From assembly GCA_021414085.1 (NCBI GenBank), contig JAIOPC010000010.1, positions 62,001-126,000 of the forward strand: a DNA stretch of 64,000 bases, read 5' to 3'. Below the pieces are notes generated by a model. The model was not told the DNA's origin and searched no databases. It saw nothing but the letters and a program-made list of their open reading frames with translations. Position 1 is the stretch's first letter; the number at the start of each line of letters is the position of its first letter. The translations under genes were made by a program, and so were the position numbers. Shown here in pieces: positions 1-64,000 of this stretch. Source of the DNA: Actinomycetes bacterium (GTDB lineage: Bacteria; Actinomycetota; Acidimicrobiia; Acidimicrobiales; Ilumatobacteraceae).

Positions 1-138
1 CGAGCGATCCATCGCTCCGTGCACCAGCACAATCAGCGGATGGTGCGCATGGCCGGACTCCGCCGACCACACCTCTTCCCCCAACGGCTCTTCCCCCAAC
101 GGCACATCCCCCAACGGCATATCGTCTTGCAACGGCAC
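1..138 (-). CDS. Alpha/beta hydrolase, N-terminal fragment (runs off the window)
   Basis: The minus strand directly after the pyruvate kinase stop reads as an open frame from GTG at 138, giving VPLQDD, then three PLG(D/E) repeats, then a stretch ending PLIVLVHGAMDRS at the window edge. The hydrophobic strand followed by HGAMDRS is typical of the oxyanion-hole segment of alpha/beta hydrolases. GTG 138 lies one base after the pyk stop (TGACGTG), so it would be translationally coupled to pyk; an ATG at 120-118 is an alternative start. The catalytic Ser, Asp and His lie outside the window, so substrate and activity are unknown. Confidence 0.6.
   Translation of the reverse strand, partial: MPLQDDMPLGDVPLGEEPLGEEVWSAESGHAHHPLIVLVHGAMDRS
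73..117 (-). repeat. Three tandem 15-bp units in the hydrolase N-terminus
   Basis: Units at 73-87, 88-102 and 103-117 share CCCCCAACGG on the plus strand; the first two are identical. In the coding strand each encodes a PLG(D/E)-type pentapeptide, so the repeat stays in frame and lengthens an acidic N-terminal tail ahead of the hydrolase core. Confidence 0.8.
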
Positions 139-139
139 G

Positions 140-1648
140 TCACGCGACTTTCACGATGCGCAGCACATCGGTGCTGGCACCACTCGGCCGATCGGGCGCC
201 CCGGCCAACACCAGCACCGTGTCGCCGCGCTGCACCAAGCCACTTTGCACCGCGCGCTCGACCGCAAACCACACCAGGTCATCGGTGCTGTGGTAGGTGC
301 CCACCTCCAGCGCCCGCACTCCCCACGACAACGACATCGTGCGCACGGTCGCGGGGTCGGGCGACAAACCGATCAGTGTGGCTGCCGGGCGGAAGCGCGC
401 CATGGCTCGAGTAGTACGGCCGGTCCGTGTGCAACACAGGATTGCGTGCGCTCCAGCGTCGGCAGCAGCCTGGCCCGCTGCATGCGTAATCGCCATGGTG
501 ATCCTGTCCTGGCCAACCGACATCGTGTCGTCGTGCCAGTGATCGCGCTGCACACGACCGAGGCGGCTGGCCCATTGCGCGTAGCTGGCCTCGGCCTCGG
601 CTCGACCTGCGATGCGCACCATCGTGCGAACCACAGCGGGTGGGTCGGCGCCGATCGCGGTCTCCCCCGACAACATCAGCGCATCAGTGCCGTCGAATAC
701 TGCGTTCGCGATATCGCTCACCTCAGCGCGCGTCGGCGACGGCGACGTGATCATGCTCTCCATCATCTGCGTGGCTGTAATGACGGGCACGCCGACTTCC
801 ACACAGTGCCGAATAATGCGCTTCTGTAGATGCGGCACATCCTCCAAGGGGCACTCAATACCCAGGTCGCCGCGAGCGACCATGATGGCATCCGCCTCGG
901 CAGCGATTGATTCCAACGCAGTGACCGCGGGCATGGTCTCGATCTTGGCCACCAGCTTGGTCTCGTGCGGTGCGATTGCTTCTCGCACGAGGCGTAGGTC
1001 GTTGGCCGCTCGCACGAACGAGACAGCTAGGAAGTCCACGCCGGCTGTCGCCATCGCCCGGGCCAGCACTAGGTCGTCGTCGGTTGGCGTTGAGAGTCGT
1101 AGGCGCTCCGACGGCAGATGCACACCGGGCCGACCCTGCACGCGACCACCGGTGAGCACGGTGCACACAGCTCCGTCGACGGTGAGCGAGTCGACACCGA
1201 ACGAGATGGCACCATCGCCGAGCACGACGCGATCCCCTGGTTGCAAGTCGTCGAGCACTGTTGGATAGTCGACGGTGATCGAATCGGCGCGGGAAGGGCC
1301 GTCGCCGGGCACCAGTGTGAGAGTCGTTCCGCCGACGAGATCGCAGCCACCTTGAGGAAACTGTCCGGCGCGAACCTTCGGGCCGGGTAGGTCGGCCAGC
1401 ACGGCGACCACCTGGCCGACGCGCGTCGCGGCAGCACGAACCGCCTTCACTCGTTCGAGGTGCGACTCGAGCGTGCCGTGGCTGAGATTCAGACGCACCA
1501 CGTCCACGCCAGCGCGCAACAACTCGTCAAGCATCTCCGGACTCTCGCTTGCCGGCCCGATCGTCGCGACGATCTTTGTGCGCGTGTCGTGGGCAATCGT
1601 CGTTGGGGTGGCCGTTGCGGTGGGGATTTCCGTGCCTCGGGTAGTCAT
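140..1648 (-). CDS. pyk: Pyruvate kinase
   Basis: Catalyses phosphoenolpyruvate plus ADP to pyruvate plus ATP, the last step of glycolysis. The 502-residue product has the N-terminal TKIVATIGPAS motif, VRLNLSHG, the signature around KLVAKIETMPA with the catalytic Lys near residue 235, and the metal-binding ARGDLGIE, followed by the usual C-terminal allosteric domain. About 22 low-complexity Thr/Ala-rich residues precede the conserved start, so it is slightly longer than the usual ~475. ATG 1648 is chosen because GGCGAG lies 5 bases upstream; GTG 1654 in the same frame is an alternative. The start lies only 30 bases from the divergent phosphatase start, and a hydrolase gene follows the stop directly. 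Confidence 0.95.
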   Translation of the reverse strand: MTTRGTEIPTATATPTTIAHDTRTKIVATIGPASESPEMLDELLRAGVDVVRLNLSHGTLESHLERVKAVRAAATRVGQVVAVLADLPGPKVRAGQFPQGGCDLVGGTTLTLVPGDGPSRADSITVDYPTVLDDLQPGDRVVLGDGAISFGVDSLTVDGAVCTVLTGGRVQGRPGVHLPSERLRLSTPTDDDLVLARAMATAGVDFLAVSFVRAANDLRLVREAIAPHETKLVAKIETMPAVTALESIAAEADAIMVARGDLGIECPLEDVPHLQKRIIRHCVEVGVPVITATQMMESMITSPSPTRAEVSDIANAVFDGTDALMLSGETAIGADPPAVVRTMVRIAGRAEAEASYAQWASRLGRVQRDHWHDDTMSVGQDRITMAITHAAGQAAADAGAHAILCCTRTGRTTRAMARFRPAATLIGLSPDPATVRTMSLSWGVRALEVGTYHSTDDLVWFAVERAVQSGLVQRGDTVLVLAGAPDRPSGASTDVLRIVKVA

Positions 1649-1678
1649 GATCACTCGCCAGCTGCTTATCTACTTGGA

Positions 1679-2299
1679 ATGGAGTTGTTGCTGATCCGTC
1701 ATGGTCTACCAGTGCGACGCGAGTTGAGCGAGGGCATCGCCGACCCCGAGCTATCAACTGCCGGACACGAGCAGGCGAAGCATCTAGCCGAGTACCTCAG
1801 CAGCGAGCGGATTGACGCACTGTACTCCAGCCCGCAGCAGCGAGCCTTGCAGACCGCGGAGCCGATCGCGCTCGACAAGGGCTTGGGCGTCGAGGTCGTC
1901 GAAGACGTCGCCGAGTGGGATCGCAACGCCAGCTTCTACATTCCGGTCGAAGAGCTGAAAGCCACCAACGACCCTCGGTGGCAAGCGATGGTACGCGGCG
2001 AGTGGAACGTCGACGGCGACACAATGGAAGAGTTTCGCGATCGAGTGGTACAAGCGGTCGAGGGTGTGGTTGCTCGGCACGACGGTCACCGCGTCGCAAT
2101 CAGTTGCCATGGCGGCGTGATCAACGCGTACCTTGCGCACGTGCTTGGGCTGCCCGTCGGGCAAGGGTTCTTCTACCCCAACTACACGAGCATCAATCGC
2201 GTCATGGCGTCACAGCGCGGTCATCGCAGCGTGATGACCATCAACGAGACATTTCATCTACGGGGCACCGGACTCCCGATCGGATTGCTGCACACATGA
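1679..2299 (+). CDS. Histidine phosphatase (phosphoglycerate mutase superfamily)
   Basis: A 206-residue protein starting MELLLIRHGLPVRRE. The LIRHG motif carries the phospho-accepting His, and SCHGGVINAYL near residue 145 carries the second catalytic His; SSPQQRALQTAEPI is the usual Arg-containing segment. These define the branch-2/PGM-like histidine phosphatases, but substrate cannot be told from sequence. Its stop overlaps the next gene's start by ATGA, so it forms an operon with the M18 aminopeptidase. The start codon is 30 bases from the divergent pyk start, which leaves little room for two ordinary promoters. Confidence 0.88.
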   Translation: MELLLIRHGLPVRRELSEGIADPELSTAGHEQAKHLAEYLSSERIDALYSSPQQRALQTAEPIALDKGLGVEVVEDVAEWDRNASFYIPVEELKATNDPRWQAMVRGEWNVDGDTMEEFRDRVVQAVEGVVARHDGHRVAISCHGGVINAYLAHVLGLPVGQGFFYPNYTSINRVMASQRGHRSVMTINETFHLRGTGLPIGLLHT

Positions 2300-3567
2300 A
2301 CGACACGATGCTTGCTGACCTGATGGCGTACCTCGACGAGTCGCCGTCGCATTGGCACGCGACGCTCGCCAGTGCGGCCCGACTCCGCGCGGCGGGCTTC
2401 GGCGAATTGCAACTCGATAAGGCATGGACCGCTGTTCCCGACAAAGGCTTTGTGATGCGCGGCGCCGCGCTCGTTGCGTGGGCTCGCGACATAGACGCGA
2501 AGGCTGGCTCGCCCGTGCGCATCGTCGGCGCGCATACCGACTCGCCCGGGCTGCGCGTCAAGCCGCGTGCCGACGTCGGCGGTTATGGATGGAAGCAACT
2601 GTCGGTCGAGGTGTACGGCGGCGCGCTGCTGAATTCGTGGCTCGACCGCGACCTCGGCGTCGCTGGCCAGGTCGTCACACGCGAGGGGGCTGTGCCCATG
2701 GCCGTCCGCGCGGCAGTGGCACGAATACCGCAACTCGCCATCCACCTTGATCGCGATGTGAACGAGCGCGGCCTGATCCTCGACAAGCACAGCCATCTCA
2801 CACCGGTGTGGGGGCTGGGCTCGCCGGTCGCCGGCGAGTTCAACGCGTGGGTCGCGCACCAAGTTGGTATCAAGGCTGGCGATATCACGGGTTGGGACCT
2901 CTGCCTGTTCGATGTCGGCCCCGCGAGTCGTCTCGGCGCAGAAGGTGATCTGCTTGCCTCCGGCCGCCTCGACAATCAGCTGTCGTGCTGGGCAGCTACC
3001 AGCGCCCTATGCGCCTCCACAGAGCCGGCGCACGGCACGGCCGTCATCGCGTTGTTCGATCACGAGGAGGTCGGGTCCGAGAGTTCTGCCGGGGCTGCGG
3101 GGCCACTTCTGGAACACGTGCTCGAACGCTTGGCGCTTGCCAGCGGAGCAAATCGCGCGGACTACCTAACCCAGTTGGCGGCGAGCACCTGCGTGTCGTC
3201 GGACAACGCGCACAGCGTGCACCCCAACTACCCCGAGCGTCACGAGGCTGGGCATCGCCCTGTGGTGAATCAAGGACCGGCGATCAAGCTCAACCACAAC
3301 CAGCGCTATGCGACCACCGCCGCAGGGTCAGCGATGTTGCAGCGAGTCTTCGAGGTCGCCAATGTTCCGTGGCAACTCTTCGTCAGCCGCAACAACATGC
3401 CGTGCGGCACCACCATCGGCCCGATGACGGCCACCCGCCTGGGCATTGAAACGGTCGACGTCGGAGTCCCGCAGCTCAGCATGCATTCGGCGCGCGAGCT
3501 TTGCGGCACCAAGGACCCCGTCTGGCTGCAACAGGCGCTGACGACCTATTTGGTCGGTGCGTTCTAG
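2296..3567 (+). CDS. M18 family aminopeptidase
   Basis: A 423-residue cytosolic metallo-aminopeptidase of the M18 (aspartyl aminopeptidase-like) family, which trims N-terminal residues from peptides. Visible metal-site and catalytic motifs are GAHTDSPGLRVKP near residue 80, DHEEVGSESSAGA near 255, SSDNAHSVHPNY, and the C-terminal SMHSARELCG. Length fits the family. The start overlaps the upstream phosphatase stop (ATGA), so translation is probably coupled. Its TAG stop is part of a CTAG that also gives the stop codon of the convergent acyltransferase gene. Confidence 0.93.
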   Translation: MNDTMLADLMAYLDESPSHWHATLASAARLRAAGFGELQLDKAWTAVPDKGFVMRGAALVAWARDIDAKAGSPVRIVGAHTDSPGLRVKPRADVGGYGWKQLSVEVYGGALLNSWLDRDLGVAGQVVTREGAVPMAVRAAVARIPQLAIHLDRDVNERGLILDKHSHLTPVWGLGSPVAGEFNAWVAHQVGIKAGDITGWDLCLFDVGPASRLGAEGDLLASGRLDNQLSCWAATSALCASTEPAHGTAVIALFDHEEVGSESSAGAAGPLLEHVLERLALASGANRADYLTQLAASTCVSSDNAHSVHPNYPERHEAGHRPVVNQGPAIKLNHNQRYATTAAGSAMLQRVFEVANVPWQLFVSRNNMPCGTTIGPMTATRLGIETVDVGVPQLSMHSARELCGTKDPVWLQQALTTYLVGAF

Positions 3568-4250
3568 TTGCCCGAGCGGGTTTGCGCGAGATCGAACAGA
3601 CGCTGAAGTTCGGCGTGTAATTCGGTGGTGAGTTGCTTGGCCGCGACGCGCTGGCCTTTCGAGCCCTCACTGTCGTCCACGACCGGCACTCGCATTGGCT
3701 TGCCCACGATCACATACAGCTTGCGCGGAAAGATGAACTTGGCGCCTTTGGGCATCACTCGTTCGCTGCCGCCAATCGCGACCGGCACGATCGGCACACC
3801 AGTCTTCATCGCCACGTACGCAGCGCCCTCGAACAGTGGCTGCACGACAGCACCACTCTTGCGCTCGCCCTCGGGAAACATCACTAATGGTTCCCCGCCC
3901 TCAAGCACCGCGATGCAGCGCTTGAGCGCCTCGCGATCAGCAGTGCCGCGGCTGACCGGGAAACCACCGAGGGCCGTCAGCAACTTTCCAAACGGTTTGT
4001 TGCTCCACCATTTGTCGGCGCCCATGAAGCGCATTCGACGGGTGTACACGCCCGAGGACACCGGAGTGTCGATGATGCTGCGGTGCGTTGGAGCCATGAT
4101 GAATGGCTCGCTCGTTGGAAAGTTCTCGCGGCCTTTGATTTGCATGCGGCACCAGACGCGACAGAACACAGTGAGAATTCCTCGTACCGTGTGATACGCG
4201 ATCTTGTCGAGCAACGATTTGCCCGTGAGTTTCGTTGAGATCTTTGTCAT
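3564..4250 (-). CDS. 1-acylglycerol-3-phosphate acyltransferase-like protein (PlsC domain)
   Basis: A 228-residue PlsC-family acyltransferase, expected to move an acyl chain to a lysophospholipid at the membrane. The HX4D catalytic motif is THRSIID (His56, Asp61) and the acceptor-binding motif is FPEGER at 125-130. It is last in the guaB1-cmk-plsC operon and its ATG overlaps the cmk stop by four bases (ATGA). Adjacency of cmk and PlsC-type acyltransferase genes is common in bacteria. It is one of four PlsC-domain proteins in this window; acyl and acceptor specificity are unknown. Confidence 0.9.
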   Translation of the reverse strand: MTKISTKLTGKSLLDKIAYHTVRGILTVFCRVWCRMQIKGRENFPTSEPFIMAPTHRSIIDTPVSSGVYTRRMRFMGADKWWSNKPFGKLLTALGGFPVSRGTADREALKRCIAVLEGGEPLVMFPEGERKSGAVVQPLFEGAAYVAMKTGVPIVPVAIGGSERVMPKGAKFIFPRKLYVIVGKPMRVPVVDDSEGSKGQRVAAKQLTTELHAELQRLFDLAQTRSGN

Positions 4251-4872
4251 ATGAGTGCTTCTATCTTGGCGAGCACTTCGTCGATGCTCAAACCGGTGGT
4301 GTCGACCACGACTGAGCCGTCGGCTGTTGTCAACGGACTATCTGCCCGATTGCTGTCGTAGTGATCGCGAGCCGCAATCGCGCGCTCAATCTCGTCGACA
4401 TCGCCGCCGGCCTCGGCGACACGCCGCTGCGCACGGGTTCGCGGCGAGGCGGTGAGGTACAGCTTCAACTCCGCGTCCGGAAACACCACGGACCCGATGT
4501 CGCGACCTTCGATCACTCCTCCCCCACGTTCGACCGCCCACGCCTTCTGCTGAGCGCGCATTTCGGCCCGCACTCCGCTGTTGGCGGCCACCGCGCTCAC
4601 CGCCGCCGTGATCTCCGGCGTGCGGATCGCTGCGGTGACGTCCTCGCCATCGACAAACACTCCATCGTCTTGTACCTCGACGATCACCTCGCGGGCGAGT
4701 TCCGCGATCAGATCGCGATCGTCAACCGGAATCTGGCGTTGCACCGCCGCGCACGTCACTGCGCGATACATCGCACCCGTGTCGAGGTAGTGCAACTTCA
4801 GTCGCGCCGCGAGCGCGCGAGCAATCGTGCTCTTGCCCGCACCTGCGGGGCCATCGATGGCAATCACCCTCA

Positions 4873-4873
<1 letters not shown>
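4247..4873 (-). CDS. cmk: Cytidylate kinase
   Basis: Phosphorylates CMP and dCMP with ATP. The 208-residue product opens MRVIAIDGPAGAGKST with the Walker A loop at residues 8-15, then LDTGAMYRAVT and the GRDIGSVVFPDAELKLYLTA segment typical of bacterial CMP kinases. ATG 4873 overlaps the upstream guaB1 stop (TAATG); a TTG two codons earlier is possible but less likely. The middle position in a guaB1-cmk-plsC operon puts purine and pyrimidine nucleotide metabolism together. Confidence 0.96.
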
Positions 4874-7282
<2,409 letters not shown>

Positions 7283-7292
<10 letters not shown>

Positions 7293-7804
7293 TTGAGATT
7301 TGCCACCCACTCGTCGCGCACCGCGTCGATGTCGGGCGCGGGTTCAGCGTCGTAACGTTCGACGATCAAGCTGATCGAAGTTGCTTCGCCCTCAGGGGCC
7401 AAGTCGAGCCGGCACCAGCAGCGCAGTGGCTCATCAAGCAGACACTCGATCATGTGCGGCGGATTGGAGACGATTACTTCCCCGATCCACGCCCCGACCA
7501 CGAGCAGGGCTTCGTGGGCGGCTGACGGCGCCACGTCCACAACGAATGCGGGCGAGTCGCGCTGCACGCGTTGCGACGATCTTTTCGGCTCAGGTTGCGG
7601 CTGAGGGTCAGCCTCGTCCGGCACAACCGAAACCCGCTGCCGCAGGGCCTCGTCGTGCGCGGCATTCAACGCCTGCATGGCGCTCAGGTCTCCACCGTGA
7701 TCGGGATGCTGCGACCGCGCAAGGCGCCGCCGGGCGGCGGCAATCTCGGCTGGGCTGGCGTCGATCGACACGCCCAGCACCGCAAACGGATCGTCGGTTA
7801 CCAC
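7283..7804 (-). CDS. J-domain (DnaJ-like) protein
   Basis: A 173-residue protein beginning at GTG 7804. The first 40 residues form a J domain (DPFAVLGVSIDASPAEIAAARRRLA) with the DnaK-stimulating HPD at 33-35, followed by HGGD. The rest has a Pro/Gln/Arg linker near 65-85 and a C-terminal region of about 85 residues that I do not recognise. It lacks the G/F, zinc-finger and substrate-binding domains of DnaJ, so it is a class C-type co-chaperone recruiting DnaK to an unknown client. It converges on sua5 with a ten-base overlap. Confidence 0.8.
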
Positions 7805-7837
7805 ACCAAACCGTAACGCGATTCCTGCCGGGTGCGC

Positions 7838-7866
7838 TTGTGAGGCCTATAAAGCCCGCCTAAGCT
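7838..7866 (+). promoter_or_regulatory. Candidate promoter of the substrate-binding protein gene
   Basis: TTGTGA (7838-7843) and TAAGCT (7861-7866) are separated by exactly 17 bases; the second fits TANNNT. Transcription would begin near 7873, giving a leader of about 50 nt that ends in an AGGGGGAGAA Shine-Dalgarno segment just before ATG 7926. Confidence 0.5.
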
Positions 7867-7925
7867 AGGCCCTTCGTAACCACCGGGCCGCTTGCCGCGG
7901 TACCGGCTCCTAGGGGGAGAACCCA

Positions 7926-9311
7926 ATGCAGAAATCCCGCATGCGCCAGGTAGGCGCATTGCTCGTAGGACTGGCCCTTGTGGCCGCGTCCTGCGGCGAC
8001 GACAAGAAGGACTCGACCGACACGGCCGCGCCCACCACTGTCGCCGACACAACCGCCGACACGACTGCCGACACGACAGCCGATACCACGGCTCCTGCCG
8101 GTGGCAGCGAGCTGGCCGGCATGAAGGGCACGACTCCGTTGCTCGAAGTGAGCCAGGACTTCAAGGATCGTCTGGCCACCACTCCGACCGCAACCGCTGC
8201 GGCACTCACCGACTACAACTACGCGGCCGAGTCTTACGACGCGGTCGTCGTCATCGCGTTGGCAGCCGCTCTGGCTGGCACCGACGGTTCAGCGATGGCC
8301 GATGAGATCGTCGGCGTCACCAAGGACGGCGAGAAGTGCACCACGTTCGCCGACTGCGCCGCAATCATCGAAGCTGGCGGCGACCCCGACTATGACGGTC
8401 AGTCCGGCCCGATCTCACTGAACGGCAACGGCGAGCCCCTCGAGGCCAGCTACGGCGTTCTCACGTTCGGCGAGGGCAACCAGATCGACGATTCGCTGAC
8501 CACCTACATCACAGCTGCGGCTCCTGAGTCGGCTGCCAAGCCGCTCACCACGACCGACGTTGTGCGTGAGGGCGACGGCGTTCTGAACATCGGTGGCCTG
8601 CTGCCGCAGACCGGCAACCTGGCATTCCTCGATCCGCCGGAAGAAGCGGGTGTTGAATTGGCAATCGCCGAGATCAACGAGGCAGGCGGCGTTCTGGGTG
8701 CCGATGTCACGTACTCGCCTGGCGACTCGGGTGACACCACGACCGACATCGCAAGCCAGACGGCCGACCGTTTGATCGCAGAAGGTGTCGACGCCATCAT
8801 CGGCGCCGCCTCCTCCTCGGTCACGCTGACCGTGATCGACAAGATCACTGCAGCTGGCATCGTGCAGTACTCGCCGGCGAACACCTCGCTGGCCTTGGTC
8901 GACTACCCCGACCACAGCCTGTACTTCCGCAACGCACCGCCGGACGACCTGCAGGGCAACGTCATCGCCCAGCTCGTCATCGACGACGGCAACTCGTCGG
9001 CATACCTGTTGGTTCGCAACGACGCATACGGCACCAGCTTGTCCGGTGTTGTCGAAGCTGCGCTCACCGCTGGTGGCGTGGAAGTTCTCGGCGTGAAGCT
9101 TTACGCCGAGGATGCTCCGAGCTTCGATGCTGAAGTTGACGAAATCGTTGCTGCCGATCCGGACGCGATCGTCTTGATCACGTTCAACGAAGGCAGCCGC
9201 ATCCTGAAGACCATGGTGGAGAAGGGCATTGGCCCGGCCAACAAGGCGGTCTACGGCTGCGACGGCAACATTGGTAACGCTCTCGGCGACGACTTCAACG
9301 CCGGTAAGTGA
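7926..9311 (+). CDS. ABC transporter substrate-binding lipoprotein, circularly permuted Peripla_BP_6/LivJ-like domain
   Basis: A 461-residue secreted lipoprotein: signal peptide ending AASC (lipid Cys23), a Thr/Asp-rich linker with TTAD repeats at 40-57, then a Leu/Ile/Val-type periplasmic binding domain. The order is unusual. Residues 61-200 (ELAGMKGTTPLLE, NYAAESYDAVVVIALAAA, DGEKCTTFADC, YGVLTFG) correspond to the C-terminal part of LivJ-like proteins. Residues 216-461 (GVLNIGGLLPQTGNLAF, EINEAGGVLG, GAASSSVTLTVID, RNDAYGTSL, YGCDGNIGNALGDDF) correspond to the N-terminal part, and the protein stops at NAGK, where the family would normally continue into the segment found here at residue 61. 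It has its own promoter and Shine-Dalgarno (AGGGGGAG) and converges on livFGMH, its likely partners. Ligand unknown; branched-chain amino acids or amides are the family norm. Confidence 0.88.
   Translation: MQKSRMRQVGALLVGLALVAASCGDDKKDSTDTAAPTTVADTTADTTADTTADTTAPAGGSELAGMKGTTPLLEVSQDFKDRLATTPTATAAALTDYNYAAESYDAVVVIALAAALAGTDGSAMADEIVGVTKDGEKCTTFADCAAIIEAGGDPDYDGQSGPISLNGNGEPLEASYGVLTFGEGNQIDDSLTTYITAAAPESAAKPLTTTDVVREGDGVLNIGGLLPQTGNLAFLDPPEEAGVELAIAEINEAGGVLGADVTYSPGDSGDTTTDIASQTADRLIAEGVDAIIGAASSSVTLTVIDKITAAGIVQYSPANTSLALVDYPDHSLYFRNAPPDDLQGNVIAQLVIDDGNSSAYLLVRNDAYGTSLSGVVEAALTAGGVEVLGVKLYAEDAPSFDAEVDEIVAADPDAIVLITFNEGSRILKTMVEKGIGPANKAVYGCDGNIGNALGDDFNAGK
8043..8090 (+). repeat. Four tandem 12-bp units encoding the lipoprotein linker
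   Basis: GCCGACAC(A/G)AC(C/T/A) recurs three times, with a fourth diverged copy GCCGATACCACG, encoding repeated A-D-T-T. Such tethers between lipid anchor and binding domain are common in actinobacterial lipoproteins and vary readily in copy number. Confidence 0.8.
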
Positions 9312-9326
9312 TTCCAAGTTTCCTTC

Positions 9327-9346
9327 AGCCGTGATTCATCACGGCT
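9327..9346. terminator. First of two hairpins after the binding-protein gene
   Basis: AGCCGTGAT and ATCACGGCT form a perfect inverted repeat separated by two bases (eight pairs around a four-base loop). It sits 16 bases after the stop and just before the stronger terminator; it has no T run of its own. Confidence 0.45.
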
Positions 9347-9356
9347 AAGTACGACA

Positions 9357-9392
9357 GAAGGCCCCGGGCGCAAGCCCGGGGCCTTCTTCGTT
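9357..9392. terminator. Strong intrinsic terminator between convergent transporter genes
   Basis: A perfect 13-bp stem, GAAGGCCCCGGGC and GCCCGGGGCCTTC, closes on a GCAA tetraloop and is followed by TTCGTT. Being symmetrical, with an A-rich flank on the other side, it may also stop livHMGF transcription from the minus strand. Confidence 0.85.
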
Positions 9393-9475
9393 CTCCAGAC
9401 GTTCCGACGAGTGTTTGCTGCCTGCACCCGCGCGCAAGACACTCGACGCACACGTGCCAGGGGTTCGAGCGAGGA

Positions 9476-10252
9476 TCAGCCGCCGGTGGCTTTGGCGAGC
9501 GTGCCGAGATACAGCTCGATCACCGCCGGGTCTGCCAGCAGCTCGCGACCGGTGCCGGTGTAGGCGTTGCGGCCCTGATCGAGCACGTAGCCACGATCGA
9601 TCACCTGTAGACAACGCCGAGCATTCTGCTCGACCATCAGGATCGCGATACCCGTCTTGTTGATCGTGCGGCAGTTCAAGAACACCTCGTCCTGCAGCAC
9701 TGGCGACAGACCCGCGGAGGGTTCGTCGAGCAGCAGCAGCTTGGGTTCCATCATCAATGCCCGGCTCATTGCCACCATTTGGCGTTCGCCACCCGACAGC
9801 GCTCCGGCACGTGTATGCCGACGCTCGAGCAACCGCGGGAACAAACCTGTGACGTAGTCGAAACGCTCACGGAACACCTTGGGACGCAGGTAGCAGCCCA
9901 TCTCCAGGTTCTCAGTGACCGTCAGACTCTGGAACACGTTCTTGTTTTGGGGCACATAACCGACACCGCGAGCCACTAGCTCGTGGGCCTTGTGCCCAGT
10001 GATGTCGTCGCCCTCTAAACGGATATGCCCGGACCGCACGGCGCACTGGCCGAGCACAGCCTTCAGGATCGTCGACTTGCCGGCCCCGTTTGGCCCGATG
10101 ATGCCCACGAACTCGCCAGCGTTCACCAAGATGTTGCAGCCGTTGAGGATGTTGACCTCGGGTATGTAACCCGCGACCAGCTCCTCGGCGATCAGGATCG
10201 GACCAGCAACTTGAGTTGCCGTTGCCGTTGCCGATGAGGTCTCGTCGGTCAC
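9476..10252 (-). CDS. livF: Branched-chain amino acid ABC transporter ATP-binding protein LivF
   Basis: A 258-residue ABC ATPase of the LivF type, one of two ATPases driving the LivHM permease. After a Thr/Ala-rich N-terminal tail of about 15 residues come Walker A (GPNGAGKS), the Q-loop YVPQNKNVF, the signature LSGGERQ, Walker B with LLLLDEPSAGLSP, and the His-switch replacement MVEQNARRCL typical of LivF. It is last in the livH-livM-livG-livF operon and its start overlaps the livG stop (ATGA). Confidence 0.93.
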   Translation of the reverse strand: MTDETSSATATATQVAGPILIAEELVAGYIPEVNILNGCNILVNAGEFVGIIGPNGAGKSTILKAVLGQCAVRSGHIRLEGDDITGHKAHELVARGVGYVPQNKNVFQSLTVTENLEMGCYLRPKVFRERFDYVTGLFPRLLERRHTRAGALSGGERQMVAMSRALMMEPKLLLLDEPSAGLSPVLQDEVFLNCRTINKTGIAILMVEQNARRCLQVIDRGYVLDQGRNAYTGTGRELLADPAVIELYLGTLAKATGG

Positions 10253-11130
10253 AGGTCCTCCAAGAATGACTTGCCTTGATGAGCGCCCAAGTAGGCGTCG
10301 ATCACGGCGGTGTTGGATGAGATCTGATCGGGCGTGCCCTCGGCGATGATGCGACCTTCGGCCATCACGATCACCCAGTCGGAGAGATCGTGCACCATGT
10401 CCATGTCGTGCTCGACGAACAGCACCGTCATGCCCTCGTCGCGCAGCCCGCGAATGTGATGGTTCAGGCTTTGCTTGAGCGCTGGGTTGACACCAGCCAT
10501 CGGCTCGTCGAGCATCACTAGTTGCGGTTTGGTCATCAGCGCACGCGACATCTCGAGCAACTTGCGCTGACCGCCCGAGAGTGTGCCGGCGTACTCGTTG
10601 CGCATGTGCTCGAGCGAGAAGCGGCGTAGCAGTTCATCGGCACGGGCTTCGATTTCATGCTCTTGTGCACGCCAGCGGAACGGTAGAACTCCGTTCCACC
10701 ACTTCTCGCCGGTCTGACCAGTTGCACCGAGCTTCATGTTCTCGATGACTGACATCTTGGTCAGGCTCTTGGTGAGCTGGAACGTGCGCACCATTCCCAT
10801 CGCAGCGGTCTTATGAGCGGCGACCTTTTCTAGCGAGTTGCCGTTGAAGCTCCAAGTGCCGGTGTCGGGCGTGTCGAAGCCCGTCATCAGGTTGAAGAAC
10901 GTGGTCTTGCCCGCCCCGTTTGGGCCGATCAGGGCGGTGATTGACCCGCGCTGGATCTCAACGCGATCGACATCGACTGCCACGATGCCGCCGAACGAGC
11001 GGCGAACACCGGCAGCCGTCATGATGGGGTCCGGCTTCTCGGCACCCGGCGTGGCGGGGACGACGGACAGCGCTTCGCGAGCAACGACCGTGGCCGCGCT
11101 CGGTTCGACGTGAGGGGCTTCAGCGGCCAT
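10249..11130 (-). CDS. livG: Branched-chain amino acid ABC transporter ATP-binding protein LivG
   Basis: A 293-residue ABC ATPase, partner of LivF. It has Walker A GPNGAGKTT, the LivG-type TFQLTKSLTKMSVIENM segment, signature LSGGQRKLLEMSRAL, Walker B VMLDEPMAGVNP and the switch VEHDMDMVHDL. About 45 poorly conserved residues precede the core. ATG 11130 is taken as start; it overlaps the end of livM by 11 bases, and in-frame alternatives further upstream lie deeper inside livM. ATGA coupling links its stop to livF. Confidence 0.93.
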   Translation of the reverse strand: MAAEAPHVEPSAATVVAREALSVVPATPGAEKPDPIMTAAGVRRSFGGIVAVDVDRVEIQRGSITALIGPNGAGKTTFFNLMTGFDTPDTGTWSFNGNSLEKVAAHKTAAMGMVRTFQLTKSLTKMSVIENMKLGATGQTGEKWWNGVLPFRWRAQEHEIEARADELLRRFSLEHMRNEYAGTLSGGQRKLLEMSRALMTKPQLVMLDEPMAGVNPALKQSLNHHIRGLRDEGMTVLFVEHDMDMVHDLSDWVIVMAEGRIIAEGTPDQISSNTAVIDAYLGAHQGKSFLEDL

Positions 11131-12325
11131 CGAGCGCCATCTCCTTGCGGTTGCCAAACAGGCCCTGTGGTCGGAAAACCATCAGCAGCACGAGCATGAG
11201 TCCGAGTGCGATCTGTACGTAGGCGCCAATTTGGCTTGAGCTGCTGATGACCGGAATGCCCAGAATCTCCACCTTGCCGCCCCAAGCTTTGGTCAGCTCG
11301 TTGAGAAAAACACTGACGAACTGGCTGAGCCCCCAAAACAGCATTGGGCCGACTATGGAACCGGTCACCTTGGCCAGCCCACCGAGGACGAGGGCGGTGA
11401 GTACAAAGAACGTCGTGTCACGGCTGTAGTTGTCGGGCTGTACCGAGCCACGTGACAGCGAAAACATCATGCCGGCGAAGGTCGCGATGGCGCCGCCGAG
11501 AATCAGCGCCTGCAATTTGTACGAGTAGATGTTCTTGCCCAGGCTGCGCACGGCTTCTTCGTCTTCTCGGATGCCCTTCAGGACACGACCCCATGGGCTG
11601 CGCATGAGCATGTAGACGAGAAAACCAAGGACGAAGACGATCAGCCAGCCGACAATAAGCGACTTGAAGCCAAGACCGCCGTACTGAGTTTTCTTGGCAC
11701 CGAGCATCACGACGCCGAACATGACGAACGGCAAGGTTGTGCGCAACGCCTTGTTGCCGCTGCGGATACGTTCCGCAACAATTCGCCCGAGCATGACTGA
11801 AGCACCAGCAAAAATGCCCAGCAGCAGGATGCGACCAAACAGGTTGACGCTGTCGTCGAATGGCCAGAGCGAATACTTACCGGACGTATTGAACGGCGTC
11901 GCCTCAATGAAGGTTGTGCCGAATTGATTGATGCCGTCGCTGGCGTTGAAGTACTTCTTAAACGTCACGGCGCGCACGATGACACGCACCAGTTCCGCCA
12001 ACGCGATGGTGACGATAGCTAGGTAGTCCGCGCGCAATCGCAACGTTGGTATGCCCATGATGAGGCCGAACACGGTCGCGTACGCGATCGCCATCGGGAT
12101 ACCCCACCAAAAGCTGATGTGCCAGTAGTGCGCTGTCATGCCAATGGCGTAGGCGCCGCAAGCCATAAAGCCTGCCTGGCCGAAGTTCAACAACCCGCTA
12201 TACCCGAACTGCACATTCAGGCCGATGGCGGCGATCGCGAAATACATCGCATCGACTCCAAAGACCGCGGTGAGCGTCGCCGTAGCGATCTGCTCCCAAT
12301 TGACGTTCGAAAATGCTGCCAGCAT
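11120..12325 (-). CDS. livM: Branched-chain amino acid ABC transporter permease LivM
   Basis: A 401-residue inner-membrane permease with about ten hydrophobic segments. It shows the LivM-type YSGLLNFGQAGFMACGAYA near residue 45, TLRLRADYLAIVTIALAEL, the cytoplasmic coupling segment SPWGRVLKGIREDEEAVRSLG near 245, and the terminal MVFRPQGLFG. It carries an insertion of about 40 residues around positions 140-180 compared with compact LivM proteins. It forms the channel with LivH, whose gene lies 12 bases upstream. Confidence 0.92.
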   Translation of the reverse strand: MLAAFSNVNWEQIATATLTAVFGVDAMYFAIAAIGLNVQFGYSGLLNFGQAGFMACGAYAIGMTAHYWHISFWWGIPMAIAYATVFGLIMGIPTLRLRADYLAIVTIALAELVRVIVRAVTFKKYFNASDGINQFGTTFIEATPFNTSGKYSLWPFDDSVNLFGRILLLGIFAGASVMLGRIVAERIRSGNKALRTTLPFVMFGVVMLGAKKTQYGGLGFKSLIVGWLIVFVLGFLVYMLMRSPWGRVLKGIREDEEAVRSLGKNIYSYKLQALILGGAIATFAGMMFSLSRGSVQPDNYSRDTTFFVLTALVLGGLAKVTGSIVGPMLFWGLSQFVSVFLNELTKAWGGKVEILGIPVISSSSQIGAYVQIALGLMLVLLMVFRPQGLFGNRKEMALDGR

Positions 12326-12337
12326 GACGACCCCTCC

Positions 12338-13696
12338 TCAGCCCACTCGCTCGCGCCGACCGAGGATGCCCTGCGGTCTCACCAGCAACACAATGATCAT
12401 TGCCACGTACGCGGGCACGACTTTCAGCTCCGACGGCACTCCGTCGTGCAGCCAATTGAAAGGCGCCGGCAGGCTGCCTCCAGGCGCGATCGGCACCCCC
12501 ATCGTGGAGGTTTCCACAAACAGACCGATCACGAAACTCCCGACAAGCGCACCGTACGCGGAACCCAAACCGCCCAGGGTGATGCCCGCGAACATCAAGA
12601 ACAGCAGGCCACCACCGAGAAACGGCGACGCACTTTCATCGAGACCACGGAAGATGCCACCGGCCGCGGCCAGCATGCCGCCGACAAACCACACGATGCG
12701 AATGATCTTCTGGCTGTCGATGCCCGTTGATGACGCCATGTCGGCATTGTCGCTAACCGCTCGCGTCGCCTTACCGATACGGGTCTTTTGCAAAGCGAGG
12801 CCAACCAGGACCAGCAGCACAAGCGAAATGACAGCGGTCGTCGTCTCGCGTGGGGTCACGCAAACGGGACCGAATTTCTTGCACACCTGATTGTTGAACG
12901 ACGCGAACGTCTTGGGCCGTGCGCCCATGATGCGGAGAAAGACGTTCTTGAGAATGATCGAGATTCCGACGCTCACGATCATCTGCGAAATCAGTCCAAT
13001 TTTCCGCTTTCGCAACGGGCCATAGACCACCTCGTTGTTGAGCAGTCCAAACAGCCCGCCGGCGACGACCGCGATTGGTGCTGCGAGCAACAGCAAACTC
13101 AGATTCTGCTCAGTGTTGAGGATGTACGCGACCATTGCCCCGAACGTGACCAACTCGCCATGCGCGAAGTTGGTGAGGCCGGTGGTGCCGTAGATCAACG
13201 ACAAACCGACAGCGCACATCGCCAAGATCAGACCGAAACGGGCGCCGTCGGCAGTTCGCTGGGCTAACTGCGTCCAGTAGCCCACTGAGGTGCGGTCGGC
13301 GCTGCCGGTGAAATAGTTGACTGTCACCGTGTCGGTGACGAAGTTCGCCTCGCTGATCGTGTGTTCCGGCGCGCCGTCTGAGAGGGCGAAACCTTCGGGC
13401 AACGTCGATTCATCGAGGGTCACCGTGTAGTTCGCCTTTGCAGGCACCACAATCGCCACGACGCCGGTGGCGTCGGTGAGCCCTTCCCCGACCACCGTGC
13501 CATCGGCACCGGTGATCGTTATCTGGACGCCCGCAACTGGCTCCTTCTTGCTCTTACCGGTCGTGGCGTCTTGCACCTGGTTCTGCACACGCACCTTGAT
13601 GGTGATGTCGGCGGCGCGCGCAGGCTCAGCAAACATCCCAAGCAGCGCCAGGCCCAGCAACAGCAGGCCTACAAGATGTCGTGGTCGTAAGTTCAA
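12338..13696 (-). CDS. livH: LivH-type permease with an N-terminal signal peptide and Ig-like extracellular domain
   Basis: A 452-residue protein from TTG 13696, preceded by AAGGGG at good spacing. Residues 1-28 are a signal peptide ending PARAA. Residues 29-135 are soluble and beta-rich (VAGVQITITGADGTVVGEGLTD, then TLPEGFALSDG), resembling a prealbumin/carboxypeptidase-regulatory or SpaA-type fold. From about 150 a normal LivH permease follows: GLSLIYGTTGLTNFAHGELVTFGAM, ISIILKNVFLRIMGARPK, AVSDNADMASSTGID and the terminal LLVRPQGILG. LivH proteins normally lack such an ectodomain. First gene of the livHMGF operon, divergent from an EamA transporter gene. Confidence 0.9.
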   Translation of the reverse strand: MNLRPRHLVGLLLLGLALLGMFAEPARAADITIKVRVQNQVQDATTGKSKKEPVAGVQITITGADGTVVGEGLTDATGVVAIVVPAKANYTVTLDESTLPEGFALSDGAPEHTISEANFVTDTVTVNYFTGSADRTSVGYWTQLAQRTADGARFGLILAMCAVGLSLIYGTTGLTNFAHGELVTFGAMVAYILNTEQNLSLLLLAAPIAVVAGGLFGLLNNEVVYGPLRKRKIGLISQMIVSVGISIILKNVFLRIMGARPKTFASFNNQVCKKFGPVCVTPRETTTAVISLVLLVLVGLALQKTRIGKATRAVSDNADMASSTGIDSQKIIRIVWFVGGMLAAAGGIFRGLDESASPFLGGGLLFLMFAGITLGGLGSAYGALVGSFVIGLFVETSTMGVPIAPGGSLPAPFNWLHDGVPSELKVVPAYVAMIIVLLVRPQGILGRRERVG

Positions 13697-13785
13697 CTGA
13701 TCCCCTTGTTCCGCCGGACCACGCTGTCCGGTGTGGCGGCGTATTTGAGCGTGCCCGGATAGCCCCCGTCAATCCCGTGCTTCAA

Positions 13786-13791
13786 TACTGT
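13786..13791 (+). promoter_or_regulatory. Leaderless-type -10 box of the EamA gene
   Basis: TACTGT lies six bases before GTG 13798, the spacing expected when transcription begins at the start codon. It decides the start in favour of GTG 13798 over in-frame codons that overlap livH. Confidence 0.45.
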
Positions 13792-13797
13792 GCACCC

Positions 13798-14733
13798 GTG
13801 CCCACTCAACCCCGCCGCCAGCATGCCACATTCGCGGTGCTCATCTCCGCAGCGATGTTTGGCACTACCGGAACGGTGCTGGTCAATGCACCCGCCACCG
13901 CCGACCCGTACTCGGTCGGTGCAGTGCGGCTGCTCATTGGTGGCGCCACCCTTGCTGGGGTCGCGGCGACTCGGCGCAAGTCGTCGCCGGCGAGCTCACG
14001 GTGGCGCCCTTCGCGGTTGAGTCTCGTCGGCGCCCTCGGTGTTGCGGTGTTTCAGCTGTGCTACTTCGTCGCCGTCGATCGCACCGGTGTAGCGGTCGGC
14101 ACCGTGGCAACGATCGGCTCCGGCCCGATGTTCGCTGGGTTGATCGCGACGGCACTCCATCGCCGCCCTCCCAGCGCTCGCTGGCTCTTCGGCACTGGCC
14201 TCGGTGTTGGCGGCGTCGCGCTACTTGGGCTGATGGGACGCGACACAACGGTGAACCTGGCTGGCATCGCTCTCGCATTCTTGGCCGGGCTGGGTTGGGC
14301 GGTGTTTGCCAGCGTTGGCAAGCACGAGATCGAGCGCGGCCACGACAGCACGGCCATCATGGCTGCGATGTTCTCGGGCGGTGCGGTGCTGATTGCTCCG
14401 CTGCTCGCATGGCATCACCCCGCTTGGGTGGTCAGCTGGTCGGGCGCGCTGGTCGCCGTCTATCTCGGCATCGTCACCGTTGGGCTGGCGTACACGTTGT
14501 ACGGCTATGCGTTGCGCCACCTCGCCACACCAACGGTCGTGACGCTGACCCTGCTGGAACCGATCACCGCCGCGACGCTGGGCGCGGTCGTCGTCCACGA
14601 GAGTCTGCTGGCCGCTGGCTGGGTCGGAATCGGGTTGGTGCTTGCTGGCCTGACCGTCGTCTCAACCGCCGGGGTCGTTGATCCCCGCGCGCCGCACGAG
14701 TACACTGACCACCGGGTGGAGACCCCGAGCTGA
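13798..14733 (+). CDS. EamA/DMT-family transporter
   Basis: A 311-residue drug/metabolite transporter-superfamily protein with about ten membrane segments in two EamA repeats (first from about residue 10, second from about 155; AGIALAFLAGLGWAVFASVGK begins the latter). YALRHLATPTVVTLTLLEPITAATLGAVVVHE is the conserved end of the second repeat. The frame is open further upstream but that part overlaps livH, while GTG 13798 follows a leaderless-type promoter. Substrate unknown; metabolite efflux is usual. Confidence 0.87.
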   Translation: MPTQPRRQHATFAVLISAAMFGTTGTVLVNAPATADPYSVGAVRLLIGGATLAGVAATRRKSSPASSRWRPSRLSLVGALGVAVFQLCYFVAVDRTGVAVGTVATIGSGPMFAGLIATALHRRPPSARWLFGTGLGVGGVALLGLMGRDTTVNLAGIALAFLAGLGWAVFASVGKHEIERGHDSTAIMAAMFSGGAVLIAPLLAWHHPAWVVSWSGALVAVYLGIVTVGLAYTLYGYALRHLATPTVVTLTLLEPITAATLGAVVVHESLLAAGWVGIGLVLAGLTVVSTAGVVDPRAPHEYTDHRVETPS

Positions 14734-14758
14734 GCTCGGCTATTCCGGAGGTCCACTC

Positions 14759-14956
14759 ATGCAAAGCGTTCTTGTGCAGGCAAAAGCCGCCGTCCGCATC
14801 GCGATGTACCTCGCCATTGCGTATTTCGTGATCAAGCTGTGGCAAGACCCCTACGGATCAGCCCGCGCCACCATGAACTTCATTGAGGGAGTCGGCCGCT
14901 TTTTCGCCGCAGTCATCAACAAGTTCGGCACCTTCGCCAAGGGGCTCGCTGAGTAG
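14759..14956 (+). CDS. Small membrane protein of unknown function
   Basis: A 65-residue product from ATG 14759 with a clear GGAGG seven bases upstream. One hydrophobic helix (AAVRIAMYLAIAYFVIKLW, about 10-28) is followed by an amphipathic C-terminus (FIEGVGRFFAAVINKFG). Single-helix proteins of this layout are frequent in actinobacteria but I cannot name a function. It follows the EamA gene by 25 bases, with a small dyad (CCGAGC/GCTCGG) over the EamA stop, and its TAG directly abuts the ctaA stop. Confidence 0.7.
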   Translation: MQSVLVQAKAAVRIAMYLAIAYFVIKLWQDPYGSARATMNFIEGVGRFFAAVINKFGTFAKGLAE

Positions 14957-15946
14957 CTAGTCCGCTTGCGCGGGTGTGGCCACCTTCGTGGTGGCTGCCC
15001 ACAACCACGCAGTGCAAGCCACAAGGGCCGTTGCACCGGCAATGTGTGCGGCAACGATGCCAACTGGCAAACCGTTGGCGTACTGCGTATAGCCGAGCGC
15101 CCCCTGGATCAAGGCCGTCACGATCCATGCGGTGACCGGAGCCAGAAGGATCTCCCGGTCGTGGCGCAGGCGGCGCAGTTGCCACAGCAGCGAGAAGGTC
15201 ACCAGCACGGTGATCCACACAATGACGCCGTGAACGCGAGTGACCCACACCAGTGCGTTGCCGTTGACATCGCACTCCTCGCCGAAGAATCTGCGCGCGG
15301 CGCCCGCTGTGCACGCCTTGCCATCGTCGCCTTTCGCGTCGCCGGCGTGCGGTCCGGTGCCCGTGACCACGGTGCCCGCGACCACCGCCAGGCCTGTCCA
15401 GATAGCGACCAGCTTCACTCGCCCGCGTACACGCGGCACCACCGCGCTGCGTCGCCGATCGCGTTCGGGATTTGCTGGGTCGGGCTCGCTGCTGCGCACC
15501 AGTAGCAGTACGGCTGCCCACACCAACACCATCGACAGCACAAAGTGAAGTTGCACAGTCGCTGGGTGCAACTTGGTCCACACAACTACTGCCCCAACCA
15601 CTCCCTGCGCCGGCACACCGATCAACATGACACCGGCGAGCACCAACAGATCGCGGCGGCGGGGCCGGCGATACCACGCTGCGGCCGCCGCGAGCGCTAC
15701 TGCTAGGGCCACCAGAAACGTGAACAAGCGATTGACCTGTTCGATCGCGGCATGCTTCGACGAAACGTCGACGAACTTGTCGTCGTTGCAGTTTGGCCAA
15801 TCGACGCAGCCAAGCCCTGACCCCGACAGCCGCACGGCCGCACCCGAAACGACGATCACGCACAACAGCGCGAGCGCCGCAATACAGATCGTTCGAAACT
15901 CTTTGGGCGTGAAGCCTTGCGATCGGATCCGTCGGAGAAGTCCCAT
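14957..15946 (-). CDS. ctaA: Heme A synthase (CtaA/COX15 family)
   Basis: Oxidises the C8 methyl of heme O to make heme A for aa3-type cytochrome oxidase. The 329-residue membrane protein has about eight hydrophobic helices, the signature GSGLGCVDWPNC near residue 45, and conserved His in KHAAIEQVNR, VQLHFVLSM, TRVHGVIVW and VAAHIAGATA as heme ligands. A Cys pair is also visible in the second half (GKACTAG and GEECDVNG). It implies aerobic respiration with aa3 oxidase. Confidence 0.93.
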   Translation of the reverse strand: MGLLRRIRSQGFTPKEFRTICIAALALLCVIVVSGAAVRLSGSGLGCVDWPNCNDDKFVDVSSKHAAIEQVNRLFTFLVALAVALAAAAAWYRRPRRRDLLVLAGVMLIGVPAQGVVGAVVVWTKLHPATVQLHFVLSMVLVWAAVLLLVRSSEPDPANPERDRRRSAVVPRVRGRVKLVAIWTGLAVVAGTVVTGTGPHAGDAKGDDGKACTAGAARRFFGEECDVNGNALVWVTRVHGVIVWITVLVTFSLLWQLRRLRHDREILLAPVTAWIVTALIQGALGYTQYANGLPVGIVAAHIAGATALVACTAWLWAATTKVATPAQAD

Positions 15947-15956
15947 GGCGTGAGAC

Positions 15957-15962
15957 TACGGT
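15957..15962 (+). promoter_or_regulatory. Leaderless-type -10 box
   Basis: TACGGT followed by eight bases and GTG 15971. It supports that GTG as the start of the downstream gene and lies 11 bases from the divergent ctaA start codon. Confidence 0.4.
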
Positions 15963-15970
15963 GCGCAACC

Positions 15971-17104
15971 GTGCTCACCGGATTCGACGACTACCCCGTA
16001 CATCAGACATCCGCACCGATTGCTCACGTCGCAACCAGCGACCTGAATCACTACGACCGCTGCTTCTTCAACGGGTACACACGCAACGGCTCCCTGTTCT
16101 TCGCCGTTGCTATGGGTTTGTACCCGAACCGGCATGTTGCCGACGCAGCTTTCTCAGTCGTGACCACGGGTGTCGTGACCACTGGTGTCGTGACCAGGCG
16201 TCGCCAGCGCAGCGTCTTCCACAGCCAGCGTGCCCCTCAGGATCGTCGCGACTGCACGACGCTTGGCCCAATCGTCGTGGAGGTTGTGCAGCCGCTGCAG
16301 ACACTGCGGGTGATGGTCAACGCGCCAGAGCAAGGTCTTCGAGCAGAGTTGACTTTCGACGGTCGCTCCGCCCCGTTGGAGGAACCGCACTTCTTTCTGC
16401 GTGCTGGCACGCGCACGTTCCTCGACTACACGCGCCTCACGCAGTTTGGGTCATGGAGCGGATGGCTAGAAGTGGAGGGCGAACGACACGAGATCACTCC
16501 AGCCGACGTCTGGGGTTGTCGCGATCGCTCGTGGGGCATCCGTCCTGTTGGCGAGCGTTCGGCCACCGGGGCACCAGTGCAGGAACCGCAGTTCTTCTGG
16601 CTGTGGGCGCCGGTGAACTTCCCCTCGCTGTCGACCCACTTCGACGTGAACGAGTTCGGCGACGGGCGGCGCTGGCACGAGGCCGGCGCGCTGCTTGCGG
16701 TGGACGGCGACGGCGAGCACATGCGAACGGTCGATTGGCGTGTGGGTTGGCGGCCGGGAACACGCTGGGCTGACTGGTTCGAATACGACCTGATCGAACA
16801 CAGCGGAGCTCGTCACACAGTTCGCATGACCCCGCGCTTCGAGTTCCCAATGCGCGGTGCCGGCTACGGCCATCCCGAATTCGCTCACGGGGTTTGGCAG
16901 GGCGAGTCGATGACGGCCGGCGAGCAACTCGACTTGCCCGTTGATACGCCGCTCACGCGCGACCACGTACACGTGCAGGCGCTCTGCGATGCCACGCTGA
17001 CGATGGCCGACGGCACCAGCGAGGAAGGGGTCGGCATCCTCGAGCAACTCTGTATCGGCGACCACCCAACCGGCCTACACGGAGTGCTCGACGGCTATCG
17101 TTGA
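15971..17104 (+). CDS. Conserved protein of unknown function (lipocalin/AttH-like fold possible)
   Basis: A 377-residue soluble protein beginning MLTGFDDYPVHQTSAP. It is rich in aromatic residues and beta-type segments (FFNGYTRNGSLFFAVAMG, DYTRLTQFGSWSGWLEVEGE, DVWGCRDRSWGIRPVG, FFWLWAPVNFP), a pattern seen in hydroxyneurosporene synthase/AttH-like lipocalin folds; I cannot assign a reaction. No signal peptide. Its TGA overlaps the TTG start of the TetR gene (TTGA), so the regulator is probably co-translated. A 15-bp tandem repeat adds VVTTG units at about residues 63-76. Confidence 0.75.
   Translation: MLTGFDDYPVHQTSAPIAHVATSDLNHYDRCFFNGYTRNGSLFFAVAMGLYPNRHVADAAFSVVTTGVVTTGVVTRRRQRSVFHSQRAPQDRRDCTTLGPIVVEVVQPLQTLRVMVNAPEQGLRAELTFDGRSAPLEEPHFFLRAGTRTFLDYTRLTQFGSWSGWLEVEGERHEITPADVWGCRDRSWGIRPVGERSATGAPVQEPQFFWLWAPVNFPSLSTHFDVNEFGDGRRWHEAGALLAVDGDGEHMRTVDWRVGWRPGTRWADWFEYDLIEHSGARHTVRMTPRFEFPMRGAGYGHPEFAHGVWQGESMTAGEQLDLPVDTPLTRDHVHVQALCDATLTMADGTSEEGVGILEQLCIGDHPTGLHGVLDGYR
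16157..16196 (+). repeat. In-frame 15-bp tandem repeat (VVTTG expansion)
   Basis: GTCGTGACCAC(G/T)GGT occurs at 16157-16171 and 16172-16186, with a partial third copy from 16187. It encodes VVTTGVVTTGVVT inside a segment that otherwise looks conserved. Confidence 0.8.
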
Positions 17105-18141
17105 CGCAAGTGAAGAAACTCACCGTCGAAGAACGGCGCACCGAGATCCTTGAGGTCACGTGCGAGGTCGTCATCGAACGAGGTTTCGCGGCAACCCGCA
17201 TCGCCGATGTGGCCAAGCGGCTCGGCGTCTCAAGCAGCCTCATCCACTACCACTTCGACTCGAAAGAGCAGTTGCTTGCCGAGGCATTTGCGCATTACGC
17301 GCGCAAGGACGTCGCTGAGATGGAAGCCGAGATCCAAGCAGCGCCGTCCGCCGTCGCACAGCTCGACCGACTGGTGCACAACTACGTGCCCGAGGGCAGC
17401 GGCGACGTCGAGTGGATGCTGTGGATCGACGGCTGGGGCGAAGCGCTACGGAACCCGATGATGCGCAAGATCAGCCAGGAACTCGACGAGCAGTCGGCGC
17501 AGCTTGCCGAGCGCGTCATCCGTCACGGCATTGAGACCGGCGAGTTCGCCTGCAGCGACCCAGCCTCGGCAGCAATGCGCCTGACGGCCGTCGTCGATGG
17601 CCTCGCGGTGCAATTCGCGGCCCACGACGGGATGATGAACCGGGCCCAGTTCATTGAGCATGTGCGCACTCTCGCTGCATGGGAAGTCGGCCTGGAGCCG
17701 GAGGCCTTGCGCGAGGGCGGGGCGGGTGCCGCGTCTCCGCTCGGAGCCCCGACGCCGGCGACCGACACTGCGTTGCGCCAACTCGTGGCGCGTTACTGCG
17801 ACGCAGTCAACCGCGGCGACAACGACGCATTCGTTTCCTGTTGGACCGACAACGGCGTGTGGACTCGCGGCAAGCCCGTGATGGGGCGCGATGCCTTGCG
17901 AGCAGAGTTCATCAAAGTGACTGCCTCGCATAGCTGGGTGCAGCAAACAGCGCCGAACGCGGTCTTCGAAGTTGACGAGTCGGCTGGTACCGGCAACGGG
18001 CGCGTCAGCGTGCACGAATCGTTCAAGTCGAAGAAGACTGGTGCTGGCTTGTTGATCGGGGTGTACCACGATCGCTATCGCCGAGTCGCCGGCACGTGGC
18101 TCTTCGAGGAGCGCACTCTCGAAGTCGTCCATCGCGACTGA
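17101..18141 (+). CDS. TetR-family regulator fused to an NTF2/SnoaL-like domain
   Basis: A 346-residue protein. Residues 1-60 are a TetR helix-turn-helix (RIADVAKRLGVSSSLIHYHFDSKEQLL), followed by a TetR C-terminal ligand/dimer domain to about 200. After a Gly/Ala/Pro linker (about 205-222) comes a domain of about 125 residues starting LRQLVARYCDAVNRGDNDAF with CWTDNGVW and GVYHDRYRRVAGTWLFEERTL, typical of NTF2-like/SnoaL proteins. TetR regulators normally end near residue 200. The TTG start overlaps the upstream stop; GTG 17110 is an alternative. It probably controls its own operon, with the extra domain sensing or converting a small ligand (inference). Confidence 0.88.
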   Translation: MTQVKKLTVEERRTEILEVTCEVVIERGFAATRIADVAKRLGVSSSLIHYHFDSKEQLLAEAFAHYARKDVAEMEAEIQAAPSAVAQLDRLVHNYVPEGSGDVEWMLWIDGWGEALRNPMMRKISQELDEQSAQLAERVIRHGIETGEFACSDPASAAMRLTAVVDGLAVQFAAHDGMMNRAQFIEHVRTLAAWEVGLEPEALREGGAGAASPLGAPTPATDTALRQLVARYCDAVNRGDNDAFVSCWTDNGVWTRGKPVMGRDALRAEFIKVTASHSWVQQTAPNAVFEVDESAGTGNGRVSVHESFKSKKTGAGLLIGVYHDRYRRVAGTWLFEERTLEVVHRD

Positions 18142-18176
18142 GTCACGGGGAATCGTTGCTCACACTTGCCACGTTG

Positions 18177-18653
18177 ATGACCGATCGGCTGGCGCTGACC
18201 CCACTCACGGTCGACGATGCCGACGGAATGGTGGCCGTGTACGCCGACGAGCGGATGTACACGTACACGGGCGGTACACCCCCGACAGCGGACGAGCTGC
18301 GCCAGCGGTACGACCGACTGGTCGGCGGTTGGAACCACGACCGCAGCGAGCAGTGGTGCAACTGGATCGTGAGGGTCAGCGGCCGGTCAGAACCGATCGG
18401 CGCAATGCAGGCAACGATCGCCGACGACCTGGCATGGGCGTCGGTGGCATGGGAGATCGCGGTTGGCCATCAAGGCAACAGGTACGCCTCTGAGGCAGCG
18501 CGCGCGATCGTCGATTGGCTCATGGTGGCGGGCGTCGCGCGGATCACGGCTGCCGTACACCCAGACCATCGCGCGTCCGCAAATGTCGCTCGGATGGCAG
18601 GGCTCAGCCCTACCAGCGAGCTTGACGACGGCGAAGTTGTGTGGGAGCGCTGA
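18177..18653 (+). CDS. GNAT-family N-acetyltransferase
   Basis: A 158-residue acetyltransferase of the RimJ/RimL-like group: TDRLALTPLTVDDADGMVAVYADERMY at the start, then AWEIAVGHQGNRYASEAARAIVDWL for acetyl-CoA binding and VHPDHRASANVARMAGL at the end. ATG 18177 is used; TTG 18156, with GGGGAA upstream, would add seven residues. Target unknown. It ends one base before the convergent histone-like gene. Confidence 0.85.
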   Translation: MTDRLALTPLTVDDADGMVAVYADERMYTYTGGTPPTADELRQRYDRLVGGWNHDRSEQWCNWIVRVSGRSEPIGAMQATIADDLAWASVAWEIAVGHQGNRYASEAARAIVDWLMVAGVARITAAVHPDHRASANVARMAGLSPTSELDDGEVVWER

Positions 18654-18654
18654 A

Positions 18655-19038
18655 TCAGCTCTTTCTAGCGAAGATTCCCAACACGCGCTTCTTCTTCTCC
18701 TCGGTCTGTGCCGGAGCCTTCATGACCTGCAGAGACGAACTGGAAGAGACGATTGGAGCTGGCGCCGCGGCCGGTTTCGGAGCTGCCGGCTTCTTCTTGA
18801 TGGCGCCCTTCTTGACCGAACCTGTAATGGTTCCGGTCTTTGCAGCGGGCGCCTTCTTCTGGGCCGGAGCTTTTTTCTTCGCAGCCTTCTTCTTTGCTGG
18901 AGCTTTCTTCTTCGCAGCCTTCTTCTTTGCTGGGGCCTTCTTCTTGGCTGCCTTCTTCTTGGCCGGCGCCTTCTTCTTTGCGGGGGCCTTCTTCGCAGGA
19001 GCCTTCTTCTTTGCGGGAGCTTTCTTCGTAGTTGCCAT
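18655..19038 (-). CDS. Lysine/alanine/proline-rich histone-H1-like protein
   Basis: A 127-residue, very basic protein. Residues 2-67 are nearly all Lys, Ala and Pro in APAKKK and AKKK units, like the C-terminal tails of histone H1 and of actinobacterial HupB/Lsr2-associated proteins. Residues 68-127 have a Pro/Ala linker, a Ser run (SSSSS) and a basic end, KKKRVLGIFARKS. It has no globular DNA-binding domain, so it is probably a disordered nucleic-acid or polyphosphate binder; function is inferred from composition only. Confidence 0.75.
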   Translation of the reverse strand: MATTKKAPAKKKAPAKKAPAKKKAPAKKKAAKKKAPAKKKAAKKKAPAKKKAAKKKAPAQKKAPAAKTGTITGSVKKGAIKKKPAAPKPAAAPAPIVSSSSSLQVMKAPAQTEEKKKRVLGIFARKS

Positions 19039-19097
19039 GCCGCGACTTTAACGACCGCCGTTGCGTGCTTTCGGGACCCTCGCGGCCGCTCAGCTGG

Positions 19098-20183
19098 TTA
19101 CGGACGCACCTCATAGAAGGCGTTGATGCCGTGGTCGATGTCGAGACGACGGAACCGCGCGAAGCCAGCGACCTGCGCCATTTCGCGCGCGCGATTCTCG
19201 GAGAGCCCGAGAGTGCCAAGACCCTCGCCGCCGGGTTCGCTGAGCGCGGACGACATGCACGAAAGAACGCTGATGCCGTACATCAGTGAGGCCATCGGAT
19301 TCTTGCGTACGTTCTCCTCGAACGTGTCGAGCGCCTTGATGTCGACCAGCAGCCACACACCGTCTGGTTTGATTGCCGCACGGATTGCGTTCATCATTTG
19401 TTGCGGCTGCGTCATGTCGTGAATGCAGTCGAAGGTGGTGACCAGATCGACTGAGTGATCGGTCGGCATCGGCGCGACGCGAGGGTCGACAAACGACGCG
19501 TTGCGCAGGCCGCTGTCGCGCAACTTCTGCGCCGCACGATCGAGCGCGAACTGCGAGATGTCGTAGCCGAAGAAGGTCGACTTCGGAAAAGCCGCCGCCA
19601 TCAGCAAAACAGCGCTGCCAGCGCCGCTGCCGACATCGACCACGGTTGCACCGGCACCCAAACGCTCGACGACGCCATCCAGCGCAGGCAGCACAACCGG
19701 CAACAGATTCGCGTTGTTCCATGGTTCGAAACCGCGTTCGACGCCGACCGCACCTTCGGGGCCATGGCTGTCGTAGTCGTGACCGATGCCGGTTCGAAAA
19801 CTCTCGCGCACGTGCCCGAGCGCCTGCATCGTCTGGGGAAGGTGATGGAAACTGCCGACGCCATAGGCCGGATGATCCGGGGTCGCCAACACTGCAGCCG
19901 CCTCCGCAGTCAGCCCGAAGCGGTGCTCAGCGTCGATCGTGATCAGCCTGGCGGCAGCCTGATTGTGTGCCCACTCGCGCACCCAGCGCTCGTTCAGCCC
20001 GGTTCGCTCGGCAAGTTCATGGGAGGTCAGCGATTGGTCGGCTTCCTTCAGCGCGACGTACAAACCGAGCTGATCGCCCAGGTGAACCATGCCCGCCGTG
20101 ACGGCACCTTCCAGCTTGCTGAAGAGCTGGAACGAATAGAGCTTGAGTGCGTCTGCGTCCGGTGCCTTTGATGATGACGTCAT
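19098..20183 (-). CDS. Class I SAM-dependent methyltransferase with N-terminal winged helix
   Basis: A 361-residue protein. The first 100 residues form a winged-helix dimerisation-like domain (LYVALKEADQSLTSHELAERTGLNERWVREW), as in O-methyltransferases. The Rossmann core follows with motif I VVDVGSGAGSAVLLMA near residue 188, then FFGYDIS, TTFDCIHDMTQPQQMM and LLVDIKALD. ATG 20183 has CGGAG five bases upstream; GTG 20189, overlapping the crotonase stop, is an alternative. Small-molecule methylation is likely but the substrate is unknown. Confidence 0.86.
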   Translation of the reverse strand: MTSSSKAPDADALKLYSFQLFSKLEGAVTAGMVHLGDQLGLYVALKEADQSLTSHELAERTGLNERWVREWAHNQAAARLITIDAEHRFGLTAEAAAVLATPDHPAYGVGSFHHLPQTMQALGHVRESFRTGIGHDYDSHGPEGAVGVERGFEPWNNANLLPVVLPALDGVVERLGAGATVVDVGSGAGSAVLLMAAAFPKSTFFGYDISQFALDRAAQKLRDSGLRNASFVDPRVAPMPTDHSVDLVTTFDCIHDMTQPQQMMNAIRAAIKPDGVWLLVDIKALDTFEENVRKNPMASLMYGISVLSCMSSALSEPGGEGLGTLGLSENRAREMAQVAGFARFRRLDIDHGINAFYEVRP

Positions 20184-20185
20184 GG

Positions 20186-20992
20186 TCACTCCGGATCGGC
20201 GAACAGCGCCGGACGCTTCTCGAAGTTCGCCATCACGGCCTCAACCTGATTCGGGCGGCCGACGAGACTGCTGATGTAGCGACGTTCGGCAGCGAACTGC
20301 TCGGCAGCGCCGTCGTTGAACAGTCCGTTCAGCAACGCCTTGCTCGCACGGATTGCATCGGGACTACGGCCAGCGATCTCCCGCGCCATCGCCATCGCGT
20401 CGTCGTACGGGTGATCCGACAGCTTGGTAGCCAGACCGAGCGCATGCGCTTCGCGACCGTCGAACATGCGCGCCGTGAGCACAAGCTCCTTGGCGACGTC
20501 GCTGCGCACCAGTTGCGACAGCATCATCGTGCCCGTCATGTCGGGCACGATCCCCCAGTGCACCTCGCGCACGCTCATCTGCGTGTCGGGGTGCACAATC
20601 CGTATGTCGGCGCCGAGCGCAATCTGAATGCCGCCACCGATCGCATGCCCGTGCACGGCGGCAATCACTGGCACAGGAACTTCCTGCCAGACCCAGGCCA
20701 CTTGCTGACCGAGGTGTGTGATTTGGCCGTCCTTGATCAACCCCGGGTGGCCCGGGTCGTTGCCGCGATCGGCGAGCCCGGCCATCGCCCCGAAGTCCAG
20801 TCCAGCGCAGAACGAGGCGCCCTCGCCTGACAGCACGACTACACGGACTGCCTTCTCCGTCTTCAAGCGCTCACCGGCCTCGGCGAGAGCGACGAACATC
20901 GCACCATCGAGCGCGTTGCGTTTGTCGGCGCGGGTCATGCGCACATCGGCGATGCCGTCGGCGATGGAGATTGAGACACGATCATCGGCCAT
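20186..20992 (-). CDS. Enoyl-CoA hydratase/isomerase family protein (crotonase)
   Basis: A 268-residue crotonase-fold protein. Oxyanion-hole segments are GEGASFCAGLDFGAMAGL near residue 65 and AAVHGHAIGGGIQIALGADIRI near 125. In the canonical Glu pair positions it has VREVHWGIVPDMTG, so only one Glu is obvious and the reaction may differ from hydration. MADDRVSISI at 20992 is chosen as start, since the longer frame adds an unlike tail. It sits between two methyltransferase genes in a five-gene minus-strand run. Confidence 0.88.
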   Translation of the reverse strand: MADDRVSISIADGIADVRMTRADKRNALDGAMFVALAEAGERLKTEKAVRVVVLSGEGASFCAGLDFGAMAGLADRGNDPGHPGLIKDGQITHLGQQVAWVWQEVPVPVIAAVHGHAIGGGIQIALGADIRIVHPDTQMSVREVHWGIVPDMTGTMMLSQLVRSDVAKELVLTARMFDGREAHALGLATKLSDHPYDDAMAMAREIAGRSPDAIRASKALLNGLFNDGAAEQFAAERRYISSLVGRPNQVEAVMANFEKRPALFADPE

Positions 20993-21009
20993 GCCGCGAG
21001 TCTGCCAGG

Positions 21010-21837
21010 TCACCGTTTCTCGGCACGCAGCGTGAATGTCAGCGGCATTCGGTCCCGGTTGGTGCGCAGCTGCCACTCACCGGGCGTGTACTCCTCCATT
21101 GCGTCGCCGAGCGGATTCCATGGGACGGATCGATGCTCCTCGAACAACGTGATGTGCAACCCAGCGCGCCACAACGCATTGAAGATCTCGGCCAGTCCGT
21201 GGTTGAACGACACGATCGTCGGAGCTGCGAGCTCGCCCTCGTGTTCCACGTAGGTGGTGGCTTCCGTGAACACGGTCCCCTCGTTCGCGAAGTACGGGAA
21301 TTCGATCACCAGCAATCCGTCCTCGCGCGGATCGCACAGCGACCACAACACCGGATGCCCTTCGCGGATGAACAGGAAGCCGCCGGGCTTGAGCAGCGAC
21401 GCGACGATGCCCGCCCAGCGTTCGATATCGGGCAACCAGCAGAGCGCGCCGATGCCTGTGAACACAAAGTCGAACGACTCTGTTGGCAGCACATCCAGTG
21501 CTCCATAGAGGTCGCTCTCCACGAACTCGATCGAGTCGCCATAACGCGCGGCAAGTCGGCGGGCAACCTCAAGCGCTGGTGCCGAAAAGTCGAGGCCAGC
21601 CATATCGGCGCCGAGACGCGCGAGCGAAATTGTGTCGCTGCCGATATGACACTGCAGATGAACACCGCGCAAACCGCGGATGTCGCCGAGCAACGGCAAG
21701 TCGAAGCGCACGACGCCCGAGATGTGTTCGGGATCGTCAAAGCGCTCAAGCTCGTAGCCCGCTTCGTGAAACGGCACACGACTGTCCCAGTTGGCCATGT
21801 TGATTCGCGCGTAGTCGGTGAGATCGACCTCTTCCAT
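21010..21837 (-). CDS. Class I SAM-dependent methyltransferase
   Basis: A 275-residue methyltransferase beginning MEEVDLTDYARINMANWDSR, with a Rossmann core: GVHLQCHIGSDTISLARLGA as motif I near residue 60, GLDFSAPALEVAR, FVFTGIGALCWLPDIERW and LLKPGGFLFIREGHP. It resembles the methyltransferase-11/25 group; substrate unknown. Start ATG 21837 has GGTCGAG upstream; GTG 21843, overlapping the GntR stop (GTGA), is possible. It is directly coupled to the upstream GntR gene. Confidence 0.86.
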   Translation of the reverse strand: MEEVDLTDYARINMANWDSRVPFHEAGYELERFDDPEHISGVVRFDLPLLGDIRGLRGVHLQCHIGSDTISLARLGADMAGLDFSAPALEVARRLAARYGDSIEFVESDLYGALDVLPTESFDFVFTGIGALCWLPDIERWAGIVASLLKPGGFLFIREGHPVLWSLCDPREDGLLVIEFPYFANEGTVFTEATTYVEHEGELAAPTIVSFNHGLAEIFNALWRAGLHITLFEEHRSVPWNPLGDAMEEYTPGEWQLRTNRDRMPLTFTLRAEKR

Positions 21838-21839
21838 GC

Positions 21840-22565
21840 TCACTCGACCAATCGCAATCCGCTGGGCACAATCGACGGTTCTGCTTGTGGAAGGTCGACG
21901 ACGAACTCAGTGCGATGTGCCGGGAAGATGTGCTCGGACAACAGGACAGGAACACCGCCCGTCGTGGTGGTCAGTCGTTCGCAGCGCAGCACGGGGCTGC
22001 CAACCGGTATCTCAAGCACCGCTGCATCGGCGGCGGTCGCAGCGGCAGCACCGATCGTCTGCGTTGCACCGCGCAGTTGCACACCGAGCAACTCATAAAA
22101 GGGTTTGCGTTCGACGTCGCTGCGACTGAGGTGTTGGCCGAGTTCCGCAGGGCACCACACGGTGACGACCGCGAACGGCGCGCCATCGGCAAGGTTGCGA
22201 CGCTTGACGCGCAGCACCTGCGGGCAACCAAGGCGTTCGGCGACGTGTGCCGGCGCGGGCACGAAGGCAAACTCAAGAATCTGGCGCTCAGCGTGCACAC
22301 CCCGTTCGGCGAGTTGGCTCTCGATCGTCTCCAGCCCGCTGAGGCGCTGCTGCAACGGCACAGTCGCGACGTACCAGCCGAAACCTTGGCGCGAGTCCAC
22401 AATGCCTTCCTCGCGAAGCGTTTCGAGAGCGCGCCGAATCGTGACGCGGCTGACGTCGAACTCGGCGGAGAGCTCGCTCTCGCTCGGCAGCACATGCCCT
22501 GCCCCGATGTTGTGCATCCGATCGCGCAGCGTGTCCGCGATCTCTTGGTAGCGAATCGTGCGCAC
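21840..22565 (-). CDS. GntR-family regulator with UTRA ligand domain (HutC-like)
   Basis: A 241-residue regulator from GTG 22565, one base after the VOC stop (TGACGTG). The winged helix spans about 1-70 (QEIADTLRDRM, PSESELSAEFDVSRVTIRRALETLREEGIV), and a UTRA effector domain covers about 85-235 (LGCPQVLRVKRRNLADGAPFAV, VGSPVLRCERLT, GVPVLLSEHIFPAHR). HutC-type members bind GT-N-TA-N-AC-like palindromes and release DNA on binding a small metabolite. Matching dyads lie in the intergenic region upstream of its own operon and of aconitase. Confidence 0.9.
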   Translation of the reverse strand: MRTIRYQEIADTLRDRMHNIGAGHVLPSESELSAEFDVSRVTIRRALETLREEGIVDSRQGFGWYVATVPLQQRLSGLETIESQLAERGVHAERQILEFAFVPAPAHVAERLGCPQVLRVKRRNLADGAPFAVVTVWCPAELGQHLSRSDVERKPFYELLGVQLRGATQTIGAAAATAADAAVLEIPVGSPVLRCERLTTTTGGVPVLLSEHIFPAHRTEFVVDLPQAEPSIVPSGLRLVE

Positions 22566-22566
22566 G

Positions 22567-22968
22567 TCAGTCGCTCTCACCCGGCGCGTCGATCAACTCA
22601 ATTCGGTTTCCGAATGGATCGTTGATATGGCACCGCGTGGTGCCCGCGATCTCGTCGCTCCAGGTCGGCGACAGATTCCGCGCCGACACGAATGCGGCGA
22701 GGCCGCTCACGACAAGCGCCGGATGCGCCTTGCGCGCCGGCCGGAAGTCGACCTCGGCTCCGAGGTGCAATCGAACCGCGCCACATTCGAACCAGCAGCC
22801 GCCACGAGCCGCCATCACCGCCGGTTTGGGCACCTCAGTAAGACCCAGCACCCCGACATAGAACTCGCGCGCAATCGGTTCGCCGCCAACGGGCATCGCC
22901 AACTGCACATGATCGATGCCGACCCAGGTTGGCGACGTCGAATGGGCCGGAACTTGCGCTGAGCTCAC
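22567..22968 (-). CDS. VOC/glyoxalase-family protein
   Basis: A 133-residue single vicinal-oxygen-chelate domain: WVGIDHVQLAMPVGGEPIAREFYVGVLGL at the start, GGCWFECGAVRLHLG in the middle and the end motif CHINDPFGNRIELID. His of DHVQL and Glu of RIELID sit where VOC metal ligands occur. GTG 22968 is chosen because the extra residues from ATG 22989 would be encoded by AT-rich, operator-like DNA; that ATG does have GGAGG upstream. First gene of the run VOC-GntR-methyltransferase-crotonase-methyltransferase. Confidence 0.82.
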   Translation of the reverse strand: MSSAQVPAHSTSPTWVGIDHVQLAMPVGGEPIAREFYVGVLGLTEVPKPAVMAARGGCWFECGAVRLHLGAEVDFRPARKAHPALVVSGLAAFVSARNLSPTWSDEIAGTTRCHINDPFGNRIELIDAPGESD

Positions 22969-22988
22969 TTGTATGATACTTGTATACA
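22967..22988. promoter_or_regulatory. Aconitase promoter with operator-like dyads
   Basis: TATGAT (22972-22977) is a near-consensus -10 for aconitase. Overlapping it are two palindromes, GTATGATAC (22971-22979) and TGTATACA (22981-22988), inside a direct repeat ACTTGTAT at 22967 and 22978, eleven bases apart. GTATAC-type cores fit GntR/HutC operators. Binding here would block aconitase transcription and the divergent VOC-GntR operon. Confidence 0.5.
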
Positions 22989-23016
22989 TACGCCTCCGAC
23001 GCAAGGGGAAACCATC

Positions 23017-25278
23017 ATGACCGTCTCCGCTGGTACACCAATCGAACTGGTACAGGGTGTCTACTCGACGCTCGCCGACCGGGTAGCCGCTGGCCGCAAG
23101 CGTTTTGGCCGTCCGTTGACCCTCACCGAGAAGATCCTGCTCAATCACCTCGACGACCCCACCGAGGAGATCGAGCGTGGTGGTAGCTACAACGACTTCC
23201 ACCCTGACCGGGTCGCAATGCAGGATGCCACGGCCCAGATGGCCCTGCTGCAGTTCATGACCGCCGGTCTGGCGACGACAGCAGCGCCCAGCACCGTGCA
23301 CTGCGATCACCTGATCTCGGCCAAGGTCGGTGCCAAGGTCGACCTCGGCGTCGCGCTCGACACGAATCGTGAGGTGTACGACTTCCTGCGCTCGGTCAGC
23401 GCCAAGTTCGGCATCGGCTTCTGGGGGCCAGGCAGCGGCATCATCCATCAGGTCGTGCTCGAGCACTACGCCTTCCCCGGCGGAATGATGATCGGTACCG
23501 ACAGTCACACCCCGAATGCCGGCGGGCTCGGGATGGTTGCCATCGGCGTTGGTGGCGCCGATGCAGTCGATGTCATGACCGGCTTTCCGTTCAACGTGCG
23601 CTGGCCCAAGGTGATCGGCGTCAAGCTCACCGGCACACTCAGCGGCTGGAGCAGCCCGAAGGACGTCATCTTGGAGGTCGCTCGCGTGCTGACCGTTGAG
23701 GGCGGCACAGGTGCGATCGTCGAGTATCACGGTCCGGGCGCCGACACCATCTCGGCAACCGGCAAGGCGACGATCTGCAACATGGGCGCCGAGATTGGCG
23801 CGACGTGCAGCGTGTTCGGCTACGACGACAACATGGCGATGTATCTGAAGGCGACCGGTCGCGAAGGAATCGCTGATGCGGCCAGCAAGGTGGCCAGCGA
23901 TCTGCGAGCCGACGACGGAGCGCTCTACGACCAGTTGGTCGAGATCGATCTCGACCAACTGAAGCCGCTGATCAACGGCCCGCATTCGCCGGACCGCGCG
24001 AACCGCGTCGGCACTGCCGTCGGCGCTGAAGCGCGTGCCAATGGTTGGCCGTTGGAAATCTCCGCCGCGCTGATCGGTAGTTGCACCAACAGCAGCTACG
24101 AGGACATCACCCGCGCCGCGTCGATCGCGCGCCAGGCATCCGCACGCGGCTTGAAAGTGAAGACTTCGCTCCTGGTCTCGCCGGGCAGCGAACAGATTCG
24201 CGCCACGATCGAACGCGATGGTTTGATCGCTGATCTAGAAGCGATTGGGGCGACCGTGCTGGCCAACGCATGTGGTCCGTGCATCGGTCAGTGGGATCGG
24301 CCGGCGGGCGAGATCGACAAGCCGAATACGATCGTCAACTCGTTCAACCGGAACTTCCCCAAGCGCAACGACGGCTCGGCGAACACGCTGAGTTTCGTCA
24401 CGTCACCCGACACCGTGGTGGCGCTGGCGCTGGCTGGCCGACTCGACTTCGACCCGACAGTCGACACGCTCACGGCACCGAACGGCAGCGCAGTGTTGCT
24501 CGAGCCGCCCGTGGGCGAGGTGCTGCCGTCAAAGGGTTACGACCCGGGAGAGAACACGTTCACTGCTCCCCCAGCTGACGGCAGCAAGGTTTCGGTGGAG
24601 GTTTCACCGACGAGCGATCGGTTGCAACTGCTCGATCCGTTCGCACCATGGGATGGCCGCGACTACGTCGACCTGCCAATCCTGATGAAGGCAAAGGGTA
24701 AGTGCACCACCGACCACATCTCCGCCGCGGGTAAGTGGCTGACATATCGCGGCCATCTCGAGAACATCTCCGGCAACCTGTTCCTCGGTGCGGTCAGCGC
24801 GTTCGATCGGCCGGTTGGTGAGGGTGTCGACTTCCGCGACGGCAGCCCAGACACGCTGCCCAACCTTGCAAAGAAGTACGGCGAGGCCGGCATTCGCTGG
24901 GTTGCAATCGGCGATCGCAACTACGGCGAGGGCTCCTCGCGCGAACATGCAGCGATGGAGCCTCGCTTTCGCGGTGGCGTCGTCATCATCACGCGCAGCT
25001 TTGCTCGCATCCACGAGACGAACCTGAAGAAGCAGGGGCTCGTGCCGCTGACGTTCGCCGACCCCGACACGTACGACCTCATCGACGAAAGCGATCGCAT
25101 CAGCGTGCTCGACTTGCCGCCGGTGCCGGGCAAGAACGTGCGCTGTCAGATCGTCAAGCGCGACGGCACGATCATCGATTTCGAGGGCGTGCACACCTTC
25201 AGCCCCGAGCAGGTCGAGTGGTTCAAGGCGGGCTCGGCGCTCAACGTCGTACGCAAGAAGGTGGCAGCGGGCAAGTAA
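23017..25278 (+). CDS. acn: Aconitate hydratase (mitochondrial-type)
   Basis: Interconverts citrate and isocitrate through a [4Fe-4S] cluster in the TCA cycle. The 753-residue protein follows the mitochondrial (ACO2-like) form: GTDSHTPNAGGLGMVAIGVGG near residue 165, cluster cysteines in GSCTNSSYED near 355 and in ANACGPCIGQW near 420, and the swivelling domain with IGDRNYGEGSSREHAAMEPR. ATG 23017 has AAGGGGAAA upstream. Its promoter overlaps operator-like dyads next to the GntR operon. Citrate synthase lies 7 kb downstream on the same strand. Confidence 0.96.
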   Translation: MTVSAGTPIELVQGVYSTLADRVAAGRKRFGRPLTLTEKILLNHLDDPTEEIERGGSYNDFHPDRVAMQDATAQMALLQFMTAGLATTAAPSTVHCDHLISAKVGAKVDLGVALDTNREVYDFLRSVSAKFGIGFWGPGSGIIHQVVLEHYAFPGGMMIGTDSHTPNAGGLGMVAIGVGGADAVDVMTGFPFNVRWPKVIGVKLTGTLSGWSSPKDVILEVARVLTVEGGTGAIVEYHGPGADTISATGKATICNMGAEIGATCSVFGYDDNMAMYLKATGREGIADAASKVASDLRADDGALYDQLVEIDLDQLKPLINGPHSPDRANRVGTAVGAEARANGWPLEISAALIGSCTNSSYEDITRAASIARQASARGLKVKTSLLVSPGSEQIRATIERDGLIADLEAIGATVLANACGPCIGQWDRPAGEIDKPNTIVNSFNRNFPKRNDGSANTLSFVTSPDTVVALALAGRLDFDPTVDTLTAPNGSAVLLEPPVGEVLPSKGYDPGENTFTAPPADGSKVSVEVSPTSDRLQLLDPFAPWDGRDYVDLPILMKAKGKCTTDHISAAGKWLTYRGHLENISGNLFLGAVSAFDRPVGEGVDFRDGSPDTLPNLAKKYGEAGIRWVAIGDRNYGEGSSREHAAMEPRFRGGVVIITRSFARIHETNLKKQGLVPLTFADPDTYDLIDESDRISVLDLPPVPGKNVRCQIVKRDGTIIDFEGVHTFSPEQVEWFKAGSALNVVRKKVAAGK

Positions 25279-25318
25279 TTCGTTCGGCGTGCGGTCCTAG
25301 TGCGGTCAGACTGTCGCC

Positions 25319-25837
25319 ATGATGCAACGCACCGATCCACCGGCCCAGGCCGACGAGACGACCATGCTGGTCGCCTTTCTCGACTATTACCGCGCCTCGC
25401 TGATCCTCAAGTCAGAGGGTCTCACCGACGAGCAGGCACGCACCTGCGCCGTGCCGCCCAGCGACCTCAACATCACCGGTCTCATTCGGCATATGGCGGA
25501 GGTTGAGCGCGCGTGGTTTCAGCGTTGGTTCATCGAGAACGGTGCGAAGCCGATCTACTACGGCGACCACGACCCCGACGGCGATATCCACGCCGGACCT
25601 GGCGATTCGCTCGCCGACGCGATCGCTGTCTGGGAAACGGAAGTTCAGCGCGCCCGTGAGATCACGGCTAACGCTCGACCAGACGATGTCGCGAAGCATG
25701 TCGCGACTGAACCCCAGCGGGCGGGCTTCCAGCCAAACATGCGCTGGATTCTCAATCACATGATCGAGGAATACGCCCGCCATTGCGGCCACGCCGACCT
25801 ACTGCGGCAATGTCTCGACGGAGTAGTCGGCGACTGA
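25319..25837 (+). CDS. DinB-family protein (DUF664)
   Basis: A 172-residue four-helix DinB-like protein: LVAFLDYYRASLILKSEGLTDEQA, then LIRHMAEVERAWFQRWF with the first His, and NMRWILNHMIEEYARHCGHADLLRQ carrying two more. The three His form the metal site of the DinB/mycothiol-dependent enzyme fold. The DUF664 group in actinobacteria includes putative mycothiol transferases, which fits the mshC gene in this window; the activity is not proven. ATG 25319 is followed directly by a second ATG. Confidence 0.85.
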   Translation: MMQRTDPPAQADETTMLVAFLDYYRASLILKSEGLTDEQARTCAVPPSDLNITGLIRHMAEVERAWFQRWFIENGAKPIYYGDHDPDGDIHAGPGDSLADAIAVWETEVQRAREITANARPDDVAKHVATEPQRAGFQPNMRWILNHMIEEYARHCGHADLLRQCLDGVVGD

Positions 25838-25844
25838 CTCGGGT

Positions 25845-25850
25845 TAGCTT
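25845..25850 (+). promoter_or_regulatory. Leaderless-type -10 box of the LLM oxidoreductase gene
   Basis: TAGCTT seven bases before ATG 25858. It supports this ATG over longer in-frame readings that overlap the DinB gene. Confidence 0.45.
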
Positions 25851-25857
25851 TCCAGCA

Positions 25858-26715
25858 ATGGAACTTGGACTACTGATCTTTCCAACCGACAAGGGCATCC
25901 AACCCGTCGAGCTCGGGCGCGAAGCCGAGACGCGCGGTTTCAAGTCGCTGTGGTTTCCCGAGCACTCGCACATTCCCGTCAGCCGACGCACCCCATGGGG
26001 TGGACGGGTTGGCGCGCCGCCACTCCCCGATGAGTACTCGCGCACCCACGATCAGTTCATTGCTCTCGCCGCCATCGCGGCCACCACGTCGACCTTGCGA
26101 CTCGGCACAGGCATCACGCTGGTCGCGCAGCGCGATGTGTTGTGGCTGGCGAAGGAGGTCGCGTCGTTGGATGTCATCTCCAACGGGCGCGTGCTACTTG
26201 GCGTCGGTTACGGCTGGAATCACGAGGAGATGGAGAACCACAGCGTCGACATTCATCACCGACGCAAGGTCGTGCGCGAGAAGGTCCTGGCGTTGAAGGA
26301 GTTGTGGACGAAGGACGAGGCCGAGTTCCACGGTGAATACGTCAACTTCGAACCGAGTTGGAGTTGGCCGAAGCCGGTGCAACGCCCGCACCCGCCGATC
26401 GTGATTGGCGCCTCGCCCACCGATCTGCACTTCCGGCACATCATCGAGTACGGCGATGTGTGGATGCCGATCGAGGGCCGTTTCGAAGTCGACGGCAAGT
26501 GGGCTGAACTCCAGCAGGCCGCCGCCGCTGCGGGTCGCGATCCGTCGACGCTCCGTTTGGGCGTGTTCGGCGCCAAGCCCGACGCGGCGCACCTTGCGCA
26601 TTTACGCGACATCGGCGCTTCGTTTGCTGCCCTCGGGTTACCCCCAATGGATCGCGACGCAGCCATGGCCACGATGGAGAAGTACGCGCCGCTTGTCACC
26701 GAGTTCAACGGCTGA
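25858..26715 (+). CDS. LLM-class F420-dependent oxidoreductase
   Basis: A 285-residue luciferase-like (beta/alpha)8 protein. MELGLLIFPTDKG begins the barrel, FKSLWFPEHSHIP carries the conserved FPEH segment, and LGTGITLVAQRDVLWLAKEVASLDVISNGR and GVGYGWNHEEMENHSVD are characteristic of the F420-dependent LLM subgroup. PPIVIGASPTDLHFRHIIEYGDVWMP follows. Cofactor F420 is likely because npdG is also in the window; the substrate is unknown. It starts a set with lipid acyltransferase and DUF1295 genes on the same strand. Confidence 0.88.
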   Translation: MELGLLIFPTDKGIQPVELGREAETRGFKSLWFPEHSHIPVSRRTPWGGRVGAPPLPDEYSRTHDQFIALAAIAATTSTLRLGTGITLVAQRDVLWLAKEVASLDVISNGRVLLGVGYGWNHEEMENHSVDIHHRRKVVREKVLALKELWTKDEAEFHGEYVNFEPSWSWPKPVQRPHPPIVIGASPTDLHFRHIIEYGDVWMPIEGRFEVDGKWAELQQAAAAAGRDPSTLRLGVFGAKPDAAHLAHLRDIGASFAALGLPPMDRDAAMATMEKYAPLVTEFNG

Positions 26716-26727
26716 CCGCGAGGCACG

Positions 26728-27708
26728 ATGCAAACTTTTCGCCGCCGAATAGTCAGTGTGCCCGCCCTACTGCTGGCAGCCGTTCTCCTGTTGGCCACGC
26801 TTCCGATTTGGGTTGTGCTCGGCGGCCTCGCCGACACTGTGCGTGGCCGATTGCGATTGCCGACAGTGCGACTGTTGGCCTTCGGGTTGTGCTGGGCGTG
26901 GCTCGAATTGATTGGCGTGGCGACTGCCGGTCTGTTCTGGATCACGGGGCGTCGCCGCAACCAGTCGGCGCACTATGGGCTAATGCGCTGGTGGGCGGCG
27001 CGCTTGATGGGCGCGCTGCGGTTCACCACCGGCATCAAAGTCGCGCAAGTCGACGCCGACTGTCTGCAACCCGGACCGGTCGTGTTGCTATGCCGACACG
27101 CAAGCCTCGCCGACTCACTCGTAAGCGCGTGGGTCAGCACGACACTGCAGGGCATGCAACCGCGCTACGTGCTCAAGCGCGAGCTGCTCGGCGATCCGTG
27201 CCTCGACATCGTGGGCAATCGATTGCCCAACCACTTCCTCGACCGCAATGCCACGGACTCCGACACGGAGCTGGCGGCGGTGCGGGCGCTGTCGCATGGC
27301 ATGAAGAGCAACCAGCTAGCGGTGATCTTTCCCGAGGGCACCCGCGCCTCGGTGAAGAAGCGCGAGCGAGCACTGGTGAAGATCGCCGAACGCGATCCGC
27401 AGCGCGCTGAACGTCTGGGCGCGCTGCAACACCTGCTCCCCGTGCGGCCGGCAGGCTCTGCTGCGCTGCTGGAAGGCGCACCCGAAGCCGACGTCGTGAT
27501 TGGCTGGCACGTCGGGTTCGAGGGCCTTGATACGTTCGGGGGCATCTTGCGCCATCTTGCACGCACGCCTCGCCCGATTCGATTTTGTGCCCGCCGCATC
27601 GCGCGCAGCGAGGTTCCAACCGGCGACGCATTCACTCGCTGGCTCGACGACGAGTGGGTCGCAACCGATCGCGCCGTTGCCGAACTGCTTGAGATGGATG
27701 CCAAATGA
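26728..27708 (+). CDS. PlsC-like lysophospholipid acyltransferase, membrane-anchored
   Basis: A 326-residue protein. Two hydrophobic segments near the N-terminus (LLLAAVLLLATLPIWVVLGGL and LLAFGLCWAWLELIGVATAGL) anchor it. The catalytic motif is CRHASLADS (HX4D variant with His and Asp) near residue 122, and VIFPEGTRASVKKRERAL near 200 is the glycerophosphate-binding motif. This longer form with a DUF-like C-terminus resembles poorly characterised actinobacterial 1-acylglycerol-3-phosphate acyltransferases. GAGGCACG precedes the ATG. Its stop overlaps the next start (ATGA). Confidence 0.83.
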   Translation: MQTFRRRIVSVPALLLAAVLLLATLPIWVVLGGLADTVRGRLRLPTVRLLAFGLCWAWLELIGVATAGLFWITGRRRNQSAHYGLMRWWAARLMGALRFTTGIKVAQVDADCLQPGPVVLLCRHASLADSLVSAWVSTTLQGMQPRYVLKRELLGDPCLDIVGNRLPNHFLDRNATDSDTELAAVRALSHGMKSNQLAVIFPEGTRASVKKRERALVKIAERDPQRAERLGALQHLLPVRPAGSAALLEGAPEADVVIGWHVGFEGLDTFGGILRHLARTPRPIRFCARRIARSEVPTGDAFTRWLDDEWVATDRAVAELLEMDAK

Positions 27709-28517
27709 ACGCTTATCAGGATCTGAGCACGGGACACGCGATGACGACTGCCGCAATCGTGATCGCCGTTGTGATGCTGACGACGTGGCTCGTCAGTGTC
27801 GCGTTAAAGAACGCGTCGATCGTTGACGTCGTGTGGGGCCTCGGCTTCGTGGCTGTCGCTTGGGTAGTGCGCCTGAGCGTCGATCCCGACAGCAAACGAC
27901 CCAACCTGCTGGTGGCAATGACCACCATTTGGGGTCTACGCCTTGCAATCCACCTGCTCTGGCGCAACCACTTCTCGGCTGCGACCAACAAGGGTGAGGA
28001 CTTTCGCTACCGCGCGATGCGCAAACGCTGGGGACAACGCTTCCCGTTGATCAGTTTGGTCACTGTGTTTCTCGTGCAAGGCGTGCTGATGTTCATCGTC
28101 TCGCTTCCTGTCCAATTGGGTCAGGTCAACGACAACCCCACACTTGGGGCGTTGGAGTGGTACGGCGGCGCACTTTTCTTGCTCGGATTGTTCTTCGAAG
28201 TCGTAGGCGACGCGCAGCTAACGCGCTTCCGGCGGGATCCTGCGAACGCGGGCAAAGTGATGAGCACTGGGCTCTGGCGCTACACGCGTCACCCGAACTA
28301 CTTCGGCGACGCCTGCGTGTGGTGGGGCATCGCCCTAGTCGCGGCCACGACCGGCTTCGGTCGTTGGGGCCTGATCGGCGCATTGGTCATGACAGTTTTG
28401 CTGCGTCGTGTCAGCGGCGTGACGTTGCTGGAGAAGTCGCTCTCGAAGCGTCGCGCCGGCTACGACGAGTACGTCGCACGCACGAATGCCTTCATTCCGT
28501 GGCGGCCGAGGCGCTAG
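27705..28517 (+). CDS. DUF1295/steroid 5-alpha-reductase-like membrane protein
   Basis: A 270-residue integral membrane protein with about six hydrophobic helices. SIVDVVWGLGFVAVAWVVRL, TIWGLRLAIHLLWRN and the C-terminal STGLWRYTRHPNYFGDACVWWGI mark the DUF1295 family, related to steroid reductases and isoprenylcysteine methyltransferases; the RHPNYFG loop is the cofactor-binding signature. The first 12 residues before MTTAAIV may not be translated. It overlaps the acyltransferase stop (ATGA), so lipid or isoprenoid reduction is plausible. Its TAG shares CTAG with the convergent gene's stop. Confidence 0.84.
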   Translation: MNAYQDLSTGHAMTTAAIVIAVVMLTTWLVSVALKNASIVDVVWGLGFVAVAWVVRLSVDPDSKRPNLLVAMTTIWGLRLAIHLLWRNHFSAATNKGEDFRYRAMRKRWGQRFPLISLVTVFLVQGVLMFIVSLPVQLGQVNDNPTLGALEWYGGALFLLGLFFEVVGDAQLTRFRRDPANAGKVMSTGLWRYTRHPNYFGDACVWWGIALVAATTGFGRWGLIGALVMTVLLRRVSGVTLLEKSLSKRRAGYDEYVARTNAFIPWRPRR

Positions 28518-29986
28518 TCGGTGCCCGGTCGGCGCTCGCCTTCCTTCTTCTGATCGCCCTTGTAGCCGGGCGGTGATGCCAATGCGATCTCTTCCTTTGT
28601 TGGCTTGCCGTGCGTGCGGCTCGCTTCTGGCAACAGATCCATGATCGCCTGCATGATCTTCGCGGTGTCGGCCTCGACATCCTTATAGGACAGCTTGACT
28701 GGGTCTCCGACGACGATCGTCACGGTCGGCGGCGTCACCACGTTCAGCACATTTGGGATGCGCGCGGAACGCGGCCACACCTTTTCGGTCCCCCATAGAC
28801 CAATCGGGATCACCGGCACCGGTTCGTTCAACGACTTATTCGCTAGCGCAGCCAAGCGTGCCGCGCCCCAACGACCCTTCAGCACTGGCTTGTAGAACGC
28901 CTTGCCGCGCGGGATCGTGCCTTGCGGCATGATCGCAACCAAGTCGCCGTTAGCCAGCGCCTCGGCCGCCGCTTGCAGCGGTTCGTCGCTGCCAGTGCCG
29001 CGGTCGACGCGAATGCCGCCCATCGCCGCCGCGATCTGGCCGAGCACAGGTGCATCAAACACTTCCTTCTTGCCCAAGAACCGAACTGTTCGTTCGGTCT
29101 GCGCAATTGCCACACCAATGGCAGCGGCGTCGAAGTAGCTGCGATGGTTGCCGACGAGAATCGCAGCACCATGTGCCGGAATGCGCTCGGTGCCTTCGAT
29201 GCGAAACTTCGCGTACGGGAAGAACACCGGGTGCGTGAAGTTGAGCGCCAGTCGCTGCAGATCCATATTCCCTCTTTGAGTTTTCGCGGGTGCCGATGAC
29301 TGCTGCGCTGACGTTGGTTTGAACGCAGCGGAAAGATCGATCGTCGGCCAGCGGCGCGCGGCTGCCATCAGAACCATACGCGGATCCGGGTTGACGACGA
29401 ACGGGTGGCCAACGGCCGAGAGCAACGGAGTGTCGTAGAAGCTGTCGCTGTACGCGTAGCTCTCAGCGAGATCGACGTCGTTGTTGGACGCCCACTCGCG
29501 CACCGCGGCGAGCTTGCCCGCACTCCACACGAACGGACCGTCCAGCGTGCCGTCGTACGTGCCGTCGGCGTTGACGCCGTACCGAGTGGCAACGACACCA
29601 TCGAGGCCCAGCCGATCCGCGAGCGGCTTCACAAGGTCGTAAGGCGTTGTGGTTGCCAGCACTACCGGCCGGCCAGCAGCGCGATGCTCTTCGAACAACG
29701 ACGCGGCTAGCGGCTGAACCATCGCGGCCAACGCATCGGCGACCTTGTCGGCGGCTTGTTGCACCACCTGTCGCGAGCGACCCTTCGCCAGATTGGCACC
29801 CTGGCGCGCAATCGCCATTGCAGGCAGCGTCTCGCCAATCGTGTTGAACAGCTTGTACAGCAGCGCTTCACCGGGTAGCGAGCGGTTGACTAGCCCGGCA
29901 TCGCGCATCGCCTGCGAGAAGTGAGTTCCGCTAGCACCGACGAGCAACGTGCGATCAAGGTCGAAGAATGCTGCGCCGCGCGTCAT
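28514..29986 (-). CDS. Bifunctional HAD-IB hydrolase / PlsC acyltransferase
   Basis: A 490-residue fusion like mycobacterial Rv2483c. Residues 1-220 are a HAD-IB (SerB-like) hydrolase: AAFFDLDRTLL with the nucleophilic Asp, VVLATTTPYD, and AYSDSFYDTPLLSAVG. A linker with Ser/Ala/Gln (about 222-240) leads to a PlsC domain: VGNHRSYFDAAA (HX4D) near 280 and IMPQGTIPRGKAFYKP near 350. It probably acylates lysophosphatidic acid, with the HAD half dephosphorylating a related substrate (inference). ATG 29986 follows a leaderless-type box; upstream in-frame codons are rejected. Confidence 0.9.
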   Translation of the reverse strand: MTRGAAFFDLDRTLLVGASGTHFSQAMRDAGLVNRSLPGEALLYKLFNTIGETLPAMAIARQGANLAKGRSRQVVQQAADKVADALAAMVQPLAASLFEEHRAAGRPVVLATTTPYDLVKPLADRLGLDGVVATRYGVNADGTYDGTLDGPFVWSAGKLAAVREWASNNDVDLAESYAYSDSFYDTPLLSAVGHPFVVNPDPRMVLMAAARRWPTIDLSAAFKPTSAQQSSAPAKTQRGNMDLQRLALNFTHPVFFPYAKFRIEGTERIPAHGAAILVGNHRSYFDAAAIGVAIAQTERTVRFLGKKEVFDAPVLGQIAAAMGGIRVDRGTGSDEPLQAAAEALANGDLVAIMPQGTIPRGKAFYKPVLKGRWGAARLAALANKSLNEPVPVIPIGLWGTEKVWPRSARIPNVLNVVTPPTVTIVVGDPVKLSYKDVEADTAKIMQAIMDLLPEASRTHGKPTKEEIALASPPGYKGDQKKEGERRPGTD

Positions 29987-29993
29987 GGCGAGA

Positions 29994-29999
29994 AGGGTA
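29994..29999 (-). promoter_or_regulatory. Leaderless-type -10 box of the HAD/PlsC gene
   Basis: On the minus strand TACCCT is followed by seven bases and ATG 29986, which fixes the start of the HAD/PlsC fusion. Confidence 0.45.
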
Positions 30000-30056
30000 C
30001 CCACCGAGCAACGGCCCGTCAGGCAACGGCGTCAGGCAGCGCTGCAGAAATGGGAA

Positions 30057-30082
30057 AGGCCCCGCTTGGGGAAGCGGGGCCT
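30057..30082 (-). terminator. Intrinsic terminator of the 6C-like RNA
   Basis: AGGCCCCGCTT and AAGCGGGGCCT form a perfect 11-bp stem around four bases. On the minus strand it is followed by TTCCCATTTC, a weak T-containing tail. It stands between two divergent protein genes, which makes sense only if it ends a transcript starting inside this gap. Confidence 0.7.
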
Positions 30083-30163
30083 CTCAACCTGGAACCCTGC
30101 GGTTGGGGGAACCACATTGGTGGGTTCTGTCGAGTGGGCCGTTGGGGGACGACCCACTTCGAT
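30057..30163 (-). ncRNA. 6C-like small RNA
   Basis: The minus strand folds into three hairpins. Hairpin 1 (30158-30133) pairs AGTGGG with CCCACT and CGT with ACG around a CCCCCA loop. Hairpin 2 (30116-30098) pairs TGTGGTT with AACCGCA, including a G-U wobble that only works on this strand, around a CCCCC loop, extended by AACCC/GGGTT. Hairpin 3 is an 11-bp GC-rich terminator. Two C-loop hairpins plus a terminator is the plan of the actinobacterial 6C RNA, though the loops here hold five rather than six C. A promoter-like pair lies upstream. The 5' end is estimated. Confidence 0.72.
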
Positions 30164-30169
30164 CATGTG

Positions 30170-30200
30170 AAAGTATGCACGATCTCGACCTATCTTTCAA
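30170..30200 (-). promoter_or_regulatory. Promoter of the 6C-like RNA
   Basis: On the minus strand TTGAAA (30200-30195) is followed after 17 bases by CATACT or after 19 by TACTTT (30175-30170). Transcription would start near 30163, just before hairpin 1. Confidence 0.5.
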
Positions 30201-30221
30201 GCAGTATTCGGCGATGTTCGG

Positions 30222-30227
30222 TATCGT
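30222..30227 (+). promoter_or_regulatory. Leaderless-type -10 box of the LysR gene
   Basis: TATCGT is followed by eight bases and ATG 30236. The 6C-like RNA is transcribed in the opposite direction from the same gap. Confidence 0.45.
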
Positions 30228-30235
30228 TTTTAGTG

Positions 30236-31192
30236 ATGGATCTCCGCCAACTGACGAACCTGGTGGCGATCGCCGATCACGGCTCTTTTTCGGCCGCCGC
30301 CAGGGCGCTGTACACCGTGCAATCCAATGTCAGTATGCATATCGCACGCCTCGAGCGCGAGCTCGGCGTGACGCTGGTCGATCGCCAAAAGGGTGGTTTG
30401 ACCGACGACGGCCTGCAAGTGGTCGAACGTGCACGCAGAGTGTTGTTTGAGGTAGACGACATCACGGCCGACATGGCCTCGCGTGGCGATGAGGTGCGCG
30501 GCGACACCCGCTTCGGGGTCATCGGCACGACTGCCCGTTGGCTGCTCCCCCAGCTGCTCACGCAACTGGGCCGCCAGCACCCAGGCGTGCACGTCATCGT
30601 GCACGAGGGCAACACCAGCGGACTGCTGCCGCGCCTCGTCGCGCAGCAGCTTGATGCCACGATCGTGCAACTGCCGGTGGACGAACTCGACGTCACGGTG
30701 GAGCCGCTCTTTGCTGAGGATCTCATCCTGCTCGTGCACACGCAGCACCACCTCGCGAGCCGCGACTCGATTGCGCTCGCCGAGCTCGCTGATGAACCAC
30801 TACTGCTGCCGCCGCGCGGCGCTGCCTTGCGGCGCGCGATCGATCGCGCCGCGGGCGCTGCTGGCGTGGAGCTGCAAGCGCAGGTCGAGATTGACGGCGT
30901 GCGGCTGCTCACGTCGCTGGCCTTCGACGGCTACGGCGCCGCCATCGTGCCGGCGACCGCCGTGCCCCGTTGGTTGCGGGGCGACTTCAAGAGCATCGCC
31001 GTGCCCGAGCTGCCGCGGCGCGTTGTCGGCTGGGTGCAGCGCCGGCGGCCGAGCCCAGGCTCTCCCACGCGGGCACTTCTGGCGGTATTGCGTGAGGTAG
31101 TCGCAACCCAAGGGGGCGAGCAACCAGGGGTCTACGTGGGCACCGATGCATTTCCACTTGGTCGTTCCGCCGCGTCGGCCGCGTCAACCTGA
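30236..31192 (+). CDS. LysR-family transcriptional regulator
   Basis: A 318-residue regulator. The N-terminal winged helix is MDLRQLTNLVAIADHGSFSAAARALYTVQSNVSMHIARLERELG (given here as MDLRQLTNLVAIADHGSFS and SNVSMHIARLERELG), followed by a linker helix and a two-lobed effector domain from about residue 90 (FGVIGTTARWLLPQLLTQL, DATIVQLPV, LLLPPRGAALRRAID). It lies 25 bases upstream of the carboxyltransferase gene, which it could regulate; the effector is unknown. The last 25 residues are Ala/Ser-rich and not conserved-looking. Confidence 0.9.
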   Translation: MDLRQLTNLVAIADHGSFSAAARALYTVQSNVSMHIARLERELGVTLVDRQKGGLTDDGLQVVERARRVLFEVDDITADMASRGDEVRGDTRFGVIGTTARWLLPQLLTQLGRQHPGVHVIVHEGNTSGLLPRLVAQQLDATIVQLPVDELDVTVEPLFAEDLILLVHTQHHLASRDSIALAELADEPLLLPPRGAALRRAIDRAAGAAGVELQAQVEIDGVRLLTSLAFDGYGAAIVPATAVPRWLRGDFKSIAVPELPRRVVGWVQRRRPSPGSPTRALLAVLREVVATQGGEQPGVYVGTDAFPLGRSAASAAST

Positions 31193-31205
31193 ACGACAGC
31201 CGCAG

Positions 31206-31211
31206 TAACGT
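31206..31211 (+). promoter_or_regulatory. Leaderless-type -10 box of the carboxyltransferase gene
   Basis: TAACGT lies six bases before GTG 31218 and supports that start codon. Confidence 0.45.
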
Positions 31212-31217
31212 TCCCCC

Positions 31218-32561
31218 GTGCCATCCGTCGCCCTCCGCCAACAGGTGCCGGGTTCGGTTCGTTCCGATGTCCGCGAATTCGGTGGCCGCGACGTGGTGTG
31301 GGTGGAGGTCGATTCCTCCTCACGACAAGGTGCGTTGTCCAGCGATTCATCATCGATGCTCGAGCACGCGGCGGCGACGGCCCTCAAGCAACGACTACCG
31401 CTCGTCGGCGTGTTGCGTTCCAGCGGTGCCGACATCGTCGAGGGTTTCGCCGCACTGCACGGTTGGGGACGCGCCGCCCGTGCACTCACCGCCTGTTCTG
31501 GCGTCGTGCCGACCGTGCTGATCGTCGATGGGCCAGCGGTTTCCGGCCCCGCGCTGCTGTTGGGCATCGCCGACCATGTCGTGATGACGGAGTCCGCCTA
31601 TGCGTTCGTCAGCGGGCCCACGATGGTTGCCGAGTTCACCGGCGTGGTGATCGATAACGACGAACTGGGTGGCGCGGCCAGCCACAGTCGATACAGCGGA
31701 TCTGCCTCGCTCGTCACAGCCACCGTTGCCGAGGCAATCGAGATCGCCGAACTGTTGCTTGCCTACTTCCCGCAACACAACGATGAGGAACCGCCGCTCT
31801 GGGCGACCGACGACGACATCGAACGACTGACACCCGAAGCCGGCGAGCTGATCCCCGCATCGTCGAACGGCAGCTACGACGTACGTGCCGTCATTCGTGC
31901 CCTTGCCGACGACGGCGACCTGCTTGAGTTGCGGCCGCGCTGGGCCACCAACGTGGTCACCGCGTGCATCACCGTCGGCGGCATGCCCGTGGGAGTTGTC
32001 GCCAACCAGCCGCTGGCACTGGCAGGGACGCTCGACATTCCCGCCTCACAAAAGGCGGCGCGCTTCGTCAGCACGTGCGATGCGTTCAACCTGCCGATCA
32101 TCACCCTGGTCGACACGCCCGGGTTCTATCCGGGCAAGGACTTGGAGTGGCGTGGCATGATCCGCCACGGTGCGCAGTTGGTGTTCGCCTACGGCCGCTC
32201 GACCGTGCCGCGCATCTGCGTGATCCTGCGCAAGAGCTACGGCGGCGCACACATCGTGATGGATTCCAAGAACATGGGCAACGACTTGTGTATCGCGTGG
32301 CCGTGCGCGGAGCTGGCGGTCATGGGCGCCGGCCAGGCCGCGGCAATCCTGCAGCGACGAGCAACCGACGACGAGCGGGCTGCATTCGAGGCCGACTACA
32401 CGCAACGGCTGCTGAACCCTTACGTCGCCGCCGAGCGGGGTCTCATCGATGCCGTCATCGAACCAGCCGAGACCCGCCGGATCGTTGGTCATGCGTTGGC
32501 GATGCTGGTCGACAAGCGCGAGCACCTGCAAGCTCGCCCCCATGACAACACCCCCTTATAA
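31218..32561 (+). CDS. Acyl-CoA carboxylase beta (carboxyltransferase) subunit-like protein
   Basis: A 447-residue crotonase-fold carboxyltransferase. The C-terminal half is clear: GMPVGVVANQPLALAGTLDI, FVSTCDAFNLPIITLVDTPGFYPG, GAQLVFAYGRSTVPRICVILRKSYGGAHIVM and WPCAELAVMGAGQAAAIL, as in AccD/PccB proteins. The N-terminal half is shorter than the usual 510-530 residues and lacks the typical opening helices, yet keeps VLIVDGPAVSGPALLLGIADHVVM. It probably transfers carboxyl from biotin to an acyl-CoA, with a biotin subunit encoded elsewhere. No RBS; a leaderless start is likely. Citrate synthase follows. Confidence 0.85.
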   Translation: MPSVALRQQVPGSVRSDVREFGGRDVVWVEVDSSSRQGALSSDSSSMLEHAAATALKQRLPLVGVLRSSGADIVEGFAALHGWGRAARALTACSGVVPTVLIVDGPAVSGPALLLGIADHVVMTESAYAFVSGPTMVAEFTGVVIDNDELGGAASHSRYSGSASLVTATVAEAIEIAELLLAYFPQHNDEEPPLWATDDDIERLTPEAGELIPASSNGSYDVRAVIRALADDGDLLELRPRWATNVVTACITVGGMPVGVVANQPLALAGTLDIPASQKAARFVSTCDAFNLPIITLVDTPGFYPGKDLEWRGMIRHGAQLVFAYGRSTVPRICVILRKSYGGAHIVMDSKNMGNDLCIAWPCAELAVMGAGQAAAILQRRATDDERAAFEADYTQRLLNPYVAAERGLIDAVIEPAETRRIVGHALAMLVDKREHLQARPHDNTPL

Positions 32562-32619
32562 GCTGGCGCAACATCAGTAGCGAGAACGACCGTAGAGACA
32601 AACAGTAGAGAGAAAGTGC

Positions 32620-33888
32620 ATGCCTGAGACCATCACCATCACTGACGATCGCACCGGCAAGACCGTCACCGTGCCGATCACCAACGGGACCTTCCCGGCC
32701 ACCGGCGTGCGCGAGCTCGACCCGACGCTCTTCATCTACGACCCGGCCTACATGCAAACGGCGGCGGCCAAGAGCGCCATCACTTACCTCGACGGCGAGG
32801 CCGGCATTCTGCGCTATCGGGGTTACCCCATCGAACAGCTGGCCGAGAAGAGCACGTACCTCGAGGTTGCCTATCTGCTGCTGAACGGCGAACTACCGGA
32901 TCGCGACCAACTGGCCAAGTGGACCGACGATGTCGTTCATCACACGTTCATTCACGAGAACATGCGCAAGCGCTTCGTCGACGGCTTCCATTACGACGCA
33001 CACCCGATGGGCATGTTGGTCAGCTCGGTCGCCGCGCTCGGCACGTTCTACAACGACGCGAAAAACATCCACGACAAGGACAGCCGCGACAAACAGATCC
33101 TGCGCTTGATCGCGAAGATGCCGACCTTGGCCGCAATGTGCTACCGCTTCTCGATGGGACTGCCGTTCGTGTACCCCGAGAACAACTTGTCGTACCCGGC
33201 CAACTTCCTCAACATGATGTGGAAGGTCGGCGACTACGAGATCGATCCGCGACTCGAGCGAGCGATGGACGTGTTGTTCATCCTGCACGCCGATCACGAG
33301 CAGAACTGCGGCACGACCGCGATGCGCGTTGTCGGCTCCAGCCAGGCCGACCCTTACTCAGCCGCCGCTGCGGCCGCTGCTGCGCTGTATGGCCCGGCGC
33401 ACGGCGGAGCAAACGAAGGTGCCGTGCGCATGCTCGCCGACATCGGTTCGCTCGAGAACGTGCCCGACTTCATCAAGGAAGTGAAGAGCGGCAAGGGCAC
33501 TCGCCTCACCGGGTTTGGCCACCGCGTGTACAAGAACTACGACCCACGCGCCACGATCATCAAGCAGACCGCATACGAGGTCTTCGAGGTCACCGGCAAG
33601 AACCCGCTGCTCGACATTGCGTTGAAGCTGGAAGAGACCGCATTGGCCGACCCGTACTTCATCGATCACAAGCTGTACCCCAACGTCGACTTCTACTCCG
33701 GCCTGATCTACCAGGCGTTGGGGTTCCCGGTGGCGATGTTCACCGTGCTGTTCGCCATCCCCCGCACGGTGGGCTGGCTGGCGCACTGGCAGGAGCTGCT
33801 GGCCGACAAGGAGCAAAAGATCAGTCGGCCGCGCCAGATGTACATCGGCCCCGACGCCCGCGATTTTGTGCCCATGCATAGCCGTTAA
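32620..33888 (+). CDS. gltA: Citrate synthase
   Basis: Condenses acetyl-CoA and oxaloacetate to citrate. The 422-residue type II-like enzyme has a beta-rich N-terminus (TITDDRTGKTVTVPI), GILRYRGYPIEQLA, the active-site segments LHADHEQNCGTTAMR, GPAHGGANEGAV, and GFGHRVYKNYDPRA, and the Asp in NVDFYSGLIYQALG. AGAGAGAAAG lies before the ATG. A 15-bp tandem duplication covers the last codons and the stop. With acn in the same window, two TCA-cycle enzymes sit on one strand. Confidence 0.96.
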   Translation: MPETITITDDRTGKTVTVPITNGTFPATGVRELDPTLFIYDPAYMQTAAAKSAITYLDGEAGILRYRGYPIEQLAEKSTYLEVAYLLLNGELPDRDQLAKWTDDVVHHTFIHENMRKRFVDGFHYDAHPMGMLVSSVAALGTFYNDAKNIHDKDSRDKQILRLIAKMPTLAAMCYRFSMGLPFVYPENNLSYPANFLNMMWKVGDYEIDPRLERAMDVLFILHADHEQNCGTTAMRVVGSSQADPYSAAAAAAAALYGPAHGGANEGAVRMLADIGSLENVPDFIKEVKSGKGTRLTGFGHRVYKNYDPRATIIKQTAYEVFEVTGKNPLLDIALKLEETALADPYFIDHKLYPNVDFYSGLIYQALGFPVAMFTVLFAIPRTVGWLAHWQELLADKEQKISRPRQMYIGPDARDFVPMHSR

Positions 33889-33905
33889 CTACATAGCCGT
33901 TAACT
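33877..33905 (+). repeat. Tandem duplication spanning the citrate synthase stop
   Basis: CATAGCCGTTAACT occurs at 33877-33890 and 33892-33905 (period 15). The first copy encodes the terminal His-Ser-Arg and TAA; the second repeats these codons and TAA in the same frame, so readthrough would add only Leu-His-Ser-Arg. Confidence 0.9.
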
Positions 33906-33948
33906 GACGAGGTGCACATCGTCGCGGAGGTCGGGGCCGAAACAGAAG

Positions 33949-34527
33949 TCACATACCGGGGACTAGCACCGCATCGATCACGTGTATCACGCCGTTGCTC
34001 GCGAGGATGTCGTAGCGCAGGATCGTGGCACCGCCGACGGCGACAACGTCGCCATCGACGGCAACGTGCAGAACTTCGCCGTTCACGGCTGTGAATGACT
34101 GGCCGTCCATCTGCATCACCATGTCGGAAGGTTCCGACATTGCGACCACGTGATAGTTGAGCAGCTCCGTGAGAGCGGCCGGATCCGCGAACAGCGCTGC
34201 CTGGTCCATCCCGGCTTCGGTCAGATAGGCACTAAACGCCTCGTCGGTTGGAATGAACACGGTGAATGGGCCTGCCCCATGCAGCCCGTCCATGATTCCC
34301 GCCGCGTCCAGCGCCGCGAGAAAGGTCCCTAGATCACCCTCGGCTGCCGCTACTTCGAGGATGTCGCCGGTGCCATCGACCATGCTGTCGTCGACCATGC
34401 TGTCGTTGGTTGCACTGTCTGCTGTCTGTTGCGTAGTGCTGGATGTGCCGTCATCGCCACACGCGGCCCCGAGGAGGGCGGCCAGCGCGACGGCGGGAAT
34501 GACGACAAAGTGCCGATGGTGCTTCAC
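33949..34527 (-). CDS. Fasciclin-domain lipoprotein
   Basis: A 192-residue secreted lipoprotein from GTG 34527 with AGGAG six bases upstream. The signal peptide ends LLGAAC; a Thr/Ser/Asp linker with NDSMVDDSMVDG follows. Residues 60-192 form one FAS1 domain with the H1 motif GPFTVFIPTDEAFSAYL and the H2 end VIHVIDAVLVP. It resembles mycobacterial MPT70/MPT83-type surface proteins, whose role is adhesion or unknown. It is divergent from a two-component operon that also encodes a sulfite-oxidase-family enzyme. Confidence 0.92.
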   Translation of the reverse strand: MKHHRHFVVIPAVALAALLGAACGDDGTSSTTQQTADSATNDSMVDDSMVDGTGDILEVAAAEGDLGTFLAALDAAGIMDGLHGAGPFTVFIPTDEAFSAYLTEAGMDQAALFADPAALTELLNYHVVAMSEPSDMVMQMDGQSFTAVNGEVLHVAVDGDVVAVGGATILRYDILASNGVIHVIDAVLVPGM

Positions 34528-34543
34528 AGATGTCTCCTTTTCT

Positions 34544-34562
34544 GGCGTGGTGATTCCACGCC
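34544..34562. promoter_or_regulatory. Inverted repeat upstream of the fasciclin gene
   Basis: GGCGTGG and CCACGCC form a perfect 7-bp dyad around TGATT, 17 bases upstream of the fasciclin start codon. It could be an operator or a 5'-leader hairpin; nothing distinguishes the two. Confidence 0.35.
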
Positions 34563-34661
34563 CGCGAGATGATGCGACGGCAACCTGTCGCGCAGCGATC
34601 ACGTTGCGAAACAACCACGAAACTCGTGTCGGGTGTCGTCTTCGAGTCGGGCAGACCTCCG

Positions 34662-34667
34662 TATCGT
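34662..34667 (+). promoter_or_regulatory. Leaderless-type -10 box of the response regulator gene
   Basis: TATCGT is followed by seven bases and GTG 34675, choosing that codon over GTG 34633 and 34666 in the same frame. Confidence 0.45.
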
Positions 34668-34674
34668 GTGCGCA

Positions 34675-35370
34675 GTGGTAGCGCTCAAGATCCTCGTCGT
34701 CGACGATGAACCAATGGTCCGCGAGGTCGTCGCGCAATACCTCACGCGCGACGGTTTCGAGGTTTGCGAGCTAGATCGGGGCGATCTCGTCCAACGAGCC
34801 GTGGAGCACTTCCGACCGGATCTGATCGTGCTCGACATCATGCTGCCGGCGGGCAACGGACTCGACTACCTGCGAACGCTCGCCAGCGACCGCCCGCCGG
34901 TCATTCTGCTGACAGCACACGCGGATGAATCGGATCGAGTGCTTGGTCTCGAACTCGGCGCCGATGACTACATCACAAAGCCGTTCTCACCGCGCGAGCT
35001 CGTAGCCCGGGTTCGAACGGTTCTGCGCCGAAGCCAGGTTGCAGCAAGTCATCCTCCAACTGAGTCAGGGACGTTGCGTTTCGAGGGCCTGAGCATCGAC
35101 AGACGCGCCCGCGAAGTTGTGGTGGGTGCGCAATTGGTCACGCTCACAGCGATGGAGTTCGACCTTCTCGCGTTCCTCGCGCAAACACCTCGGCAGGTTT
35201 TCTCGCGGGCGCAGTTGCTGCAACACGTGTGGGACTCGTCGGCGGATTACCAGGACCCGGCAACCGTCACAGTTCATGTGCGTCGCCTACGCAACAAGAT
35301 CGAAACAAACCCCGAGCAGCCGCGTTGGATTACCACCGTGTGGGGCGTCGGCTACAGGTTCGAACCATGA
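34675..35370 (+). CDS. OmpR/PhoB-family response regulator
   Basis: A 231-residue regulator. The receiver domain starts ILVVDDEPMVREVVAQYL, with the phospho-acceptor Asp in LIVLDIMLPAGNG and Lys in DYITKPFSPREL. The C-terminal winged helix contains LTAMEFDLLAFLAQTPRQVFSRAQLL, VHVRRLRNKIE and WITTVWGVGYRFEP. Its TGA overlaps the histidine kinase ATG. The operon continues into a molybdo-enzyme, a likely regulated partner. Confidence 0.95.
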   Translation: MVALKILVVDDEPMVREVVAQYLTRDGFEVCELDRGDLVQRAVEHFRPDLIVLDIMLPAGNGLDYLRTLASDRPPVILLTAHADESDRVLGLELGADDYITKPFSPRELVARVRTVLRRSQVAASHPPTESGTLRFEGLSIDRRAREVVVGAQLVTLTAMEFDLLAFLAQTPRQVFSRAQLLQHVWDSSADYQDPATVTVHVRRLRNKIETNPEQPRWITTVWGVGYRFEP

Positions 35371-36599
35371 GTTGGCGACTACTGCTTTGGTTGGGCGCCC
35401 TGGTCATCGGTGCCGTTGTGCTCGCGGAGCTGCTGTTGGAGCCGCCCACGACCAACGAGCGATGGCACCTCATCGCAGTGCTGGCCGCGCCTGCCGTTGT
35501 TGCAGCAGCGTTGGTGCCAATGTTGCGCCGCTGGGTTTCCAGCCGGGCGAGTGTCGCTGGCGCCGCACTCGTCGTCGGTCTCTGCTCGCTCACGCTCGGT
35601 GCTGTCACCACCTCGGCGGCATCCAACGCGATGTTCCTGTCAGATCACGACTACCGACTCTTTCTGGTCGTGCTGGTTTTGTCATGCGGAATTGCCCTTG
35701 TGGTTGGATCGCAGTTGACCCATCCTTTGGCACGCGATATAGCCGCACTCGGCCTAGTCGCCCAACGAGTCGCAGGCGGCGATCTCACCGCTCGCAGTGG
35801 CATCACACGCAACGACGAAGTGGGACGTACGGCCGAGGCCGTCGACCGCATGGTCGGGTCACTGCAAGCGGCTGCCGACGAGCGCGAGCGACTGACATCG
35901 GCGCGACAGTTGCTCTTCATCGGCATCGGCCACGACCTGCGCACACCGCTGGCGGCGATGCGCGCCGCTATCGAAAGTGTGCAGGACGGCGTAGCGCCCG
36001 ACCCCGCCCGTTACCTCAGTGCGGCAATTGGGGAACTGGACAATGTTCAGGCACTTCTCAATCAGCTGGTCGAGTTCGCTCGTATCGAATCCGGACAAAG
36101 GGTGACCAAGGGCGAGGTTGTGTCCATCACCGAGATCGCTCACGAGGCCGTAGAGGCGATGACACCATTGGCAGCCCGACGCCTCGTTTCACTGCAGATC
36201 ACTGCAGACGGGCCCTGCCAAGCGAACGCCAATGCACTCGACGTCGGCCGCGCCATTCGGAACTTGCTTGAGAATGCGATCCGGCACTCTCCTTCGGAGC
36301 GGACGGTTTCTGTCTTCGTGGCCGACGACCCCGCCGATGACAGGCCCGCCGGCGTGCAGGTCACTGTCCGCGATCAGGGTGAAGGCTTCCCTGCCGCCTT
36401 TCGCGAGCACGCATTCGACCCATTCACGCGAGCCGATAGTGCGCGCACCGCGCACAGCGGCCACGCCGGGCTCGGTCTCGCGATCGCGCGTGCGCTCGTC
36501 CAACAACACGGTGGCCGAGCATGGCTTGGCCACGAACCTGGTGGCGACGTTCGGCTCTGGTTTCCCGCAATGGTCCTTGACCCAAAGGAGTACACGTGA
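35367..36599 (+). CDS. Sensor histidine kinase
   Basis: A 410-residue membrane kinase with four hydrophobic segments in the first 120 residues and very short loops, so no large extracellular sensor domain. A HAMP region (about 115-170, RVAGGDLTARSGITRNDEVGRTAEAVDRM) leads to the H-box GIGHDLRTPLAAMRAA, N-box LLENAIRHSP, G-boxes VRDQGEGFP and GHAGLGLAIARALVQQHGG. Coupled to the response regulator (ATGA) and to the downstream molybdoenzyme (GTGA). Signal may be sensed in the membrane, perhaps redox or cell-envelope state (inference). Confidence 0.94.
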   Translation: MSWRLLLWLGALVIGAVVLAELLLEPPTTNERWHLIAVLAAPAVVAAALVPMLRRWVSSRASVAGAALVVGLCSLTLGAVTTSAASNAMFLSDHDYRLFLVVLVLSCGIALVVGSQLTHPLARDIAALGLVAQRVAGGDLTARSGITRNDEVGRTAEAVDRMVGSLQAAADERERLTSARQLLFIGIGHDLRTPLAAMRAAIESVQDGVAPDPARYLSAAIGELDNVQALLNQLVEFARIESGQRVTKGEVVSITEIAHEAVEAMTPLAARRLVSLQITADGPCQANANALDVGRAIRNLLENAIRHSPSERTVSVFVADDPADDRPAGVQVTVRDQGEGFPAAFREHAFDPFTRADSARTAHSGHAGLGLAIARALVQQHGGRAWLGHEPGGDVRLWFPAMVLDPKEYT

Positions 36600-38161
36600 C
36601 AACAACTCTTTCAACCGAGGCTACGACCCGACAAAAGGTCCCCCGGCGCTTTGGCGCGCTCGCTGGGCTCGCCGCCGGTGCGCTGGCTGTGGGGCTGGGA
36701 ATGTTCTTTGCCGCGATCACCGACGTCGTGTCGCCGATCGACGCAGTCGGCAGCGAAGTCATCGACCGTGCTCCGAAGTGGTTGAAGACCTATGCGATCG
36801 AGACCTTCGGCACTGACGACAAGTTGGCGCTACGCATCGGCATCATCACCATCCTCGGCATTGCGGCGCTCGCGCTGGGCGTCGCGGCGGTGCGCCGCTG
36901 GTGGATCGGCGTCGTCGGCATCGCGGTGTTCGGTGTCGTCGGCGCGGCAGCTGCCATCCACCGCCCGGGCGAGGCTGGAGGCTCAGCGGTTCCAAGCGTG
37001 CTCGGGGCCATCGTCGGTGCGTTCGTGCTGTACAAGCTCGTGCAACCGCGATCGATCCCGTACCCCGGCGCATCACAGGCACCACTCGGCTGGGATCGTC
37101 GACGGTTCTTGCTCGCGAGCGGTGCGACGGTCGCGACCGCCACCGTGGCCGGCGCGATGGGGGTGCAGAAGGAAGGACAGCGCGTCAGCGATCTGCGCGA
37201 GGCCGCAGCTGTCCCGCTGCCCGTGAGCGAAGTCGATGCAGGAGCGGAAATCCCGCCGGATGCAGAACTGTTCGACGACACGCCTTTCGTCACACCCAAC
37301 GACGAGTTCTACCGCATCGACACTGCCTTCTCGTTTCCGCGCATCGAAGTGGATAAGTGGAGCTTCGAGATCACTGGCATGGTCGACACCCCGCTGACGG
37401 TGACGTATGCCGACTTGTTGGCGATGCCGCAGGTCGAGCGCGTGATCACGTTGACCTGTGTGTCGAACGAAGTTGGCGGTGATCTGATCGGCAACGCGGT
37501 GTGGCGGGGTGTGCTCTTAAGCGATCTGTTGAACGAAGCAGGCGTGCAGCCCAGTGCCGAGCAAGTATTCAGCACCAGCGTCGACGGATGGACGTGCGGC
37601 TTTCCTGTGGCCGCCGCATTCGATGGGCGCGACGCAATGGTGGCTGTCGGGATGAACGGCGCAACGCTTCCGCTGGAACACGGCTACCCCGCACGGCTCG
37701 TGATCCCTGGCCTATACGGCTATGTCAGTGCCACCAAGTGGTTGGCCAAAATCAAGCTGACGTCGTGGGATGAGCAGGGTTACTGGGTGCCACGCGGCTG
37801 GTCGCGCGATGCACCGATCAAGACGCAGTCGCGGGTCGACGTGGTGCGTGCTGTGTCTGGCGCGTCAGGCGCGGCCGGCGAATACGTGATCGCTGGTGTC
37901 GCGTGGGCTCAGCATCGCGGCGTCGACAAGGTGGAAGTCAGCATTGACGACGAGCCGTGGCAGGAAGCGAAGCTTGGCGCCGATGTCAGCGACGACGCGT
38001 GGCGGCAATGGCTGTTCGAGTGGGACGCAACCGAGGGCGAGCATCGCATCAGGGTGCGGGCAACCGACAAGACGGGCGAGACGCAAACCGAAGAGACCGC
38101 CCGCCCCGACCCCAACGGCGCCACCGGCTACCACCGCATCAAAGTCACCATCGACGGTTGA
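36596..38161 (+). CDS. Membrane-anchored molybdopterin-dependent oxidoreductase (sulfite oxidase family)
   Basis: A 521-residue protein from GTG 36596 with AAAGGAG upstream. Four or so membrane helices occupy residues 1-150, then a twin-arginine-like segment WDRRRFLLASGATVATATVAGA (read here as RRRFLLASG) near 170 precedes the extracytoplasmic Moco domain. ITLTCVSNEVGGDLIGNAVWRGV carries the molybdenum-ligating Cys, and HGYPARLVIPGLYGYVSATKWL is typical of the SUOX/YedY family. A C-terminal Mo-co dimerisation (Ig-like) domain ends near TGYHRIKVTIDG. Substrate unknown. Third gene of a two-component operon. Confidence 0.9.
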   Translation: MTTTLSTEATTRQKVPRRFGALAGLAAGALAVGLGMFFAAITDVVSPIDAVGSEVIDRAPKWLKTYAIETFGTDDKLALRIGIITILGIAALALGVAAVRRWWIGVVGIAVFGVVGAAAAIHRPGEAGGSAVPSVLGAIVGAFVLYKLVQPRSIPYPGASQAPLGWDRRRFLLASGATVATATVAGAMGVQKEGQRVSDLREAAAVPLPVSEVDAGAEIPPDAELFDDTPFVTPNDEFYRIDTAFSFPRIEVDKWSFEITGMVDTPLTVTYADLLAMPQVERVITLTCVSNEVGGDLIGNAVWRGVLLSDLLNEAGVQPSAEQVFSTSVDGWTCGFPVAAAFDGRDAMVAVGMNGATLPLEHGYPARLVIPGLYGYVSATKWLAKIKLTSWDEQGYWVPRGWSRDAPIKTQSRVDVVRAVSGASGAAGEYVIAGVAWAQHRGVDKVEVSIDDEPWQEAKLGADVSDDAWRQWLFEWDATEGEHRIRVRATDKTGETQTEETARPDPNGATGYHRIKVTIDG

Positions 38162-38238
38162 CAAGATTTCTCAGCGGTCATTCGAGGTCTAATAGATGGG
38201 TATCGCAGGGTTGCCGGCGTACATCTGAGGACCGAGCG

Positions 38239-40773
38239 TCACAGAAACGGACGGGCAAGCTCGGAGTCGTACAGCGCCGAAACCTGCGCTCCGTCCGCCA
38301 CCGCAACCGCCTGCCGGGTTGCGGCTGACTGCAGATCCAGCACCCGCAGCGTTCCATCGCTGGCCTTGGCGATCGACTCAATTCGCACGTACGAAGTTCC
38401 GTGCTGCTCGGCGTAGTTCGCAAGGCCCTGCAATTTGGCAGCCGCATCGGCCAGGTGGTCGCTATGAGGGTCGACGATCGAGACCCCGAGCGTTTCATCG
38501 TCCTTCCGGGAGACCACGAGGAAATCGACTTGCACGGACCCCCAATTGCCGGCGTCGTCTTTGTAAGCAATCCGCAGTGACGATGGCGTTGGTCGCGCCG
38601 GGTTCCGATACCACGCGACGAACGTCGGCCGCGCAACTTCCGCAGCAATCACCGCGCTTTCCCAGCCGTTGAGATCGGCCGGGAACTTGCCACCCGCACC
38701 TGAATACAGGTGACCGGAGTACGTCGGCAAATCGTCGCCCTTGCCGGTTCTCGTAGCGGCGACAAGGTTGTTGCGCAAGTCAACTGAGACCAATTCGGGA
38801 AGCGATGTTTGCTCTTGCACGCGGCGATAGGCGTCGCGCGCCGCGCCGGTCGTGTTCTTGATGTCGACAGCGAATTGCGCAAGCCGATCCTGCACCCACT
38901 TGGTTGCCTCGGCCTCCAATTGCGCTACAACACCGCCGACCAGGAACAGCGCAGCGCAGGCGACGCGCACGTCGAGTCGGTCTTCATCATCACCCGCGCG
39001 TCGGACGCAGTAGGCGAAGTAATCCTTGCCGACACCTTCTTTCACCGAGTTGATGAGTCGTCGCGTGTCGCGCTCGATGTCGGCGAAGTGAGTTGCAACT
39101 TCGTGGGACGTTCGGCGCGCTTCGCCCGCTCCTATCGCGGGGACGAATGTGCGCGCCAAGCTCGCTGTCTCGATGTTCTTGATGTTCGCTGCGACCTCGT
39201 CGGCGTACTGTGCTGCCAAACCATCGAGCTTTGCCATCAGTGCCTTGGTGAGCTTCTTGCCGGCGTCGGGCAGCAATGCAGCACCCGACGCAGTGTCGGT
39301 GAGCAGTCGCGTGAGCTCCTTGGCCCGCCGTAGTGGGCTGGCCAGTACGTCGGGAGCTGGCAGCGATGGCAGAGCAGCGATCGCGGAGAACGCAGCTGCA
39401 TCTATGTGCGGGTTGCGCTCGAACACCTTTGGTGCTCGCACAACTGATGGCCCCACTCCCACTTCCGCGCCGCCAACCCCGACTCCTTCCAGTTCGGCCT
39501 TGATCTGCTCGAGCGCCGTGCGGTCGAACAATGGCAGGAAGCAGGCGACGGAGTTGAGAACGTCGTCGGTAGCGATGCGATGTGTGAGCGGCGACCGCAC
39601 CATGCGCCCGATGACCTGCGCAATGTGAGTGACGTCCTTCGCTGGCCGCTCGCTATAGAGCACCTCCGCGCGCGGGCAATCCCAACCTGTGGAGATTGCT
39701 GTCTTGGCAAGTACCACACGCACGTCACGGTCGCCCTCAATCGACTCCGGCTGCACCCAGTCCACTGCTCGGCCACCTAGATGCAAACGCTCGTGCTCGC
39801 CGAACACATGGGCGATCGCGTCAGGACCAAGGCCCGACCATTCCGATTCGATGACGGAGATCAGGTCCGTGAGGTGCGCTTCGCTGGCCTTGTCGGCTAC
39901 CTGCACCACTAAAACAGGTTGAACCAGAGGTTCGTCCTGCTCGACGGAGTACTTCGCCCAGCGTCGGTCGTAGTCGACGGTGGCCTTCACTGCTTCGCGC
40001 AACAGGGTGTTGCCAAAGACACCCTTCTCGTCGGGTTCATCCAAACCGATCTCGTCTTTCACCAGACCGGATGAACGGACCTTGTCGATGTCAACCTCCA
40101 CGTACGGATAACTGGTCCTGTCCGTAACGCCCTTCATCGCCGCGGTGAAGCGGGCGATGGTGGCGGAGATTCCCCACACCACCGGCACGGCCGAGTTGGG
40201 TCCGGCACCACCGGAGATGATCCGCTGCACGATCGTGTCGCGATCGGACGAACGTTGCATGCCTCGATGAGCTTCATCGAGCACCAAGTAAAGGTCGACA
40301 GTGCCACTGGCGATGGTGTTTGCGAGCACTTCCCACATTGAGTACTGCCGCAAGTTGCGACCGCCGCGTGACAGCCCAGCCGACTTAGAGAGCTTCTGCG
40401 TGTTCAGGAAGTAGACGCGGCCCGCCGACAGCGACGAATCCAGAAAGTCGTCATCCAGAATCCTGATCCGAGCCGGCTGCATCAGATCCGATGACGCAAG
40501 CATCTTGTTCTTCGTTTGCCGGTTTAGCGCTGGGTCGTCGGTCACCCACAAGAAGGCAGCCCGATTGTCGGGTTCGACTTGGAGATCGGCGGAGCCGTGA
40601 AGTATTGCCTCAATCACAGCGGTCGCGATGACGGTCTTGCCTGCGCCGGTAATGGCGGACAACGCGAAGCTGGAGCGGCTGCGATCCTCGCGCCAGTCGC
40701 GGCGCCCCTTGGCCAGCCGACTCAAACAGCCCAACGCCGCGTCGCGTTGATAATCAAACAGTTGAAACTTCAC
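38239..40773 (-). CDS. Type III-like restriction enzyme subunit (DEAD/DEAH helicase with C-terminal nuclease-like region)
   Basis: An 844-residue protein starting MKFQLFDYQRDAALGCL. Superfamily 2 helicase motifs: Walker A TGAGKT at 42-47, DEAH at 166-169, VVWGISAT motif III, and motif VI TAISTGWDCPRAE with IAQVIGRMVRSPL. The C-terminal 100 residues hold VQVDFLVV (Asp750) and SIVDPHSDHLADAAAKLQGL, positioned like a PD-(D/E)XK nuclease but with Asp-Pro-His in place of Glu-x-Lys. It overlaps mod (ATGA) and presumably cleaves DNA with it. It ends 78 bases from the convergent molybdoenzyme gene; that gap holds nothing I recognise. Confidence 0.88.
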   Translation of the reverse strand: MKFQLFDYQRDAALGCLSRLAKGRRDWREDRSRSSFALSAITGAGKTVIATAVIEAILHGSADLQVEPDNRAAFLWVTDDPALNRQTKNKMLASSDLMQPARIRILDDDFLDSSLSAGRVYFLNTQKLSKSAGLSRGGRNLRQYSMWEVLANTIASGTVDLYLVLDEAHRGMQRSSDRDTIVQRIISGGAGPNSAVPVVWGISATIARFTAAMKGVTDRTSYPYVEVDIDKVRSSGLVKDEIGLDEPDEKGVFGNTLLREAVKATVDYDRRWAKYSVEQDEPLVQPVLVVQVADKASEAHLTDLISVIESEWSGLGPDAIAHVFGEHERLHLGGRAVDWVQPESIEGDRDVRVVLAKTAISTGWDCPRAEVLYSERPAKDVTHIAQVIGRMVRSPLTHRIATDDVLNSVACFLPLFDRTALEQIKAELEGVGVGGAEVGVGPSVVRAPKVFERNPHIDAAAFSAIAALPSLPAPDVLASPLRRAKELTRLLTDTASGAALLPDAGKKLTKALMAKLDGLAAQYADEVAANIKNIETASLARTFVPAIGAGEARRTSHEVATHFADIERDTRRLINSVKEGVGKDYFAYCVRRAGDDEDRLDVRVACAALFLVGGVVAQLEAEATKWVQDRLAQFAVDIKNTTGAARDAYRRVQEQTSLPELVSVDLRNNLVAATRTGKGDDLPTYSGHLYSGAGGKFPADLNGWESAVIAAEVARPTFVAWYRNPARPTPSSLRIAYKDDAGNWGSVQVDFLVVSRKDDETLGVSIVDPHSDHLADAAAKLQGLANYAEQHGTSYVRIESIAKASDGTLRVLDLQSAATRQAVAVADGAQVSALYDSELARPFL

Positions 40774-42770
40774 GTTGACTCACCGCGATTGATCGCAAAG
40801 GTCGAAAGGTAGTTCTCGTAGAGCCGTACAGGTTCGACGCCTGAGGGAAGGGCCTCGGCCACGCCCGCGAACACAGACGGCGAGTCGGTCACCACGAACA
40901 CAATGACCACCGTCGCAGGCAACGCGGCAACGAACTCGCGCCAACGATCGGCATCGAAGAGCACGGCGTATCGATCGGTGCAATCGAACGCAACGGGTAC
41001 GTCGTCAACGTCGGCGAGCCGCTGAATCATCTCGCCCTGTCCGCCAGCACGCATCCACAGCAGCGGAGCGATCGCCGCGAAAGCCTGGTCCAACTCAACG
41101 TCAACCGGATCTTGGTACGTCAGCTTCATGAACCGCACGTTCTCATCAAAGCCGCTTGAGTGCACGCTGCCGTCCTCGCGTAGGCCCACAGCGGCGATCT
41201 CAACGCGCGGGCGAGTGACCGACTCGAACAATCCTTCGGCCTCCCAACCGGGGTCCCCGTCCTTCAATCCCTCAACAGCCAACCGCTTCGCGGCGGCCTC
41301 ACTGACCTCATTGTTCGTGACGAGGATGCAGGAACGAGAGCCGCCATCGGATCGGTTGAGTTCCATCACCGCGTGACAGGTCGACCCTGAGCCTGCGAAG
41401 AAGTCGAGTACGACTGCGTTCTGCTTGTGATCTGACGCGATGCTGATCCAGCGGCTCAACACTGAGGTGTCTTTGGGGAACTTGAATCGCTCGTCCCCCA
41501 ACAAGGCCCTTAGGGCGGTGCTCGCACTCGTGCGCTTTTGCTGGAATACAGACTCTGGAACCATCGAGTCCGCTTCATCTAGGTAAAGCTTGCGATTGAT
41601 GTACTCCGTGTGATCCGCTCCAAAGAGGATTTGGCCCGCGAGGATCATCTCCTGCATACGCTCGGGCGTCGAGTACCGCCACCCCCGTCCAGGTACGCGC
41701 ACGGGCAGGCCAGTCACGGGGTGTAACACGTCATAACGGGGCCCACCCGCCCCCGGCCATGACACATTGTCCTTTCGGAACTGCCGTCCCGTGCCACTAT
41801 CGAACTCATAAAAGCGGTTGTTCGCTTTGGCAGGGTGGCCAGGTGGTAACGCCTTGATCCATTCCTTCATCAACGCAGTGGCGTTTGCCGGATCGCCACC
41901 GGACCTTTCCCAGCACGCCCGTCCCGCAGCAAGCATTTCCTCCTGCCCGGGCCGTGGGACATCCCACTCGACTCCTGCGTCGATCAAGTCTTGTTTCGAG
42001 CGCGCGTAGATGAGCATGTAGTCATGGCCGACGGATACGAAACGAGCATCGTTCTTGCGTCCACCATGCCAAACGACACATGCAATGAAGTTCGGCTCGC
42101 CGAAAATCTGATCAAGCAACAAACGAAGGTGCGCCTGCTCGGTGTCATCTATCGCGACAATAAGCACGGATTGCTCGTGCATTAGCGACTTCGCCAACTT
42201 CAGCCGACGGTCCATGAATGACAGCCACTTCGAGTGGCGAAAGGCGTCATCCCTCGCGACGCGACGGTCGTTGTAGATGAGATCGCCGCCAAGGTTGTAG
42301 GGCGGGTCGATGTAGATGCAGTCGATCTTGCCCGCGTGCGTGAACTGCAACATTTCAAGAGCGTGGTGGTTCTCGGCGTTGATCACGATGTGGGCCGGCT
42401 TGTCACCCCCGCGGTCTACTGAACCGAGTTGGGTGAGCCCCGGGTAAATCGGCTCACCGAACTCGGCGGTCACGACCAGTTCGGCGACGGGAACCGAGGT
42501 CGCGGAACCGTCCGCAGCGTTGACCGTCGCCTGTCCCCGACTTACGTTGTCGACCGTTCCTTGAAACCCGTCGTCGCCTTCGTCGCGACGAACAACGTTC
42601 ACACCGCGCCGAACCGGATGATCGTGTAGTCGCACTCGTTCGGGCAAATGAGACTCGAAGACCAAGCCGAACGAACGCTTCGCCCGCACGCGGTCGACCG
42701 CAATCCGTAGCTCTTCACGCAAGGCCGCACTCTCGACCTTGCCGAGCAGAACATCAAGTTCGTCAGCCAC
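40770..42770 (-). CDS. mod: Type III-like DNA N6-adenine methyltransferase (Mod)
   Basis: A 666-residue beta-class methyltransferase: the catalytic motif DPPYN is at 155-159, ahead of the SAM motif FAGSGST at 458-464, with about 290 residues between them for target recognition. Features such as HHALEMLQFTHAGKIDCIY, FMDRRLKLAKSLM and IDDTEQAHLRLLLDQIFGE are standard for type III Mod and related enzymes. Both site and phenotype are unknown. GTG 42770 has GGAG upstream. It is the first gene of the mod-res operon, divergent from the RelA/SpoT gene. Base composition is visibly lower in G+C than the flanking operons. Confidence 0.92.
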   Translation of the reverse strand: MADELDVLLGKVESAALREELRIAVDRVRAKRSFGLVFESHLPERVRLHDHPVRRGVNVVRRDEGDDGFQGTVDNVSRGQATVNAADGSATSVPVAELVVTAEFGEPIYPGLTQLGSVDRGGDKPAHIVINAENHHALEMLQFTHAGKIDCIYIDPPYNLGGDLIYNDRRVARDDAFRHSKWLSFMDRRLKLAKSLMHEQSVLIVAIDDTEQAHLRLLLDQIFGEPNFIACVVWHGGRKNDARFVSVGHDYMLIYARSKQDLIDAGVEWDVPRPGQEEMLAAGRACWERSGGDPANATALMKEWIKALPPGHPAKANNRFYEFDSGTGRQFRKDNVSWPGAGGPRYDVLHPVTGLPVRVPGRGWRYSTPERMQEMILAGQILFGADHTEYINRKLYLDEADSMVPESVFQQKRTSASTALRALLGDERFKFPKDTSVLSRWISIASDHKQNAVVLDFFAGSGSTCHAVMELNRSDGGSRSCILVTNNEVSEAAAKRLAVEGLKDGDPGWEAEGLFESVTRPRVEIAAVGLREDGSVHSSGFDENVRFMKLTYQDPVDVELDQAFAAIAPLLWMRAGGQGEMIQRLADVDDVPVAFDCTDRYAVLFDADRWREFVAALPATVVIVFVVTDSPSVFAGVAEALPSGVEPVRLYENYLSTFAINRGEST

Positions 42771-42900
42771 CTACGTCTCCCGGGCCCATCTGGCCAGCGT
42801 AGAAGACGTGCCGCCAGCGAGCGCGTCCTTCACGAGAAACCAGGTTCGAGGTCAGCCGACTACGCACGAAATAGTGCAGGCCGGTCGTCGCCGATACCGG

Positions 42901-42906
42901 TACGTT
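42901..42906 (+). promoter_or_regulatory. Leaderless-type -10 box of the RelA/SpoT gene
   Basis: TACGTT lies six bases before GTG 42913 and fixes that start over longer readings that would run into the mod gene. Confidence 0.45.
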
Positions 42907-42912
42907 GGAGCC

Positions 42913-43629
42913 GTGCAGTCGCTTCCGCTGAAGTTCAGCAAGTCGCAAGTTGATAAGGCAGCCGACACGTGGCGGATGTGGGCATCGGGCCACGGACAAG
43001 TTGACTTTGATCAGGCAGGGCATGCGTTGGACATCATCGATCACTACCGGGCGTGCCACGCATATCCGCTACAGAAGGCGACAAATAGCTTGCGCAAGAC
43101 GTTGGCGGGGAAAGGCATCTCCGTTCGAGTGTCGCAACGACATAAGCGCTTCGCCACGATTCTGGACAAGTTGGAGAGAGAGCCCGGAATGAAGCTCTCC
43201 CGAATGCAGGACATCGGAGGATGCCGGGCCGTCTTGCCCGATATTCCCACGGTACGAGCCGTCCAACAGCGCTTGGAGCGGCGCCAAGGATATGTGCGGA
43301 CTGCTGATTACATCGCTGAACCTCGCGCAAGTGGCTACCGAGGGGTCCACGTAATGCTCCGATACGACGAGCGAACCATCGAAGTACAGCTACGAACAGA
43401 CAGAATGCACGATTGGTCGATCTCCGTAGAGAAACTCGGTGGTCGACTCGGCCTAGATATCAAGAGCGGAAAGGCACCCCCGGGTATCCTGGGCTTCTTT
43501 CAGTTGGTATCCAAGATCGATGACCTACTTGAGCGCGGCCAGGTTGTGCCCGATGACCTAAGGACGGCGGTTACCACGGCCCGTGCGACCGCGATAGCCT
43601 TGATCGAAGAACTGGAGGAACAGCGATGA
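42913..43629 (+). CDS. RelA/SpoT-domain protein (single-domain alarmone synthetase-like, candidate toxin)
   Basis: A 238-residue protein with only a synthetase domain, no HD hydrolase, TGS or ACT. Motifs in order: SVRVSQRHKRFATILDKLER (substrate-binding Arg/Lys), MQDIGGCRAVLPD at 98-110, DYIAEPRASGYRGVHVM with the stacking Tyr142, and TIEVQLRTDRMHDWSISVE with the EVQLRT at 157-162. All expected catalytic residues seem present, so (p)ppGpp synthesis or another pyrophosphotransfer is plausible. Its TGA overlaps the next ATG. Such single-domain proteins include housekeeping small alarmone synthetases and toxSAS toxins; beside a restriction system the latter is possible. Confidence 0.85.
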   Translation: MQSLPLKFSKSQVDKAADTWRMWASGHGQVDFDQAGHALDIIDHYRACHAYPLQKATNSLRKTLAGKGISVRVSQRHKRFATILDKLEREPGMKLSRMQDIGGCRAVLPDIPTVRAVQQRLERRQGYVRTADYIAEPRASGYRGVHVMLRYDERTIEVQLRTDRMHDWSISVEKLGGRLGLDIKSGKAPPGILGFFQLVSKIDDLLERGQVVPDDLRTAVTTARATAIALIEELEEQR

Positions 43630-43874
43630 CCCAGAATCTTGTCCACTTCCTGTTGGTTTACGACCACAAGACGCAGAGCCTCAAGTCGCAGGAGCAGTTT
43701 GACGACTCTGATGCCGCGGTTGCGGCCTACTTTGCTATGGAGCAAGCACACAAGGACGACTCGCTGATCGAGATCGTTTTGATTGGCTCCGACTCGGTTG
43801 AGACCATCCGAATCACTCACGCCAACTACTTCGATGGAACACTCGCAATTTCGGAGTACTTGACCGGAATCTGA
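43626..43874 (+). CDS. Small partner protein of the RelA/SpoT-domain gene
   Basis: An 82-residue protein beginning MTQNLVHFLLVYDHKTQSL, coupled by ATGA to the RelA/SpoT gene with GGAGGAACAG upstream. The pattern (beta strand with FLLVYD, helix with AVAAYFAMEQAHKDDSLIEIVLIGSDS and ETIRITHANYF) matches what I recall as a small protein repeatedly found next to this kind of RelA/SpoT protein. It is acidic, as many antitoxins are. Function is not established; antitoxin or regulator of the neighbour are the obvious hypotheses. The gene is distinctly AT-richer than the window average. Confidence 0.75.
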   Translation: MTQNLVHFLLVYDHKTQSLKSQEQFDDSDAAVAAYFAMEQAHKDDSLIEIVLIGSDSVETIRITHANYFDGTLAISEYLTGI

Positions 43875-43878
43875 GTCC

Positions 43879-44859
43879 TCAGCCGCGCACAACGATCACG
43901 ATCTTGCCGGCGTTGGCGTTGCTCTCCATCACCTTGTGCGCTTCAGCGATCTCCGCCAGCGGAAAGCGGCGATCGATCACCGGCTTCAGGCGACCATCGT
44001 CGAACAGAGGCAGCATCTCGGCGGCGAAGCGGCGGGTAACCGCGACCTTTTCTTCGATTGGCCGTGCGCGCAGCGTTGTACCGATCCAGTGTGCGCGCTT
44101 GCCCATCAGCAACCCGACATTCACTTGCACGCTGCCCCCGGCCATCAGGCCCACCTGCACGATCGTGCCGCGCGGCGCCACGACTTGCAGGTTGCGATCG
44201 ATTTCGTCGCCGCCGACCACGTCGAGCACGGTGCTGAACCCCCCTGGTACCGCTGCCTGAGCGTCGGCCAGCCAGTCGTGGGGCGAGCGCTTCAGCACGA
44301 TGTCCGCACCGAGGGACAGACACAATTCCGCCTTGCCGGGCGAACACGTGACGGCGATGCTGGCGCCGATTGCCTTCGCGATCTGAATCGCTGCCGTGCC
44401 AACTCCCGACGCGCCAGCATGCACTAGCGCCCACCGGCCACTGGTGAGGCCGCCCTGCACGACGAGTGCGTCCCACGCAGTGAGGAACACCTCCGGGATC
44501 GCAGCGGCCTCAACCAGATCCATGTTCTCCGGGACCGCCAACAACTGCCGCTCGTGCGCCGCGATGCGTTCCGCGTAGGCGCCGCCCGCCTCGATGCCCA
44601 TCACGCGATCGCCTGGCTGCCACATCGTTACGCGCTGCCCTATCGCGGCAACCGTGCCCGCGAACTCGAGGCCGGGAATCTCGGGTTGCATGCGGCGCGG
44701 GTCGGGGTAGTGCCCCATGCGCTGCAGCAGGTCGGCGCGATTCAGCGCGGTCGCAGCGATATCGACGAGCACTTCGTCGGGGCCTGGTACCGGATCGGGC
44801 ACTTCCTCCAGCGTGAGGACTTCCGGGCCACCGTGTTCGTGAAGGACGACTGCGCGCAT
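43879..44859 (-). CDS. NAD(P)H:quinone oxidoreductase (zinc-independent MDR family)
   Basis: A 326-residue medium-chain reductase of the quinone oxidoreductase/PIG3 type. MRAVVLHEHGGPEVLTLEEVPDP opens the GroES-like domain, ALNRADLLQRMGHYPD is typical of PIG3 homologues, and the NADPH-binding VHAGASGVGTAAIQIAKAIGA lies near residue 145. No catalytic zinc ligands (Cys/His) are visible. Enzymes of this group reduce quinones by one or two electrons with NADPH. It converges with the RelA/SpoT partner gene, four bases away, and marks return to chromosomal composition. Confidence 0.92.
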   Translation of the reverse strand: MRAVVLHEHGGPEVLTLEEVPDPVPGPDEVLVDIAATALNRADLLQRMGHYPDPRRMQPEIPGLEFAGTVAAIGQRVTMWQPGDRVMGIEAGGAYAERIAAHERQLLAVPENMDLVEAAAIPEVFLTAWDALVVQGGLTSGRWALVHAGASGVGTAAIQIAKAIGASIAVTCSPGKAELCLSLGADIVLKRSPHDWLADAQAAVPGGFSTVLDVVGGDEIDRNLQVVAPRGTIVQVGLMAGGSVQVNVGLLMGKRAHWIGTTLRARPIEEKVAVTRRFAAEMLPLFDDGRLKPVIDRRFPLAEIAEAHKVMESNANAGKIVIVVRG

Positions 44860-44871
44860 GGCATCACTCTC

Positions 44872-46515
44872 TCACGACGGCTGCCCGATGATGCGAACCA
44901 GACCAGCAACCGGATCGACCTCAATGTGCGCGCCGTCGGGAATCTCGACCAACGCCGTGCGCGCCCCGACGACGGCCGGAATGCCGAGCTCGCGTGCGAT
45001 GACGGCCGCATGACTCATCGGGCCGCCAGCGGCTGTCACCACCGCGCCAGCAAGCGACAGCACCAGGTTGTAGGCGGGTGTCGTGCAGGCCACCACCAAT
45101 ACGTCACCGGGCTGCAACCGGTCGAGCGCTTCTTCCGGCGACGCCGAGACGCGGGCGGTGCCGCGGTAGGCCGTGGTGCCGATGCCGCTGCCCTGCAGAC
45201 CGCTGGAGCTCGTGTCGCCATCCATACCCAGGTGGTGCACAACGGACTGCACCATGGCCACAACCGCACCAAGCGTCGCGGGCAGCACCTCCAGCGGTGG
45301 CGCGAGCTCGGCTGGGCCAAGCAGCGAGGGCGGCTGCAGCCGGCCCTGCTCGGCTCGGGCGTCGCGGCGGCGGCGAAGCTCGCTGGCGTTGGGCAAGTCA
45401 GCGAGGTCGCTTGCAAGTAGTTCTTCTGGATGCAGCTCCAATGCCAGCTCACGATCGCCGGTCGCGTCGCGAGCCATCAAGGCATCGCCGACTGCCAATA
45501 GCGCGCGACGTAGAAGCCCGAGCGGCCATTCGGCCGTTACCGGTCCGTTGTCGTCGCGCAGGTCCATCGCATCACGAGCCGACGCAAGTAGCGAATCGAA
45601 CTCGTCGCGATCCCCCATCGGAACGCGCTCACGTATCGCGTTTGTGCGAGCGAGAATCTGATCACTCGCGTCGCAATGCTCGGCAGCCATGATCGTCGCC
45701 AACACCAACTCGGGTCGCTCACCCAAGGTCACGCCATCAATGTCGTACCGGGAGAACAAGACCCATCGTTTGCGTTCCAGGTAGCTGTCGACGGCGACGG
45801 CGATTGCGGGGGACACTGCACGCAATTCAGCCAGCGTGGCTGGTTCCGCGCCGGCAGCGTGCACCGCCCTGCAAATTTCGGCGGCTTGTTGGTTTGGCCC
45901 GCTCGTCGAAGGCGACGCACCCTCCAGCAGCGGCAACAACTCCAGTGCATCAAGGTTCCAACGCGTGCACTCGTGCAAGAAGCGCCCGATCGGTCCGAGG
46001 TCGTATCCATGCAGCCAGAAGTGGTGCTCCCAGTTGCGCAGACAGTTCGCCCAACACTCGCGGACGTGCTGCATCAGCGCTGCGCCGTCGAGTTCCGCAA
46101 GCGGTACCGACTGCAGTTCGAGGTTCGCTTGTTCGATGCTCGCCTTGCCGCCGTTGTGCCAGTCGTGGATCACGCCGACCCACGGCGCGGTGCTGAGCGT
46201 GATGGCAGCAGTCTTGGCTCGACGACGCATTTCGGGATGCAGGCGCGACGCGACGCGCAACACCCACAGCGGTGGCAGTTTCTTCGCCGGCTTGTCTGGA
46301 GCGATTAGTGGTCGCATCCGCGTGTAGGCGTAGCCGTTTACGAATGCAACCGACATGGTCTCCACCGGTGCACCCAACTCTTTGAAAACGCGCCGCATCG
46401 CGACGGGCTCGGTCGCACACATCAGTTGCTGCACAAGGCGCGTACTGCCGGCCGGAAAGTGCGACCGATCAAGAGCCCATTGGCCCGGCCCTGGGGCTTC
46501 CCATGTAATCGTCAC
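44872..46515 (-). CDS. PEP-utilising mobile-domain protein lacking the ATP-grasp domain
   Basis: A 547-residue protein from GTG 46515, with GGGAG nine bases upstream. Residues about 455-547 are a PEP-utilising (swivelling) domain: PEEALDRLQPGDVLVVACTTPAYNLVLSLAGAVV and GGPMSHAAVIARELGIPAVVG with the phospho-His. The N-terminal 440 residues are helical and resemble the central region of rifampin phosphotransferase/PEP-synthase-like proteins, but there is no ATP-grasp nucleotide-binding domain, which is usually N-terminal. It may partner a separate kinase or be a phosphotransfer relic. Substrate unknown. Confidence 0.8.
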   Translation of the reverse strand: MTITWEAPGPGQWALDRSHFPAGSTRLVQQLMCATEPVAMRRVFKELGAPVETMSVAFVNGYAYTRMRPLIAPDKPAKKLPPLWVLRVASRLHPEMRRRAKTAAITLSTAPWVGVIHDWHNGGKASIEQANLELQSVPLAELDGAALMQHVRECWANCLRNWEHHFWLHGYDLGPIGRFLHECTRWNLDALELLPLLEGASPSTSGPNQQAAEICRAVHAAGAEPATLAELRAVSPAIAVAVDSYLERKRWVLFSRYDIDGVTLGERPELVLATIMAAEHCDASDQILARTNAIRERVPMGDRDEFDSLLASARDAMDLRDDNGPVTAEWPLGLLRRALLAVGDALMARDATGDRELALELHPEELLASDLADLPNASELRRRRDARAEQGRLQPPSLLGPAELAPPLEVLPATLGAVVAMVQSVVHHLGMDGDTSSSGLQGSGIGTTAYRGTARVSASPEEALDRLQPGDVLVVACTTPAYNLVLSLAGAVVTAAGGPMSHAAVIARELGIPAVVGARTALVEIPDGAHIEVDPVAGLVRIIGQPS

Positions 46516-46575
46516 GCTGAATGGCTCCCGTTCAACTAGGTACGCCAGGGTATTCGCCAGTCGAGGTTGCCTAGA

Positions 46576-47070
46576 TCAACAGTGAAACACGTACGCAATT
46601 CCCTTGATGCCGTCCCAGACCTCATCGTTGTCGGGGTCGCGGGCAAAGCCGATCCGCTCGTAGAGGCGTTGTGCGGCCGGCATCGATTCCAGCGTGTGGA
46701 TTCGAAGACGGTGCTTGCCGTCGGCGCGCGCTCGTGCGATGCACCACTCCACCATTGCCTTGCCCACTCCGCTGCCCTGGGCAGCAGGCGTCACCGCGAA
46801 GTAGCGGAAGCTGGCGCCACCCTGATCCGTGAACTCGTACGCCGGGTTGGTGTGGTCGCCGATGTACGTGAGGCACCCGACAATGCGATCGCCGTCGACG
46901 GCAACCACCACGTCGGAGTTGGTCGCGCGTTCGGCGACCGCAGCAAGGGCTTCGTCGTACTCGTCGTCGCGCGGATAGCCGGGCAACTGCAAGTACGTAC
47001 TCTGCACGACCTTGCCTGCTGCGGATGCGTCGTCGCCCTCCTGCAGCAATCGAACGACTACGCCAGCCAT
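46576..47070 (-). CDS. GNAT-family N-acetyltransferase
   Basis: A 164-residue acetyltransferase with VVVAVDGDRIVGCLTYI in the core and the acetyl-CoA site FRYFAVTPAAQGSGVGKAMVEWCIARA near residue 90, then LRIHTLESMPAAQRLYERIGF. Substrate unknown. Its start overlaps the end of the upstream HIT gene by 13 bases, so both are one transcript. Confidence 0.88.
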   Translation of the reverse strand: MAGVVVRLLQEGDDASAAGKVVQSTYLQLPGYPRDDEYDEALAAVAERATNSDVVVAVDGDRIVGCLTYIGDHTNPAYEFTDQGGASFRYFAVTPAAQGSGVGKAMVEWCIARARADGKHRLRIHTLESMPAAQRLYERIGFARDPDNDEVWDGIKGIAYVFHC

Positions 47071-47564
47071 GCTGCGCGTAACTTTTTCGCTGTTTGCGAC
47101 AATGCTTCCGGAAGCGTGCGTGCCTCCGCAATCGCCGTCATGAAGTTGGAGTCACCGCTCCATCGGGGCACGACATGCACGTGAAGGTGTTCGCTGACAC
47201 TTCCACCGGCGGGGCGCCCGAGGTTGATGCCCACGTTGACACCACCGGGCGCGTACGCGGTCTTCACCGCGCGCACGGCCACGGTTACTGTCGCCCACAA
47301 CTCGCTGTGCTCATCCGCGCGCAGCTCTTCCAGGCTGTCGATCTCTCGATATGGCAACACCATCAGGTGTCCCGGCGTGTACGGGAACGCGTTCAGAATG
47401 GCAAAGGTGAGTTGGCCACGATGAACGATGTAGGTCTCCTCGTCGGAGAGACCTGATTGCAGGATCTGCGTGAACAGGCTGCCCGCGCCCGCAACTGGTC
47501 GTTCGGCGGCGTCAACGACGTACTCATTGCGCCATCCGTTCCAGATGCGATCAAGCTGCGACAC
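47058..47564 (-). CDS. HIT-domain protein (Ap4A phosphorylase-like)
   Basis: A 168-residue histidine-triad protein. The triad is HLHVHVVPRW near residue 125, with FAILNAFPYTPGHLMVLPYREIDSLEEL before it; this YTPGHLMV/NLGRPAGGSVSEHLH form is the actinobacterial HIT branch related to diadenosine polyphosphate phosphorylases. It hydrolyses or phosphorolyses a nucleotide phosphoester, exact substrate unknown. GTG 47564 follows a leaderless-type TAATTT box by six bases. A GNAT gene overlaps its 3' end. Confidence 0.92.
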   Translation of the reverse strand: MSQLDRIWNGWRNEYVVDAAERPVAGAGSLFTQILQSGLSDEETYIVHRGQLTFAILNAFPYTPGHLMVLPYREIDSLEELRADEHSELWATVTVAVRAVKTAYAPGGVNVGINLGRPAGGSVSEHLHVHVVPRWSGDSNFMTAIAEARTLPEALSQTAKKLRAAWLA

Positions 47565-47570
47565 GGATCG

Positions 47571-47576
47571 AAATTA
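47571..47576 (-). promoter_or_regulatory. Leaderless-type -10 box of the HIT gene
   Basis: On the minus strand TAATTT is followed by six bases and GTG 47564. Confidence 0.45.
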
Positions 47577-47685
47577 CCTGGCACGAGGTCGACTCGCGCG
47601 ATAACTTGCGGCTGCCGCTCCACTCGCGGTTCGTATCCGGTGCCGGTCGAAGCGACTGTGCGTGAGCAAAGGGAGGCCAAGTCAC

Positions 47686-47730
47686 ATGATGACCATCGCC
47701 TCCCCGCTCCGCGCCCTCCTTCAGCCATAA
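47686..47730 (+). CDS. Possible 14-residue leader ORF upstream of the RIO kinase gene
   Basis: ATG 47686 (directly followed by another ATG) with GGGAGG nine bases upstream opens MMTIASPLRALLQP and stops at TAA 47730, 34 bases before the RIO gene start. The 200-base gap here otherwise holds only the divergent HIT promoter. Whether the peptide is made is unknown. Confidence 0.25.
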   Translation: MMTIASPLRALLQP

Positions 47731-47764
47731 CGCACCGATCCCGATCCGAACCAGGAGTTCTCTC

Positions 47765-48634
47765 GTGTCCACAAGTTCCAAGCGTCGTTTTGACGACGAC
47801 GATTACCCCGTCCCCGCCTCGTTCTTGCCGCCCCAAGCCGCGACGGACGAGCCAGATGACGAGCAAGAGTTCAGCAGCTACGTCGATGCCGCCCACGGTC
47901 CGACGCCAGTACCCGATTGGGTCATCACCGACGCAAGGGCCGTAGATAGCGACCTAGGAGTGATGAAGAGCGGCAAAGAAGCCGATGTGTCGCTTCTGCG
48001 GCGCAGCTGTGGCGACCAGCAGGTACTCATGGCGGTAAAGCGGTACCGCGATGCCAAACACCGCCTGTTTCATCGCGACGCTGGCTATCTGGAAGGCCGC
48101 CGGATCGAAGGCAAGAACGCTCGCCGATCGAGAGAGATGCGCGCGATGGCGACACGCACGGGGTTTGGGCGCGAGCTCATCGCTGGTCAGTGGGCGACCG
48201 CCGAATTCTCAGTGTTGAGCCGCTTATGGCAGATGGGTGCTGCGGTGCCGTATCCAGTGCAATTGAGCGGCACTGAGTTGATGATGGAATTCATCGGCGA
48301 CGAAGATGGCACAGCCGCTCCCCGACTGGCGCAGCTACGACCTGATCGCCGCGAAGCGGAGCATCTGTTCGAGCAACTTCGGGAGGTGTTGCTGGCCGTG
48401 GCTGAAGCTGGCTACGCGCACGCCGACCTTTCGCCGTACAACATCCTCGTGCATCGGGATCGACTGGTATTGATCGATCTCCCGCAAGCAATCGACCTGG
48501 TCGGCAACCCCCACGGCTTCGAGTTCCTTCGGCGCGACTGCAAGAACGTTTGCACCTGGTTCGAGGCAAGAGGCATCCACGCCGACATCGACGACCTGTA
48601 CAACCAGCTGATGCGAACCGTCCCGCAGGTCTAG
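47765..48634 (+). CDS. RIO-family protein kinase
   Basis: A 289-residue atypical kinase of the RIO1/RIO3 type. After an acidic tail of about 45 residues come the ATP-binding SDLGVMKSGKEADVSLLRR, LMAVKRYRDAKHRLFHR with the catalytic Lys, the catalytic loop YAHADLSPYNILVH with Asp, and the metal-binding LIDLPQAIDL. RIO kinases mature ribosomal subunits in eukaryotes and archaea; the bacterial role is unclear. AGGAG eight bases before GTG 47765 supports the start. Confidence 0.9.
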   Translation: MSTSSKRRFDDDDYPVPASFLPPQAATDEPDDEQEFSSYVDAAHGPTPVPDWVITDARAVDSDLGVMKSGKEADVSLLRRSCGDQQVLMAVKRYRDAKHRLFHRDAGYLEGRRIEGKNARRSREMRAMATRTGFGRELIAGQWATAEFSVLSRLWQMGAAVPYPVQLSGTELMMEFIGDEDGTAAPRLAQLRPDRREAEHLFEQLREVLLAVAEAGYAHADLSPYNILVHRDRLVLIDLPQAIDLVGNPHGFEFLRRDCKNVCTWFEARGIHADIDDLYNQLMRTVPQV

Positions 48635-48650
48635 CCGGTTGTGAGCGCCC

Positions 48651-49298
48651 TCAACTGAGCGTCTTGTTCCGCTCGCTATCGAGCGCAGCCCTTTGGGGTG
48701 CGAGTGGATCAAAGCGGACGAACACGTTCTTGCCAACTGAGTACTTCCCAACCACAGATTCGGCGATCAGGAAGTCGCCTTCCGCTTGAAAGACAACACC
48801 ACTCTGTGGCGTGACATCGAAGTGCAAATGTTTGGCACGGCCATTTTTCGAGGGGTAGGGAATATCTAGGTCGTCAACTTGCGTGATCACCGCGACTGCC
48901 GGCTCTCCCCGCTTCTTCAGGTCCTCGTTGAGGTCGGTCAGTTTCTCAAAATCGCGGTGCTTGGGACTGGTTTCGCTTGCATCAAACGAGTCGTAAGCGA
49001 CGCGAGTCAGATCCGCGGGATCGTAAACGACCCATATCAGTGCGCCGGAGTGGCCGACCAGTTCGCCACCGCGCATCGAAAAGTGTTGCGGCCCAACGAC
49101 GGCCCTAAAGACTGCCCGAAAGGGAGTCCCACCTTCCGGTTGGACTTCAACGTCAAAGTCAAGGTCAAAGATCTTTGTGTCTGACCACTTTCGACGAGCA
49201 ACGGTATGGATAAGTGCGGGCGCTAGTACCCCACCGCTATCGAGGATCGATTGTCTGATGTTCCCAGTCTCACTTGTGTTCTTCTTTCTAGAAAACAC
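48651..49298 (-). CDS. Protein of unknown function
   Basis: A 215-residue protein from GTG 49298, preceded by AAGGAG. It has no signal peptide or membrane helix. Segments such as IFDLDFDVEVQPEGGTPFRAVFRAVV, GHSGALIWVVYDPADLTRVAYD and GKNVFVRFDPLAPQRA suggest repeated small beta domains. I do not recognise the family. It sits between the RIO kinase and thrS genes and its DNA is somewhat AT-richer than thrS, so recent gain is possible. Confidence 0.65.
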   Translation of the reverse strand: MFSRKKNTSETGNIRQSILDSGGVLAPALIHTVARRKWSDTKIFDLDFDVEVQPEGGTPFRAVFRAVVGPQHFSMRGGELVGHSGALIWVVYDPADLTRVAYDSFDASETSPKHRDFEKLTDLNEDLKKRGEPAVAVITQVDDLDIPYPSKNGRAKHLHFDVTPQSGVVFQAEGDFLIAESVVGKYSVGKNVFVRFDPLAPQRAALDSERNKTLS

Positions 49299-49313
49299 AC
49301 GTCTCCTTAGGAG

Positions 49314-51290
49314 TTAGTTGCCTGCCGCGAGTTGTTCGGCGATTTCGGCGTGGAGCGATGCGATGAAGGCTTCCAGCGCGACACCTCGATGAACTTCGCC
49401 TCCGCGCGGGTTGACGCCGAGTGTGGAGCCAGCGACGTCGTCGTCGCCGACTACGAGCACATAGGGGATCTTCTCCATCTTGGCGGCGCGGATGCGCTTG
49501 CCGAGCTGATCGTTGGCTTCGGCGACATCGACGCGAAAGCCCTCGGCTTGCAGCCGCTTGGCGACCTCGTCGGCGTAGGCCTGGTGAGCCTCTGCGACGG
49601 GCAGCACGCGTGCTTGCACCGGCGACATCCATGTTGGAAACGCGCCCGCGTAGTGCTCGATCAGCACGCCAAAGAATCGCTCGATCGAGCCGAACAACGC
49701 GCGATGCAACATGATCGGACGATGACGGGCATTGTCGGCGCCGATGTATTCGAGGTTGAAACGCTCGGGCAGTGCAAAGTCGCATTGAATCGTGCTGAGC
49801 TGCCAGGTGCGACCGATGGCATCCTTCACGTCGATATCGATCTTCGGACCGTAGAAGGCGGCGTCGCCTTCCTTGATCTTGTGTGGGAGGCCGTACTTGT
49901 CGAGCGCGAGTTGTAGCGCCTCAGTGGCTCGCGACCACATGTCGTCGCCGCCCACGTACTTCAGCGGGTCTTTGGTGCTCAGGTTGGCGGTGAACTCGGT
50001 AAAGCCGAAGGCGCGCAACACGCTCATGACGAAATCGAGCAGTGACGCGATCTCGTCCTGCAACTGGTCTTCGGTGCAGAAGATGTGGCTGTCGTCTTGT
50101 GTGAAGCCGCGAATGCGCATGAGGCCGTGCAGGGTGCCCGCCCGCTCGTAGCGGTAGACCGTACCGAGCTCGAACAAGCGCAACGGCAGCTCACGATAGC
50201 TGCGCTGACGCGAATCGAAAATCAGACAATGCATCGGGCAGTTCATCGGCTTCGGGTAGTACGTCCCGTTGTCCATCTCCATCGGCGGGTACATTCCGTC
50301 TTTGTAGAAGTCGAGATGGCCCGACTGATTGAACAAGTTCGCGTTCGCGAGGTGCGGAGTGAATACGAACTGATACCCACCATTGATGTGCCGATCGCGG
50401 CTGTAGTCCTCCATCACCTTGCGCGCGATGCCGCCTTTGGGGTGCCATACCGCTAGGCCGCCACCCAGTTGGCTGGGAAAGCTCAACAGATCAAGCTCGG
50501 TGGCGAGCTTGCGATGGTCGCGCTTCTCGGCTTCCTCCAGGCGATGCAGATGTTCCTCCATCGCCGCCTTGCTCTCCCACGCAGTGCCATAGATGCGTTG
50601 CAGCATCGGGCCCTTCTCGTTGCCACGCCAATACGCGCCGGCAACCTTCATCAGCTTGAAGTGGCCGAGCCGACCGGTGCTGGGCACGTGCGGGCCGCGG
50701 CAAAGATCGACGAACTCGGGGGTGTTGCGGTACACACTGATCGTTTCGTCGCTACCCACCTCGCTGACGTCCTCGTTGTCGGCCGCGCCAGAACTGACGC
50801 GCTCGATGATCTCGCATTTGTAGGGCTGATCGGCGAACACGCGCAGCGCGTCCGCGGCCGGCAGCTCGCTGCGTACGAAGGGCTGGTCGGCCTTGATGAT
50901 CTCGCGCATGCGAGCCTCTATCGCCACCAGGTCGGCTTCTAGAAACGTGCGGCCGCCGGGCAGCTCGAAGTCGTAATAGAAACCGTCGGCGATCGCCGGA
51001 CCGATCGAGAACTTCGCGCCTGGGAACAACTGCGTGACTGCCTGTGCCAGCACATGCGCTGTGCTGTGGCGCAGGACGTGGCGACCCTCTTCGCTGTCGC
51101 CGGTGATGATTGCTACTCGCGCGCCGGCGGGCAGCGGACGGCCAAGATCAACTTCGTCTCCATTGACGACCGCGGCGACCGCGGCCTTCGCCAGCCGAGA
51201 CCCAATCGATTCCGCCAGCGTGGTTGCGGTCGCACCATCAGCAAGCGAGCGTTCCGAACCATCCGGGAGTGAAATCGTAATCTCAGCCAT
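49314..51290 (-). CDS. thrS: Threonyl-tRNA synthetase
   Basis: Charges tRNA-Thr; class II synthetase of 658 residues. It has the N-terminal TGS domain (MAEITISLPDGSERSLADGATATTLAESIG), the editing domain with HSTAHVLAQAV near residue 78, class II motifs (MNCPMHCLIF with the zinc Cys, YRYERAGTLHGLMRIRGFTQDDSHIFC, GADNARHRPIMLHRALFGSIERF) and the C-terminal anticodon domain. Full length for the family. I see no T-box leader; a TANNNT box is nine bases from the ATG. Confidence 0.97.
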   Translation of the reverse strand: MAEITISLPDGSERSLADGATATTLAESIGSRLAKAAVAAVVNGDEVDLGRPLPAGARVAIITGDSEEGRHVLRHSTAHVLAQAVTQLFPGAKFSIGPAIADGFYYDFELPGGRTFLEADLVAIEARMREIIKADQPFVRSELPAADALRVFADQPYKCEIIERVSSGAADNEDVSEVGSDETISVYRNTPEFVDLCRGPHVPSTGRLGHFKLMKVAGAYWRGNEKGPMLQRIYGTAWESKAAMEEHLHRLEEAEKRDHRKLATELDLLSFPSQLGGGLAVWHPKGGIARKVMEDYSRDRHINGGYQFVFTPHLANANLFNQSGHLDFYKDGMYPPMEMDNGTYYPKPMNCPMHCLIFDSRQRSYRELPLRLFELGTVYRYERAGTLHGLMRIRGFTQDDSHIFCTEDQLQDEIASLLDFVMSVLRAFGFTEFTANLSTKDPLKYVGGDDMWSRATEALQLALDKYGLPHKIKEGDAAFYGPKIDIDVKDAIGRTWQLSTIQCDFALPERFNLEYIGADNARHRPIMLHRALFGSIERFFGVLIEHYAGAFPTWMSPVQARVLPVAEAHQAYADEVAKRLQAEGFRVDVAEANDQLGKRIRAAKMEKIPYVLVVGDDDVAGSTLGVNPRGGEVHRGVALEAFIASLHAEIAEQLAAGN

Positions 51291-51299
51291 AGAGCCCGC

Positions 51300-51305
51300 A
51301 GTCTA
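51300..51305 (-). promoter_or_regulatory. Candidate -10 box of thrS
   Basis: On the minus strand TAGACT lies nine bases before ATG 51290, slightly farther than the other leaderless-type boxes here; a leader of a few bases is possible. Confidence 0.3.
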
Positions 51306-51340
51306 CGACTGGGTCCCGACAGCGATCGGGGCAATTCCGG

Positions 51341-52099
51341 CTAACTCGCGGCCGCTCCGACGAGCACCTGGCCCGCGTCGGCGTCGCTGACGGTCGCCAC
51401 CTTGGCGGCGATGGTCGGCTCAGTCTCGGCGGTCTTACCGGCGTACACGTTGCGATACACCTGGCCGGTGAGCTCGCGGATCTCGAACATCAGCTCGTCG
51501 GTGATCTGGCGCAGCACGAGGTGTTGGTCTTCGCCACGGTTCGCGTAGCGCGCGACGTTGATTGGGCGACCGATCCTGATCGTGCATTCGCGGCGGAACT
51601 TCGGGAACTTGGCATCCGGCGGTTGAATCTCGCGCGTGCCGACAACACCGACCGGAAAGATCGGGCAGCCGACTTTCATCGCTAATCGCGCGGCACCGGT
51701 GCGACCCTTGTAGAGATCGCCGTCGCGACTGCGCGTGCCCTCAGGGAAGATGCCAAACAGTTCACCACGACGCAACACGCGCTCGGCGGTATCCAGCGCA
51801 GCTTGGCTCTTGTCGCCGCCAGCGCGATCGATCGGGATCATTCCCATCGCTGGGAACAGGAACTTCGTCTTCCACGAATCCATGTACTCGGCCTTGCCGA
51901 CGAAGCTGATGTTGCGGAACACGTGCAACATCAAGAAAGCGGAATCGAGGAAGCTGACGTGATTAGGGCACAGGATCGCCGGGCCGTCAGTTGGCAGGCG
52001 GTCGAAGCCCTCTAGGTGGAAATTCCAGAGCTTGTTCGTGACAGGGCGCGCGACGCGGCGGAACCGGGTCTGCAACTTGCCTGCACCGTCAGCATTCAC
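51341..52099 (-). CDS. 1-acylglycerol-3-phosphate acyltransferase-like protein (PlsC domain)
   Basis: A 252-residue PlsC-family enzyme: PAILCPNHVSFLDSAFL with HX4D (NHVSFLD) near residue 48, GMIPIDRAGGDKSQAALDTAERVL, and GIFPEGTRSRDGDLYKGRTGAARLA near 117. The last 40 residues are Ala/Thr-rich. GTG 52099 follows a leaderless-type box. Fourth PlsC-domain protein in the window and the one closest to canonical PlsC. Confidence 0.9.
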   Translation of the reverse strand: MNADGAGKLQTRFRRVARPVTNKLWNFHLEGFDRLPTDGPAILCPNHVSFLDSAFLMLHVFRNISFVGKAEYMDSWKTKFLFPAMGMIPIDRAGGDKSQAALDTAERVLRRGELFGIFPEGTRSRDGDLYKGRTGAARLAMKVGCPIFPVGVVGTREIQPPDAKFPKFRRECTIRIGRPINVARYANRGEDQHLVLRQITDELMFEIRELTGQVYRNVYAGKTAETEPTIAAKVATVSDADAGQVLVGAAAS

Positions 52100-52106
52100 G
52101 AGCCTG

Positions 52107-52112
52107 ATGCTA
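52107..52112 (-). promoter_or_regulatory. Leaderless-type -10 box of the PlsC gene
   Basis: On the minus strand TAGCAT is followed by seven bases and GTG 52099, in the short gap after the mshC stop. Confidence 0.45.
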
Positions 52113-52114
52113 CG

Positions 52115-53263
52115 TCAGACCTGGCCCGTAAGGGGAACGCCCAAAAGGCCAGCGGCAGCGTGGACTCCGTGGCCCGCGGCGACCGCCGCGTCGATGGCGG
52201 CTATCGCCGAGGGCGTATCCAGGTCGTCGTCCAGCGCCGCACGGACTTCGTCGAGCACGCCGACACCGTGACCTTCAACGACACCATCCCCATGCGGGGC
52301 GTTGAGCCATGCCTGCAACCGGGCAGCGTTGCGGGGCATGAGTTCGTCGTTCCACTCCCACTCTTTGCGGTAATGGTGCTCAATGATGGCCAGGCGAATC
52401 ACCCGCGGATCGTATTCAGTGCGCAGTTTGTCGACGAAGACCAGGTTGCCCAGGCTCTTGGACATCTTCGAGCCGTTCATAAACACCATGGCCACATGCA
52501 TCCAGTGCTTCACGAACGGTTCGCCGGTCGCGGCTTCGCTTTGCGCGCGTTCGCACTCGTGATGCGGGAAGATCAGGTCGCTGCCGCCGCCGTGCAGATC
52601 GATCGTGGTGCCCAGTTCGCGTAGCGCCAGCGCGCTGCACTCGATGTGCCAGCCCGGACGTCCGGGGCCCCACATGGTGTCCCAGCTGGGTTCGTCGGAC
52701 AACGAGGGGTGCCACAACACGAAGTCGAGTGGCTGCCGCTTGTGCGGGTCTTCCACGTTCCCGCCGCGCTGGCGTGCGAACTCCAGCATCTGCTCTTCGC
52801 TGTAGTGACTGAGGCTGCCGAACGAGGGAAACTTCGACACGTCGAAGTAGACGCTGCCGCCCGCCTCATATGCGAAACCGCGCTCGAGCACCATTCCGAT
52901 GAATCCGCGAATGTCGGGGATCGCGCTCGACGCGCGCGGAGAGCTATGCACTGGCAACGCGTTGAGCGCTTGCATATCGCGTTCGAAGCGGGCCTCTTCG
53001 CCCGCGGCGAGATCGAGGTAGTGAACGCCCAGCTCGCGTGCCTTGGCGAACAATGGGTCGTCAACGTCGGTGACGTTGCGCACACAGCGCACCGTGTGGC
53101 CCATATCGATCAGACGCCGCTGCAACACGTCGTAGTTGATGAACGTCGCCGCGTGGCCAAGATGGGTCGCGTCGTACGGCGTAATGCCGCACGTGTACAT
53201 CAGAACTTGCGGCCCTGGCTCGAACGGCACCACCGCTTGGCGGGCCGTGTCGTACAGTCGCAT
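52115..53263 (-). CDS. mshC: Cysteine:GlcN-Ins ligase MshC (mycothiol biosynthesis)
   Basis: ATP-dependently joins cysteine to glucosaminyl-inositol, the penultimate step of mycothiol synthesis. The 382-residue protein is CysS-like but has the MshC form of the first motif, MYTCGITPYDATHLGHAATF (CysS has CGPTVYD), then VRNVTDVDDPLFAKA, the zinc-site region HIECSALALREL and HGGGSDLIFPHHECERAQSEA, and GSKMSKSLGNL. It is shorter than CysS, lacking most of the anticodon domain. ATG 53263 is used; GTG 53269 overlaps the npdG stop. A paralogous CysS2 cannot be fully excluded. Confidence 0.85.
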   Translation of the reverse strand: MRLYDTARQAVVPFEPGPQVLMYTCGITPYDATHLGHAATFINYDVLQRRLIDMGHTVRCVRNVTDVDDPLFAKARELGVHYLDLAAGEEARFERDMQALNALPVHSSPRASSAIPDIRGFIGMVLERGFAYEAGGSVYFDVSKFPSFGSLSHYSEEQMLEFARQRGGNVEDPHKRQPLDFVLWHPSLSDEPSWDTMWGPGRPGWHIECSALALRELGTTIDLHGGGSDLIFPHHECERAQSEAATGEPFVKHWMHVAMVFMNGSKMSKSLGNLVFVDKLRTEYDPRVIRLAIIEHHYRKEWEWNDELMPRNAARLQAWLNAPHGDGVVEGHGVGVLDEVRAALDDDLDTPSAIAAIDAAVAAGHGVHAAAGLLGVPLTGQV

Positions 53264-53265
53264 CG

Positions 53266-53979
53266 TCACGTGGGCGACGATACCGGCTTGGCGGAACTCG
53301 CCGCCGACTTCGCGGCTCGCGGATCGCCCTTGATACCAGTCAGCTTCGGTGCCACCCGCGTCTTGTAACGCACGTTCAACTGCAGCAACACAGCGGTAAA
53401 CGCCTCGATTGCGGTCGCATTCGAAAGTTCGCCCGCATCCAGCGGCCGGCAGCCGGGGATCTTGCTGACGATTTCGCTGATCGTGATGACGGCCGCGGGA
53501 TCGTCGCCGCAGATGAGCACGTCGCTATCGATGGGCTCGCCAATATGGCCCAGCTCGGTGGCTGGCAAATGGTGAAACGCGGCGACCACGTGCGACTTGG
53601 GAACCGCCGCCTGAACATGGGCAGCGACACTCCCCCGTGGCGGAACCAGCGGCTGAAACTCGTGACCCACGCGCACCAACGCGTTGGCCATGCTGACCAC
53701 GATCTTGCCTTCGAGCGCCACCTTATGCTCCTGAGCGATGGTCGCCGCCCCGTCCCATGGCGTCGCGATGATGACGATGTCGCAATCCGCAGCGCCTGCG
53801 TTGTCGGCGTAAGTCAGACGGGGCGCGAGGTCCGGCCACTTCTCGACGATGCTGTCGCGCGCCTCCATGGCCCGGTACTTCGACCGCGACCCAATCACTG
53901 CGTCGTAACCGACTGACGCGAGTCGCGCGGCAAGCGCGCTACCCGCCGGGCCTGTGCCACCGAGAAAGCCGATCCGCAT
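53266..53979 (-). CDS. npdG: NADPH-dependent F420 reductase
   Basis: Transfers hydride between NADPH and coenzyme F420. The 237-residue protein opens MRIGFLGGTGPAGSALAARLA (Rossmann GGTGPAG), followed by VIGSRSKYRAMEARDSI, IATPWDGAA, VVSMANALV and VVAAFHHLPATELG near residue 145, and ends with DAGELSNATAIEAFTAVLLQLNVRYK, all typical of Fno/NpdG. ATG 53979 is the family start. It fits the LLM-type F420 enzyme in the window. It is coupled to mshC (GTGA). Confidence 0.93.
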   Translation of the reverse strand: MRIGFLGGTGPAGSALAARLASVGYDAVIGSRSKYRAMEARDSIVEKWPDLAPRLTYADNAGAADCDIVIIATPWDGAATIAQEHKVALEGKIVVSMANALVRVGHEFQPLVPPRGSVAAHVQAAVPKSHVVAAFHHLPATELGHIGEPIDSDVLICGDDPAAVITISEIVSKIPGCRPLDAGELSNATAIEAFTAVLLQLNVRYKTRVAPKLTGIKGDPRAAKSAASSAKPVSSPT

Positions 53980-54022
53980 CGGATCAGCCTTGCACACCAC
54001 TATCGCCACAGCGAAGGCCGGG

Positions 54023-54028
54023 TACGCT
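54023..54028 (+). promoter_or_regulatory. Leaderless-type -10 box of fabI
   Basis: TACGCT lies seven bases before ATG 54036, in the 56-base gap to divergent npdG. Confidence 0.45.
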
Positions 54029-54035
54029 GGCTTGC

Positions 54036-54803
54036 ATGGGCCTTCTCGACGGCAAGAACATCGTGATTACCGGCGTCCTCACCGATGCCTCGCTGGCATA
54101 CGGCGTGGCGGTGCTCGCGCAGCAAGAGGGCGCACAGATCGTGCTCACCGGCGCTGGGCGTGCGCTCAGCCTGACCGAGCGCACCGGACGCAAGTTGCCA
54201 CAGCCGGCCGAGGTATTCGAACTCGATGTCACGCAACCTGCGCACCTGGTGAGCGTGCGCGAGGCGCTAGAGAAGAAGTGGGGCCGGGTGGACGGCGTAT
54301 TGCACAGCATCGGGTTTGCGCCCGAGGCATGCTTGGGCGACGACTTCATGGCGCCACAGTGGGAAGACGTGTCGGTCGCCCTGCACATCAGCGCCTACTC
54401 GCTGAAGGCGCTAGCGGAGGCGTTTGCGCCGCTGATGACCAATGGTGGCGCGTTCGTCGGGCTCGATTTCGACAACACGGTGGCATGGCCGGCATACAAC
54501 TGGATGGGCGTTGCCAAGAGCGCGCTCGAGAGCGTCAGCCGCTACTTGGCGAAAGAGCTCGGGCCAAAGGGCATTCGCAGCAACTTGGTTGCCGCCGGCC
54601 CGGTGAAGACGATGGCGGCGAAGAGCATCCCCGGCTTCAAGAAGTTTGAAGACGTATGGGGCGACCGCGCGCCCCTGGGTTGGGATGTCACCGACTCATC
54701 TGCCGTTGCCAAGGCATGTATTGCGATGCTCAGTGATTGGTTCCCAGCAACGACGGGCGAAGTGGTACACGTCGACGGCGGCTACCACGCCATCGGCGCC
54801 TAA
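54036..54803 (+). CDS. fabI: Enoyl-[acyl-carrier-protein] reductase (FabI/InhA-like)
   Basis: NADH-dependent reductase of fatty-acid elongation. The 255-residue SDR-fold protein opens MGLLDGKNIVITGVLTDASLAYGVA, has DGVLHSIGFAPEACLG, and the catalytic YNWMGVAKSALESVSRYLAKELG, with Tyr-(Xaa)5-Lys spacing rather than the Tyr-Xaa3-Lys of other SDRs, and ends with a QVVHVDGG-like VVHVDGGYHAIGA. These mark the InhA/FabI branch, the target class of isoniazid and triclosan. Divergent from npdG. Confidence 0.93.
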   Translation: MGLLDGKNIVITGVLTDASLAYGVAVLAQQEGAQIVLTGAGRALSLTERTGRKLPQPAEVFELDVTQPAHLVSVREALEKKWGRVDGVLHSIGFAPEACLGDDFMAPQWEDVSVALHISAYSLKALAEAFAPLMTNGGAFVGLDFDNTVAWPAYNWMGVAKSALESVSRYLAKELGPKGIRSNLVAAGPVKTMAAKSIPGFKKFEDVWGDRAPLGWDVTDSSAVAKACIAMLSDWFPATTGEVVHVDGGYHAIGA

Positions 54804-54827
54804 GCGCCGAGTCGTGAAGCACACACC

Positions 54828-56804
54828 GTGAATCGTCTCGCGCAAGAAACCTCGCCGTACCTTCGCCAGCACCGCGACAATCCGGTCGATTGGTACGCAT
54901 GGGGGCCCGACGCGTTCGCCGAGGCTGCGGCACGAAATGTGCCGGTGCTCTTAAGCGTCGGCTACTCCGCATGCCATTGGTGCCATGTGATGGCCCACGA
55001 CTGCTTCGAGGATACGGAAGTGGCAGCGCGCATGAACGAACTGTTCGTCAACGTGAAAGTGGATCGCGAGGAACGGCCAGACGTCGACTCCATCTATATG
55101 GACGCTGTGCAAGCAATGACCGGTCGCGGCGGCTGGCCGATGACCGTCTTCATGACGCCAGCTGGCGAACCGTTCTACGGCGGTACGTACTTCCCCAAAG
55201 CGCAGTTCATGCAATTGATGACCGCTATCGACGACGTGTGGCGCACGCGGCCCGACGACATCAAGCAGAACATCACCGCACTCACCGAATCGTTACGCCG
55301 AACTGCAGTGGTGACACCGGTCGCCGACGTGCCGGGCCTCGAGCTCGTCGAGCTTGGGCTGGAACAGTTGGCCGCGACTTTCGATTCGCGATGGGGCGGG
55401 TTCGGTGGCGCGCCGAAGTTCCCGTCGACGATGAGTCTCGATCTCATCGCGCAATCGCTAGTGCACGAACCGAGCGATCAGCGGGCAACGATCCTCACCA
55501 CGTCGCTAGATGCGATGGCGAGCGGCGGCATCTACGACCACATCGGCGGAGGGTTCGCTCGCTACTCAGTCGACGCACAGTGGCTGGTGCCGCACTTCGA
55601 GAAGATGCTCTACGACCAGGCGTTGTTCGTGCGGTTATACACCCATGCCGCTGTCGTCACCGGGCTCCCCCGCTACCAGCAAGTGGTCGAAGAGACCGTC
55701 GAGTACGTGTTGCGCGACCTACGTCATCCCGACGGTGGCTTCTACTGCGCCGAGGACGCGGATTCGCCCGACGAACACGGGCATGGTCACGAAGGCCTGT
55801 TCCACACGTGGACAATCGCAGAGGTGCGCGCGGTTCTCGGCGCCGACGCCGATGCGGCGTTGGAGTGGTACGAGTTCACCGAGGAGGGCAACTTCGAGGG
55901 GCGCACGATTCCGGCCCGATTGCATCACCGCGGTGAGCTAGACCGACCGGCTCACATCGAAGCAGCGCGGCGAGCACTGTTCGAAGCGCGCAACGCGCGA
56001 TTGCGTCCGGGCCTCGACGACAAGGTGCTGACCGAGTGGAACGGTTTGATGCTGGCGTCGCTGTGTGAAGCAGCGGCGATCTTTGGTCGTGCCGACTGGA
56101 CCGCGGCTGCGATCGCCAATGGCGAGTTCCTATTGCGCAGCTTGCGGCGGACTAACGGCCGTTGGCACCGCTCGTGGCACGCCAGTGGCGAGCCGCAGGC
56201 GCGTCACGACGCGTTGGCAGCCGATCACGCGGCACTCATCGATGCCTTCACTCGCCTTGGCGAGCTGACCGGTCAGTCGCGATGGATCTCCGCAGCACAA
56301 GAAGTCGTCGAGATCTTGCTTGATCACTTCTGGGATGTCGATCGCGGAGGCGTGTTCACGACCGCCGACGACGGCGAGCGCCTGGTGGCCCGCCAGAAAG
56401 AACTGTTTGACAACGCCACGCCGTCGGCCAACTCAACCGCCGCTCTCGCGCTCTACCGACTAGGAGCGCTGACGGGCGAGGCGCGGTACACACAGCACGG
56501 CGATCAGATCCTGCGGCTACTCGGGCGAGCGATCCCGCAGGCGCCAAGCGGGTTCTCGCAGGCGATCACAGCCGTGTGGCTGCGCCAGGAGGGCACCACC
56601 GAGATCGTCGTCACGGGCGATCGGCCCGACTTGGTGGCCGAGGTGCAGCGCCGCTGGCTACCAAATGCTGTGCTCGCATGGGGTGAGCGCTACGAGAGTC
56701 CGTTGTGGGCACAGCGAGCCGATGGCATGGCGTATGTGTGTCGCAATCATGTGTGCCAGCTGCCGGTCAGCGAAGTTGTTGCCCTGGCGGCACAACTGAC
56801 CTGA
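54828..56804 (+). CDS. Thioredoxin-domain protein of the DUF255/YyaL (SSP411) family
   Basis: A 658-residue cytosolic protein. N-terminal thioredoxin-like domain: NRLAQETSPYLRQHRDNPVDWYAWG, SVGYSACHWCHVMAHDCFED with CHWC as the redox motif near residue 48, and GGWPMTVFMTPAGEPFYGGTYFP. The rest is an (alpha/alpha) barrel like N-acyl-glucosamine epimerases: GGIYDHIGGGFARYSVD, WLVPHFEKMLYDQALF, GGFYCAEDADSPDE, EWNGLMLASL. Full length for the family. Its biochemical role is not established. Start GTG 54828, 24 bases after fabI. Confidence 0.9.
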   Translation: MNRLAQETSPYLRQHRDNPVDWYAWGPDAFAEAAARNVPVLLSVGYSACHWCHVMAHDCFEDTEVAARMNELFVNVKVDREERPDVDSIYMDAVQAMTGRGGWPMTVFMTPAGEPFYGGTYFPKAQFMQLMTAIDDVWRTRPDDIKQNITALTESLRRTAVVTPVADVPGLELVELGLEQLAATFDSRWGGFGGAPKFPSTMSLDLIAQSLVHEPSDQRATILTTSLDAMASGGIYDHIGGGFARYSVDAQWLVPHFEKMLYDQALFVRLYTHAAVVTGLPRYQQVVEETVEYVLRDLRHPDGGFYCAEDADSPDEHGHGHEGLFHTWTIAEVRAVLGADADAALEWYEFTEEGNFEGRTIPARLHHRGELDRPAHIEAARRALFEARNARLRPGLDDKVLTEWNGLMLASLCEAAAIFGRADWTAAAIANGEFLLRSLRRTNGRWHRSWHASGEPQARHDALAADHAALIDAFTRLGELTGQSRWISAAQEVVEILLDHFWDVDRGGVFTTADDGERLVARQKELFDNATPSANSTAALALYRLGALTGEARYTQHGDQILRLLGRAIPQAPSGFSQAITAVWLRQEGTTEIVVTGDRPDLVAEVQRRWLPNAVLAWGERYESPLWAQRADGMAYVCRNHVCQLPVSEVVALAAQLT

Positions 56805-56823
56805 GAGCTGCCAAGCTGTGTGA

Positions 56824-57309
56824 ATGACCCGCCTCACTGCACTCCCCCGCACACTGCTCCTCACAGCCACCGCACTTATCGGTTTCGCGGCATGTAGCAG
56901 CGACAGCAACAAGACAACCGTCGAAGACCTCAGCACGATCGACGCGACGCTTCCGCCCGGTGTCACGCTTCCGCCTGGCGTTGTGGTGCCAGGCGCGACC
57001 GGCGATTGCCAGGCCGTCTACGTGCAATTCATTACAGCGATGACGTCCGCGTTCGCGCCGGCGGGAACGGTGGATTACAGCCAAGTCTTCGGCGACGTCT
57101 CGGCCGCTGTGCCGGCCGACTTGCAGGACGATCTGGCGATCCTGTCGACAGCCTTCCAGGAGTACGGCGCGATCTTGGTCGCCAATAACAACGATGCAAC
57201 CAGCGCCGAAGTGCAGGCAGCGGTTCAGTCGTTGAGCACACCGGAAGTCAACGCGGCCAGCGCCGCGGTGCAGGCCTACTTCGACGAGACCTGCCCCAAC
57301 CTGACGTGA
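56824..57309 (+). CDS. Secreted lipoprotein of unknown function
   Basis: A 161-residue protein with a signal peptide (LPRTLLLTATALIGFAAC) and lipobox FAAC at residue 24. A Pro-rich tether with PPGVTLPPGVVVPG follows, then a helical domain of about 100 residues containing two Cys (GDCQAVY and DETCPNL) that may form a disulfide. Family not recognised; similar small Cys-paired lipoproteins are frequent in this lineage. It lies 19 bases after the DUF255 gene. Confidence 0.72.
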   Translation: MTRLTALPRTLLLTATALIGFAACSSDSNKTTVEDLSTIDATLPPGVTLPPGVVVPGATGDCQAVYVQFITAMTSAFAPAGTVDYSQVFGDVSAAVPADLQDDLAILSTAFQEYGAILVANNNDATSAEVQAAVQSLSTPEVNAASAAVQAYFDETCPNLT

Positions 57310-57314
57310 GATTG

Positions 57315-57349
57315 GGCTCGCCGCGAGCGACACACGCGGACGGCGAGCC
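57315..57349. terminator. Hairpin between convergent genes
   Basis: GGCTCGCCG (57315-57323) pairs with CGGCGAGCC (57341-57349) as a 9-bp stem with a loop of 17 bases. No T run follows on the plus strand; on the minus strand a TTT lies before the stem instead of after it. It may still end the lipoprotein transcript. The remaining 70 bases to 57419 hold nothing I recognise. Confidence 0.45.
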
Positions 57350-57419
57350 AAATCAACGGAACCTGCAACGGCAAGCGACCGTACGCGATCAACCTTTGCG
57401 CCAGGCGGCCACCACAGGG

Positions 57420-58010
57420 CTACCAGCGGTTGTGGTGCACAACTTCGATGCGGTCGCGCCGGGGCCGCGTGATTGCTGATCCGCTGGGCGCGTCGGTTGC
57501 GGCGCGCCAACCCAGCGCGACAGCGCCGACTTGCAGCACATGGTCGGGTACGCCCAGCGCGTCGAGTGCGAGGCGCGCGTTGCGAAAGATGCCGAAGTAC
57601 AGCGCGCCCAGCCCGCGCTCCTCCGCGAGCAACAACAGGTTCTGTGTCGCCATTGCTGCGTCGGTCAGCCAGAACGGAACTTCCCAGTTCGCGGCGATCT
57701 CGAGGCCGTGGCCCGCCTTGTCGGCTTCGGCATAGCGACCGGTGTAGGCATTCGGATCGGCAAGTGGCAGCACGACAACCGGTGCGGCCAAGACACCCTC
57801 ATCGAACCACTCATCACCGACGGTGACCTTCCAAAAGTTCGCTAACGCGTCGCCCGACAGTGCCAGAAAGTGAACGCCCTGGCTGTAACCGGCCGACGGC
57901 GCTCGCCGTGCCAGATCGAGCAAGCCATCGACGAGCTCAGGTGCGAGCGCAGTGGATTGGAACTTGCGCGTCATCCGTCGACGACGAATCACATCGTCAA
58001 GGAGCGACAC
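57420..58010 (-). CDS. Nitroreductase-family protein
   Basis: A 196-residue FMN-dependent nitroreductase-fold protein: DVIRRRRMTRKFQSTALAPELVDGLLDLARRAPSAGYSQG (first segment with RRMTRKF), then DAAMATQNLLLLAEERGLGALYFGIFRN, the FMN/dimer helix, and LGVPDHVLQVGAVALGWRAA. It resembles F420- or FMN-dependent nitroreductases of actinobacteria. Substrate unknown. GTG 58010 is used; no clear RBS. Eleven bases separate it from the upstream gene. Confidence 0.87.
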   Translation of the reverse strand: MSLLDDVIRRRRMTRKFQSTALAPELVDGLLDLARRAPSAGYSQGVHFLALSGDALANFWKVTVGDEWFDEGVLAAPVVVLPLADPNAYTGRYAEADKAGHGLEIAANWEVPFWLTDAAMATQNLLLLAEERGLGALYFGIFRNARLALDALGVPDHVLQVGAVALGWRAATDAPSGSAITRPRRDRIEVVHHNRW

Positions 58011-58021
58011 AGGAGTGGGCT

Positions 58022-58681
58022 TCAGGTGCGCGCGCCGAGCTTGACCAAAGCCTCAGCCATGATCCAGCCGTGCACTACCAACGAGCCGCCACCCTTGCCG
58101 GGCACGCCGGTGAACAGGGCAGCCGTTTCGGGCTTCACCTTCTCGGGCTTCAGCGTCTCGTGGTCGAGGAATCCGCTCTGGCCGTTGACCTTGACGACGA
58201 ACGATTGCTCGTCGTACTGACCATCAACGCCGAATCGCTTGGCCAGGCGGCGACCCCACGCCCGCTCCTCGCCCACCGCACGATGGCCGGGGCGAGGAAT
58301 GAGTTCGTCGACGCTGCGGAAGCCCTCCAAGGCACCAGCGAGCACGAAACGCGAGCCGACCACGACGTCTTCGTCGGGGAATGCCATGAGCGCCCGATGG
58401 AAAGCCTCGGTCATTAGCCCCTTCAACACGGTGTCGCGCTTGGAGGTGCGCTTCACGCTGAGCAGTCCGAGCAGCACACAGGGCGTTCCCCCGATGCGCT
58501 CCAGCGTGGCGAAGGCGAAACCGTGCAGGGTGCCGTCGATCCGTGCCGAGGTAATGAGCACCCAGTCTTCTTTGGCCTTTGAGAGCACGCCAATATCGAA
58601 AGCGCCGCCCATCGACGCCATCTCATCGAGCTCGGCGTCGTTGAGTGCTGCGCAGTCCCTGGTATCAACCTGGATTGCCAT
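58022..58681 (-). CDS. Protein of unknown function
   Basis: A 219-residue soluble protein beginning MAIQVDTRDCAALNDAELDEMASMGG. The alternation of strands and helices (WVLITSARIDGTLHGFAFATLERIGGTPCVLLGLLSV, then FHRALMAFPDEDVVVGSRFV) suggests a GNAT-like fold without the acetyl-CoA loop, but I cannot identify it. ATG 58681 has AGGGAG upstream. Transcribed in the same direction as dnaE, about 100 bases downstream of it. Confidence 0.7.
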   Translation of the reverse strand: MAIQVDTRDCAALNDAELDEMASMGGAFDIGVLSKAKEDWVLITSARIDGTLHGFAFATLERIGGTPCVLLGLLSVKRTSKRDTVLKGLMTEAFHRALMAFPDEDVVVGSRFVLAGALEGFRSVDELIPRPGHRAVGEERAWGRRLAKRFGVDGQYDEQSFVVKVNGQSGFLDHETLKPEKVKPETAALFTGVPGKGGGSLVVHGWIMAEALVKLGART

Positions 58682-58781
58682 TGCGCTCAAACTCCCTGTG
58701 AACTTGTGCCCGGTAACAGTCCTCTATTCTGCCACCAAATCGACCCGTTTCCTTCCTCGGAGTTCGGGGCTAGCGAACCAT

Positions 58782-58802
58782 CTAGAGCACTCCCTAGAGC
58801 AC
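58782..58802 (-). repeat. Tandem duplication spanning the dnaE stop
   Basis: CTAGAGCAC occurs at 58782-58790 and 58794-58802 (period 12). On the coding strand this is GTGCTCTAG twice, so the terminal Val-Leu-stop is repeated in frame after one Gly codon. Confidence 0.85.
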
Positions 58803-61800
58803 GACTGCATCGTGGCCAAGGGCCATGCGCAGCTCGCCGACGACTCGATCTAGATCGACGCAGAACTCGTCGGCCAGGCGCAGGATCTTGCCCTGGCCGA
58901 TGTGCAGGTAGACGGGCGAGCTGCCCGGGTGATCACGCAGGATCTTGCGGATCTGGTGGATCTTCAACTCGTTCAGCGAGGTCGCGGGCACCCGCAGGCG
59001 TAGCGGTGCCGAGTTACCGGCGTCGAGTCCCTCCAGAATCTGTACGTCCTGCGCCATGAAACCGGGACGGGTTTCGTCGCGCTTGTCGATTCGGCCGCGC
59101 ACCGTCACGATGGCGTCGTCGATCAGTTTGTGCCCTTGCTCGCTCAGCACTCGCGGGAACACAGTGACTTCGATGGTGTCATCCAAATCTTCCAGGATGA
59201 ACACGGCCATCTGGTCGCCCTTCTTGGTGTACTTGCGCGACATGTTGGTGATGACCCCGCCCAGCAACACGATCGCGCCATCTTCCTTCTCGGTGGCTTC
59301 GGCAACCGAGCAATCGACCTTGCGCCGCAACGCTGCTTCTACACCGAGCAGCGGATGGTCGCTGATGTACAGACCGAGCATCTCTTTCTCGAAGCGCAGC
59401 CGATCGCTCTTGTCGAATTCGAGGGCAGGAATCGACACCCGTTCGTTGAACCCACTCGCCGCATCGTCGCCACCAAGGTCGCCAAACAGACTCATCACGC
59501 CCTGATCGCGCTCACGTCGACGAACCACCGTCGCGTCGATGATCTGTTCGAAGACAAGCAGCAACCCCTTGCGCGGATGGCCGAGCGAGTCGAAGGCTCC
59601 GGCCTTGATCAGCGACTCGACCGTGCGCTTGTTGAGCACGGGCTCGGGTACTCGCTCGACGAAGTCGTGGAACGAGTCGAACGGACCGTTCGCGTCGCGC
59701 TCGCGCAGCATCAGTTCGACCAGGCCCTGCCCGACGTTGCGAATCGCGGCCAAGCCGAACGTGATTGCACCGGGACTGCCCAGCGGCAGCACGACATCGA
59801 CAGGCACATCGGCCGGGGCCATTGCAGCAAACTCGGTGATCGATCGGTTCAGGTCGGGCGTGAGCACCTTCAACCCCATGGCACGGGCATCGCTCAGGTA
59901 CACCGCCGCCCGATCAATGCTGCTCTTCACCGACGACAGCAAGCACGCCATGTACTCGACCGGGTAATGCGCCTTCAGGTACGCGGTCTGGTACGTCACC
60001 AACCCGTAGCCGAATGCGTGGCTCTTGGTAAACGCGTAGTCAGCGAAACGGGCAATCACTTCGAAGAGCTCTACCCCCAACGCGCGGCCGTAGCCGTTGG
60101 TCTCGCAACCGGCTTCGAACTTGATCCGCTCGGCGGCCATCACCTCGCGCGACTTCTTGCCCATCGCCTTGCGCAAGTTGTCGGCGTCGGCGAGCGAATA
60201 GCCGGCAAACTTTTGCGCAACGCGCATCACGCTCTCCTGATAGATCATCAGGCCGTACGTGTCACCAAGCAGCTCCTTCGCGTCCTCGTGGAAGTAGCTG
60301 ACTTCTTGGCGTCCGTTCTTGCGGTCGGCGTAGTCGTAGTGCATGTTCACGCCCATCGGGCCTGGCCGATAGAGGGCGAGCACCGCGGAGACGTCCTCGA
60401 ACGACGTCGGCGCCAGGGCACGCAGCAAGGTTCGCATCGGGGGCGATTCGAGCTGGAACACGCCCATCGTGTCGCCGCGGCCAAGCAGGTCGAACACCGC
60501 TTGATCGTGGAGCGTGATCACATCGATGTCGAACTCCGGGTCCTTCGTCGCCCGCACCATTGCCACGGTGTCGCTGATGACGTCGAGGTTGCGCAGGCCA
60601 AGGAAGTCCATCTTCAGCAGGCCGAGCTCTTCAACGTTGTGCATTTCGAACTGCGTGACTATCGGTGCGTTCTCGGCCAGCCCGCCAGCTTCCGGCTTGC
60701 GTTGCACGGGCAGGTAATTCGTGAGCGCATCCTTGGTAATCACCACCGCCGCGGCGTGAATACCGTCGCTGCGCTTCAGCCCCTCGAGCCCTTTCGCCAC
60801 GTCGACGACGCGCTTCACCTCCGGGTCGATGTCGACCATCGCCCGCAGTTCGGCAGCCGCCTTGTAGCCATCGCGGTAACTCGGGTGATCCTCGAAGCAG
60901 TAGCGCAACGGCGTGTCGCGACCCATCACCAATGGCGGCATCGTCTTTGCGATCTTGTCGCCCATGCCGTACGGGTAACCGAGCACACGCGCCGCATCGC
61001 GCACGGCGTTGCGCGCCTTAATGGTGGCGAAGGTGATGATCTGCGCGACATGATCGCGGCCGTAGCGCTGTGCCGCGTACTGGATCATCTCGTCGCGGTA
61101 ACGCGAGTCGAAGTCCATGTCAATATCGGGCATCGAGATGCGGCTCGGGTTCAAGAAGCGCTCGAACAGCAAGTCGTACTTGATCGGATCGAGATCGGTG
61201 ATGCGCAGGCAGTACGCAACTGCGCAGCCAGCTGCTGAGCCACGACCGGGGCCAACGCGGACGCCCTTGTCTTTCGCGTACTTGATGAGATCCCACACGA
61301 TCAGGAAGTACGAGGCGAACCCCATGTTCTTGATGACTTGCAACTCGTACGCCAAACGTTCGAGAACCGCGGCGGGCAACACTTCGCCCCACCGATCGTG
61401 GGCGCCATTCCATGCGAGGTGATCGAGGTAGCTGGCGTCGTCGGTGAAGCCTTCCGGAACTGGGAAGTTGGGCAGCTGTGGTTTGCCGAACTCGATTTCG
61501 ACCTGCGCGCGTTCCGCGACCCACAACGTGTTGTCGCAGGCCTCGGGAAAGTCGCGAAACAGATAGCGCATTTCCGCTGCCGACTTGAGGTAGTGCTCTT
61601 GCCCTTCGAACTTGAAGCGCTTCGGGTCGCTGATCGTGGCGCCGGTCTGCACGCACAGCAGCGCGTCGTGTGATTCGTGGTCGTCGCGGTGCACGTAGTG
61701 CGAGTCGTTGGTGGCGAGCAACGGTGCACCGATCTTGCGTGCGATTTCGATCAGCTTCGGGTTCGTGTCGCGCTGGGCTTGAATGCCGTGGTCCTGCAAC

Positions 61801-62363
61801 TCGACGAACAGGTTGTCCTTGCCGAAGATCTCCTGCAGACGTCCGGCTTTTTGCAGCGCGCCCTTGTCGTCGCCCTGAATCAGAGCTTGCAGTACCTGAC
61901 CGCCTAGGCAACCGGTGGTCGCCATCAATCCGCCGTGGTACTTCTCGAGCAACTCCCAATCCATTCGTGGCTTGTAGTAATACCCCTCGAGAAACGCAAG
62001 GCTCGCCAGCTGGATCAGGTTGCGATAGCCCTCGTTGTTCTCCGCCAGCAGAGTGAGGTGGTAATAGAGCTTCTTGCCGCCCTCGGTGTCGCCACCCGAG
62101 TCGTCGACTCGCCCACGGCGCGCTGGCCGCTCGTGACGACTGTCGTAGGCCATGTACGCCTCGGTGCCGATGATCGGCTTCACGCCCTGCTCGCGGCACT
62201 CCTTGTAGAAGTCGAGGACGCCGTACATGTTGCCGTGATCGGTGATACCCAGACCCGGCTGGCCGTCCTGAACGGCCTTCGCGACGAGCTCGTCGAGTCG
62301 GGCTGCACCATCGAGCATCGAGAACTCGGTGTGAACGTGCAGGTGGGTGAACGAGTCGCCCAC
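58794..62363 (-). CDS. dnaE: DNA polymerase III subunit alpha
   Basis: The replicative polymerase catalytic subunit, 1189 residues. The N-terminal PHP domain begins FTHLHVHTEFSMLDGAA. The polymerase core has GPGRGSAAGCAVAYCL, PDIDMDFDSRYRDEMIQY with the catalytic Asp pair, and LYRPGPMGV, then the tandem helix-hairpin-helix and OB-fold (VILLGGVITNMSRKYTKKGDQMAVFILED). It is the DnaE1 type rather than PolC. GTG 62363 has AAGGAGG nine bases upstream. A GTTA microsatellite lies in its 136-base upstream gap; a stop-spanning duplication ends it. Confidence 0.96.
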   Translation of the reverse strand: MGDSFTHLHVHTEFSMLDGAARLDELVAKAVQDGQPGLGITDHGNMYGVLDFYKECREQGVKPIIGTEAYMAYDSRHERPARRGRVDDSGGDTEGGKKLYYHLTLLAENNEGYRNLIQLASLAFLEGYYYKPRMDWELLEKYHGGLMATTGCLGGQVLQALIQGDDKGALQKAGRLQEIFGKDNLFVELQDHGIQAQRDTNPKLIEIARKIGAPLLATNDSHYVHRDDHESHDALLCVQTGATISDPKRFKFEGQEHYLKSAAEMRYLFRDFPEACDNTLWVAERAQVEIEFGKPQLPNFPVPEGFTDDASYLDHLAWNGAHDRWGEVLPAAVLERLAYELQVIKNMGFASYFLIVWDLIKYAKDKGVRVGPGRGSAAGCAVAYCLRITDLDPIKYDLLFERFLNPSRISMPDIDMDFDSRYRDEMIQYAAQRYGRDHVAQIITFATIKARNAVRDAARVLGYPYGMGDKIAKTMPPLVMGRDTPLRYCFEDHPSYRDGYKAAAELRAMVDIDPEVKRVVDVAKGLEGLKRSDGIHAAAVVITKDALTNYLPVQRKPEAGGLAENAPIVTQFEMHNVEELGLLKMDFLGLRNLDVISDTVAMVRATKDPEFDIDVITLHDQAVFDLLGRGDTMGVFQLESPPMRTLLRALAPTSFEDVSAVLALYRPGPMGVNMHYDYADRKNGRQEVSYFHEDAKELLGDTYGLMIYQESVMRVAQKFAGYSLADADNLRKAMGKKSREVMAAERIKFEAGCETNGYGRALGVELFEVIARFADYAFTKSHAFGYGLVTYQTAYLKAHYPVEYMACLLSSVKSSIDRAAVYLSDARAMGLKVLTPDLNRSITEFAAMAPADVPVDVVLPLGSPGAITFGLAAIRNVGQGLVELMLRERDANGPFDSFHDFVERVPEPVLNKRTVESLIKAGAFDSLGHPRKGLLLVFEQIIDATVVRRRERDQGVMSLFGDLGGDDAASGFNERVSIPALEFDKSDRLRFEKEMLGLYISDHPLLGVEAALRRKVDCSVAEATEKEDGAIVLLGGVITNMSRKYTKKGDQMAVFILEDLDDTIEVTVFPRVLSEQGHKLIDDAIVTVRGRIDKRDETRPGFMAQDVQILEGLDAGNSAPLRLRVPATSLNELKIHQIRKILRDHPGSSPVYLHIGQGKILRLADEFCVDLDRVVGELRMALGHDAVVL

Positions 62364-62414
62364 GGGCGCGAACCTCCTTGACGGCAGAGCGTGGAACTAA
62401 CCGACTTAAGTGAC

Positions 62415-62431
62415 CAACTAACTAACTAACT
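62415..62431 (-). repeat. Tetranucleotide microsatellite upstream of dnaE
   Basis: AACT is repeated four times (AGTT on the coding strand) about 52-68 bases upstream of the dnaE start codon, inside the gap between bpa and dnaE. Copy-number change here could alter promoter spacing if a promoter overlaps it; none is clear. The rest of the gap (62432-62499) holds no recognised signal. Confidence 0.7.
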
Positions 62432-62499
62432 ACAGCAATGTGATTCGTGACCCTACCGCGAAAAGTACCCGCCCAGAAATGGGGTCTGGTGAGAGGCGA

Positions 62500-62991
62500 T
62501 TAGAGGTAGGTACCGGGGCGTTCGGTCGCTTCCATCGGCTCGCGGCCCGATGGCATACCAGGAGGCAGCTGACGCATCTGCTCTAGCTGCTGGCGTGCGG
62601 CTAGCTGTTGGGCGAACAGCGTGGCCTGAATGCCGTGGAAGAGACCCTCCAGCCAGCCGACCAGCTGGGCCTTGGCGACGCGCAGCTCGCCGTCGGATGG
62701 CACGACGCCATCCTTAAACGGCAGCGCCAGCATGTGCAGTTCCTGAGCAAGATCAGGTGACAGCGCGTCGCTGACTTCAACGATCGAGCGCTCGTAGATC
62801 TCCGCCAACCTTTCGCGGCTGGCCTCGTCGAGCGGGCTCTGCCGCACCTCTTCAAGCAGCTGCTTCACCATCGAACCGATGCGCATCACTTTGGCCGGCT
62901 CGGTCACAGTCTCGTTTGCGGCGACCTCGGTCGGCTCGGCAGCAACCGACTGCGTCGGTTCCGCGTTAGGCATCTTGCTCTCGTCAGTCAT
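62500..62991 (-). CDS. bpa: Bacterial proteasome activator Bpa
   Basis: A 163-residue homologue of mycobacterial Bpa/PafE (Rv3780), an ATP-independent ring that opens the 20S proteasome. After an acidic Glu/Thr tail of 30 residues the conserved core reads PAKVMRIGSMVKQLLEEVR, PLDEASRERLAEIYERSI, PFKDGVVPSDGELRVAKAQLVGWLEGLFHGIQATLFAQQLAARQQLEQMR, and the extreme C-terminus is GTYL. Mycobacterial Bpa ends GQYL, the motif that docks on the proteasome. ATG 62991 is chosen; it lies 11 bases after the AP-superfamily gene. It implies the organism has a 20S proteasome, whose genes are not here. Confidence 0.93.
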   Translation of the reverse strand: MTDESKMPNAEPTQSVAAEPTEVAANETVTEPAKVMRIGSMVKQLLEEVRQSPLDEASRERLAEIYERSIVEVSDALSPDLAQELHMLALPFKDGVVPSDGELRVAKAQLVGWLEGLFHGIQATLFAQQLAARQQLEQMRQLPPGMPSGREPMEATERPGTYL

Positions 62992-63002
62992 GGCGCTCAG
63001 TC

Positions 63003-64000
63003 TTACTGCTCGTTTCCAAATGCCAACAGCGGCACCAGCATTTCTGCTGATGTCAGCGATCCGTGCCGGCATACGAGTGGATAGGGGCCGCTGTCGTCGG
63101 GGTCGTGGAAGCTGATCGGCTGATGTGGCACTAGCGCTACGTCGCCGAAGCGAGCGGCGACAGGTTGGCTGACGACTGGACCGAACCAGCCTGCCGCGAT
63201 CAGCTCCGCCCGACTGTGCACCCAAGCCGTATCGCTATGGTGCTCTTTCGCCGCCGCGAGCAGATCGTCGGCGGCGCCTGGCTTGGCGTGCAACCAACGG
63301 AACCGCCCCTCGCCGCTTTGATCGCGCGTCAGTTTCATCACGTCGGCGTGTGGCGAGATGATGCGATCGCTGACGTCGACCTGGCCGTGATCCGCGGTCA
63401 CGAGCAGCACGGCACCTGGCGGTAGCAGTTCGATCAGATCCGCCACCATCCGGTCGGCGGCGCGCAGCTCGGCGTCGTAGAACTCGCCGAAGCCGCGCTC
63501 GTGAGCGATCTTGTCGACGCCGTCGTAGTACGCGTACACCAGTCGATCGCCGCGGCGCAGGTGGTGACCGACGATCAGCGGCAGGCTCGATGCCGCTCGC
63601 CAACCGACCTGCTCGGACCCGCGCAGATGTGCTTCGGTGAACGCAGTCGCCTCGAGCTCGGCTTTGCTGACGACCGCGACGCGTTCTCCCATGAACGGCT
63701 CGAATGGTTGCGTCTCCGACGGCGCGAACTTTCGGCGCAGATCTCCACGATCGCCATGCCAACGCAAAACGTTCAGTACCTCGCCCGCAAGCTCCATCCG
63801 GTACCCCACCAACCCGTGCTCTCCCGGCGTGAGGCCCGTTGTGATGGAGGTCAGCGCCGTCGCGGTTGTCGATGGCGTCACCGTCGTGATCGGCCCGCCC
63901 TGCATCGCTGCCAGCGTCGGAGCTATCGCGGCTCGTTCGCGGAGTTGTTCCCAGCCGAGCCCGTCGAGCACGAGCAGCACGAACTGATTTGCTCCCGTGG
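63003..64000 (-). CDS. Alkaline-phosphatase-superfamily phosphodiesterase (5' end beyond the window)
   Basis: The frame reads through the right edge of the window (TGANQFVLLVLDGLGW), so the true start is outside; an internal GTG at 63980 is unlikely to be it. Metal-binding and catalytic segments of the nucleotide pyrophosphatase/phosphodiesterase type are visible: LLVLDGLG (Asp), TVTPSTTATALTS with the nucleophilic Thr, YYDGVDKIAHERG, LLVTADHGQVDVSD and CRHGSLTSAEMLVPLL. It probably cleaves phosphodiester or pyrophosphate bonds in nucleotides or lipid headgroups. bpa follows 11 bases downstream. Confidence 0.88.
   Translation of the reverse strand, partial: TGANQFVLLVLDGLGWEQLRERAAIAPTLAAMQGGPITTVTPSTTATALTSITTGLTPGEHGLVGYRMELAGEVLNVLRWHGDRGDLRRKFAPSETQPFEPFMGERVAVVSKAELEATAFTEAHLRGSEQVGWRAASSLPLIVGHHLRRGDRLVYAYYDGVDKIAHERGFGEFYDAELRAADRMVADLIELLPPGAVLLVTADHGQVDVSDRIISPHADVMKLTRDQSGEGRFRWLHAKPGAADDLLAAAKEHHSDTAWVHSRAELIAAGWFGPVVSQPVAARFGDVALVPHQPISFHDPDDSGPYPLVCRHGSLTSAEMLVPLLAFGNEQ

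Follow-up and report, generated by a model that had tools for sequence, protein, structure and literature searches.

A circularly permuted LivJ-type binding lipoprotein beside a liv operon, and relatives of both domain orders at the same place

The binding-protein gene and the liv operon

The window, by which we mean the whole stretch of 64,000 nucleotides analysed here, contains a gene for a LivJ-type substrate-binding lipoprotein whose two domain segments stand in exchanged order (Table 1). The motifs that the initial annotation had quoted from its product were found in the translation at the residues given for them, and the proposed layout held, while the boundaries had to be adjusted: Cys23 is the lipobox cysteine, and the domain itself begins near residue 63. 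The gene had also been described as more than a simple truncation, and this agrees with an intact frame over 7926-9311 and a domain that is complete after rotation. Cys23 is identical in 15 of 15 permuted proteins aligned. In the same 15 proteins residues 316-321 and Asp446, both inside segment 214-461, are invariant, and we take them to be the counterparts of the LivJ ligand site, a putative assignment in which ligand binding by the present protein is expected from its family.

Table 1. Features of the permuted gene and the neighbouring operon (positions in the window)
Feature	Position	Strand	Basis or remark
Permuted LivJ-type substrate-binding lipoprotein gene	7926..9311	+	461 aa and stop; ATG to TGA; frame intact
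Signal peptide, residues 1-22, lipobox ahead of Cys23	7926..7991	+	Assigned by eye from the translation
Cys23 and Thr/Asp/Ala-rich tether, residues 23-60	7992..8105	+	Translation; pLDDT <50 over residues 1-58
Residues 61-198, corresponding to the C-terminal segment of canonical relatives	8106..8519	+	PF01094 263-349; 59% identity with the canonical G041 protein (C-terminal part)
Linker, residues 199-213, from old C-terminus to old N-terminus	8520..8564	+	Placed between both homologous segments
Residues 214-461, corresponding to the N-terminal segment of canonical relatives	8565..9308	+	PF13458, E 1.8e-35, piece alone
New C-terminus at the cut, residues 454-461	9285..9308	+	Low model confidence
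Perfect inverted repeat of 13 bp with loop GCAA, lying between the convergent genes	9357..9386	+	Read from the sequence; possible terminator
LivF-type ATPase	9476..10252	-	PF00005
LivG-type ATPase	10249..11157	-	PF00005 and PF12399
LivM-type permease	11120..12325	-	PF02653
LivH-type permease with N-terminal SpaA-like domain (about 13334-13561)	12338..13696	-	PF02653 and PF17802

The gene is associated with LivHMGF through a livF-livG-livM-livH operon (9476-13696, minus strand), to which it is convergent. The inverted repeat between the two was absent from the terminator-scan output. The SpaA-like domain of LivH is of the prealbumin fold and stands ahead of the membrane part.

A binding-protein gene convergent to livF within 2.5 kb was found in 35 of 47 entries of group A, the permuted group to which the window protein belongs (contig L058/L196 entering this count twice), in 35 of 45 canonical entries and in all 4 entries of family f142. 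The other 12 group-A entries comprise five at the end of a locus, six without liv genes in reach and one with liv genes elsewhere. Permuted and canonical versions therefore lie mostly at one place, beside one operon. The SpaA-LivH fusion is common to all 74 loci whose LivH scores above 300 bits, at permuted and canonical genes alike (contig L058/L196 again counted twice), and hence marks this transporter; a link between permutation and the fused LivH was considered and rejected, since the fusion occurs whichever order the binding protein has. The SpaA-like domain may be an extracellular docking part. Given the same place, the same operon and the same SpaA-LivH, it is the binding protein that was re-wired, and the transporter is unchanged.

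Exchanged segments and predicted structure

In the 461-residue lipoprotein, the C-terminal third of the LivJ/Peripla_BP_6 domain (about residues 61-198) comes ahead of the N-terminal two thirds (214-461). Against the whole protein, PF13458 matched only residues 221-445 (model positions 3-225 of 343), and a score of 120.5 bits against a gathering cut-off of 31.7 places the protein in Peripla_BP_6 by homology. PF01094 matched the whole protein in two separate stretches; residues 61-211 alone aligned with positions 263-349 of 353, the C-terminal end of that model, at E 1.3e-4 and 21.6 bits, which is under the curated cut-off of 25.4 for the family. When the protein was rotated (214-461 followed by 61-213), PF01094 ran through from 4 to 349 as a single stretch and PF13458 from 3 to 310. 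The colinear order of the canonical domain is thus seen only after rotation; without it no full colinear match exists, and the exchange goes well beyond what chance would give. The initial annotation had expected PF13458 to return its C-terminal hit ahead of its N-terminal hit; a full colinear match is indeed lacking, but PF13458 hits the N part only and the C part is recognised through PF01094.

Comparisons with single proteins lead to the same arrangement. The rotated sequence is colinear with LivJ of Streptococcus pneumoniae (4gnr) over query residues 7-327, and in a profile of the 15 permuted proteins residues 216-446 correspond to 7-232 of the 4gnr chain, whereas residues 53-121 correspond, weakly (10.9 bits), to 242-307. 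In the canonical relative of genome G041, query residues 215-458 are matched at 40586-41320 with 55% identity and residues 61-210 immediately afterwards, at 41327-41764, with 59% identity (E 4.9e-41). Within alignment error, no domain residues were lost through the permutation. The run-through of both models after rotation, the swapped profile blocks on 4gnr and the G041 comparison bear out the original description of a circularly permuted Peripla_BP_6 lipoprotein: the window protein is a permuted derivative of the LivJ type and not an ordinary member of it.

AlphaFold2 models of the window protein and of the canonical relative L061 reached mean pLDDT values of 79.3 and 81.9, the core of the former being mostly confident, and their strands and helices are nearly identical once the window protein is rotated. 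In the window model the last strand (441-445) and a helix (448-452) close the chain and the first strand lies at 67-71; in the L061 model strand 248-252 leads into strand 269-273. Solved LivJ-type structures align to window residues 217-461 with Z of about 14-17, residues 61-198 being outside the aligned range. The canonical region near residue 250 we take to be part of LivJ lobe 2, just before the chain returns to lobe 1. On this assumed topology the models place the new N-terminus and its lipid anchor probably in lobe 2, and since the cut sites of both kinds described below would fall in that lobe, the anchor would sit on lobe 2 instead of lobe 1.

Spread, permuted groups and routes of origin

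In a first set of relatives, where some loci represent the same genes reached twice, both segments share one frame; L018-L032 and L047-L060 have them in exchanged order, and L002, L005, L033-L046, L061 and L062 are canonical. Within the family of the window, matches at E<=1e-40 came from 125 of 221 genomes. Counted by hand, 83 of these 125 are permuted, in agreement with the expectation that related genomes would show the same order; 40 match by the N part only and are taken as canonical, and two (G113, G118) hold fragments only and are in neither class. Matched genomes numbered 51 of 397 in an order sample and 53 of 396 in a phylum sample overlapping with it, with 19 and 7 permuted, respectively, by hand count. 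In all these hand counts, a permuted protein is one matched from query residue <=62 to >=361 and the canonical class consists of rows with the N part only, the order itself being read only where the locus was fetched; the match in G099 consists of two N-part fragments. No genome among the 125 of the family held a permuted and a canonical form together at E<=1e-40, with at most 7 candidates scored per genome. The nearest relatives of the window protein share 91% and 84% identity with it. Against four relatives, dN/dS lies between 0.10 and 0.19 in the N part and between 0.13 and 0.32 in the C part, from which we conclude that the permuted gene is under purifying selection.

Three permuted groups, assigned to that class by domain order alone, can be distinguished: A, which includes the window protein, B (G692 and G928) and C. 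Mapped on canonical L033, the cuts are at about 247/247 in A (65 proteins), 245/247 in B (2) and about 225/226 in C (56), positions that scatter somewhat where the alignment enters the tether and for which L029, at a contig end, was left out. Groups A and B are cut at one and the same loop. In group C the chain begins about 21 residues upstream of this, which makes the strand carrying the YGTDGN motif N-terminal. Within genus g363, group C was found in 73 genomes among those listed, as one piece in 72 and as two pieces in G979 (20 of the 41 genomes without a match are listed, none of them of g363). Within family f142, both parts were spanned in 57 of 69 genomes among those listed, counting a match from residue <=59 to >=490 as permuted; the listed misses (20 of 50) include nine of f142, and G1150, G1151 and G1156 are fragments. 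In g363 (L185, L275-L287) none of 14 stretches has a livF-type gene scoring above 250 bits near the group-C gene.

The gene of group B lies on the other side of the operon, where it is divergent from livH and not convergent to livF. In whole-length trees group B pairs with canonical L207, to which it is also nearest in both half-trees. Relatives of canonical G858, which are not among the tree rows, were matched by the query in canonical order only.

For the trees, clustering at 85% identity reduced 276 segment pairs to 108. Leaving out 26 of these (long branches, near-copies of g363 and a few others) gave an 82-row tree, and leaving out 12 more (three outgroup rows, five of g363 and four divergent rows of group A) a 70-row tree; a 69-row tree came from a fresh selection clustered at 80%. 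In AU tests, a single clade of all permuted proteins was rejected (lnL 112.2 lower, p 1.1e-5), as were clades of A with B (lnL 98.8 lower, p 8.9e-5) and of B with C (lnL 82.5 lower, p 2.6e-5), although the last two p values are weakened because B and C were named after the first tree. Group A alone as a clade was not rejected (p 0.40). Nor was a clade of A with C, for which p was 0.124, 0.182 and 0.196 in three row sets, the third with the displaced residues of C returned to their columns; hence C may belong to group A, its cut having shifted.

When the distant outgroup is left out, each of A, B and C forms one group at 100/97 or better (A at 100/98), and three changes of order are needed across the 5-95% range of bootstrap trees, in the 70-row and again in the 69-row set. 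With distant paralogues included, the outgroup is placed within A, the canonical clade is nested in A and four changes are needed. We attribute this placement to long-branch attraction, given that the AU test does not reject A as a clade (p 0.40) and that A is recovered at 100/98 once the outgroup is removed. The tree of the C half is weakly resolved; A is split in two there, and the starred branches force two changes only. As judged from these trees, the permutation apparently has more than one origin: the AU tests show that groups A and B form no single clade, two origins are well supported, and a third, with A and C separate, is favoured on the trees together with the different cut.

Tandem copies were found in several lineages. 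Nonomuraea gerenzanensis has three canonical genes in tandem (L375 6822-12120, plus strand), convergent to a liv operon of the same type, and G277 and G348 have two canonical copies each. Permuted tandem copies are present in G393, where the contig ends within one of them, and in G236 (L170 7998-11603, minus strand), where two divergent permuted copies lie in a 17.9-kb stretch without liv genes. Intermediates with one segment twice in a frame were absent among 122 sequences at the thresholds used. It is plausible that the permuted genes originated by tandem duplication followed by loss of the outer halves. For each permuted group, a canonical gene would have been duplicated in tandem, the N part of the first copy would have been lost in frame, the remainder would have fused over the gene border to the second copy, and a stop would have arisen in the C part of the latter.

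Beside its permuted genes, G393 carries at the same locus a very divergent binding protein of canonical order (L191 8203-9555, minus strand). A distant Chloroflexi frame of 857 aa (L068 4734-7304, plus strand) has two Peripla_BP_6 domains and represents a fused tandem binding protein. Plasmid records of Nonomuraea and Arthrobacter show the canonical order; on the plasmid of Arthrobacter sp. StoSoilB13 (L376 7713-9114, plus strand), the canonical gene is split over two frames, by sequencing error or decay.

Function, alternative readings and known systems

The window gene very probably encodes a two-lobed, lipid-anchored binding protein of LivHMGF with a LivJ-like domain that was permuted in place through duplication, separately in groups A and B, and with a relocated anchor. 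The chain starts at the strand that opens the last third of the canonical domain and runs to the old C-terminus; a linker of about 15 residues leads from there into the old N-terminus, and the chain ends where it began. According to this reading, it would still form the usual two-lobed clamp, closing on an amino-acid-like ligand, by family probably an amino acid or amide, which would be passed to LivHM. The main consequence of the permutation would be the move of the membrane anchor from lobe 1 to lobe 2. The initial annotation suggested that hinging of the lobes or docking on the permease may be altered. Most likely the protein works as an ordinary lipid-anchored binding protein apart from this relocation, and most likely its partner importer is the neighbouring LivHMGF.

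An artificial swap of the halves by misassembly, or a decaying pseudogene, might be suspected in a draft genome of 18 contigs. The same order, however, occurs in 97 group-A genomes (hand count over the family and order samples), the frame is intact and dN/dS is 0.10-0.32, and with an order common to so many relatives both explanations are ruled out for practical purposes. Another view is that the domain was permuted only once, with B and C derived from A by a shift of the cut, horizontal transfer and sequence change, or with the canonical proteins representing reversals. The nesting of the canonical clade in A when the distant outgroup is included and the AU results for A with C (p 0.124-0.196) would fit such a history, whereas the rejection of A with B and of B with C, and the affinity of B to canonical L207 in both halves together with its divergent position across the operon, speak against it. 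Moreover, a distant paralogue and the LivJ proteins of solved structures have the canonical order, so that a reversal would amount to a second permutation, returning to the ancestral order. We consider a single permutation unlikely and prefer repeated origins.

Whether the repeated permutation brought a benefit is a separate matter. There may have been three or more in-place permutations of the domain, two of them at the same loop and one about 21 residues off, with the canonical gene replaced each time because relocation of the anchor changes how the protein meets the permease; we hold this reading tentatively, as possible but somewhat short of an even chance. That the recurrence was neutral, with frequent tandem duplication, few loops that tolerate termini and hence a similar cut recurring without benefit, comes close to an even chance. 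Neutral recurrence agrees with tandem copies in several lineages and with cuts that all fall in one region, but the 83 family genomes with the permuted form have no canonical orthologue at E<=1e-40 (at most 7 candidates per genome), which suggests replacement without being proof of benefit.

The locus offers a natural experiment on how binding proteins tolerate re-wiring, in which relatives of 55-59% identity have both orders at one locus with the same transporter and tandem copies are possible intermediates. Since both orders occur at one locus, the events apparently repeated and tandem copies exist, two questions become directly testable. One is how circular permutation comes about and is fixed in nature; the other is whether import depends on where the binding protein is attached to the membrane.

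LivJ/LivK-type HAAT proteins (PF13458) resemble the window protein in their homologous domain, their lipoprotein nature, their position adjoining livFGMH and their near-identical structural elements; the window protein differs by its swapped segments, its new termini, probably in lobe 2, and the linker of about 15 residues joining the old termini. A tethered type I binding protein that is naturally permuted, as here, is already known in TpMglB-2 (Tp0684) of Treponema pallidum, a glucose-binding lipoprotein assigned to 'Cluster Bc', whose authors had raised the possibility that anchoring favours permutation (PMC4990184). According to the same paper, that protein belongs to the sugar-binding MglB family, its N-lobe strands are rearranged with a fourth hinge crossing, and its permuted part is poorly conserved in sequence (PMC4990184). 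In contrast to TpMglB-2 as described there, the segments of the window protein keep 55-59% identity to a canonical relative, with both orders at one locus, and its cut lies not in the N-lobe but between 441-445/448-452 and 67-71, presumably in lobe 2. None of the matches listed from open-licence literature describes a naturally permuted LivJ-type protein, a cut like the present one, its recurrence or two orders sharing a locus. Permuted halves of ribose-binding protein (PMC9815098) have the same general fold but were engineered and are not natural orthologues.
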